From Thiotrichales bacterium (GTDB lineage Bacteria; Pseudomonadota; Gammaproteobacteria; Thiomicrospirales; Thiomicrospiraceae): a stretch of DNA of 40,816 nt. The notes under the pieces were generated by a model. It was not told where the DNA came from. It worked only from the letters and a program-made list of their open reading frames with translations, and searched no databases. Positions 1-40,816 of this stretch are shown in pieces (position 1 is the stretch's first letter; the number at the start of each line of letters is the position of its first letter). The stretch is from positions 1,692-42,507 of the forward strand of contig JAEMQD010000117.1 in assembly GCA_022759035.1 (NCBI GenBank), given 5' to 3'. The position numbers and the translations under genes were made by a program.

Positions 1-588
1 GCAAGCGCAAGTTAGTGAAGGAAAAGCGGCGCATTAAGCGCCACTTTTTTCTGAGCAGCAATAAAAAATATTCAGCACCACTATCCGCATATTAACTTAC
101 ATTGGCATGAAATGATTTTATCGGAAATGAATCTTGCCTTTACGCAATACAATGCCGATCTTATGATTGCGGCGCACATGCCGCTCAACCATACAGGACA
201 CGATTGGCAAGAGGTTCGCTTGGCTGTCGTGGTCGCACCCGATCATCCACTAACACAATATACCCACTTATCATTAACCGACTTAACCGAATATACTCAG
301 GTCGTTATTCGTGATAGTGGACAAGGGAACATCGATATCGGCTGGCTGGCTAGCCCAAAACGTTACACAGTAGACCATTTACATACCGCCTATCAACTCG
401 TCCAACAAGGACTTGCCTACGCTTGGCTACCAGAACATCTCATTGAAAAAGATGTAACAAACGGCACATTAGTGCTGCTAAAGTTAGCGGAAGGCGATAT
501 GCAACAAGCACGTCTGCAACTTATTCTTAACCCAAACAAATCGCACGGCGCGGTCATTCTCGCTTTACGCGACCAACTATTAGCGTAA
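1..588 (+). pseudogene. LysR-type regulator remnant (substrate-binding domain), cut by window edge
   Basis: An open frame with an ATG at 112 encodes 158 residues that look like the effector-binding half of a LysR-type regulator, ending in the usual pattern of a GLAYAWLPEHLI stretch near the C-terminus. There is no DNA-binding helix-turn-helix. LysR-like sequence continues upstream of that ATG in the same frame (AAIKNIQHHYPHINLHWHE), but is interrupted by a TGA at 52-54. Further upstream a typical LysR linker (QAQVSEGKAA) is in a different frame at positions 2-31. This implies at least one frameshift near 30-36 plus a stop, so I read it as a decayed gene. Its N-terminal half lies outside the window. 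It converges on sufS and overlaps its 3' end by 9 bases. A sequencing error could explain part of this. Confidence 0.65.
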
Positions 589-1779
589 CATGGCGACAGC
601 CATGTTAACGCCAGCAATTAATTTATGAATATCTTCGGGCGTATTATAAACCGCGAAAGAAGCGCGTACCGTTGCTGGTACATGAAAACGCTGCATCACA
701 GGCTGAGCGCAATGATGACTTGCGCGCAAACAAATTTGCTCATGACCTAACAAGGTCGCAATATCGGAAGGGTGAACCCCATCGACCACAAAAGAAACAA
801 CCGCTTCTTTGTGGGTTGCCGTACCAATAATACGCAGTCCGTCTATGGCCTGTAATTGTGCCGTTGCTAAAGACAACAACGCTTGCTCGTGCGCGATTAT
901 TGCCTCCCAACCTAACGACTGCACAAAAGCAATCGCTGGTTTTAGCGCAATTACCCCTGCAATATTTGGCGTACCTGCCTCAAATTTATAAGGAATCGTA
1001 TTAAACGTCGTTTTTTCTAGCGTCACAGTACGAATCATATCGCCACCACCCATATAGGGCGGCAACTTTTCTAACCATTCGCGCTTACCATACAAAACGC
1101 CAACGCCATTTGGGCCATATAATTTATGTGCAGAAAAAGCTAAAAAATCACAATCCCAGGTTTGAACGTCAATCGGCATATGTGCCACCGCTTGCGCAGC
1201 ATCCACCAAAATAACCATATCAGGACGTAACGCGCGCACCTGTTGAATCAGCAACTGAACTGGATTAATTGTCCCCAAGGCATTTGAAACCGCAGTAAAA
1301 GCGAACACTTTAACATCTGGTGTTAACTGTGCCGCCAAGGTATCAAGGCGCAATTCGCCTGCATCATTTAACCGTATTGCTTTTACGCCAATCCCTTTAT
1401 GCGCCAACAACTGCCAAGGAACGAGGTTAGCATGGTGCTCCATTTCGGTCACCAAAATGCTATCTCCCGCTTGCAATAACTGTCCTAAGCTACTCGCGAC
1501 TAAATTAATCGACTGTGTTGTACCCGTTGTAAAAACAACTTCTTCACGCTCACGTGCATTAATAAAGGTACGCACAGCATCACGTGTCGACTCAAAGTCA
1601 GCCGTTGCTTGTTCGCTCAACGGATACAAGCCGCGATGAATATTTGAATACCCTTGCGCATAAAATTGTTGCGTAGCAGCGATAACCGACTCTGGCTTTT
1701 GTGCGCTACTCGCACTATCTAGCCACACTAAGTCAGGCTGATGATTAAAAATCGGAAACTGCGCACGGATATGCATCAT
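580..1779 (-). CDS. sufS: SufS cysteine desulfurase
   Basis: This PLP enzyme of 399 residues takes sulfur from cysteine and holds it as a persulfide for Fe-S cluster assembly on the SufBCD scaffold. The PLP-binding lysine is seen in SAHKLYGPNG (Lys219) and the persulfide cysteine in ASHHCAQPVM (Cys357), the group II (SufS/CsdA) arrangement. The length is typical. The start ATG overlaps the sufD stop as ATGA, so translation is probably coupled; a second ATG follows directly. It is the last gene of sufBCDS. No sufE, sufU or sufA is nearby, so the usual sulfur-accepting partner must be elsewhere or replaced. The cytosolic location follows from the lack of a signal peptide. Confidence 0.95.
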   Translation of the reverse strand: MMHIRAQFPIFNHQPDLVWLDSASSAQKPESVIAATQQFYAQGYSNIHRGLYPLSEQATADFESTRDAVRTFINAREREEVVFTTGTTQSINLVASSLGQLLQAGDSILVTEMEHHANLVPWQLLAHKGIGVKAIRLNDAGELRLDTLAAQLTPDVKVFAFTAVSNALGTINPVQLLIQQVRALRPDMVILVDAAQAVAHMPIDVQTWDCDFLAFSAHKLYGPNGVGVLYGKREWLEKLPPYMGGGDMIRTVTLEKTTFNTIPYKFEAGTPNIAGVIALKPAIAFVQSLGWEAIIAHEQALLSLATAQLQAIDGLRIIGTATHKEAVVSFVVDGVHPSDIATLLGHEQICLRASHHCAQPVMQRFHVPATVRASFAVYNTPEDIHKLIAGVNMAVAMLR

Positions 1780-3068
1780 ACCACGACCGCCTGTTGTAAT
1801 TTCTGTGCAATCACTTCATGCCACACATCAGCCAATTCTGCTACAGGAACATCTGCTAGTGCAGCCTGTGCAAAAGCAGCAGAAACCAGTAAACGCGCCT
1901 GACTTTCTGGAATACCCCGTGCGCGCAAATAGAAAATTTGCGCTTCGTCCAAATTACCACTCGTCACGCCATGCGTACAGCGAACATCATCAGCATAAAT
2001 CTCTAACTGTGGCTTGCTATTCGCTTGTGCTTGGGGCGACAACAACAGATTATTGGTTGCCATATTGGCATCAGTTTTATCTGCCCCCCTTTCAACATAA
2101 ATGTCGCCATGAAAAACGCCATTTGCCTGACCGCCAATGGCAAAACGGTGCAACTGGCGTGAACGCGCATTCAAACAAGCATGGCGCGTATGCGTACGAA
2201 TGTCATGCGTTTGCTTTCCTAAAGCAACCACCCCAGTAGCCGTATCTGCTTCAGCGTTTTCACCCTGAATAGTGACGGTATATTGTTGACGAGACAAAAT
2301 ACCACCAACAGACAAAGTACGCTGCAACAATCTCGCATCACGCGCCAACGTCGCGTTACGCCACCCAAAATAGTAAGTCGTATCCGCAACATCTTGCCAA
2401 AACAAATGGCAACAGTGTGCATTTTCTGCAATAGACAGTGCGAGCTGACTTAACATCAAGCCTTTTTCTGCCCCTGTAACGACTTCAATAAATGTCGCAG
2501 ACGCATTTTTACCCACAGTAACTTGCAACTGTATCGACTGTACCTGTGATACCCTTTCACCAATAACACAAACAGCAATTGGCTGACTAATTTGCGCATT
2601 TGCTGCAATATTAATCATCGCCCCAGCCGAAACACTCGCGACAGCCAATGCTGAGAGCGCATCATCTGTCTGCCAATCTATGGGCATTAACGCAGACAAC
2701 TGCGTATTAATGGTTAATCCTGCTGGCAAAGCATTTAAGGCTGTCGATAATTCAGGCGCAAACAAGCCATTAACAAAAATCAGCCGTATTGCATTTTCCG
2801 GCAAGCCCGACACAGGGATAATTTCCGAAGTGACGGGGGCTTTTTCCCATTGATAGTTCTGCTTCCACAAATTGGCTAAGCGCGTATATTTCCAATCTTC
2901 GTGGCGAGGCGTTGGCAAAGGCATTTGGGTAAATGCCGCTAGTGCCTCTAAGCGCTTTGCTTCAACTGGCGCCTGACTTGACTGGGTAGACAACCAATTG
3001 GCTATTAAAGCATGCCAGCGTGAGCGAGCATCATCAGCAGCGTTAAGCAGCGGCTGCGATAGCGTCAT
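1776..3068 (-). CDS. sufD: SufD, Fe-S scaffold subunit
   Basis: SufD is a 430-residue beta-helix protein that pairs with SufB and SufC in the SufBC2D scaffold. The C-terminal core has the conserved DDVRCTHGVTSG stretch (Cys364, His366), where the SufD histidine known to matter for cluster formation lies. I place the start at 3068 (MTLSQPLLNAADDARSRW), because a strong AGGAG Shine-Dalgarno sits 7 bases upstream. The frame stays open to 3119, but that would add residues antisense-free of family similarity. The start lies 26 bases inside sufC, so the two are translationally coupled. The gene ends in an ATGA overlap with sufS. Confidence 0.93.
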   Translation of the reverse strand: MTLSQPLLNAADDARSRWHALIANWLSTQSSQAPVEAKRLEALAAFTQMPLPTPRHEDWKYTRLANLWKQNYQWEKAPVTSEIIPVSGLPENAIRLIFVNGLFAPELSTALNALPAGLTINTQLSALMPIDWQTDDALSALAVASVSAGAMINIAANAQISQPIAVCVIGERVSQVQSIQLQVTVGKNASATFIEVVTGAEKGLMLSQLALSIAENAHCCHLFWQDVADTTYYFGWRNATLARDARLLQRTLSVGGILSRQQYTVTIQGENAEADTATGVVALGKQTHDIRTHTRHACLNARSRQLHRFAIGGQANGVFHGDIYVERGADKTDANMATNNLLLSPQAQANSKPQLEIYADDVRCTHGVTSGNLDEAQIFYLRARGIPESQARLLVSAAFAQAALADVPVAELADVWHEVIAQKLQQAVVV

Positions 3069-3792
3069 AACCTTGCTCCTCAATTTGCGCAACCAACTCC
3101 ATGCCACCCGATTTAACAATACGACCTTGATACAAAATGTGAATCACATCTGGCGCAACATACTCCAACAAACGTTGGTAATGCGTGACCAAAACAAAAG
3201 ACCGATCTGGCGAGCGCATCGCATTGACGCCTTGAGCCACCGCTTTTAATGCATCAATATCCAACCCAGAGTCAGTTTCATCAAGAATGCATAAACTTGG
3301 CTCAAGCAACGCCATTTGTAACATATCATTACGCTTTTTCTCGCCGCCAGAAAAGCCAACGTTAACATCACGTGTTAAAAACTCTTGGCGCATGCCCAAT
3401 AAGCTCATTTTTTCTTGCACAAACTGTGAGAACTCAAACATATCCAAGGCTGGCAGCCCTTTTGCTGCGCGTACAGCATTCAATGCTGTCTGCAAAAACA
3501 GTTTATTACTCACTCCTGGAATTTCAACAGGATATTGAAAAGCCAAGAATAATCCCGCTTGTGCACGTGCTTCAGGATCCATCTCCAGCAAATCTTCACC
3601 CTGAAACACAGCGCTACCGCCTGTTACATCATAGTCTTCACGACCAGCTAATACAGAAGCGAGCGAACTCTTACCCGCACCATTCGGTCCCATAATTGCA
3701 TGAACTTCACCAGCTTTAATATTAAGCGTTAATCCACGCAACACTTCCTTATCGGCAACCGTTGCTTGTAAGTTTTCAACTTGTAATAGCAT
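3043..3792 (-). CDS. sufC: SufC, ABC-type ATPase of the Suf scaffold
   Basis: This 249-residue cytosolic ABC ATPase drives conformational change of the SufB-SufD pair rather than transport. The Walker A is GPNGAGKSS (35-43), the signature is FSGGEKKR (147-154), and the Walker B is CILDETDSGLD (168-178), where the DETDSGLDIDAL form is characteristic of SufC. The length matches the family. It lies 59 bases after sufB, with a GGA-containing ribosome site before the ATG, and overlaps sufD. No membrane partner gene is present, as expected. Confidence 0.96.
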   Translation of the reverse strand: MLLQVENLQATVADKEVLRGLTLNIKAGEVHAIMGPNGAGKSSLASVLAGREDYDVTGGSAVFQGEDLLEMDPEARAQAGLFLAFQYPVEIPGVSNKLFLQTALNAVRAAKGLPALDMFEFSQFVQEKMSLLGMRQEFLTRDVNVGFSGGEKKRNDMLQMALLEPSLCILDETDSGLDIDALKAVAQGVNAMRSPDRSFVLVTHYQRLLEYVAPDVIHILYQGRIVKSGGMELVAQIEEQGYDAIAAAA

Positions 3793-3851
3793 TATTATTC
3801 CTTAAATAATCTATAAAACCGTCACGAAAGACAATCTAGGCGAAATAGGTG

Positions 3852-5330
3852 TTAGCCTACACTGCCTTCTAAGCTAATAGCCAGTAACTTTTCAGCTTCC
3901 ACCGCAAACTCCAATGGCAACTTCTGAAACACCTCTTTACAGAAACCATTCACAATCATCGAAATCGCATCCTCTTCACGAATGCCACGTTGCGCACAAT
4001 AAAATAACTGATCTTCACCGACATTGGATGTTGTCGCCTCATGCTCTACTTGTGCCGTCGCATTTTGTACTTCTAAGTAAGGAAAAGTATGCGCACCGCA
4101 TTGCTTACCAATTAGCATAGAGTCACACTGGGTAAAGTTTCTTGCCCCTTCAGCTGTCGGTAAAATCTTTACCAAACCACGATAGACATTTTCACTTTTA
4201 CCCGCACTAATGCCCTTAGAGATAATCGTACTTTTGGTACGCTTACCAATATGAATCATCTTCGTGCCCGTATCTGCTTGTTGACGACGGTTAGTTAACG
4301 CAACCGAATAAAACTCACCAACACTATCGTCACCTTCTAAAATACAACTTGGATATTTCCAAGTAATGGCCGACCCTGTTTCTGCCTGAGTCCAAGATAA
4401 CTTACTACGCGCACCTTTACAGACGCCACGCTTCGTAACGAAGTTTAAAATGCCCCCTTCACAGTTATCATCGCCAGGATACCAGTTTTGCACCGTCGAA
4501 TACTTTACTTCCGCATCGGCATGAACAATCACTTCAACGACCGCAGCATGTAATTGATAACTATCACGAACAGGTGCAGAGCACCCTTCAATATAGCTCA
4601 CCGAACTCCCTTCATCGGCAATCACAATCGTGCGTTCAAACTGACCTGTTTTGGCTTCATTAATACGAAAATAGGTGGATAAAGGCACAGGGCAAGAAAC
4701 CCCTTTAGGAATATAAACAAACGTACCATCCGAAGCCACCGCTGCATTTAAACAAGCGAAAAAATTGTCATGATGTGGCACGACTGTGCCTAAATATTGT
4801 TGCACCAATGCTGGATAATGTTGCACTGCTTCTGAAAAAGAACAAAAAATGACACCATGCTTCTCCAACAAAGCGCGCGACTTAGTCGTTGACACAGAGA
4901 CAGAATCAAAAATCGCATCGACCGCAATTTCAGCCTCTTCGCCCTCAGCACCTAAATGAATCCCCAACGCAGCAAAAGCTTTTGCCACTTCTGGATCAAT
5001 TTCTGGTTCAGACACAGCTCCCGCGCTTGCGCAAGCTTCATTAGCACAATTGCCACACTGTGGCGCCGAGTAGTAACTATAATCTTGATAGTCTAATGGT
5101 TGATATTCGGCTTTCGCCCAATGGGGTTCTGGCAAGGTTAACCAATGCGCATAAGCAGCCAAACGAAAGTCCAACATCCATTGCGGTTCGTTCTTCTTCG
5201 CTGATATGGCGCGCACAACTGATTCCGTTAAGCCCTTAGCAAAGGTTTCCACCGCTGTTTTAGTAAAAAAACCTTCTTTATAGGTAGACTGCGCCCCTAA
5301 CAAGTCAACAATTTCAACTTGTGTTTGCAC
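3852..5330 (-). CDS. sufB: SufB, Fe-S cluster scaffold
   Basis: SufB is the main scaffold on which Fe-S clusters are built by SufBC2D. The 492-residue protein resembles the enteric form closely, including an N-terminal cysteine-rich stretch ([12 protein letters not shown], about residues 90-101), the IEGCSAP site (Cys250) and FTQCDSM (Cys402), which correspond to the sulfur-accepting and cluster-building cysteines of the E. coli protein. The start is a GTG at 5330 supported by a GAGGAG ribosome site 7 bases upstream. It is the first gene of sufBCDS. Regulation is probably by IscR, because a palindromic IscR-type box lies 32 bases upstream of the start codon. Confidence 0.96.
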
Positions 5331-5361
5331 CGATCAACTCCTCAACTAAAATCTCGCCTTA

Positions 5362-5386
5362 ATAGTTGACTATTCTAGTCAACTAT
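5362..5386 (-). promoter_or_regulatory. IscR-type binding box in the sufB promoter
   Basis: A perfect inverted repeat, arms TTAATAGTTGACTA (5359-5372) and TAGTCAACTATTAA (5376-5389) around a 3-base centre, lies just upstream of sufB. The inner 25 bases match the E. coli type 1 IscR consensus (from memory) at 24 of 25 positions. A possible promoter (TGGACT, 18-base spacer, TAGAAT, read on the minus strand) would have its -10 inside the box, fitting repression. A related box precedes iscR at 33250-33274. Confidence 0.85.
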
Positions 5387-5405
5387 TAACCCAAAAGTCC
5401 AGTTT

Positions 5406-6308
5406 TTACTGATTTTTCACACATAAATTAATCGCCTTAGCTTGATCTAACAACCAAGCTGGGTAACCGCCCGCATAACTTGGGTGTCCTAAAGGATCGG
5501 TAAGCGCTTCCTGTAAATTCGGTGCAACCGCTTTTACCCACTGCAAAGACTTAGCCTCTATTTGGGGTTCACGTAACACGCACTTAACCATCCCCTGACG
5601 TAATGACTGCTCTAATAACGCGACTGAACCCGCACCAATCGACTGTTCTGGCGTACGTTGCACCATACCACCTTGCGTTAAACCGTAATGGCGAAAATAA
5701 TAACGCCAAGCATCGTGCATAACTAACAATGGCGATTCTTTCGCCGTCACAAGCAATGCCCGCGCCTCAGCATCTGCCCGTTGAATTTCAGCCAAAAGTG
5801 TCACAGCATTCTGTTGATATTGCGCGGCATGTTGCGGGTCTTGAATAATCAAAGCATCACGTACATTCTCAACATACGCCTGCATCACCGTTGGATCTAG
5901 CCACAAATGCATATCCCAAGCACCATGCACATGTTCATGGTCAACTTGTTTTACTTTTGCTTGTTGCAGTGCAGTTGCAGGCAAAAACTGAACACCCTCG
6001 GTGTCCGCCATTGCGATTGCGGTTTTGCGCAATGGTGTTATTGAACCAACTAGCCAAGTTTCAAAATCCGAACCCACCCACAAAACCAAATCTGCTTTTT
6101 CCAGCGCAGCACGTTGCGAGGGCAATAAACTCATACCATGAGGCGATTGCTTACCATCTACCAGTAAGTTAGTACTGCCCAAACCACCCGCAAGCAAAGC
6201 ATCACTAATCATCCCTAACGGAGGAATCGTAGCCACGACAACAACAGCATGAAGCGTACCTGAAAATAATGCTGCCGCAATTGTTAGAACTCTGGCAAAA
6301 TAATGCAT
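5406..6308 (-). CDS. znuA: ZnuA, periplasmic zinc-binding protein
   Basis: This 300-residue substrate-binding protein captures zinc in the periplasm for the ZnuBC transporter. A signal peptide occupies about residues 1-21. Three histidines in the expected family positions are visible: SPHGMSL (His57), DMHLWLDP (His134) and VMHDAW (His198). The charged loop before the second ligand is short (VDHEHVHGAWD), with only a few histidines, unlike the long His-rich loop of enteric ZnuA. A GAGGT ribosome site is 7 bases before the ATG. It is transcribed divergently from znuCB across a 177-base region rich in inverted repeats. A manganese-binding homologue is possible, but the divergent ZnuCB and the His loop favour zinc. 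Confidence 0.88.
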   Translation of the reverse strand: MHYFARVLTIAAALFSGTLHAVVVVATIPPLGMISDALLAGGLGSTNLLVDGKQSPHGMSLLPSQRAALEKADLVLWVGSDFETWLVGSITPLRKTAIAMADTEGVQFLPATALQQAKVKQVDHEHVHGAWDMHLWLDPTVMQAYVENVRDALIIQDPQHAAQYQQNAVTLLAEIQRADAEARALLVTAKESPLLVMHDAWRYYFRHYGLTQGGMVQRTPEQSIGAGSVALLEQSLRQGMVKCVLREPQIEAKSLQWVKAVAPNLQEALTDPLGHPSYAGGYPAWLLDQAKAINLCVKNQ

Positions 6309-6342
6309 CTGGACACCTCTAAAAACCTAATGGGTAGGAAGT

Positions 6343-6401
6343 CTGAAGGAAGGGGTTGCGAAAAATAACATGTAACGCATTGATAACCCCCCTTCCTTCA
6401 G
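6343..6401. repeat. 13-bp inverted repeat flanking the likely znuA control region
   Basis: CTGAAGGAAGGGG at 6343-6355 is mirrored by CCCCTTCCTTCAG at 6389-6401, and the arms extend with TT/AA after two extra C residues. About 33 bases lie between. The AT-rich loop contains AAAATAACATGTAAC and could hold the znuA promoter or a Zur site, though no good Zur consensus is visible. In RNA it would form a long stem in the znuA leader. Confidence 0.6.
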
Positions 6402-6421
6402 CCAAAAAATAAAATTGGGAA

Positions 6422-6453
6422 CGCTAAAAACGAGCGAAGCGAGGTTTTTAGCG
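6422..6453. repeat. 10-bp perfect hairpin between znuA and znuC
   Basis: CGCTAAAAAC (6422-6431) pairs perfectly with GTTTTTAGCG (6444-6453) around a 12-base loop GAGCGAAGCGAG. It lies in the leader side of znuC, 33 bases before its ATG. It could be a dispersed palindromic repeat, a terminator for transcripts entering from the znuA side, or a regulatory stem; the sequence does not decide. Confidence 0.6.
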
Positions 6454-6485
6454 GTTTTCATCTATGTAGCAACCTTTAAAAGAAA

Positions 6486-7223
6486 ATGAATGACATGCAA
6501 GACAAAGATTATCCCCCGCTGATCACAGCCAGTCAAATAACGCATTCATTCACCCAACAAAAACTGCTTGACCAAATTGATCTATCCATTCACGCCAACG
6601 AATACACAACAATTATTGGCCTCAATGGCTCAGGAAAATCGACACTGTTACGCATCTTATTAAAGCTACTGCCCTGTCACCAAGGCACAATAACACATGC
6701 TGCACACTTACGTATTGGCTATGTACCACAACGCTGGCTTAGCGATGGACAACTTCCTATTACCGTCTATGCTTTTCTTATGCTCAACCTACCTAAAGGG
6801 TGCACCACCAACTTAATCGATCAGCAAATTGAACGCTGGCAATTAAATGCCTTTGCCTATCAATCAATTCACACCCTGTCAGGCGGCCAGTGGCAAAGAC
6901 TATTGCTGGCACGAGCACTCATGAGCGACCCGCAATTACTCGCTTTGGACGAACCCACCCAAGGATTGGATTTACAATCACAACATGACTTTTACCAACA
7001 GATTGCCCAACTACACAAACAAGGCACAAGCATCCTGATGATCTCGCACGATCTCGCACATGCCATGAGTTATAGCCAACGCATCGTTGCCTTAGCAGAA
7101 GGACAGATTTGCTGTCAGGGAAAACCGCACGAACTACTGAACAACCCCAACTATCAGCAACGTTTCGTTTGCGCCCATCAAGACAACATTACCACTCACA
7201 CTTGCTGCGGAAACCACACCTAA
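6486..7223 (+). CDS. znuC: ZnuC, zinc ABC transporter ATPase
   Basis: This 245-residue ATPase energises zinc import with ZnuB. The Walker A is GLNGSGKST (45-53), the signature LSGGQWQR (131-138) and the Walker B LLALDEPTQGLD (151-162), followed by the H-loop ISHDLAHAM. The C-terminus is rich in His and Cys (CAHQDNITTHTCCGNHT), a possible metal-sensing tail. The ribosome site is weak (AAAAGAAA). The stop codon overlaps the znuB start by one base (TAATG). The order znuA | znuCB is the usual one. Confidence 0.93.
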   Translation: MNDMQDKDYPPLITASQITHSFTQQKLLDQIDLSIHANEYTTIIGLNGSGKSTLLRILLKLLPCHQGTITHAAHLRIGYVPQRWLSDGQLPITVYAFLMLNLPKGCTTNLIDQQIERWQLNAFAYQSIHTLSGGQWQRLLLARALMSDPQLLALDEPTQGLDLQSQHDFYQQIAQLHKQGTSILMISHDLAHAMSYSQRIVALAEGQICCQGKPHELLNNPNYQQRFVCAHQDNITTHTCCGNHT

Positions 7224-8008
7224 TGCCCGAATTTATGCTACTTGCCCTTATTGGCGGCACCTTAACCACACTCATGACAGCACCCGTCGGCGCCTTCATG
7301 CTCTGGCGCCGAATGGCTTACTTTGGTGATGCATTAGCACATACCACCTTATTGGGCATGGGTCTAGGTATTTGGCTACAAATGCCACTACATCTGAGTA
7401 TGATCATGATCAGCCTTATTGTAGCGATCAGCATTACCTTACTGCATCAACGACATAACACAAGCACAGACACGTTGCTTGCTATCGCGGCACATAGCAG
7501 TTTAGGACTCGGGATGATTGTTATCGCACTCCTACCAGAAGCACGGATTGACTTAATGGGATACTTATTTGGCGACCTACTCAGTCTCACAACACAAGAT
7601 ATTATCCTGCTGGCACTAACTAACTTGTTTGTTATCACAATCATTTATAAAAAATGGCGCGCTTTATTGCTCAACACAATCAACCCAGACTTGGCAACCT
7701 TAGCTGGACACAATAATCAGCAGATTAACTTATTACTCGCACTACTGATTGCAGTCGTCGTAGCAATCAGCATCAAGCTTGTTGGCGCGCTGTTAATGAC
7801 AGCGCTTCTCATTACCCCAGCAGCCACAGCTCGACCTTTTAGTAGAACGCCTTTTGGCATGATTGTAGGGGCAGTCATCATCGGCCAACTAGGTATCTTC
7901 GCTGGCTTAAGTCTTTCATGGTATTACGATTTACCTGTCGCACCCAGCATTGTCAGCTTTCTTTTTGCCACTTTTTTACTCAGCCGCGCATTACCCAACA
8001 GAAAATAG
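7223..8008 (+). CDS. znuB: ZnuB, zinc ABC transporter permease
   Basis: ZnuB is an integral membrane protein of 261 residues with about eight or nine hydrophobic helices, of the ABC-3 permease family. The family-typical AYFGDALAHTTLLGMG stretch near residue 35 and the IKLVGALLMTALLITPAATAR loop near residue 200 are visible. I place the start at the ATG overlapping the znuC stop (TAATG); an ATG four codons later is the alternative. The gene ends 2 bases before the stop codon of a convergent peptidase gene. Confidence 0.92.
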   Translation: MPEFMLLALIGGTLTTLMTAPVGAFMLWRRMAYFGDALAHTTLLGMGLGIWLQMPLHLSMIMISLIVAISITLLHQRHNTSTDTLLAIAAHSSLGLGMIVIALLPEARIDLMGYLFGDLLSLTTQDIILLALTNLFVITIIYKKWRALLLNTINPDLATLAGHNNQQINLLLALLIAVVVAISIKLVGALLMTALLITPAATARPFSRTPFGMIVGAVIIGQLGIFAGLSLSWYYDLPVAPSIVSFLFATFLLSRALPNRK

Positions 8009-8010
8009 CC

Positions 8011-8841
8011 TTACAAAGCTGGCGGTTGTGCTGTGGCAACAAGTTTGGCCGCATCTACTTGCACATCAAACCAACTCATTCCCCAATGCAAATGTGGTCC
8101 AGTTGCGCGCCCCGTTTTACCAACGTGACCGATTAGCTGCCCGCGAACAACGTGCTCACCATTATGTACATCAATTTCAGACAAGTGTACATAAATTGAC
8201 TTCAATCCCATACCATGGTCCAACATCATCGTTTTCCCAGTCAAAACCATATCAGGATTAACCAACACCACCTGAGCATCTGCAGGTGCATATACAGGCG
8301 TACCGATTGGCGCGGCGATATCCACACCAAAATGGGGGCGACGTGGTTGGCCATTTAAAATACGCTGAGAACCATAAACACCACTAATGCGTCCAGAAAC
8401 TGGCCAGTCTAATGGCAAAGCGGGATGTACAGTGTTTTCGCGTTTTAAACGAACCTGGGCAATCTCTTTGTTATTTTCTATAATCTTGGCAACTTCTTGA
8501 GGATTCGGATTGACTTTATTATTTGGCAACCCATTAATGTGCTGAATATCATAACTACGTGCAACAACGGCATGGACAATTTCATGCACCTTACCAGTAC
8601 CATCTTGCCAGCGAAAAGTTAACGATGAAGCATCACGATCTATACCGAATAACGACTCACCATCATCATTAATGATAAGCGCTTTATCATTAACCCATGC
8701 TTTCTTCGCATGAAGCGATGCAATACCGACGACACTACCCTGCACAAAATCACCATAAACAACCGTAAACGGTAGTTCTTGCGCGAAAGCAGCCATCGAA
8801 ATAGCCATCGAAACCAACAACGTCACCCATGACTTCTTCAT
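8011..8841 (-). CDS. M23-family periplasmic peptidase
   Basis: This 276-residue secreted protein has a signal peptide (residues 1-20, cut after AAFA) and a C-terminal LytM/peptidase M23 domain. The zinc ligands are seen as HFGVD (His170, Asp174) and HLHWG (His250, His252), with a further His219 in YVHLS. The family hydrolyses peptide bridges in peptidoglycan. The N-terminal 100 residues look like the beta-rich domain common in gammaproteobacterial M23 proteins. I chose the ATG at 8841, which has AAGGTG 7 bases upstream. A longer reading frame to 9057 only translates the antisense of tRNA genes. Unlike regulators such as EnvC or NlpD, the active-site residues are intact. Confidence 0.9.
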   Translation of the reverse strand: MKKSWVTLLVSMAISMAAFAQELPFTVVYGDFVQGSVVGIASLHAKKAWVNDKALIINDDGESLFGIDRDASSLTFRWQDGTGKVHEIVHAVVARSYDIQHINGLPNNKVNPNPQEVAKIIENNKEIAQVRLKRENTVHPALPLDWPVSGRISGVYGSQRILNGQPRRPHFGVDIAAPIGTPVYAPADAQVVLVNPDMVLTGKTMMLDHGMGLKSIYVHLSEIDVHNGEHVVRGQLIGHVGKTGRATGPHLHWGMSWFDVQVDAAKLVATAQPPAL

Positions 8842-8871
8842 ACCAAGCACCTTATCCAAGACATAAAGCAA

Positions 8872-8899
8872 AAAAGGCAACACTTTCGTGTTGCCTTTA
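8872..8899 (-). terminator. Rho-independent terminator of the tRNA-Val/Asp operon
   Basis: Read on the minus strand, GGCAACAC, loop GAAA, GTGTTGCC is followed by TTTTTT. It begins a few bases after the CCA end of tRNA-Asp and lies before the M23 peptidase gene, so it separates the two units. Confidence 0.88.
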
Positions 8900-8902
8900 A
8901 TT

Positions 8903-8979
8903 TGGCGCAGCGGACGGGACTCGAACCCGCGACCCTCGGCGTGACAGGCCGATATTCTAACCGACTGAACTACCGCTGC
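8903..8979 (-). tRNA. tRNA-Asp (GTC)
   Basis: The 77-base cloverleaf has acceptor arms GCAGCGG and CCGCTGC, the D-loop GTAGTTCAGTCGGTTAGAA, anticodon loop CTGTCAC giving anticodon GTC, and the T-arm GCGGGTTCGAGTCCCGT. The CCA end is encoded. It lies 4 bases downstream of tRNA-Val. Confidence 0.97.
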
Positions 8980-8983
8980 AATT

Positions 8984-9059
8984 TGGTGGGTGCAGAGAGA
9001 TTCGAACTCCCGACCGCCTCCGTGTAAAGGAGATGCTCTACCAGCTGAGCTATGCACCC
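8984..9059 (-). tRNA. tRNA-Val (TAC)
   Basis: The 76-base cloverleaf has acceptor arms GGGTGCA and TGCACCC, anticodon loop TTTACAC giving TAC, and T-arm GGGAGTTCGAATCTCTC, with encoded CCA. It is first in a two-gene tRNA operon. A tRNA-Val/tRNA-Asp pair in the lon-hupB neighbourhood is also known in Pseudomonas. Confidence 0.97.
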
Positions 9060-9121
9060 GAAACGCTAACCAAACCAGCTCTGTCCAGCTGTTTAAATGT
9101 TTGTGTGTTTCAATACCGCTA

Positions 9122-9150
9122 ATGATACAGCCTTACCCTATCGCTGTCAA
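9122..9150 (-). promoter_or_regulatory. Sigma-70 promoter of the tRNA-Val/Asp operon
   Basis: On the minus strand a perfect -35 TTGACA (9145-9150) is followed by a 17-base spacer and TATCAT (9122-9127). The start would be near 9115, about 55 bases before tRNA-Val. This is the strongest promoter match I see in the window. Confidence 0.8.
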
Positions 9151-9180
9151 TAGCTTTCATGCTTTTATCTAGCTTGCCGA

Positions 9181-10530
9181 CTAAAACGCACAACGATCTT
9201 TACCCGCATGCTTCGCTTCATACAGTTTTTCATCTGCGTGTTTCAGCATATGTTCAAAGTCCGGATGACCGTCATACTCTGCAAGCCCAATCGAAACCGT
9301 GACTTTAAGTAATCGTCCATTATCAATTCTGACTTCGGTAGCACGTATTTTATCCATCAGCTTTTCAGCAGCCCGCACCGCACTTGAAAGCTCTGTCTCG
9401 GGCATCAAAATTAAAAACTCTTCGCCACCATAACGAAACGCGTAATCGGTGACACGTAACGAGCGCTTCAAGGTTCTGCCCACAATTGACAATACACTAT
9501 CGCCTGCCTGATGACCATGAATATCATTAACCGACTTAAAATTGTCCACATCTAGCATCATGACACTAAATGGTGTTTTCGTTTTTTGTGCTAACAATGC
9601 TTCATTCTGAATAATGGGCGCCAAAAAACGACGCTCAATCAAACTCGTCAACGGATCTTCTCGTGTCGCATTTTCAAGATTTCTATCCGCAATCTCTCCC
9701 AACAACCAACCACATTCGTTCGTTAATCCAGTAATTCGTTTGATGCGTTCGTCACGCGCTTCATCTGGCGCATCATGTAAGGCATCTAATTCCATTTGTA
9801 GCTGATTTAAGTTTTCTTTAATTGTGCCTACCGCTCGATTATCTGCACAAACAAAATTTAATCTATGACGGATCCATAAAGAAAACTCTTGATGATGGAT
9901 ATCAACAACCCGTTCATTACTACCTGTCAATAAATCAGTCATAAATTGCGTCATCCAACCATAAAGCGCACCTTTTACGCGCTCTATCTCAATCGCGATT
10001 TCCTGCGCAGTAGAACGACTACGGTATTCTTGTGCAGAACGTTCATTTTCTACCAATCCTTCTAAATAAGACTCGTTAATTAAGCTCAGGCTAGCATCGA
10101 GCAATTGGTTAAGCAAAATAATCAGATCGGTTTTGATTTCTGCTGACAACACATTGCTCAACCGCACATCAGCAAATAGTACCTTTTTAACAATACTCAT
10201 TGCACTATTAACCAGCAGCATCGGCACATTGACTCGCGCATGTACCTCGCCCACATGACGCTGCTTCGCAATCAATGCCAAGCACTCTGGCTCACTCACT
10301 TTAGGACTCAAAGTTTCATTAAGCCAAATGCCTAATTCCTTCCTTAAATGCTGTTCTACTTGCTGATTATTAAGGAAGCGTTTCGTTGCAGAATCGGTCA
10401 GTAGTATTTCATAAAAAGCGTCAACACAGTCTGGCACACTCGTCACAATTAAGGTTTGATATGCCTCAAGCAATTGATTGTTTTCTTGCGTGTACAAATG
10501 ACCAATAAAAAACTGATTAAGCGTATTCAT
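9181..10530 (-). CDS. Globin-coupled diguanylate cyclase (GGEEF)
   Basis: The protein of 449 residues joins an N-terminal protoglobin-like sensor (about 1-160) to a middle helical region and a C-terminal GGDEF domain (about 290-449). The sensor has VGEVHARVNVP with His97 in the place of the proximal heme histidine of E. coli DosC, so oxygen or another gas is the likely signal. The active-site motif is GGEEF (368-372), preceded by an RVTD inhibitory site (359-362), both intact, so it should make c-di-GMP and be product-inhibited. No signal peptide or membrane helix is seen. I chose ATG 10530; a TTG 15 bases upstream in the same frame is possible. It sits where ppiD normally follows hupB. Confidence 0.88.
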   Translation of the reverse strand: MNTLNQFFIGHLYTQENNQLLEAYQTLIVTSVPDCVDAFYEILLTDSATKRFLNNQQVEQHLRKELGIWLNETLSPKVSEPECLALIAKQRHVGEVHARVNVPMLLVNSAMSIVKKVLFADVRLSNVLSAEIKTDLIILLNQLLDASLSLINESYLEGLVENERSAQEYRSRSTAQEIAIEIERVKGALYGWMTQFMTDLLTGSNERVVDIHHQEFSLWIRHRLNFVCADNRAVGTIKENLNQLQMELDALHDAPDEARDERIKRITGLTNECGWLLGEIADRNLENATREDPLTSLIERRFLAPIIQNEALLAQKTKTPFSVMMLDVDNFKSVNDIHGHQAGDSVLSIVGRTLKRSLRVTDYAFRYGGEEFLILMPETELSSAVRAAEKLMDKIRATEVRIDNGRLLKVTVSIGLAEYDGHPDFEHMLKHADEKLYEAKHAGKDRCAF

Positions 10531-10625
10531 ACCACCACCGAGCAAAAGACAATGCTTACCTAGTTAAGAAAACAGGCAGCCAAATTCTGAAAATTAGAAA
10601 AGAAGAAACTCAAACACAAAGAAAT

Positions 10626-10681
10626 GCTGACAGCAGCTATCTTAAAAGGCTGTCAGCGAGTGCTTTCTTACTAAAAAGCAC
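10626..10681 (-). terminator. Two hairpins downstream of hupB
   Basis: After the hupB stop, the minus strand carries GTGCTTT...AAAGCAC (10660-10681) and then a 9-bp stem GCTGACAGC...GCTGTCAGC (10626-10657) followed by ATTTCTTT. The second looks like an imperfect intrinsic terminator. The rest of the 151-base gap to the cyclase shows nothing clear. Confidence 0.45.
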
Positions 10682-10696
10682 AATGCAACGATTAAA

Positions 10697-10972
10697 TTAA
10701 CCGTTTACAGCATCTTTAAGCGCTTTACCAGCAACAAAACGAGGCAATTTAGAAGCAGCGATCTTCATTTCTTTACCTGTTTGTGGATTACGACCAGTAC
10801 GTTCAGCGCGCGCACTTACTTTAAAAGTACCAAAACCAATTAAAGTTACCGTGTCGCCTTTCGCCATAGCAGCAGAAATAGAAGCAATTGCTGCGTCCAA
10901 TGCTTTGTGCGCTTGCGCTTTAGTTAATCCTGAATCACTAGCAATTGCTGCAACTAATTCCGTTTTATTCAT
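10697..10972 (-). CDS. hupB: HU DNA-binding protein
   Basis: This 91-residue nucleoid protein bends and compacts DNA as a dimer. The start [11 protein letters not shown], the core [21 protein letters not shown] (its DNA-contacting arm, about 46-66) and the C-terminus [13 protein letters not shown] are those of the HU beta type. It has an AGGAGA ribosome site 8 bases upstream, and its own promoter. It follows lon, as in E. coli and Pseudomonas. Confidence 0.96.
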
Positions 10973-11018
10973 GAGTCATCTCTCCTAAGTAGGATATTTG
11001 TTTAAATAATCAAGAGCG

Positions 11019-11048
11019 TTTATACCCTTGCAACGCCCGTCCTGTCAA
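11019..11048 (-). promoter_or_regulatory. Sigma-70 promoter of hupB
   Basis: On the minus strand TTGACA (11043-11048), an 18-base spacer and TATAAA (11019-11024) lie 46 bases before the hupB ATG, between lon and hupB. This indicates that hupB is expressed independently of lon. Confidence 0.75.
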
Positions 11049-11073
11049 GCATCTGTTCGTTAAAGTTGCACAT

Positions 11074-13482
11074 TTAATGTCGAATTGTCTGTTTTTCTTC
11101 CAGATCGACATTAGCCTCAATTCCAGAGTGGCTATTTTTAGCTTCTGGTTGACGTGCTAATGCCACCGCCAAGACTTCATCAATCCAGCGGACAGGATGA
11201 ATCGCCAACTGATTTTTCACTTCATCTGGCACTTCTTTTAAATCACGAACATTATCATGAGGTATCAACACCGTCTCAATGCCACCGCGTAGCGCCGCTA
11301 ATAACTTCTCTTTCAAGCCACCAATAGGCAACACTTCACCACGCAAGGTAATTTCACCTGTCATGGCAACCGAACAGCGAACAGGAATGCCTGTCGCCAC
11401 AGAAACTAAGGCAGTACAAATAGCAATACCAGCAGACGGACCATCTTTGGGGGTCGCACCTTCTGGCGCATGAAGATGGAAATCATGTGTGTCAAAATAA
11501 TCCGCAGCAATCCCTAATTGCTCGCTACGAGAGCGCACAACGCTCATCGCTGCCTCAATTGACTCTTTCATCACATCGCCCAACTTACCCGTGCGCACCA
11601 GCTTACCTTTGCCTGGCATAACGGTAGACTCAATGGTGAGCAATTCACCACCGACAGAAGTCCAAGCCAGTCCTGTCACTTGCCCAATACGATCTTCACT
11701 TTCTGCCAAACCAAAACGGTAACGTGCTACGCCCAAGTAGCTTTCCAAGTCTGCCTCTTCGATAACAATCGGCCCTTGTTTTTCATTGAGCATTAACTGC
11801 TTTACAGCTTTACGTGCCAGCTTAGCTAATTCACGATCTAAACTACGCACACCTGCCTCCCGCGTATAAACACGGATGAGTTGTATCAGAGCAGCATCAC
11901 TTAGCTGCAACTCGCTCTGTTTTAATCCATGGTCACTTAACTGCTTCGTCCACAGGTGTTCTCGTGCAATATGAAACTTTTCTTGCTCGGTATAACCAGA
12001 CAAGCGAATAATTTCCATACGATCTAACAAAGCTTCTGGAATATCCATTGAGTTCGCTGTTGCCACAAACATGACTTCAGACAAATCATAATCAACATCT
12101 AAATAATGATCACTAAAATGTTTATGCTGCTCTGGATCTAACACTTCTAACAATGCGGCAGCAGGATCACCACGCATGTCGCGCGCCATTTTATCAATTT
12201 CATCCAACAAAAATAATGGATTCGTCACTTTGACTTTAGCCATTTTTTGAATAATTTTGCCTGGCATTGCGCCTAAATACGTACGACGATGTCCGCGTAT
12301 TTCCGACTCATCGCGCACGCCACCCAAAGAAAAGCGAACATAAGCACGATGTGTCGCTTGCGCGATTGAGTGCGCTAACGATGTTTTACCAACACCAGGT
12401 GGGCCCACTAAGCATAAAATTGGACCGCGTTGGTGCTTAACACGAGACTGTACTGCCAAGTACTCTAAAATGCGTTCTTTTACCTTATCTAAACCATAAT
12501 GACGTTCATTTAACAAAGCTTGCGCTTTAGCCAAATCACGATGAATGCGCGTTTTTTTCTTCCATGGCACATCTAACAACCATTCGATATAATTACGAAC
12601 GACCGTTGATTCAGCAGACATCGGCGGCATTGTTTTGAGTTTTTTTAACTCTGCTGTTGCTTGCTTTTTAGCCTCTTCTGGCATACCCGCTTCAGCAATA
12701 CGTTGCGCATAAACTTCAAACTCGTCTTTATCATCACCTTCGAGACCATTTAATTCTTTTTGAATCGCCTTCATCTGCTCATTCAAATAGTACTCTCGCT
12801 GATTTTTCTCCATTTGTGTTTTAACACGCTTACGAATTCGACCTTCGACTTCATTTAGATCAATTTCATTTTCAATTAACGCTAATAAACGCTCTAAACG
12901 TGCACCCAGCCCAGACAAGGTTAAAAGTTCTTGCTTTTGCGCTAACTTCAAATTTAGATGCGCAGCAACAATATCCACTAACTGATTTGCATCTTGAATT
13001 TCTTTGACCGACAAAACGACCTCATTTGGCACTTTGCGATTAATTTTTGCAAAAGCATCAAATTGAGCTTGTACGCTATGAAAAAGTGCATCGATATATT
13101 GCTGATCTTCAACTTCATCTTGAATAGACTCAATATCAACAGACCAGTGATCACCCGTATCTTGCAATCGAGTAATACGACAACGAACTTGTCCTTCTAC
13201 CAATACTTTAATGGTATCGTCAGGCAAGCGTAGCATTTGCAAAATCGTTGCCAACGTACCCACGGTATACAAGTCTTCCTCGCTCCTTGGCTCGTCTTCC
13301 GTAACTTTTTGCTGTGTCACCAGCATAATTTGCTTACCCTGATGCATTGCAGCCTCCAAAGCCGCCGCACTTCTAGCACGCCCGACAAATAAGGGCATTA
13401 CTGTACCAGGGAAAACCACAACATCACGCAATGGCAACAAGGGAACATCAAAAAATTTATTATCTTCTTGCATAAAAGCCAT
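11074..13482 (-). CDS. lon: Lon ATP-dependent protease
   Basis: Lon degrades misfolded and regulatory proteins in the cytosol. The 802-residue protein has the N-terminal substrate domain, an AAA module with Walker A GPPGVGKT (360-367) and Walker B FLLDEID, and a C-terminal protease domain with the Ser-Lys dyad in KDGPSAG (Ser683) and KEKLLAALRGG (Lys726). I place the start at 13482 because GGAG lies 6 bases upstream. An ATG at 13494 in the same frame would have no ribosome site and would lie directly behind the T-run of the clpX terminator. The gene follows clpX and precedes hupB, the classical order. Confidence 0.96.
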   Translation of the reverse strand: MAFMQEDNKFFDVPLLPLRDVVVFPGTVMPLFVGRARSAAALEAAMHQGKQIMLVTQQKVTEDEPRSEEDLYTVGTLATILQMLRLPDDTIKVLVEGQVRCRITRLQDTGDHWSVDIESIQDEVEDQQYIDALFHSVQAQFDAFAKINRKVPNEVVLSVKEIQDANQLVDIVAAHLNLKLAQKQELLTLSGLGARLERLLALIENEIDLNEVEGRIRKRVKTQMEKNQREYYLNEQMKAIQKELNGLEGDDKDEFEVYAQRIAEAGMPEEAKKQATAELKKLKTMPPMSAESTVVRNYIEWLLDVPWKKKTRIHRDLAKAQALLNERHYGLDKVKERILEYLAVQSRVKHQRGPILCLVGPPGVGKTSLAHSIAQATHRAYVRFSLGGVRDESEIRGHRRTYLGAMPGKIIQKMAKVKVTNPLFLLDEIDKMARDMRGDPAAALLEVLDPEQHKHFSDHYLDVDYDLSEVMFVATANSMDIPEALLDRMEIIRLSGYTEQEKFHIAREHLWTKQLSDHGLKQSELQLSDAALIQLIRVYTREAGVRSLDRELAKLARKAVKQLMLNEKQGPIVIEEADLESYLGVARYRFGLAESEDRIGQVTGLAWTSVGGELLTIESTVMPGKGKLVRTGKLGDVMKESIEAAMSVVRSRSEQLGIAADYFDTHDFHLHAPEGATPKDGPSAGIAICTALVSVATGIPVRCSVAMTGEITLRGEVLPIGGLKEKLLAALRGGIETVLIPHDNVRDLKEVPDEVKNQLAIHPVRWIDEVLAVALARQPEAKNSHSGIEANVDLEEKQTIRH

Positions 13483-13495
13483 TTTAGTCTCCATA

Positions 13496-13518
13496 AAAAA
13501 GGCGGCTTTAAGCCGCCT
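13496..13518 (-). terminator. Intrinsic terminator overlapping the clpX stop codon
   Basis: On the minus strand GGCGGCTTAAAGCCGCC is followed by TTTTTT. The TAA in its loop region is the clpX stop codon, so the stem uses the last Ala codons of clpX. It would end or attenuate clpPX transcripts before lon, whose start codon is only a few bases further on. Confidence 0.85.
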
Positions 13519-14785
13519 CCTTAGCCTCTGTTTTTGCTGACGACAGCACGGGCGGCTTTTTACCAGCGACTACCTCTTCGTCAATAATAACTGAAGCAAC
13601 ATCTTTTTTACCAGGCAACTCAAACATTGTTTCCATCAGCAAACCTTCAACAATAGAACGCAAACCACGTGCACCTGTTTTACGTTTTAATGCCTCTGCT
13701 GCTATTGCTTTTAATGCTTGCGCCTCAAAAATGAGTTCTGCATTTTCCATTTCAAACAATTTTGCAAATTGCTTTGTAATTGCGTTTTTAGGCTCAGTTA
13801 AAATACGTACTAAAGCATCAACATCTAGTTCATCTAATGATGCCACAACAGGCAAGCGACCAATAAACTCAGGAATTAACCCAAAGCGCATCAAATCATC
13901 AGGCTCCACCTGACGCAAAATGTCTGCTGCTGGCTTATCTGTTTTGTCTTTCACGCTGGCAGCAAAACCAATACCTGCATCTTTTTCGACACGTTTTGCA
14001 ATAACTTTATCTAATCCCTCGAAAGCACCACCACAAATAAATAGGATGCGAGAAGTATCAATTTGAACCATTTCGTTAGATGGGTTCTTACGTCCACCTT
14101 GCGCTGGAATAGAAGAGACTGTACCTTCAATGAGTTTTAATAATGCCTGTTGCACACCCTCACCAGAGACATCTCGCGTAATAGAACGATTCTCTGATTT
14201 ACGTGCAATTTTATCAATTTCATCAAGGTAAATAATCCCTTGTTGTGCTTTTGCTGCATCGCCCTCGGCATTCTGCAGTAGGCGGTGCAAGATACTTTCA
14301 ACATCATCACCAACATAGCCTGCTTCCGTGAGTGTTGTCGCATCTGCAATAGCAAAAGGAACCGATAACACGCGCGCCAAGGTTTGTGCCAATAACGTTT
14401 TGCCCGAGCCAGTTGGCCCAATAAGCAGAATATTACTTTTGCTTAGCTCAACGCTATCATCAGAAATTTCATTTAAACGCAACCGTTTGTAATGATTATA
14501 AACAGCCACAGACAAGGTTTTTTTAGCAACATCTTGGCCGATAATATAATCATCCAAAATAGCTTTAATTTCAGCTGGTGTTGGCAAATTCGTTAAGCTG
14601 AACTGGCTTTCTAAAGCACCAGTGGCTTCAGCAGTACCAAATTCTTCGGCCAGAATTTCGTTACACAAATCAACACATTCATTACAAATAAAAACGGAAG
14701 GACCCGCAATTAATTTTTTAACTTCATGCTGACTTTTACCACAAAAAGAACAATTAAAGTCGCCTTCAGCAATATGCTCTGCCAT
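13508..14785 (-). CDS. clpX: ClpX, unfoldase subunit of ClpXP
   Basis: This 425-residue AAA+ unfoldase recognises tagged substrates and feeds them into ClpP. The N-terminal zinc domain has CSFC (Cys12, Cys15) and CNEC (Cys34, Cys37). The Walker A is GPTGSGKT (123-130), the pore loop GYVG (156-159), the Walker B YLDEID (186-191), and the ClpP-contacting loop region lies after the GIGFAASV stretch. It is 12 bases downstream of clpP. The very end of the gene doubles as a terminator stem. Confidence 0.97.
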
Positions 14786-14797
14786 CTTGTCTTCCGC

Positions 14798-15424
14798 TTA
14801 TTCTGGACGCTGTGTTAGCACAGCATCAATTAGCCCATATTCACGCGCTTCTTCACTACTCATAAAGTTATCACGATCTGTATCAGCAGCCAATTTTTCG
14901 ACTGGTTGCCCAGTAAAATTAGCCATATGCTGGTTCAGACTATCTTTTAAGCGCAAAATTTCACGCGCATGAATCTCAATATCGCTAGCCTGACCACGAA
15001 AACCACCCAATGGTTGGTGAATCATGATACGTGCATTCGGCAAAGCAAAACGTTTACCTTTAGCACCAGCACCTAACAAAAAGGCACCCATACTTGCCGC
15101 TTGTCCCATGCAAATGGTACTGACATCGGGTTTAATAAAGTTCATCGTGTCGAAAATCGACATACCCGCAGTAACGACACCACCTGGAGAGTTAATGTAA
15201 AGGTAGATGTCTTGCTTTGGATTTTCTGCTTCCAAAAACAACATTTGAGCAACGATTAAACTAGCCATATTTTCTTCGACTTGACCAGTCAAGAAAATAA
15301 CGCGCTCTTTTAGTAAGCGCGAATAGATATCATACGAGCGCTCTCCCCGCCCAGACTGCTCTACCACCATAGGAATGAGCATATTATTGGGTGCAAACCC
15401 GCTAGCCATATCTTGCTCGTTCAT
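14798..15424 (-). CDS. clpP: ClpP, serine protease subunit
   Basis: The 208-residue protein forms the tetradecameric proteolytic chamber used by ClpX. The catalytic triad is visible as Ser111 (GQAASMGAF), His136 (MIHQPLGG) and Asp185 (DRDNFMS). The N-terminus resembles the short propeptide type of E. coli. It begins 2 bases after the tig stop codon, so tig and clpP are coupled. Confidence 0.97.
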
Positions 15425-15426
15425 AA

Positions 15427-16719
15427 TTAACCTGCGATATCAGCGAGTGCTTTTTTAACTTCAGTTACTTTGGCTTTTGACATAACCAAGTCAACCACAG
15501 CATTCTCAATAGCAATTGCTTCTACTTCTGCACGACGTTGTTGGTCTGCCAAATACCACTGAATAAACTGCTCTGGATTATCATAACCATCCGCCTCTAA
15601 CGACAGAATGTCACGCACTAGTGCTTCGTCTGCTTTTAATCCTTCAGCGCGAACCACCTCACCCAACAACAAGCCTAAAGCAACACGCTTTGATGCTTCA
15701 TCTCTCATCGTTTCAGGATCAACACCATCTGCTTTCATACCTTGCTCTTGCATACGTTTAGCAACGGCATCAACCATACCTCTTAGCTCACGTTCCACAA
15801 GTGTTTTTGGTAAGGTAAATGTGGCTGCTGCCAACAAGGCATTCATGACATTTTCTTTGTTTTGCTTAATTAACGATAAACCAACCTGACGTGTCAAATT
15901 CTTCTTAACATCAGCACGGAAATCGGCTACTGAACCAGATTCAACACCAAATGTTTTAATAAAATCAGCATCTACTTCTGGCAACTGCGCTTGTTGTACA
16001 GAGTTCATCGTTATGGCAAACTGCGCCGTTTTTCCCGCCAAATGTGCCGCTTGATACTCTGCTGGGAAAGTAACGTCAATGACTTTACTATCACCCGCTT
16101 TCATACCAATAATGCCATCTTCAAAACCAGGGATCATGCGTCCAGAACCGAGTACTAGCGGTACATTCTGCGCACTACCGCCATCAAAGTTCACGCCATC
16201 AATACTACCAACGAAATCGATATTAACCATATCACCTAACTCAGCAGCCTTATCAACGACAGCATAGGTTTTACGCATTTCACGTAAACGTTCAATCATT
16301 GCATCAATATCAGCATCAGTAATATCTGCAACAACTTTCTCCATTGACAAGCCAGAGAATGCAGGAATAGCAATTTCAGGATAGCTTTCAAAGCGCGCTA
16401 CAAAACGAACATCTTCGCCATCATTTGCCGAAATTTCTTCAAAACCAAGAATACCAGCCACACGTACTTTTTCCTGCTCTGCTGCCTTGAAAAAAGTTTC
16501 GTACAATAGTTCTTCTAAAGCTTCAGCACGCACTTGTTGCAAATGACGCGCACGCACCATTGCCATAGGCACTTTTCCTGGACGAAAACCATCCATCTTA
16601 AGCGTTTTTTGAATTGACTTTAATCGAGTGTCAACCGCATTGCTTAAGCCTTCGCCTGCAACAGAAACAGTAATAACGTGCTCTAGTCCTTCGGTTGGAC
16701 GTTGAATTGAAACTTGCAT
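15427..16719 (-). CDS. tig: Trigger factor
   Basis: Trigger factor binds the ribosome exit site and chaperones new chains. The 430-residue protein has the ribosome-binding loop GFRPGKVP (44-51), a central FKBP-type prolyl isomerase domain (about 150-245) and a long helical C-terminal domain. Length and order (tig-clpP-clpX-lon) are standard. A GAGGA ribosome site is upstream of the ATG. Confidence 0.96.
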
Positions 16720-16800
16720 GGATTCCTCGATTTGTTACTTTAAATATAATGCGGCGTTAAACGCAGTGTTTGAAATTAGATTAAGTTTGTTTTGGCTCGA

Positions 16801-16806
16801 ATTATA
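16801..16806 (-). promoter_or_regulatory. Possible -10 element of the tig-clpPX operon
   Basis: TATAAT on the minus strand, in the context TTGTATAATTCG, lies about 80 bases before the tig start. No good -35 is seen at the right distance. The remaining intergenic sequence up to tRNA-Leu shows no other feature. Confidence 0.4.
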
Positions 16807-16921
16807 CAATGCCGTAAACGTTTTTAATGAGCAGAATTTTCGCCCATAATAGGTGCAAAGTCAAGATTGAGCAACGACTGAGGCCAGCCGCCGGATAAGA
16901 TAAAAACGGTTTTTGATGAAT

Positions 16922-17006
<85 letters not shown>

Positions 17007-17052
17007 ATTATGATGTGGCGATTATATCACACAAAAACAGCCAACAAGCTAC

Positions 17053-17766
17053 CTACTCTTTAACCAATTTTATTAATTCTGCAACTGGTGGCAATCCAGG
17101 AATAAGTGTGCCATTTTCAAGCAAAATACTCGGCGTACCTTGTAAACCTAAACGACTTGCCAAATCAACATGCTGCTCAATTGGATTGGCACAAGTCATG
17201 AGTTTTTCTGGCGTTTTTCCTTGCATCATCGAAGACAACTCATCTGGCTTTTGCTGATTACACCAAGCATGAACAGCCTTTTGATATGAAGGCGTATTTA
17301 ACCCAGCTCGAGGGAAAAAAGCATAACGCACGCGAATGCCTGCCGCCAAAATTGTCGCAAGTTGCGCATGCAATTTATGACAGTAAGGACAATCTACATC
17401 TGTAAATACCGTAATCGTATGCGTAAATTTACCACCCTCTGGTAAATAAATGATCGTATCTTTGTCCTGTAAATCATGAAACACTTCCTTTCTGAATTGT
17501 TTCACAGCATCTTCTGTTAAATTACGCTTATCCGACAAACTTAACAACTGCCCACGGAAAACATAATTAGCATCCGCGGAAGTGTAAAAAATAAACGAGC
17601 CTTGCTGTACGCTATATACACCAGGGATTGGTGTCGCCGTTACGACAGCATCAACCATTTCTGGAATCTGTTTAACAATTTTTTGCTTCACGCTTGCCGA
17701 CTCATCACTAGCCAGCGCAGAAAAAGCAAACAACAAACAACAAAAACTTAAAACATAACGAAGCAC
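17053..17766 (-). CDS. dsbC: DsbC-like periplasmic disulfide isomerase
   Basis: DsbC repairs wrong disulfides in the periplasm as a V-shaped dimer. The protein has a signal peptide (cut near SALA-SDES), an N-terminal dimerisation domain and a thioredoxin-like domain with the active site DVDCPYCHK (Cys126-Pro-Tyr-Cys129). A second cysteine pair (AWCNQQ and MTCANP) matches the structural disulfide of E. coli DsbC. I prefer the GTG start at 17766 (237 residues), with GGATGGAT just upstream; a TTG at 17781 in the same frame would add five residues but has no ribosome site. A strong terminator separates it from rplS. DsbD, which would reduce it, is not in the window. Confidence 0.9.
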   Translation of the reverse strand: MLRYVLSFCCLLFAFSALASDESASVKQKIVKQIPEMVDAVVTATPIPGVYSVQQGSFIFYTSADANYVFRGQLLSLSDKRNLTEDAVKQFRKEVFHDLQDKDTIIYLPEGGKFTHTITVFTDVDCPYCHKLHAQLATILAAGIRVRYAFFPRAGLNTPSYQKAVHAWCNQQKPDELSSMMQGKTPEKLMTCANPIEQHVDLASRLGLQGTPSILLENGTLIPGLPPVAELIKLVKE

Positions 17767-17800
17767 AACCAATCCATCCAATTTTTAATGATTAATAAAC

Positions 17801-17827
17801 AAAAAGGCGCCAAATAGGCGCCTTTTT
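17801..17827. terminator. Strong intrinsic terminator after rplS
   Basis: AAAAAGGCGCC, loop AAATA, GGCGCCTTTTT is a perfect 11-bp stem with A and T runs on both sides, so it can work in both directions. On the minus strand it ends the rpsP-rimM-trmD-rplS operon, 17 bases after the rplS stop. Confidence 0.92.
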
Positions 17828-17844
17828 CATTACCAAGTAATCGC

Positions 17845-18192
17845 TTACACTTTCTCGCGAATACGTGCCGCTTTACCACGTAAATTACGGAGATAGTACA
17901 ATTTAGCACGACGCACATCACCACGACGTACAACAGCAATGCTCGCAATTAGTGGGCTGTGTGTTTGGAAAACACGTTCAACACCAACACCATGTGAAAT
18001 TTTGCGCACTGTAAAAGCAGAGTTTAAGCCGCGGTTACGTTTTGCAATTACAACACCTTCAAAAGTTTGTAAGCGCTCACGCGCACCTTCGACCACTTTT
18101 ACCTGTACCGTAACCGTGTCACCTGGACCAAAAGCAGGAACATCACTTTTAAGCTGGGCAGTTTCCAAAGCTTGAATTTTTGGGTTAATCAT
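17845..18192 (-). CDS. rplS: Ribosomal protein L19
   Basis: L19 (115 residues) sits at the interface of the two ribosomal subunits. The sequence follows the family throughout, for example [47 protein letters not shown] and [15 protein letters not shown]. It is the last gene of the rpsP-rimM-trmD-rplS operon and is followed by a strong terminator. A 98-base gap separates it from trmD. Confidence 0.97.
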
Positions 18193-18290
18193 TTTATTAC
18201 CTCAATCAGCACCACATCTCATGTGGTTTAATCAATAAATTATACTTGGTTTTTTAACAAGCAACAAATTTCAATTTTAAGCCGACGCTT

Positions 18291-19031
18291 TCACGCCTGC
18301 AGTTGTTCTGCCAACCAATCACGTTCTTTTGCGCTCATGTCCACTTTTTCAAGCAACTCTGGGCGTCTTTGAGCTGTACGCAGTAACTTCTGTTGTCGTC
18401 GCCACTTGGCAATTTCAGCATGATTTCCAGATTGAAGCACACTTGGCACTTCAATTCCTTCAATTTCTGCTGGCCTCGTATAATGCGGACAATCTAACAA
18501 TCCGTCACTAAACGAGTCTTCTACTGCCGAGGCAACATGCCCTAAAGCACCAGGCAATAAACGTACTGCAGCATCCATTAGCATCATCGCGGGAAGCTCG
18601 CCACCAGAAACAACAAAGTCTCCAATCGCAATTTCTTCATCGACCTGCGTTTGAATAAACCGCTCGTCTATTCCCTCATAACGCCCACATAACAATACCA
18701 CGTTGGGCAACTTAGCTAAGGCTGCAACACGTTGTTGCGTTAGCGGCTTACCCTGCGGCGAAAGATAAACAACATGCGCTTTAACAGATGAATCAATATT
18801 AGCATTCACAGCCAACAAACTATCCATTAAAGGCTGATACATCATTACCATACCCGGACCTCCGCCGTATGGACGATCATCAACGCTATGATGCACATCG
18901 TGAACATAATCTCGCGGGTTATAACACACGCAAGACCACAATCCTTTTTGATGCGCTCTTCCTGTCACCCCTGAATCACGAACCGCACTAAACAGCTCTG
19001 GAAACAAGGTAATTACATGAAAGTTAAGCAT
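18291..19031 (-). CDS. trmD: TrmD, tRNA (guanine37-N1)-methyltransferase
   Basis: TrmD methylates G37 next to the anticodon, which prevents frameshifting. The 246-residue protein has the trefoil-knot SAM site: [11 protein letters not shown] (51-61), LSPQG (90-94), [10 protein letters not shown] (115-124) and GDFVVSGGE (137-145). I place the start at 19031 ([14 protein letters not shown]), the normal N-terminus; it overlaps the end of rimM by 8 bases. The frame is open further upstream within rimM, but that extension has no family similarity. Confidence 0.96.
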
Positions 19032-19560
19032 TGCTCTCGTTGAAGTATCCTGGTTCCCAATCAATCGTAATGCGTTTTGCATTTAAATCGACTGACTTAA
19101 CAACTCGATCTAACACAAAAGGAATCAGCTCATCACTTTTTCCTTGACGCACCCGCATCACATCATGGGCACCCGTTTCCATCATTTCTTTCACGACACC
19201 TAAAGAAACACCCGCAAGCGTTTCAACTGTACAACCTACAAGATCAACCCAGTAGTAGTCAGTTGGGTCTGTTTTTGGCAGTTGCTCTGGGCTAATCGCC
19301 ACATCACACCCCATCAACAACCGTGCTTCTTCGCGCTCATCGACACCTTTAAACTTAGCAACCAAGCGACCGTCAGCATAAGCTTGCGACGTTTCCACTT
19401 CAAACGATTGCCAACCTTGCGCCGTTTTTACCCACAAAGGGTTATAACTAATTAAGTTAGCTGGCGGACGTGTGTAAGAAAAAAATCTTAACCAACCACG
19501 AACCCCAAACAGGCCATTAATACGGCCAATTAAAATTTTGTTGTCTGCTAACGCTTGCAC
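19024..19560 (-). CDS. rimM: RimM, 16S rRNA processing / 30S maturation factor
   Basis: RimM (178 residues) helps assemble the 30S head near S19. The N-terminal RimM domain starts [22 protein letters not shown], and a C-terminal PRC-barrel with [13 protein letters not shown] and [16 protein letters not shown] is visible. The start is a GTG, 8 bases after the rpsP stop, with no strong ribosome site, which suggests translational coupling to rpsP. It overlaps trmD. Confidence 0.94.
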
Positions 19561-19568
19561 GTTAACTA

Positions 19569-19814
19569 TTACGCAGCTTTAGACTGCTTAACCAAACTTA
19601 CTACACGATCAGATTGCTGTGCGCCCTGACCTACCCAGTAATTTAAACGGTCGCTGTCAATAGTGAATTTAACTTCATTACCACGAGCAACAGGGTTAAA
19701 GAACCCAATGCGTTCAATATAACGACCATCACGACGCATGCGGCTGTCCGCTACGACGATTGAATAAAAAGGCTTTTTCTTAGCGCCACCACGGGCTAGA
19801 CGGATTACAACCAT
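19569..19814 (-). CDS. rpsP: Ribosomal protein S16
   Basis: S16 (81 residues) is a small-subunit protein needed for 30S assembly. The N-terminus [20 protein letters not shown] and the segments [20 protein letters not shown] and [17 protein letters not shown] are typical. It is first in its operon, with an AAGGAG ribosome site and a recognisable promoter upstream. Confidence 0.97.
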
Positions 19815-19907
19815 CTGTCACTCCTTGTAACATTTCAACAGCGACAACAGGAATTCCTGCTGACAATTTCTTATGCCATTCTCAACCATTAAGGAAGAGA
19901 ATCGCTA

Positions 19908-19936
19908 ATTATGCCATAAAAAACCGTGACTCACAA
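19908..19936 (-). promoter_or_regulatory. Promoter of the rpsP-rimM-trmD-rplS operon
   Basis: On the minus strand TTGTGA (19931-19936), a 17-base spacer and CATAAT (19908-19913) lie about 95 bases before rpsP, between ffh and rpsP. The leader contains the palindrome CAGGAATTCCTG, which could form a small stem. Confidence 0.6.
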
Positions 19937-19982
19937 GAAAAGCCTCGCGCAAACAACATGACCATTAAACAGCACAGTAAAA

Positions 19983-21335
19983 TTAACGCATGAATGGCAT
20001 CTTGCCCGCCATCCCACGCATCATGTTTTTCATGCCGCCTTTTTTCATGCTCTTCATCATTTTTTGCATATCTTCAAACTGCTTCATCATGCGATTGAGT
20101 TCTTGTACACTCGTACCCGACCCCATAGCAATTCGGCGTTTGCGTGATCCTTTAATCAACGTCGGATTCTGGCGTTCTTTAATCGTCATAGAGTCAATCA
20201 TCGCCTCGATGCGCTTAAACTGTTTCTCTCCTTGGCTGGGATCTATTTTTTGCGATAACCCGCTCATACCTGGGAGCTTATCTAACATCGAAAAAATGCC
20301 ACCCATTTTTTGTATTTGCTGCAATTGTGCTTTGAAATCTTCAAAAGTGAACCTGTCCCCTTCTTGCAATTTTTTAGCCAGTTTTTCTGCTTCAACGCGA
20401 TCAACCTTTTGCTCTACCTGCTCGATTAAGCTTAGCACATCGCCCATACCCAAAATTCGCGACGCCATGCGCTCAGGATGGAAAGGTTCTAAGGCATCAA
20501 GCTTTTCACCAATACCTAAAAACTTGATCGGCTTTCCTGTCAACTCACGTACAGAAAGGGCTGCACCACCACGCGCATCACCATCTGTTTTGGTCAGCAC
20601 AACACCGGTTAATGGCAAAGCCTCATTAAAGGCTTTAGCTGTACGTGCTGCATCTTGACCAGTCATGGCATCAACCACAAACAAGGTTTCGATAGGTGTA
20701 ATAGCTGAGTGAATCGCTTTGGCTTCTTCCATCATCGCTTCGTCAACGTGCAAGCGACCTGCTGTATCCACAATCAGCACATCGTAAAAAGATTTCTTTG
20801 CAGCATGCATTGCTGTTTGCGCAATTGTTACTGGCGATTGATTCGCTTCCGAAGGAAAGAAGTCAACACCAACTTGTTGTGCAACTGTTTTTAACTGGCT
20901 AATTGCTGCAGGGCGATATATATCAGCGGAGACAACAAGCACTTTTTTCTTTTCACGCTCTTTTAAATAGCGTGCAAGCTTACCCACAGTCGTCGTTTTA
21001 CCTGCACCTTGCAAGCCAGCCATTAAAATGATTGCAGGAGGCGCTACATTCAGCTTTAAGCCGTCGTTAGCCTCCCCCATAACTACAGTAAGCTCTTCTT
21101 TAACAATTTTAATGAACGCCTGTCCTGGACTTAGGCTCAACGCAACCTCTTGCCCTACTGCGCGCGCTTGAACACGCTCAATAAAAGCTTTAATGACTTC
21201 TAAAGCAACGTCGGCTTCAAGTAACGCACGGCGAACCTCTCGCAGTGCGTCTTTAATATTTTCTTCGCTAAGTCTTCCTTGGCCTCGAATGGTTTTTAAG
21301 GTGCGCTGCAAGCGATCACTTAAACTTTCAAACAT
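19983..21335 (-). CDS. ffh: Ffh, signal recognition particle GTPase
   Basis: Ffh binds signal sequences and SRP RNA to target membrane proteins. The 450-residue protein has the N domain, the GTPase domain with GLQGAGKT (107-114), DTAGR (190-194) and TKTDGDARGG, and a methionine-rich M domain ending in MKNMMRGMAGKMPFMR. I place the start at 21335 (MFESLSDRLQRTLK), with GAGGAA 6 bases upstream; a longer open frame to 21404 reaches into the divergent promoter region and is not supported. Ffh next to rpsP and divergent from a ypjD homologue is the usual gammaproteobacterial arrangement. Confidence 0.96.
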   Translation of the reverse strand: MFESLSDRLQRTLKTIRGQGRLSEENIKDALREVRRALLEADVALEVIKAFIERVQARAVGQEVALSLSPGQAFIKIVKEELTVVMGEANDGLKLNVAPPAIILMAGLQGAGKTTTVGKLARYLKEREKKKVLVVSADIYRPAAISQLKTVAQQVGVDFFPSEANQSPVTIAQTAMHAAKKSFYDVLIVDTAGRLHVDEAMMEEAKAIHSAITPIETLFVVDAMTGQDAARTAKAFNEALPLTGVVLTKTDGDARGGAALSVRELTGKPIKFLGIGEKLDALEPFHPERMASRILGMGDVLSLIEQVEQKVDRVEAEKLAKKLQEGDRFTFEDFKAQLQQIQKMGGIFSMLDKLPGMSGLSQKIDPSQGEKQFKRIEAMIDSMTIKERQNPTLIKGSRKRRIAMGSGTSVQELNRMMKQFEDMQKMMKSMKKGGMKNMMRGMAGKMPFMR

Positions 21336-21347
21336 GCCGATTCCTCT

Positions 21348-21376
21348 TTTACTTGTCTGTATTTTTGCTATTATAA
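21348..21376 (+). promoter_or_regulatory. Candidate promoter for the ypjD-like gene
   Basis: TTTACT (21348-21353), a 17-base spacer and TTATAA (21371-21376) lie 45 bases before the ypjD-like ATG on the plus strand. The same AT-rich core read on the other strand contains TATAAT, which could serve ffh, but no -35 partner is clear. Confidence 0.45.
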
Positions 21377-21421
21377 GCGAGGGCGAGTCTATCTGCTGCG
21401 CCATTTATTTGGAAAAACACC

Positions 21422-22204
21422 ATGAGTAAATTAATTTTCATTGCTTCTATTGCTTATATCATCAGTAGCGGACTGTTAATTGCCAATATGCGAGGCTACC
21501 GACCCAAGTGGGGGAAATGGGCTGTTATGCTACTAGCAACGCTTGCAAGTGGTATACACGGCGCATTATTGTGGTCTACTTTTTTAGATGATAGCGTTAT
21601 TCATATGGGATTAGGGGTCAGCCTGAGCTTGGCGGGCTGGTTGTCTGCAGTGTTAGTCATTGCGAGTAGTTTACAAAAACCAATGGAGTCACTTGGGGTT
21701 ATTATTTTTCCCGTGGCATTAGCTAGCCTATGGCTAGCGCCCATCTTACCACCACCACACATTCTTGCTTTTGGTATTGGACTGCACGTCATTGCTTCAC
21801 TGATTGCTTTTACCCTTCTTGGTCTCGCAGCAGCACAAGCTGCGTTAATTTTATTTCAAGAAAAACGGTTAAGAGAACGCAAATGGCACGGCTTATTAGG
21901 CGCACTACCCCCTTTAGCTTTAATGGAGGTGACACTATTTGAATGGCTTGTTGCTAGTTTTATTATGCTGAGTTTTGCGCTCATTACTGGCGCTATTTTT
22001 GTTGACAACTTACTCGCACAACATTTAGCCCACAAAACACTGTTTACGCTATTAAGCTGGCTATTGTTAGCAATATTAATTTGGGCACACTATAAATACG
22101 GCTGGCGTGGTCAAAAAGCGGCTAGGCTCGTTCTGTGGGGATATGGCTTACTCGTATTAGGTTATGCCGGCTCACAATTCGTTTTAGAAGTTGTGCTCGC
22201 ATGA
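21422..22204 (+). CDS. YpjD/CcsA-like inner membrane protein
   Basis: The 260-residue protein has about eight hydrophobic helices and belongs to the cytochrome c assembly (CcsA/CcmC-like) family, as in E. coli YpjD, which is also divergent from ffh. Conserved histidines in or near membrane segments are seen (SGIHGALLW, IGLHVIASL, HYKYGW). Whether it handles heme is unknown; in E. coli and relatives the gene is linked to a CorB/CorC-like protein, which is not present here. The ribosome site is weak (GGAAAA). The gene ends in an ATGA overlap with the following phosphatase gene. Confidence 0.85.
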   Translation: MSKLIFIASIAYIISSGLLIANMRGYRPKWGKWAVMLLATLASGIHGALLWSTFLDDSVIHMGLGVSLSLAGWLSAVLVIASSLQKPMESLGVIIFPVALASLWLAPILPPPHILAFGIGLHVIASLIAFTLLGLAAAQAALILFQEKRLRERKWHGLLGALPPLALMEVTLFEWLVASFIMLSFALITGAIFVDNLLAQHLAHKTLFTLLSWLLLAILIWAHYKYGWRGQKAARLVLWGYGLLVLGYAGSQFVLEVVLA

Positions 22205-23013
22205 AATCATTAAACGATCAGCAATGGACAAACCTCACCGATGAAATAAGGGTAATTGCCCAAGACATTTTTAATCGCGTCGCGACTGGGCGTCAAAACA
22301 TGTCGCGCAAACAAGATGGTAGCCTAGTAACAGAAACAGATATCGCACTACAACAAGCGATCAGCAACAGACTATTAACGCTTTTTCCTAGCATCCCTGT
22401 CCTAGGTGAAGAAATGAGTGAAACAGAACAAAATAGCATACTCTCAACAGGAACCTGTTGGTTACTAGATCCATTAGATGGCACAAGCAACTTTAGCCAC
22501 GGCATTCCAGTTTATGCTGTTAGTCTGGCATTACTGCTTAATGGCGAAGTTGTTGCGGGCATGGTTTATGATCCAAACAGAGATGAATGCTTTAGCGCGC
22601 AAAAAGGGAAAGGCGCTTACCTTAATAAGCTACCACTAATCACCGCGTCAGAAACACAAGATAGTAATTTAAAGCATGCGATGGCAATTATCGACACCAA
22701 ACGATTAACGACACGCTTAGCGCAAGCAATTAGTAGTGGGCATCCTTATCATTCACAACGAAGTTTTGGTTCAGTCGCGATCGACTGGTGCTGGCTAGCC
22801 GCAGGTCGGGTACAAACTTACCTACATGGCAAACAAAAATTATGGGACTTTGCTGCGGGTGCATTAATTGCGGAAGAAGCCGGCTGCTTAGCACACACAC
22901 TAGACAGAACAAGCATTTTAAGCGCACCATTAACCTTGGAAGCACGCTCTGCCGTTGGTGCTTGTCCTGAGCTTACTTCGACTTGGCCTGAGTGGATTCA
23001 AGCACATCAATAG
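22201..23013 (+). CDS. Inositol monophosphatase-family phosphatase
   Basis: The 270-residue protein has the metal-binding signatures of the Li-sensitive phosphatase family: GEE (69-71), DPLDGTSNF (90-98) and WDFAAGALIAEEAG near residue 220. Members dephosphorylate inositol phosphate, PAP (CysQ) or fructose bisphosphate; the sequence does not let me choose. It is a paralogue of SuhB at 35013, with weaker similarity to enteric SuhB. I place the start at 22201, overlapping the ypjD-like stop as ATGA; a longer frame to 22135 lies wholly within that gene. The stop codon directly abuts that of the convergent nuclease gene. Confidence 0.88.
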   Translation: MKSLNDQQWTNLTDEIRVIAQDIFNRVATGRQNMSRKQDGSLVTETDIALQQAISNRLLTLFPSIPVLGEEMSETEQNSILSTGTCWLLDPLDGTSNFSHGIPVYAVSLALLLNGEVVAGMVYDPNRDECFSAQKGKGAYLNKLPLITASETQDSNLKHAMAIIDTKRLTTRLAQAISSGHPYHSQRSFGSVAIDWCWLAAGRVQTYLHGKQKLWDFAAGALIAEEAGCLAHTLDRTSILSAPLTLEARSAVGACPELTSTWPEWIQAHQ

Positions 23014-23910
23014 TTAATAGCGCGTAGGCAGCATATCGACTTCATCTAAACGCCAAGCTGTATCTTCTTTGTCTTGCTTAAGCGCGCTTTTAATCGTCTC
23101 GGGTACTGGTAGCTGTGGCAGAAAATCAAAACCGACACGCGCTTCAATCGCTGCAATATTGGTGCGATATTGAGATAGCGGTTCTTTTCCTTCAACGCCT
23201 TGATCTACCATAAAGGCAAGCACATGCCAAACGCCCGCTTTTTGTGCCACAAAAATTTTATAACATGACTCTGGCACTTGCACAGGACCATTTGGCAAAG
23301 TAACAGGATGTGCTGAAAAAACAGGACCATCGATTACCCAAACCTGCTCAAAAATGCGCGTAAAATGACTCAACTCAACGCGTTCTAACCGCTCCCACCA
23401 ACGCTGATTTAACGCCTTGCTCTGTGGCACAATATTAGACATCAGAAAAGTTTGTTTTTGCGCTTCATCATCACATAATGCACCAATAGCATAATTAGGT
23501 GCCATATGCCCACGATCATAGCCAGAACGATTGTAATGCTCGTGAACAATCGCAGCCTGAGTGCGCGTATCCGTAATAAATTTGGGTTGGCGTTTATCGA
23601 CTTCACCGTCTTGATGCGCAGTAAGCGAATACACAACCCATAAAGGATCACCTCTATCATTACTATAGCCAACAAAGTAACATTTGTTGGCTAAAAATTG
23701 CACGCGGTGGTTTGAATCTGTTTCTGTTGCAACCGGCCAGCCAAATGGCGGCACATTTTGTTCGGATACGGTAGCAGCGGAAAGCTGTTTAACGGCGGCA
23801 ACAACATGATTGGGTAACTGCGTTGTCAGCCAATAAGTAAGTGCCAAAGCACTAACAAACATAACCAATGAACGGAAAAAGCGCTTTTGCGCACGAGACG
23901 AAGTCATCAT
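23014..23910 (-). CDS. Membrane-anchored DNA/RNA non-specific endonuclease (NUC1/EndoG family)
   Basis: The 298-residue protein has an N-terminal hydrophobic helix (about 14-31) followed by a beta-beta-alpha metal nuclease domain. The active-site DRGHMAPN lies at 132-139, with His135 as general base, and the metal-binding asparagine is in LNQRWWERLE (Asn168). Such enzymes cut single- and double-stranded DNA and RNA. The helix suggests anchoring in or passage through the inner membrane, so the enzyme probably acts outside the cytosol, perhaps on incoming or environmental DNA. I chose the first ATG at 23910; a TTG at 23925 in the same frame is possible. No immunity gene is adjacent. Confidence 0.85.
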   Translation of the reverse strand: MMTSSRAQKRFFRSLVMFVSALALTYWLTTQLPNHVVAAVKQLSAATVSEQNVPPFGWPVATETDSNHRVQFLANKCYFVGYSNDRGDPLWVVYSLTAHQDGEVDKRQPKFITDTRTQAAIVHEHYNRSGYDRGHMAPNYAIGALCDDEAQKQTFLMSNIVPQSKALNQRWWERLERVELSHFTRIFEQVWVIDGPVFSAHPVTLPNGPVQVPESCYKIFVAQKAGVWHVLAFMVDQGVEGKEPLSQYRTNIAAIEARVGFDFLPQLPVPETIKSALKQDKEDTAWRLDEVDMLPTRY

Positions 23911-23977
23911 TAAATTAACACTCAATTTTATTGCTTAATAATGCCAAGCGGTGGCAACGATTACCAAATAAAAGCGC

Positions 23978-25648
23978 TTACGAAGTAGGTTTATTGCGAA
24001 CAAGGGTCTCTAGGCGATCAACGCCTTGCAGTAACTGCATCGCAGACTCTGGCTGTGTACTCAGCGCGCTAACATCTGTAGCATGGGCATGCGTCTGCAA
24101 AACAATCAACTGTTCTTGCCCTTTCTGAACATGCTGCACCGCGCTCTCTAAACCAGTAGACAAAGGCACTAACCAATCGAGGGCATCTTGTGTCGAAGAC
24201 AAGCCTTCAAAGTGCGCGCTTTGACTACGCGTTAACGCTGCATCTACATCATGCGTTGCACTTTGAATATTATCAACAATGTGTTTAATTTCATCGGTAG
24301 ATTCTTGTGTTTTATTGGCCAGTTTCCGAACCTCATCAGCAACAACGGCAAAGCCACGTCCATACTCACCCGCTCTTGCCGCTTCAATCGCTGCATTAAG
24401 GGATAGCATCGAAATTTGCTCGGAAATACCTTGAATCGCTTTAAGCACCTGACCAACAGATTGACCATCTACTACCAGTTTAGCGACCGCTTTTTGTATC
24501 GCTGACAATTCGGTACTAAACGTCATCATAGTTTGACGCATTTGCATAATCGTTTGCTTTCCCTGCTGCGCATGCGCTAAACTGCCGCTAATTTGATTAC
24601 CGCCACGCTCCAATAATTGTTGCATATCTTGGGTAGTTTGTTGCATACGCGCCAGACTACTACTGAGCGTTTGTCCAACCTGTTGTTGTTCTAACATCCA
24701 TTGTTGTGTTTGATTTTTAGTCGCCTGTAACGACTGCATTTGCGCCACCAACTGCTGCTGGTAACTATCCCAATGTTTAAGCGATTGCGTTAATTGCTGT
24801 TGCTCTTGTTGTCTTGTACGCCACGCCAACACAAACCATTGCATTTCATCGCCTTGCGTTAAGGTTAATCCCGATTGAAACACCCCAGGCTTCCATACTT
24901 GCTGCCAATAGCCTATCCATAACCAAAGGACCACAACCCACCATAGCAAAGTGATGGCAATCATGGCTGGCAATAGCTTTGTCAATTCAAATTGTTCGTT
25001 GTCAACAGGTGCAACGGATTCTGCTATAGGCAAAGCTGGTTGTGCCACGGGTATCGTCGTTTCGACTAGCGAAGCTTGCCGTTCTTTCTGCGCTTCAGCA
25101 TAAGCTGATTGCCAGTAGGCTTGATAATCTGCCGCCCATTGTTGCCATTGCGACAAATAATCGGCAACAACTTCCGACCATAAACTTTTATCTTCAATCG
25201 CCAAACGTAATTGTTCTGCTAAATTTTGATAAGCCTCATTGACAGCTACAACACGTTCTGGAGCATCAATCTGAGAAAAGGCCCAATGCGCTTGCGTTAA
25301 CCACAATTGCTGATCTGCCCATAATCGATACCAAACAACCGCCCAAGTCATATCTAACTCGGATTCCATAATAAGGGGAGCATAAATCGTGTTTTTTGCT
25401 TGCACTTCCTTTTCTAACAACGCCTCTGGAAAAGCGGTTATTGAAGGTGATTTGATCACCACGGGCGGCACAACAGGCACAACTTGCGCCTGACTACGCG
25501 CAAGTGATTGTGTTAACGCCTCTGTTAATGTTGCTTTTTCTGCAACTGCCATCCATGCCAGCATAGCGCAAACAATTAATAACACAACACCTGGTAAAAA
25601 ACTAACCAGAAGTTTACGTATTAACGGCAGTTGATTAAAAGCATTCAT
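23978..25648 (-). CDS. Methyl-accepting chemotaxis-type transducer
   Basis: The 556-residue protein has two membrane helices (about 10-33 and 226-247) enclosing a roughly 190-residue periplasmic region of unknown fold, then a glutamine-rich coiled coil and a signalling hairpin. The conserved hairpin tip is seen as [26 protein letters not shown], given here in part ([23 protein letters not shown]). A HAMP domain after the second helix is not obvious. No C-terminal CheR-docking pentapeptide is seen, and no cheA or cheW is in the window, so its signalling partner is unknown. The ligand cannot be predicted. Confidence 0.88.
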
Positions 25649-25731
25649 GATGCGTATTCCAAATAGTTTCAGTAAGTCTATAACAATAAAAACAGCTTAC
25701 ACTATAAACAAAAGCAAATTACATGCCTAAA

Positions 25732-27150
25732 CTATCTGCGCTTTCTTTTTTCTGCTTTTTTAACAAAATTCATTAAGCGTTTTTTGCGCTTAATCTGGTG
25801 CTCTGTTAATTTATTTTTAATGCCCTCGTAAGGGTTTTCATTCGTTTTATATTCAATACGTACGGGTGTGCCATACAGATCGAATGCTTTACGAAAACGC
25901 TGCTCTAAGTAGCGCGTATAAGCCGCGGGCATATCATCTAATTGATTACCATGAATCACAATAATCGGCGGGTTATGACCACCAGTATGTGCATAACGCA
26001 TCTTAACACGCCGACCACGAATCAATGGCGGCTGATGCACTAGTTGTGCTTCTTGCAATTCTCGCGTTAAAGCTGGTGTTGACAGTTGTCTTGTCGCTGC
26101 AGCATAAACCTGCTTAACCATACCCAACAACAAACCAACGCCCGTACCATGAAGTGCGGAAATAAAGTGATGCTCTGCATAGGCAGCGAACTGTAAGCGC
26201 AAATCTATTTGATTTTTAACATGGTCACGCTGATCTTTTGTTAGCCCGTCCCATTTGTTAATCGCTAAAATAAGACCACGACCCGACTCTAATGCCATGC
26301 CTACCAAATGCAAATCTTGGTCAGTAATGCCTTCAGAACCGTCTAGCATTACGATCACAACATGCGAAGCTTCCATTGCCTGCAATGCTTTAATAACACT
26401 AAACTTCTCAATCATATCGTTCACGCGCGCGCGACGACGTATGCCAGCGGTATCAATTAACGTATATTGCTGTTCATCTCGTTCAAAAGGCACAAAAATA
26501 CTATCTCGCGTCGTGCCTGGCATATCATAGGCAATCACACGCTCTTCGCCCACCATTCGGTTAATTAACGTCGATTTACCCACGTTTGGACGACCGACAA
26601 CCGCGATACGAATACCAGGCGCCAAGGTCGTTACCGATGATTCGACATCTCCCTCTGCTTTACGCAAGGTATCAAAGGTCGATTCCATTAGGGCATGAAT
26701 ATTTTCACCATGTGCAGAAGAGACAGGAATAGGCTCTCCTAAACCCAAACGAAAGAATTCACTATGGGCGTAAGTTTGCGCCATGCCCTCGCTTTTATTC
26801 ACCAATAAATAGACTGGCTTATTTAATGCGCGAACCTTAGCAGCAATGACTTCATCGTGTGGCACTAAACCATCTCTAGCATCCACCAAAAAGAAGATAA
26901 CAGAAGCTTCTTCCAATGCCATTTGCACTTGTTGCTGCATAAAGACATCAACACCGTCTGTTTCACCGCTCAGTCCACCTGTATCGACAACGATATAAGG
27001 CTCATTCCCTAAGCGACCAATACCATACTGACGATCTCGCGTTAAGCCAGGAAAATCGGAAACAAGTGCATTACGTGTTCGCGTTAAACGATTAAACAGT
27101 GTCGACTTGCCGACATTAGGACGCCCTACTAAAGCGATAACGCGTTGCAT
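25732..27150 (-). CDS. der: Der (EngA), double GTPase for 50S assembly
   Basis: Der is a 472-residue ribosome assembly GTPase with two G domains in tandem and a KH-like C-terminal domain. Both P-loops read GRPNVGKST (from residue 9 and near residue 185), with DFPGLTR and DMPGTTRD switch motifs, DTGG/DTAG motifs and NKSE/NKWD specificity motifs. The C-terminus is lysine- and arginine-rich (KKAEKRKRR), as in gammaproteobacteria. It is 8 bases downstream of bamB, which is the conserved order. Confidence 0.97.
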   Translation of the reverse strand: MQRVIALVGRPNVGKSTLFNRLTRTRNALVSDFPGLTRDRQYGIGRLGNEPYIVVDTGGLSGETDGVDVFMQQQVQMALEEASVIFFLVDARDGLVPHDEVIAAKVRALNKPVYLLVNKSEGMAQTYAHSEFFRLGLGEPIPVSSAHGENIHALMESTFDTLRKAEGDVESSVTTLAPGIRIAVVGRPNVGKSTLINRMVGEERVIAYDMPGTTRDSIFVPFERDEQQYTLIDTAGIRRRARVNDMIEKFSVIKALQAMEASHVVIVMLDGSEGITDQDLHLVGMALESGRGLILAINKWDGLTKDQRDHVKNQIDLRLQFAAYAEHHFISALHGTGVGLLLGMVKQVYAAATRQLSTPALTRELQEAQLVHQPPLIRGRRVKMRYAHTGGHNPPIIVIHGNQLDDMPAAYTRYLEQRFRKAFDLYGTPVRIEYKTNENPYEGIKNKLTEHQIKRKKRLMNFVKKAEKRKRR

Positions 27151-27158
27151 AAGTTTAT

Positions 27159-28316
27159 TTACTCCACACTTCCTGCTTGCCAGAAAGTTAAATTTCCTGC
27201 AACATCTAACAAGGCCAATCGGCGATCTGTTAAGGCAAGGCCATCAGCCAAACCCGTTGAAATTGCGCCTTCAACACGTCCAATAATTGCACCGTCATTA
27301 CCATCAAGAATGTGCAATACGCCTTCCATGTCAGTCACAACAACCCATTCACCCCAAGCAATTGCTTTGCTAAGACGTCGATAGTTCAATGCATCTTGTT
27401 TCCACAGCACACGACCTGAATCGGTCGCTAAGGCTCGGACTGTGTCATCTTCAGCGACGACAAACAATCGATTGCTAGCCAACGCCATGTCTACCCATGT
27501 CGACGTATCACTTGACCATATTTGACTACCTGACTGCAACTCTAAAGCAACCACTTTGCCATTTGTTGCCGATGCAAAAACACGCGAACCATCAGTTAAA
27601 ATAGCCGCTTGCGTGTCAACCATACGTTCAATATCGGTTCTGCCGCGTGGAAAAGCGATACGTGATTCCCAAGCGCGCTCACCGTTTTCCTGCAAGATTG
27701 TTTCAACAACCCCATCTTCCCAGCCGACTAACATCGCATTAGCAACAGGCAAAGGCGCTGCCATACCACGAACAGATAGCACTGGCATATCATGGTCTAA
27801 CACCCATAAGGTCGAACCGTCAAGCGCATCTAAAGCACTCAATCGTCCATCTGCTGTACGCACAAACAAACGACCAGAGCCAGCCATAACGGCTAATACT
27901 TCGGTTTCCATTTGCACTTTCCAGCGCTGCTCACCTGTTTTAGAAGATAAGCAAAATACCTCACCATGGGCGCTGCCGAGATAAACCAATTCAGAAACTT
28001 CCGATAAGCTGGGGCCAGAAACCAATACGGTATCTAATTTCACCTGCCACACTAGATCGCCAGATGTCGAAACACAACCAACACCACCACTACCTGAGGC
28101 TGCAAAAAGCTGGTTCTCACTCTCAACAATGCGCAAACCCGGCACATCACGACGCGCCATACTGCCTAACGATTGAGACCATAAACGCGACACACGCAAT
28201 TTAGGCGTAATTGCCTGTAGCGGTGTTGGTTGATGAATCGGTTCGTTACGTCCACACCCCGCCAGCATTAACGCTGCTAAGGATACACTCGATAAAAATT
28301 GACGACGATTTATCAT
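27159..28316 (-). CDS. bamB: BamB, outer membrane assembly lipoprotein
   Basis: BamB is a beta-propeller lipoprotein of the BAM complex that inserts outer membrane proteins. The 385-residue protein has repeated PQQ-like blades (for example EVFCLSSKTGEQRWKV, RLSALDALDGSTLWVL, KVVALELQSGSQIWSS, VLHILDGNDGAIIGRV). The signal sequence is odd: INRRQFLSSVSLAALMLAGC carries both a twin-arginine motif (NRRQFLS) and a lipobox (LAGC). That suggests export by Tat, whereas E. coli BamB uses Sec. It overlaps yfgM as ATGA and precedes der. Confidence 0.94.
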   Translation of the reverse strand: MINRRQFLSSVSLAALMLAGCGRNEPIHQPTPLQAITPKLRVSRLWSQSLGSMARRDVPGLRIVESENQLFAASGSGGVGCVSTSGDLVWQVKLDTVLVSGPSLSEVSELVYLGSAHGEVFCLSSKTGEQRWKVQMETEVLAVMAGSGRLFVRTADGRLSALDALDGSTLWVLDHDMPVLSVRGMAAPLPVANAMLVGWEDGVVETILQENGERAWESRIAFPRGRTDIERMVDTQAAILTDGSRVFASATNGKVVALELQSGSQIWSSDTSTWVDMALASNRLFVVAEDDTVRALATDSGRVLWKQDALNYRRLSKAIAWGEWVVVTDMEGVLHILDGNDGAIIGRVEGAISTGLADGLALTDRRLALLDVAGNLTFWQAGSVE

Positions 28317-28954
28317 GGTGTCACTTGTCCTAAATCATCTACCCATAATTGCGATAAGCTGCGAATGCTTGCTGATAACGTCGGATTTTCTTGTGCCGCT
28401 TTAAAAGCCGCTTGCGCTGCTTCTTGCTTTCCTTGTTGCAACAAAGCCATGCCACGTAAATAATCGATCAAACCTTTAAAAGCTACTGGCGTATCAGTAG
28501 CTGCCGTATTCAATACTGACAAAGCTTCATCTGTTTTATTCGCTTCAATTAAGACACGAGCCAAGCGCAACGATGCTACAGCACGCCAATGCGCCTCTGT
28601 TGTATGATCAATAACCCACTTCAAATTTGCTTGGGCATCAGCCCAGTCCGCTTTCTCTGCTGCGTGCTTAGCCAGTAAAAACGCAGCACCTACCGCATAA
28701 GGACTTTTTGGAAAGTCCACCATTAACTGACGTGCATCAGTCGCAACGGCACCAAAATCTGTTTGCGCTGCTGAACGCAATCCTTCATAGCGCGAAGAAG
28801 CTGCTTCATTATTTGCCGTTTCATAGCTATGATAACCCTGCCAGCCTAATACGCCTGCAACGGCCAATAAACCACCAGTCAACACTGCCATACCATTTGT
28901 TTTCCACCAGCTTTTCAAGGCTTCTAATTCGTGTTGCTCATGGACGTCTTGCAT
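28313..28954 (-). CDS. YfgM-like membrane-anchored TPR protein (ancillary SecYEG translocon subunit)
   Basis: The 213-residue protein has a short cytosolic N-terminus (EQHELEALKSWWKTNG), one membrane helix (about 20-42) and a periplasmic helical-repeat region. In E. coli YfgM works with PpiD at the Sec translocon; ppiD is missing from its usual place after hupB in this window. It lies between hisS and bamB, the conserved position, and its stop codon overlaps the bamB start. Confidence 0.9.
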   Translation of the reverse strand: MQDVHEQHELEALKSWWKTNGMAVLTGGLLAVAGVLGWQGYHSYETANNEAASSRYEGLRSAAQTDFGAVATDARQLMVDFPKSPYAVGAAFLLAKHAAEKADWADAQANLKWVIDHTTEAHWRAVASLRLARVLIEANKTDEALSVLNTAATDTPVAFKGLIDYLRGMALLQQGKQEAAQAAFKAAQENPTLSASIRSLSQLWVDDLGQVTP

Positions 28955-28997
28955 GCTGTTCTCCTAATTAATCTCATCTATAACTAAGCACTGTAAC

Positions 28998-30272
28998 TTA
29001 GTCGTTTGTTATTTGACAACGCAACCAAGCAGGAACTTCTGCCCAATTAAGCGTTATTTGTTCCTGATCATTACGTAAAAATTTAACACCAATCGTCTGC
29101 TGCGTTACTTCATCATCGCCTAAAATTAGGGCAATATGTGCACCGCTTTTATCTGCTTTCTTAAATTGACTTTTAAAACTACCGCCGCCGTGATGCACCA
29201 TCATCCCAACATTGGGGACTTCATCTCGCCACTTTTCCGTTAATGCTAATATTTTTTGCTGCGCTTGTTCGCCTGAAGCAATCACATAAACTTGAATAGC
29301 TGGCGTTTGCTGGGCGTGTGCTAACTGCATTAAGGCAACCACTCGTTCCATACCCATAGCAAAACCAATTGCTGGCGTTGCTTTACCACCCAATTGTGTT
29401 ACCAAGCCATCATAGCGCCCACCCGCACAAATGGTGCCTTGCGCACCCAACTCGGTTGTGACCCACTCAAATACAGTATCGTTGTAATAATCTAAACCAC
29501 GCACTAAAGTTGGCGTCACCTGATAAGGAATACCAACCGCATCAAGCTGCGCCAGCAAGCCAGAAAATTGTTGTTTACTGTGATCATCCAACCAATCGGT
29601 AAGTTGTGGTGCTTGCTGAATTAGTGCTTGTAATTCGGGATTTTTACTATCCAAAATGCGCAACGGGTTTTTATGCAAGCGCTTTTGGCTATCCTCGTCC
29701 AGCAAATCATAATGTGCCGAAAAATACTGTGTTAAAGCCTCTCTATAAGCACTCCGATCATTCGCCGAACCCAGAGAGTTAATTAACAGCTTCGCTTCTA
29801 TACCTAATTGTTTCCATAAGCGCGCTGTAATCATAATCAATTCAGCATCAATATCGGGACCAGCCATACCAAAAGTTTCAACACCAAATTGATAAAATTG
29901 GCGGTATCGCCCTTTTTGTGGACGCTCATGGCGAAACATAGGACCTAAGTAATAAACTTTTTGAGCGCCAGCAGCAAGCCAACTATTTTCGATAGCAGCG
30001 CGGACACATCCAGCCGTCCCTTCTGGACGCAAGGTTAACGAATCGCCATTGCGATCAGCAAAGGTATACATTTCTTTTTCAACAATATCGGTCACTTCAC
30101 CAATAGAGCGACAAAACAATTCCGTTTTTTCAACTACAGGCAACCGCACGTGCGTGTAGCCATAAGTAGCCAATAAATTACGTGCAACCAATTCTAAACG
30201 ATCAAACCACCAAGACTGATCACCAAAAACATCATTCATGCCACGTACAGCATGGACAAATCCATTACTCAT
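28998..30272 (-). CDS. hisS: Histidyl-tRNA synthetase
   Basis: HisRS (424 residues) charges tRNA-His. Class II motifs are seen: motif 2 region [21 protein letters not shown], the histidine-binding [14 protein letters not shown], and motif 3 [12 protein letters not shown] (shortened here to what is diagnostic). I chose the ATG at 30272; a TTG directly upstream is in frame but unlikely. It lies 7 bases after the rodZ stop codon. In relatives ispG lies between rodZ and hisS, but it is absent here. Confidence 0.96.
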
Positions 30273-30279
30273 CAACTAT

Positions 30280-30732
30280 TTATTCCAAAACACTAAACAA
30301 GCGCATCACGCTTTCAATCAACATCGCCCATAAGTCAAACTGCCAACCGATGAACAGTATCGCCGCAACAAAGCCCCATAACAACCATTTTACAGAGACA
30401 CCTTTTGCGTCACTAACCGTAAAAGGCTCTGAGATATGGCTAACCGCTTTTAGCTGTTTATTATCCTGAATACTAGCCAATACTGACTCAGGCATTTCAA
30501 TACCCAGCAACTCACTATAATTCTTTAAGTAGCCACGCACAAACATCGGCGACAAAGTCAAAGCATGCCAATTATCTTCTTCTAACGCACGAAGTGTTTT
30601 GACAGACAGTTTAAGTTGTGTTGCCACGGTTTCTTCCGATAACTGCTTTGCTAGTCTGGCTACTTTTAGCCGATTACCCCAATAGGCTTCTGCGTCTGGT
30701 TCAAGATGTAATGCTGGTGATTGATTATCCAT
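30280..30732 (-). CDS. Short RodZ-like helix-turn-helix membrane protein
   Basis: The protein has an N-terminal Xre-type helix-turn-helix (about 20-85), as in RodZ, which links MreB to the membrane: RLKVARLAKQLSEETVATQL, then PMFVRGYLKNYSELLG. A single membrane helix follows (about 114-134). It then ends after only about 16 residues, whereas RodZ of relatives has a long periplasmic domain and about 300 residues. The position, between rlmN and hisS, is that of rodZ. Its start overlaps the rlmN stop by 8 bases. I read it as a minimal RodZ; there is no sign of a frameshifted tail before hisS, which begins 7 bases on. Confidence 0.85.
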   Translation of the reverse strand: MDNQSPALHLEPDAEAYWGNRLKVARLAKQLSEETVATQLKLSVKTLRALEEDNWHALTLSPMFVRGYLKNYSELLGIEMPESVLASIQDNKQLKAVSHISEPFTVSDAKGVSVKWLLWGFVAAILFIGWQFDLWAMLIESVMRLFSVLE

Positions 30733-31894
30733 GCTTTACACTTCCTTTGCTGTCACGTCGTTTAAAGTGAATGGTTTGTTGCAATTTTGCTGTTCGCTTG
30801 GTTCTATCCGCCACATCGCCAGCCAATTGACCACAAGCTGCATCAATATCTTCACCACGCGTTTTACGTATATTCGTTTGCAAGCCAGACTTCATTAAAC
30901 GTTGTTGAAACGCTAGCACACGACTATGCGGACTGGTTTTATAGTCTGTTCCGGGAAACGGATTAAAAGGAATCAAGTTAACTTTTGCAGACAAGCCTTG
31001 CAGTAACGTAATAACCTCGCGAGCATGTGCAGCACTATCATTAATGCCATCTAACATCACATATTCAAACATGACATGACGATTAGGATAATTTGCAATG
31101 TAACGATGGCACGCCGCAATCAATTCCGACAAAGGATATTTTTGATTTACTGGCACCAACACGTTACGCAAAGCATCGTTTGCAGCATGCAAAGAAACCG
31201 CCATTGATACATCCAAACGCTCAGAAATCATATCCATCGCTGGCACAATACCCGACGTCGAAATCGTTACTCGGCGCTTTGATAAGCCATAAGCCCAATC
31301 GTCCATCAAAATTTCCGCCGATGGAAAGACCTGATTAACATTCAATAACGGCTCACCCATGCCCATGAAGACAACATTGGTTACTGGCTGCTCTCCCCAA
31401 CCCGCTTGTCGAAGTAAGTGTTGTGCCAACCACATTTGTCCTATGATTTCATCGCTTGTTAAATTACGATTAAATCCCTGCCTCGCCGTCATACAAAAAG
31501 TACAAGCCAGCGCACACCCTACTTGAGAAGAAATGCACAAAGTGCCGCGCGTTTTTTCAGGAATAAATACCATTTCAATAGCATTAGCACCATCCACTTC
31601 AAGTAGCCACTTACGCGTACCATCGGAAGCCGTCTGATCTACCTTCACTTCAGGCAGACGAATCGGCGCCAAGCTCGCCAATTTAGCACGAAGCACTTTA
31701 GACAAGTCTGTCATTTGAGCATAATCAATCACGCCACGTTGATGCACCCATTGCATCAACTGTTGTGCTCGAAAAGGTTTTTCACCCTGGGCGACCAACC
31801 AATCGGCAAGCATTTTACGATTCATGCCAAGCAAAGAGACTGTATTATCAGTCGCTTCACTTGTCTCGCCAATACTCACCATAACTCTACTCAT
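30725..31894 (-). CDS. rlmN: RlmN, dual-specificity rRNA/tRNA adenine C2-methyltransferase
   Basis: RlmN is a radical SAM enzyme that methylates A2503 of 23S rRNA and A37 of some tRNAs. The 389-residue protein has the cluster-binding CALACTFC (Cys127, Cys131, Cys134) and the two cysteines of the methyl-transfer mechanism, Cys120 (LCISSQ) and Cys354 (DAACGQL). It needs an Fe-S cluster, so it depends on the suf/isc products encoded in this window. The start ATG directly follows the ndk stop; an ATG four codons later is an alternative. Confidence 0.96.
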   Translation of the reverse strand: MSRVMVSIGETSEATDNTVSLLGMNRKMLADWLVAQGEKPFRAQQLMQWVHQRGVIDYAQMTDLSKVLRAKLASLAPIRLPEVKVDQTASDGTRKWLLEVDGANAIEMVFIPEKTRGTLCISSQVGCALACTFCMTARQGFNRNLTSDEIIGQMWLAQHLLRQAGWGEQPVTNVVFMGMGEPLLNVNQVFPSAEILMDDWAYGLSKRRVTISTSGIVPAMDMISERLDVSMAVSLHAANDALRNVLVPVNQKYPLSELIAACHRYIANYPNRHVMFEYVMLDGINDSAAHAREVITLLQGLSAKVNLIPFNPFPGTDYKTSPHSRVLAFQQRLMKSGLQTNIRKTRGEDIDAACGQLAGDVADRTKRTAKLQQTIHFKRRDSKGSVKHG

Positions 31895-32317
31895 TTAATG
31901 ACACAACTCTGTTTGTGCAAAAAAGAAAGCAATTTCATTTTGTGCATTTTCAACACTATCAGAGCCATGAACTGCATTTTCTCGTGTGTTACTGGCAAAA
32001 CGCGCCCGGATTGTTCCTGGTGCAGCCGCTGTTGGGTCTGTAGCACCCATCAACTGACGATGATGCATTACCGCATTTTCTCCTGCTAAAACAGAAATAA
32101 CCACCGGCCCAGATAACATAAACTCAACCAATGGCGCATAAAATGGGCGATCGGCATGCACCGCATAAAAAGCCTCGGCTTCAGCTCTTGTTAACCGCTT
32201 CATTTTTGTTGCCACAACAGACAAACCTGCCTGCTCAAAAGTCGCTAAAATCTCACCAATTGCACGTTTTGCTACGGCATCTGGCTTAATAATCGATAGT
32301 GTATGCTCTAACGCCAT
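31895..32317 (-). CDS. ndk: Nucleoside diphosphate kinase
   Basis: Ndk (140 residues) balances nucleoside triphosphate pools through a phosphohistidine. The start [15 protein letters not shown] is the family N-terminus, and I place it at 32317 with GAGTGG upstream; the frame extends to a TTG at 32341 without support. The active-site histidine is in [13 protein letters not shown]. It directly precedes rlmN, as in Pseudomonas and E. coli. A terminator separates it from iscA. Confidence 0.96.
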
Positions 32318-32360
32318 ACGTAACCACTCAATATTGTTCAAAAATGTTATTCATTCTAAC

Positions 32361-32386
32361 AAAAAACCGCCAACTAAGGGCGGTTT
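32361..32386 (-). terminator. Intrinsic terminator after iscA
   Basis: On the minus strand AAACCGCC, loop CTTAGTT, GGCGGTTT runs into TTTTTT. It lies 38 bases after the iscA stop and separates the iscR-iscA unit from ndk-rlmN. Confidence 0.88.
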
Positions 32387-32423
32387 ATTTTCGACTGAAA
32401 TACCGAATAAACAAGCTTAAAAG

Positions 32424-32750
32424 CTATACACTAAAACTTTCGCCGCAACCACAAGTATCTTTTACATTAGGATTATGAAATTCAAAGCCTTCATTAATTA
32501 AGCCGTTTTTAGCATAATCTAACGTCATTCCCGACAACTGTGCCAAGCTTTTCTTAGGTACAATTACCTTTACACCATCACAGTCGATTACTTCATCATC
32601 ATCTTTAATCTCATCAGCATAGTCGACAACATAGGCAAACCCCGTACAACCACTTACTTTAGTGGCCAAGTACAAGCCTACACCATGTCCGCGCTTTAAC
32701 AACATAGTACGCACGCGCTCAACAGCGCTTGGGGTTAGGGTAATACTCAT
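32424..32750 (-). CDS. iscA: IscA-type Fe-S cluster carrier
   Basis: The 108-residue A-type carrier moves assembled clusters to target proteins. The three ligand cysteines are Cys35 (SGCTGFAY) and Cys100/Cys102 (DTCGCGESF). The beginning (MSITLTPSAVERV) and end (NPNVKDTCGCGESFSV) are nearer to IscA than to ErpA or SufA. It follows iscR by 24 bases, without the iscS-iscU genes that normally lie between. Confidence 0.93.
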   Translation of the reverse strand: MSITLTPSAVERVRTMLLKRGHGVGLYLATKVSGCTGFAYVVDYADEIKDDDEVIDCDGVKVIVPKKSLAQLSGMTLDYAKNGLINEGFEFHNPNVKDTCGCGESFSV

Positions 32751-32774
32751 CGCACGTCTCCTTTGTTGATAACA

Positions 32775-33230
32775 TTAGCTGCGCTTAATTTGACCAAGAC
32801 GAACTTCCTTCTTGTTTGTCATCACGGTTTCTCGCTTTTCCATCAGCATTGCCAAATTAATCCCTTCCAAAAATCCTGCAATCATATCCGACAAATCATC
32901 CCACAAAGCATGCGATAAGCAAGCGGTTCCCTGATGACAATCCTCTGCACCACGACACTGACGCGCGTCCAAATCTTCATTCATAGCATTAACAATTTGT
33001 TGCACACTAATTTTTTCTAATGGCAAACCGATTAAATACCCACCACCAGGCCCACGCACGCTTTTCACCAATTTCGCTCGACGCAAACGGGTAAAAATTT
33101 GCTCTAAGTAGGAAAGCGAAATACATTGACGCGAAGCAATATCTGACAAAGAAACCGCCCCAACATGTTGATGAATAGCAATATCTAACATTGCGGTCAC
33201 TGCATAGCGACCTTTAGAAGTTAAGCGCAT
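32775..33230 (-). CDS. iscR: IscR, Fe-S-sensing Rrf2-family repressor
   Basis: IscR (151 residues) is a winged-helix regulator that senses Fe-S supply by binding a [2Fe-2S] cluster. The ligands Cys92, Cys98, Cys104 and His107 are all present and in the same positions as in E. coli. The N-terminus MRLTSKGRYAVTAMLD and the wing RGPGGGYLIG are typical. It has its own IscR-type box upstream, so it is probably autoregulated, and a second box precedes sufB. It lies between cysE and iscA. Confidence 0.96.
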   Translation of the reverse strand: MRLTSKGRYAVTAMLDIAIHQHVGAVSLSDIASRQCISLSYLEQIFTRLRRAKLVKSVRGPGGGYLIGLPLEKISVQQIVNAMNEDLDARQCRGAEDCHQGTACLSHALWDDLSDMIAGFLEGINLAMLMEKRETVMTNKKEVRLGQIKRS

Positions 33231-33249
33231 ACCCGCCTGCTTTATTGTA

Positions 33250-33274
33250 ATAGTTGACTAAATTAGTATGGTAT
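33250..33274 (-). promoter_or_regulatory. IscR-type binding box upstream of iscR
   Basis: The 25-base site 20 bases before the iscR start matches the E. coli type 1 IscR consensus (from memory) at 23 of 25 positions; one half (TTTAGTCAACTAT) is ideal and identical in its core to the sufB box, the other half (ATACCATAC) is weaker. The rest of the gap to cysE holds a 7-bp stem (AATACCT/AGGTATT) without a T-run. Confidence 0.8.
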
Positions 33275-33333
33275 CAAGCCTGCACACAATCTGCAATACC
33301 TTACTAAACTTGTCAGGTATTTAATCCTGTTTT

Positions 33334-34119
33334 TTACTTATTGTGCATCACTGACTGCTCTGATTCACACCCATCCAAGACACACGCATCCAATGATGGC
33401 AAATCGGTCACATCAACACTCGCACCCAATCTAGCCAATTCTTGTTGTGTTCGCTTTAGTTGTGCATCAATTGCCAAGACGTGATCCGTTAACGCGTGAA
33501 TAGCGCGCTCAACAGGGTCTGGTGCATCGTTGCCAATACCATAAGCATCAAAACCGAGTAAGGTCTCTGCCTGAGCACGTTTTGCTTCATCTATCTTTTT
33601 GCGCTGTACAACATGCCCAGGAATACCGACGACAGTAACCCCTTCTGGGACATTCTTTACCACAACAGCATTTGAACCAATGCGTGCCTCGTCACCGATA
33701 TAAATAGGGCCCAATACCTTAGCGCCTGCACCAACAATTACCCCATTACCTAAAGTAGGATGTCGTTTACCTTCCCGCCAACTCGTTCCACCTAGCGTAA
33801 CACCATGATACAAAGTCACATCATCGCCAATTTCAGCCGTTTCACCAATCACCACGCCCATACCATGATCGATAAAAAAACGTCGACCAATCTTCGCCGC
33901 AGGATGTATTTCTACTCCCGTCAGCCAGCGCGCTACCGTAGACAACCAGCGCGCCAATAATTTAAACCCATATAGCCACAAGCGATGCGCTAAACGATAC
34001 CAAAAAACAGCATGAACACCAGGATAAGTTAATAAGATTTCTAGCGTGCTACGCGCCGCTGGATCACGTGCAAAAACACATTGCACATCTTCCTTCCAAG
34101 ACTGCCACAACCTAATCAT
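33334..34119 (-). CDS. cysE: Serine O-acetyltransferase
   Basis: CysE acetylates serine as the first step of cysteine synthesis. The 261-residue protein has a short N-terminal helical domain ([16 protein letters not shown]) and a left-handed beta-helix of hexapeptide repeats, with catalytic residues in [15 protein letters not shown] and HGVTLGG. A C-terminal extension of about 90 residues ends in a cysteine-containing tail. It is 3 bases downstream of trmJ and before iscR, as in Pseudomonas and Azotobacter, where it links cysteine supply to Fe-S assembly. Confidence 0.95.
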
Positions 34120-34122
34120 TTT

Positions 34123-34899
34123 TCACCTATCCTTATGCTTATTTACCAACCCAACAATACGCAACATACTCCGCAGTATCCCTCTGAGCATCGTCACTTC
34201 ATTCGCTTCCAATTCTGTTCTTGTTAGCATTCTACGCATACGACGCATGAAGGGTTCATGGTTGCGCTGATCTAAAAATTCAATGGCAGATAAGGTTGCT
34301 TCTAAATGTTGATAAAATCCTTCCATCGCAGCATGCGTGGCCAACATTCTGGGTTGCTTCGACGCTTGGCTCAACCATCCTTCTCTGGCTTGCGCTTGCA
34401 TCCACAATTCATAAGTAAATATTTGCACACCCATCGCCAAATTCAAAGAGCCATAATCGGGATTCGTCGGCACATGGCCTAAATAATGACAAGCATCCAA
34501 TTCAAGATTGGTTAACCCGGAACTTTCTCGTCCAAAAACCAACGCTACCTGTTCACCCTGTGTTTGATGAGACAACAACAAAGCAGCCGCGCCACGCGCA
34601 TCAACCTGTGGCCAAGCCGATGCACGTTGGCGCGCACTCGTACCAATAACAAAAGCACAATCTGCTATCGCTTCTGTTAGTGTCGATACCACGCGCGCCT
34701 GCATCAACACATCGGCTGCGCCACTCGCCATTGCCGTTGCTAACCCATCGGGATACTGTTTGGGATTTACCAACACCAACTGTGTTAACCCCATTGTTTT
34801 CATCGCTCGCGCAACCGAGCCAATATTACCCGGATGGGTTGTTTCCACTAAAACAATCCGAATAGACGACAACTTACCCACTAAATCCGTTAAGCCCAC
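34123..34899 (-). CDS. trmJ: TrmJ, tRNA Cm32/Um32 methyltransferase
   Basis: TrmJ is a SPOUT-class enzyme that 2'-O-methylates position 32 of tRNAs. The 258-residue protein shows ETTHPGNIGSVARAMKTMG near the N-terminus, and the knot motifs LVFGRESSGLTN and NPDYGSLNLAMGVQI. The start is a GTG, supported by AAGG 6 bases upstream. It begins the trmJ-cysE unit and is divergent from suhB, the same order as in enterics and Pseudomonas. Confidence 0.93.
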   Translation of the reverse strand: MGLTDLVGKLSSIRIVLVETTHPGNIGSVARAMKTMGLTQLVLVNPKQYPDGLATAMASGAADVLMQARVVSTLTEAIADCAFVIGTSARQRASAWPQVDARGAAALLLSHQTQGEQVALVFGRESSGLTNLELDACHYLGHVPTNPDYGSLNLAMGVQIFTYELWMQAQAREGWLSQASKQPRMLATHAAMEGFYQHLEATLSAIEFLDQRNHEPFMRRMRRMLTRTELEANEVTMLRGILRSMLRIVGLVNKHKDR

Positions 34900-34935
34900 A
34901 ACAATCCTTTACCTCAAAAGCACATCCGACCGTGT

Positions 34936-34941
34936 TATAAT
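34936..34941 (+). promoter_or_regulatory. Possible -10 element for suhB
   Basis: A consensus TATAAT lies 71 bases before the suhB ATG. No convincing -35 is found at the right spacing. The 113-base region between trmJ and suhB shows no other feature. Confidence 0.4.
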
Positions 34942-35012
34942 CAAGCACAATTAGGCACGAATGCGCCTACATTTTGTTCTTATTCCATTTTGTCTGTTTT
35001 TAAGGAAAGCCC

Positions 35013-35813
35013 ATGCATCCCATTCTTAATGTCGCCTGCCGTGCAGCAACACGCGCTGGAAATATCATCTCTCGTCACATGCAACAAACAGACCGCTTAA
35101 CCGTACAACAAAAATCTGAAAATGATTTTGTCAGCGAAGTGGATCGCATGGCAGAAGATGACATTATACAAACCATTCGCAAATATTACCCATCTCATGC
35201 CATATTAGGCGAAGAAAGTGGCTTTATGGGCGATGATGAAGAATACATTTGGATTATTGATCCATTAGATGGCACCACCAACTTTTTGCACGAATTTCCA
35301 CAATTTTCGGTGTCTATTGCGGTATTACATCAAGGTAAATTAGCTCATGGCGCTATCTATGACCCTGTACGCCAAGAGCTATTCTCTGCATCGCGTGGCG
35401 CTGGAGCACAACTCAACAATCGTCGTATCCGCGTTTCAGAACAACGCACATTAGATAAATCACTACTCGCAACGGGTTTTCCATTCCGTGATTTTGAGCA
35501 CTTAGATGTCTACATGGATACATTAAAAGCATTTATGACGCAAACCACTGGCATCCGCCGCCCTGGTTCGGCAGCACTAGACTTGGCATGGACAGCGATG
35601 GGACGTGTTGATGGCTACTGGGAATTTAAGCTTAATAGTTGGGATATTGCCGCTGGGGCACTCATTGTCCAAGAAGCTGGCGGCTTAGTATGCGACTTTG
35701 CGGGCGGCGAAAACTTTTTAAACTCTGGCAACATTGTCGCAGCCAACCCAAAACTGTTAGCAGCCATGATGAAAACGATGGCACCGCTCTTACCAGAGCA
35801 ATACCGCAAGTAA
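35013..35813 (+). CDS. suhB: SuhB, inositol monophosphatase / rRNA antitermination factor
   Basis: The 266-residue protein resembles enteric SuhB closely from the N-terminus (MHPILNVACRAATRAGNII) on. Metal-binding motifs are GEES (66-69), DPLDGTTNF (83-91) and WDIAAGALIVQEAGG near residue 215. SuhB hydrolyses inositol phosphate in vitro and in E. coli joins the NusA-containing complex that helps rRNA transcription. A TTTAAGGAAAG ribosome site precedes the ATG. It is divergent from trmJ. Confidence 0.95.
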   Translation: MHPILNVACRAATRAGNIISRHMQQTDRLTVQQKSENDFVSEVDRMAEDDIIQTIRKYYPSHAILGEESGFMGDDEEYIWIIDPLDGTTNFLHEFPQFSVSIAVLHQGKLAHGAIYDPVRQELFSASRGAGAQLNNRRIRVSEQRTLDKSLLATGFPFRDFEHLDVYMDTLKAFMTQTTGIRRPGSAALDLAWTAMGRVDGYWEFKLNSWDIAAGALIVQEAGGLVCDFAGGENFLNSGNIVAANPKLLAAMMKTMAPLLPEQYRK

Positions 35814-35844
35814 GAGCAACTTTTTCTTTTAACTGTCTGCTAAG

Positions 35845-35881
35845 TTGGACGTTAGTGTCGAGCTGTTCACACAACGTCCAA
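35845..35881. terminator. Long hairpin between convergent suhB and ICMT-like gene
   Basis: TTGGACGTT-A-GTGT (35845-35858) pairs with ACAC-AACGTCCAA (35869-35881), a 13-bp stem with one bulged A and a 10-base loop. It lies between two convergent genes, where a shared terminator is expected, but neither side has a good T-run, so factor-independent termination is uncertain. Confidence 0.45.
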
Positions 35882-35904
35882 CACGCCCACATCTTTTCTG
35901 CGCA

Positions 35905-36354
35905 TTAAAAAATCCAAGGCAACAGCTTATAGCTGCGCTGTTGATACGCCCGATAATTACCAAAACGACGGTTGAGCAAATACTCCTCATAATGCAGCTT
36001 TAATATTAAAGTCAACACCAACACTAATAGCCAAGCAAGGCGTTGCATACTAGTATCCGACGCGACCATTGGCAATATCACCCACAAAATAGCAGCGTAC
36101 ATCGGATGCCGAATCCAACGATAAGGACCTCGCACAACCAAATCGCTATTGTCACGTGGATCAGGAACAATATTAAATCGCCCCAAGCGCATAACATACA
36201 CTGCCCACAACCCCAATATCACCCCAATTAATTGTGCACTCAATCCTATCCAATAAGACGACCACCATGCACCAGTCATTAAAATTGCACCAATACTGAT
36301 AAACTGCAAACTTACCAGCCCATAAGACCACACAGGGTGCAGCATGCGCATCAT
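35905..36354 (-). CDS. Isoprenylcysteine carboxyl methyltransferase-like membrane protein
   Basis: The 149-residue protein has four or five membrane helices and the C-terminal pattern of the ICMT/PEMT-like methyltransferase superfamily: VVRGPYRWIRHPMYAAILW, then a conserved EEYLLNRRFGNYRAYQQRSYKLLPWIF end (quoted here only in part: EEYLLNRRFG, YRAYQQR). Bacterial members are mostly of unknown substrate. It is downstream of a decayed Crp/Fnr gene on the same strand. Confidence 0.8.
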   Translation of the reverse strand: MMRMLHPVWSYGLVSLQFISIGAILMTGAWWSSYWIGLSAQLIGVILGLWAVYVMRLGRFNIVPDPRDNSDLVVRGPYRWIRHPMYAAILWVILPMVASDTSMQRLAWLLVLVLTLILKLHYEEYLLNRRFGNYRAYQQRSYKLLPWIF

Positions 36355-36407
36355 ATCTCTCGCCCCTTATTTACTTTGTTTACGCCATTTTCATATAGTT
36401 GAACGAT

Positions 36408-36815
36408 TCATGATTCAGATAATCTTACCAAATCACGCATACAGACAATACTTCCGCTTTGCGCCAACTCGGATAGTGATCCATATAATGCTTCGTGCGT
36501 TATACCTAACTCTGATGCCCAATCTTTTTTACTGTTATGAATAACAGCAAGATGATATTCACCTTCACTTCCTAGATAATACAATATACGCTCAGTTGCT
36601 ATTTTAAGCGATAGCCGCTCGACCTGCGTTCGAAGGTGGCGCACTTCATGCGATAAAGACTGAATCCAAAAATTTCTAAATACCGCGTCATCAAATGCGC
36701 TAAGCATACTATTAATTGGAAAAGCCAATAATAGGCTATCTATTCGGGCGGTAGCATTACAATGATAGACCGATACAAACAGACTAGCTTCAGATACAAT
36801 ATAAAATATGACTCG
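36408..36815 (-). pseudogene. Remnant of a Crp/Fnr-family regulator
   Basis: An open frame from a TTG at 36728 encodes 106 residues with the C-terminal winged-helix domain of a Crp/Fnr regulator (VERLSLKIATERILYYL, then WASELGITHEALYGSLSEL). Regulator-like sequence continues upstream in the same frame, without a start codon, up to a TAG at 36816-36818 (SEASLFVSVYHCNATARID, the end of a cyclic-nucleotide-binding type domain). About 100 N-terminal residues of the normal protein are missing, and a divergent gene begins 46 bases further. I therefore read it as a truncated gene. A short DNA-binding protein made from an internal start cannot be excluded. Confidence 0.7.
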
Positions 36816-36861
36816 CTACCCATAGCATCATCGACACAAAGTAAAATTTAGAACAAATGAT

Positions 36862-37293
36862 ATGAGTGAACACATCATGAAAAGCATATTACCCCTATTA
36901 CTCGGCTTTTTGTTATTGTCTATCAGCGTAGCACAGGCAAAACAACCGACCATTGTTGCCGCAACGCCAGTGGTTGTCTTAATGCCTATTGTCCTTAATA
37001 ATCCAGATTTTTTTGAATTTACAGACAAGCAAAAGAAACAAATCGCGATTGTTGCGCAAAACACAAATCAAACGCGAGAAGATTTAGATCAAAGCATTCT
37101 CGACTTGCGCAACGAACTAAGAGAAGAAATCGTTAAATATCAAACCAATAAAAAATTAATTACCTATTTAACTAAAGAAATTCAAAAACAAGAGAATCGT
37201 CGTTTGTTACTGTCAGTAGAATGCGCCGATGGCTTAAGAAAAGTGATGACAGCTGAGCAGTGGAAAACGCTCATTGAGTTGATGCAAGAGTAA
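36862..37293 (+). CDS. Small secreted Spy/CpxP-like helical protein
   Basis: The 143-residue protein has a signal peptide (about residues 6-26, ending AQA), then a region of charged helices (FEFTDKQKKQIAIVAQNT, LDQSILDLRNELREEI, KKLITYLTKEIQKQENRR) and an MTAEQWKTLIELM end. The LT/MT-x-x-Q(W) pattern at the start and end of the helices recalls the LTXXQ periplasmic chaperones Spy and CpxP, but similarity is low. One cysteine (VECADG) is present. The start at 36862 or at the internal ATG 36877 both leave a complete signal peptide; neither has a clear ribosome site. The role is unknown. Confidence 0.65.
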   Translation: MSEHIMKSILPLLLGFLLLSISVAQAKQPTIVAATPVVVLMPIVLNNPDFFEFTDKQKKQIAIVAQNTNQTREDLDQSILDLRNELREEIVKYQTNKKLITYLTKEIQKQENRRLLLSVECADGLRKVMTAEQWKTLIELMQE

Positions 37294-37446
37294 ATAAGAG
37301 CAATATGCCAATCAAACACCGAAGCTAAAACCAATTAACGAAAGAAAGCATTGCGCACGTATCCACGCTTTTTGAAAGCCTGGGCAACTGGGTCGTCACA
37401 CGCACATAAAAAAATAAATATCAATAAGTTGAAACCCGACACTCCT

Positions 37447-38703
37447 TTATCGCAATGCCAAGGGTAACAATGCCACAAACAATACTGGCGGCGTAATCAC
37501 CAAACCGACTTTCATATAATCCCACCAGCCGATATGCACGCCTTTTTTATCGAGCACATGCAGCCACAGCAAAGTTGCTAATGAGCCAATCGGCGTCATT
37601 TTAGGCCCAAGGTTACAGCCCAATAAATTGGCATAGGCGAGCATGTCATTGCCCGTTTGTGTAATGGCAATATCCATCAGCATCACGGTCGGCATATTGT
37701 TCATGACGGAGCTAATACCCGCCGCCATAAAGCCTGTCACCATCACGGCAGTGAACTGACCTTGTGCAATCGCCCAGTTCAACACAACAGCAATTTCATC
37801 GGTAAGTCCTGCATTTTTTAGTCCAAAGACCACCACATACAAGCCAACACTAAACCACACCACTTGCCAGGGTGCAGTTTTCAGCGTCAACCCCACTCGA
37901 GCGGCTTTCAAATAGCCTGCTAACAGTAAAAACAACACGCCGCCACCTAAGGCAAACACCGACACAGGTAAAGCATAGATATCGCCCAACCAGTAACCGA
38001 CCATCAACAACGCCAAAAAGCCCCAACTCAACTTGAACAGTGGCATATGTTTGACGACCGACATCGGCTCTGGCAAGCCCGTCAGCGATACCTGAGCAGG
38101 AATGGCTTTGCGGAAAAACACATACAAAACCACAATAGATGCGACAATGGATACCAAGTTCGGCAAGAACATGGCGCGCGCATATTCCCAAAAGCCGATA
38201 TTGAAATAGCCAGCGGTAACAATATTGGTCAGGTTAGAAATCACCAATGGGTTCGATGCCGAGTCGGCAATAAAGCCTCCCGCCAATAGAAAAGCCAACA
38301 CAGCTTTTGGGTCGAGATTGAGCAAGCGCATTTTAGCCAACAGTATCGGCGTTAAAATCAGTGCTGCACCATCGTTGGCAAACAAGGCAGACACCCCAGC
38401 TCCCAAGAGTAAAATCAGCACAAACAAGCGCACACCACTACCACCACTTAAGCGAATGATGTGTAATGCCGCCCATTCAAAAAAACCGATTTCATCGAGC
38501 ACCATCGACAGCAAAATAATCCCGATGAAAGCGAGCGTGGCATCCCAAACGATGTTGGTGACGCTAAATACATCGTCAATCGACACTACTCCTAGTGCTA
38601 ACGCTACTAACGCCCCAGCGACCGCACTGGTGCCGATTTTTAAGCCTTTGGGTTGCCAAATCACAAACAGCAGCGTCAGCATAAACACCAAAATCGCTAA
38701 CAT
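37447..38703 (-). CDS. arsB: ArsB arsenite efflux permease
   Basis: ArsB (418 residues, about 12 membrane helices) expels arsenite from the cytosol. The sequence follows the enteric ArsB type: VIWQPKGLKIG near the N-terminus, FFEWAALHI, SALFANDGAALILTPI, GFIADSASNPLVISNL, SSVMNNMPTVMLMD and LGPKMTPIGSLATLLWLHVL. It is 10 bases downstream of the sulP gene, so the two are probably co-transcribed with arsC. The downstream 153 bases to the Spy-like gene show no feature I can name. Confidence 0.94.
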   Translation of the reverse strand: MLAILVFMLTLLFVIWQPKGLKIGTSAVAGALVALALGVVSIDDVFSVTNIVWDATLAFIGIILLSMVLDEIGFFEWAALHIIRLSGGSGVRLFVLILLLGAGVSALFANDGAALILTPILLAKMRLLNLDPKAVLAFLLAGGFIADSASNPLVISNLTNIVTAGYFNIGFWEYARAMFLPNLVSIVASIVVLYVFFRKAIPAQVSLTGLPEPMSVVKHMPLFKLSWGFLALLMVGYWLGDIYALPVSVFALGGGVLFLLLAGYLKAARVGLTLKTAPWQVVWFSVGLYVVVFGLKNAGLTDEIAVVLNWAIAQGQFTAVMVTGFMAAGISSVMNNMPTVMLMDIAITQTGNDMLAYANLLGCNLGPKMTPIGSLATLLWLHVLDKKGVHIGWWDYMKVGLVITPPVLFVALLPLALR

Positions 38704-38713
38704 TGTTTTTCTC

Positions 38714-40225
38714 CTAACGCCCTAAGGATACGTGATAATGTGGGTCTTCAGACACATTCACTTCAACCAATTCTTTTGCTTTGGTCAGCAATGCTTGGCA
38801 TTCGGGACTAAGGTGTCGTAGCACCAACTTTTTACCTTGGGCTAAATAGCGCTCGGTCAGCTTATCAATCGCTTCGACACCTGTATGGTCATAAACCCGA
38901 GAATATTGAAAATCGATGCTAACGCATTCAGGGTCGTTAGCAATATCGAATTGTTCAATAAAGTTATGCGCCGAGGCAAAAAATAAAGGACCATGTACAT
39001 GATAAATCACCTTGCCATCGGGCTGTACACGACGCTCTAGCATGATTTTTTGTGCATGTTGCCACGCAAAAACCAACGCCGCCACAATGACCCCTGCAAT
39101 CACGCCAATGGCTAAATCGAACATGACTGTCAAAACAGTAACCAGTACCACAATGACCGCATCCGATTTAGCCATGCCGCGTAAAATCGCCATCGATGAC
39201 CATTCAAAAGTGGCAATCACCACCACAAACATCAGACCAACTAAAGCAGCAATGGGAATTTGCTCAATCAGGCTCGACAAAACCAAGATAAACAATAACA
39301 CCATCACCGCCGCAGTGATCCCCGATAACCGCCCCGTGCCACCCGAACGTGTGTTAATCATCGATTGACCAATAAGCGCACAACCACCCATAGTGCCAAA
39401 CATACCAGCAAGCACATTCGCTGAACCCAATGCCAAACATTCACGATTACCCTCACCGCGCGTTTGCGTCATATCATCAATTAAGGTCATGGTGAGTAAG
39501 GATTCGACTGTGCCAATAATGGCAAGAATCAGGGCGTAAGGGGCAACAATCCATAGCGTTTCCAGTGTCATCGGCACCATCGGAATATGGAAACCCGCTA
39601 ATAACCCCGATAAGCTACCTTCAATACTGGCAATATCGCCCACGGTGCGAATATCCATGCCCATTGTAGCAACAACGAGCGACACTAAAACAATCGCGGC
39701 TAACGCCGAAGGAATCGCCTGGGTCAGTTTGGGCAAGAGATAAATAATCGTCATGGTAAGGGCAATAACCGCCAGCACCTGCCACAAAGCCGCGCCTTGT
39801 AACCATGCGCCATTGCCATCTTTGAATACCGAAAATTGCGCCATCAGAATAATCAACGCCAAGCCATTGACGAAGCCCAGCATCACAGGCGAAGGCACCA
39901 TGCGAATAAATCGCCCCCACTTTTGCCAACCAATAATGAGCTGAATAATCCCCATCCCAATGACTGCGGCAAACAAATACTCAACACCATGTTGTACTAC
40001 TAAGGATGTCATGACGACGGCCAACGAACCCGCCGCCGCCGACACCATGCCAGGGCGACCCCCAAAAGCCGAGGTGATAAACGCCACAATCACCACAGCA
40101 AACAATCCCGCCATCGGGTGAACGCCTGCCACAATGGCAAACGCAAGGGCTTCTGGTACGAGCGCCATCGCCACGGTAATGCCTGCCAAAATATTCGTTT
40201 TATGGCTTAACCAAACTTGATTCAT
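38714..40225 (-). CDS. SulP-family anion transporter with STAS domain
   Basis: The 503-residue protein has about 10-14 membrane helices of the SLC26/SulP family and a C-terminal STAS domain (about 410-500; CVSIDFQYSRVYDHTGVEA). Near the N-terminus AGITVAMALVPEALAFAIVAGV is family-typical, as is GNRECLALGSANVLAGMFG. Substrates in the family include sulfate, bicarbonate and other anions; the sequence does not decide. I chose the ATG at 40225, which has AGGAA 5 bases upstream; the frame is open to 40300 without support. It lies between arsC and arsB, an unusual place for a SulP protein. Confidence 0.9.
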   Translation of the reverse strand: MNQVWLSHKTNILAGITVAMALVPEALAFAIVAGVHPMAGLFAVVIVAFITSAFGGRPGMVSAAAGSLAVVMTSLVVQHGVEYLFAAVIGMGIIQLIIGWQKWGRFIRMVPSPVMLGFVNGLALIILMAQFSVFKDGNGAWLQGAALWQVLAVIALTMTIIYLLPKLTQAIPSALAAIVLVSLVVATMGMDIRTVGDIASIEGSLSGLLAGFHIPMVPMTLETLWIVAPYALILAIIGTVESLLTMTLIDDMTQTRGEGNRECLALGSANVLAGMFGTMGGCALIGQSMINTRSGGTGRLSGITAAVMVLLFILVLSSLIEQIPIAALVGLMFVVVIATFEWSSMAILRGMAKSDAVIVVLVTVLTVMFDLAIGVIAGVIVAALVFAWQHAQKIMLERRVQPDGKVIYHVHGPLFFASAHNFIEQFDIANDPECVSIDFQYSRVYDHTGVEAIDKLTERYLAQGKKLVLRHLSPECQALLTKAKELVEVNVSEDPHYHVSLGR

Positions 40226-40335
40226 GTTTGTTCCTAACCACTCATTACCTACAATACCCAGATTATATTGTCTTTTGTACACTAAAAAATTCGCACTCAA
40301 CAGCTCAACGAGCGATATGCTTAGGTCGCCATAAC

Positions 40336-40740
40336 TTAACCAAATACCACCTTCTCGCCATCTTCTTTGGTAAATTCGCCAAAATGCGGGTTAGGCAGTA
40401 ATTCCAATACCAATTCCGACGGACGACACAAGCGCGTACCTTTAGGCGACACCACAAACGGACGGTTGATTAAAATCGGGTGTTTTAGCATCCAATCGAG
40501 TAGTTCATCATCCGATAAATCTGCATTATCGAGTTGGTTATCGGTGTACTCGGGCACATTGGTGCGCATCGCACCGCGCACGGTTAATCCTGCCGCTGAA
40601 ATCATGGCGATCAGCATTGGCTTCGTCGGGGGCGTTTGTAAATACTCAATCACAATCGGTTCTTCACCACTGGCTTTGATCATTGCCAGTGTATTACGAG
40701 AAGTGCCGCAATTTGGGTTGTGATAAATAGAAATAGACAT
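40336..40740 (-). CDS. arsC: ArsC arsenate reductase (glutaredoxin-coupled type)
   Basis: ArsC (134 residues) reduces arsenate to arsenite for efflux by ArsB. The catalytic cysteine is Cys11 in YHNPNCGTSRN, and the three arginines that bind the arsenic intermediate are visible in AMRTNVPEY, LINRPFV and GTRLCRPSE. This is the glutaredoxin-dependent E. coli plasmid type. An AGGGGG ribosome site precedes the ATG. It is 110 bases upstream of the sulP gene. No arsR repressor is in the window; it may lie just beyond the right edge. Confidence 0.95.
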   Translation of the reverse strand: MSISIYHNPNCGTSRNTLAMIKASGEEPIVIEYLQTPPTKPMLIAMISAAGLTVRGAMRTNVPEYTDNQLDNADLSDDELLDWMLKHPILINRPFVVSPKGTRLCRPSELVLELLPNPHFGEFTKEDGEKVVFG

Positions 40741-40816
40741 AATAAACCCCCTAATTAATTACCTTGCTCGTAGAACAAAAAAGTACTGTTAACATTTTTC
40801 GGATGCAATACATCGT

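Follow-up and report, generated by a model that had tools for sequence, protein, structure and literature searches.

The window, i.e., the whole stretch of 40,816 nucleotides that was analyzed, carries on its minus strand a bamB gene surrounded by ORFs that we name after the usual order hisS-yfgM-bamB-der. The genes and the elements of the export signal are the following:

27159..28316, minus strand: bamB, 385 amino acids, beta-propeller lipoprotein of the BAM complex (TIGR03300, PF13360 and solved BamB relatives)
28299..28310, minus strand: twin-arginine core N-R-R-Q, residues 3-6, read from the sequence; NRRQFL together with F7-L8
28257..28295, minus strand: hydrophobic region LSSVSLAALMLAG, residues 8-20, uncharged and diverged among species
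28254..28265, minus strand: lipobox L-A-G-C, read from the sequence; Cys21 is the predicted lipidated residue
28313..28316, minus strand: ATGA in which the yfgM stop and the bamB start overlap, read from the sequence
28313..28954, minus strand: presumed yfgM, upstream neighbor of bamB (ORF and gene order)
25732..27150, minus strand: presumed der (engA), downstream neighbor of bamB (ORF; name from the usual gene order)
28998..30275, minus strand: presumed hisS, upstream neighbor (ORF; name from the usual gene order)

The identity of the gene is clear. The product scored 316.2 bits with TIGR03300 (cut-off 285.2), covering positions 6-376 of the 377 in the profile, and was also matched by PF13360 in a Pfam profile scan. 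The closest solved structures were BamB chains (E 5.3e-49), and the segments PVLSVRGMAAPL and PRGRTDIERMVD align with a solved BamB. A structure prediction based on two sequences was of low quality (pLDDT 61.5) and is not used here. In family, gene order, lipobox and propeller the protein is like the gammaproteobacterial BamB/YfgL described by TIGR03300, and it differs from it by the NRRQF(L/I) of its signal. The gene lies between the presumed yfgM and der ORFs, and the same ORF order was found in a Thiomicrospira cyclica MAG (L002) whose BamB is 72% identical to that of the window; the bamB of this MAG is in turn identical to that of another genome of the window's genus (G003, locus L030), and on this basis we take the genus to be Thiomicrospira. 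A search of the whole genome with TIGR03300 found this single BamB and no second version of the Sec type. Regarding the surrounding ORFs, the one at 30280-30732 on the minus strand, between the presumed hisS and rlmN, looks by eye like a short RodZ/YfgA-like protein that stops at 150 amino acids, soon past the membrane span. The presumed hisS (28998-30275, minus strand) and ndk (31895-32341, minus strand) ORFs have TTG starts as listed, with a Met codon at most 9 residues after them.

The N-terminus of the window BamB reads MINRRQFLSSVSLAALMLAGC. The 385-residue protein (28316-27159, minus strand) opens with MINRRQFLSSVSLAALMLAGCGRNEP, and the minus strand translation of 28242-28316 is MINRRQFLSSVSLAALMLAGCGRNE, which confirms the twin-arginine motif and the lipobox that the preliminary description had seen there, its string being short of the first Met only. 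The ATG is the earliest ATG, GTG or TTG past the in-frame stop, six codons downstream of it; the position of this stop and the overlap with yfgM rule out a wrong start codon. NRRQFL provides a suitable residue at -1 and hydrophobic residues at the F and L positions, followed by uncharged residues up to the Cys, as in a TatFind-type rule. An Asp after the lipidated Cys retains lipoproteins in the inner membrane, and the residue that follows Cys21 in BamB is a Gly, which is not that signal. We also looked in the signal for a charged Sec-avoidance residue near the Cys and there was none, nor any positive charge at that place. The gap between the RR and the lipobox Cys is 15 residues in the window BamB and 14 or 15 in its relatives, which fits the 12-21 residues given for haloarchaeal Tat lipoproteins in PMC2945643.

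The preliminary description had proposed a comparison with the BamB signals of relatives. We surveyed 194 BamB loci from the genus, family, class and phylum of the window, of which 6 were dropped because no signal could be assigned to them; the remaining 188 correspond to 180 distinct proteins, four belonging to the genus and 176 to other lineages. Two BamB-like proteins, L160 (genome G137) and L055 (genome G041), had no called lipobox near the N-terminus. The motif NRRQF(L/I) was present in all four distinct Thiomicrospira proteins, and the strict core, [STNDG]RRx[FLIVM] followed by an acceptable residue, in none of the 176 others. With the TatFind-like rule plus the spacing of 12-21 residues the four genus proteins passed together with 2 of the 176 (L166 and L225), and with two further looser rules 5 or 4 of the 176 did so besides the same four. 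The zero count of the strict core outside the genus makes a chance RR less likely. The association of RR and lipobox in the genus BamBs appears to exceed chance expectation, and the twin-arginine motif of BamB is a trait of the genus Thiomicrospira.

The four proteins have three types of signal over mature parts that are 68-75% identical. Their h-regions have diverged to the point that gaps are needed to align them, and N-R-R-Q-F is unchanged despite synonymous CAA/CAG and CGT/CGC changes in its codons. In a tree of 51 selected BamBs (for which the program warned of long branches) the four genus proteins formed one clade with support 100/100, beside the 41 other family members included and on a long stem of 1.16 changes per column. 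A single gain of the signal on the Thiomicrospira stem agrees with this tree.

The change appears to be restricted to BamB. In a sample of 440,816 bases (20 stretches plus the window, 20% of the genome), RR was found in one of the 18 lipoprotein-like signals, and that one was BamB. None of the BamD or BamE proteins of the four genus genomes has an RR before the lipobox; their signals are ordinary, which rules out a Tat conversion of these other Bam lipoproteins. As far as sampled, the change of export signal is confined to BamB and does not affect lipoproteins generally.

The preliminary description had held that absence of tatABC would refute a Tat route. The genes are present: the genome of the window has, close together on contig C4, TatC at C4:21283-21912 and two TatA/B/E matches at C4:20354-20506 and 20690-20800, and TatC was found in all four genus genomes. 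The profile scores are less clear. With the Tat profile TIGR01409 (cut-off 16.7 bits) the window signal reached 14.0 and the G001-type signal 15.5 bits, and the T. cyclica type gave no match. The other Tat profile, PF10518 (cut-off 22.7), matched the three types with 11.7 (window), 13.9 (G001-type) and 13.5 bits (T. cyclica), so that neither model attains its curated cut-off on the genus BamB signals. As a reference we picked by eye four of the other eight Tat-like starts from the genome sample, where the pattern scan had found nine with BamB among them. These four, a molybdopterin oxidoreductase, an NMT1-like protein, SoxY and a flavocytochrome c sulfide dehydrogenase chain, gave TIGR01409 scores of 15.5, 23.1, 19.4 and 13.8 bits, i.e., two of the four were below the cut-off, and BamB scores about as high as the two lowest-scoring of these presumed Tat proteins. 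When TIGR01409 was run over whole genomes with E up to 1, BamB was listed in three of the four genus genomes with 13.5, 15.0 and 15.0 bits, all below the cut-off, being the last of 10 in the genome of the window and absent from the list of G003. The same lax search also gave matches in Lactococcus lactis, and for this reason the listing of BamB is weak evidence; Lactococcus is said to be without Tat in PMC10235803.

On these grounds we regard it as probable that the Thiomicrospira BamB carries a Tat-type (Tat/SPII) lipoprotein signal, with the Tat route predicted as the likeliest reading. The route suggested in the preliminary description is partly supported: it is the best interpretation of the signal, given the motif conserved in the genus, the presence of tatABC and the lax profile listing in 3/4 genomes, with scores below the cut-off.

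The low profile scores also speak for an ordinary Sec lipoprotein in which the RR is incidental, the arginines making up the positive n-region and BamB crossing SecYEG unfolded as in E. coli. On the window signal the LptM lipoprotein model beats the Tat model in two libraries (18.9 vs 14.0 and 16.1 vs 11.7 bits). Besides, RR occurs somewhere in the signal of 18 of the 176 other BamBs, and the two among the 176 with RRxF followed by a hydrophobic residue (L026 and L122), with the signals MIFRRFFILFSLLILVAC and MIRRTFLLLTLVLSAGC, look Sec-like. Hydropathy, taken as the mean Kyte-Doolittle value over the 13 residues that precede the lipobox Cys, points the same way. It was 1.73-2.22 in the genus vs a mean of 2.12 (sd 0.33) in the 176 others: 1.84 in the window (26 of the 176 lower), 1.73 in two other proteins (16 lower) and 2.22 in T. 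cyclica (112 lower). As the other BamBs span these values too, the genus h-region is not clearly less hydrophobic, and hydropathy failed as a separator here. Against an incidental RR, N-R-R-Q-F is kept in 4/4 genus proteins, in which the remaining signal has changed and the mature parts of the three signal types are 68-75% identical. Moreover, of the 18 BamB signals with RR outside the genus, 14 were scanned with Pfam: PF10518 matched none of them, and six were matched by LPAM_1, a lipoprotein model. TIGR01409 (NCBIfam) found nothing in six such signals. We consider the ordinary Sec route unlikely.

A signal serving both Sec and Tat, in which the RR would add a Tat fraction, would account for a hydropathy that is not below that of other BamB signals and for the absence of the Sec-avoidance charge. 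According to PMC5539426, Sec and Tat signals overlap in function: Tat accepts some hydrophobic Sec signals, among them those of OmpA and DsbA, and does not strictly need the RR. The conservation of the motif over the genus suggests, on the contrary, that the Tat route matters, and dual targeting seems improbable to us. The bound ligand suggested in the preliminary description, by which Tat would serve to export a propeller already loaded with a cytosolic cofactor, finds a PQQ-type propeller fold and partial PQQ-enzyme matches in its favor, but the window BamB misses the PQQ-dependent dehydrogenase cut-offs by far (TIGR03075 61.1 vs 480.05, TIGR03074 29.1 vs 832.65), the four distinct genus proteins share no Cys in their mature parts and PQQ is not required by known BamBs (PMC11302035), which leaves this explanation unsupported and very improbable.

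Under the preferred Tat reading, BamB would be synthesized in the cytosol, where its beta-propeller would fold without a cofactor. TatBC would recognize NRRQF(L/I) and the already folded protein would be translocated by Tat, after which Lgt, LspA, Lnt and Lol would process and sort it as any lipoprotein, and the sorted BamB would join BamA. We infer this course, from folding before export to recognition, lipidation and sorting, and it relies on the established knowledge of the Tat and lipoprotein pathways.

There is prior evidence of such signals in other proteins. Tat/SPII is an accepted signal class, with 36 examples in the SignalP 6.0 data set, and the twin arginine plus lipobox of these signals is shared with BamB (PMC9287161). 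BRO-2 beta-lactamase of Moraxella catarrhalis, a lipoprotein of a Gram-negative species, has RRxFL and a lipobox as BamB does, and mutants showed that its secretion requires tatA, tatB and tatC (PMC3695778); BRO-2 is an enzyme, whereas BamB is an assembly factor whose Tat route is predicted. The case most similar to ours is GOX1969 of Gluconobacter oxydans, like the Thiomicrospira protein a BamB homologue with a Tat prediction: it is 24.4% identical to E. coli BamB and can replace it in a bamB knockout of E. coli, and SignalP 6.0 gave it a TAT signal with cleavage after G37 (PMC11302035). Tat lipoproteins, BamB and a printed Tat prediction for one BamB (GOX1969) are thus already known. The sentence on GOX1969 was the only one on a Tat-exported BamB among the matches listed, as far as the texts behind them were available, and no description of a genus- or family-wide Tat-type BamB was among the matches listed, in a literature mostly without subscription papers.

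The prediction for GOX1969 led us to read BamBs from a second class within the phylum, presumably Alphaproteobacteria. We searched 86 genomes of this class, 78 of which had a match, and read 50; for one of its families (that of genome G199, whose BamB was a striking case) 60 genomes were searched, 59 had a match, 51 were read and 50 were scorable. The remaining locus of this family, L333, was left out by the lipobox filter and has TRRLFL by eye. A looser rule (RR behind a non-hydrophobic residue, 10-21 residues before the lipobox Cys) was passed by 48/50 BamBs of the family vs 5/49 in the rest of the class, and a stricter one by 42/50 vs 1/49. The signals of the family (L289, L291-L340) often read SRRAALLxPLALAGC. 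The family is probably Acetobacteraceae, the acetic acid bacteria, judging from the Gluconobacter paper. Outside both lineages, 8 of the 91 BamBs from loci with more than 60% G+C passed the looser rule, so a high G+C is insufficient by itself to explain the RR of the family. The Tat profiles matched few of these short signals (TIGR01409 2/51, PF10518 4/51), and neither of the two appeared among the matches listed for the other 49 BamBs of the class. In another family of the same class, outside both lineages, L261 has the signal MTRRLFLLAGIVLLSSC, with a consensus-like TRRxFL and a lipobox.

Since Thiomicrospira and the G199 family are both rich in RR and the others are not, Tat-type lipoprotein signals seem to have been acquired by BamB at least twice, the independence being deduced from this distribution. 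We propose tentatively, as a possibility slightly short of an even chance, that BamB has exchanged Sec for Tat in two or more independent events, one on the Thiomicrospira stem and one in the family of another class that is probably Acetobacteraceae, that the propeller is delivered folded in both, and that full outer-membrane assembly there depends on Tat and on the proton motive force.

If the Tat route is true, an outer-membrane assembly factor can switch its export route with its job unchanged, and therefore the fold of BamB would need no periplasm. Outer-membrane assembly in these bacteria would be sensitive to the loss of Tat, and BamB would be a natural Gram-negative Tat lipoprotein that still needs Lgt, LspA and Lol. 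The two lineages would also allow one to study what makes a propeller without a known cofactor fold before export.
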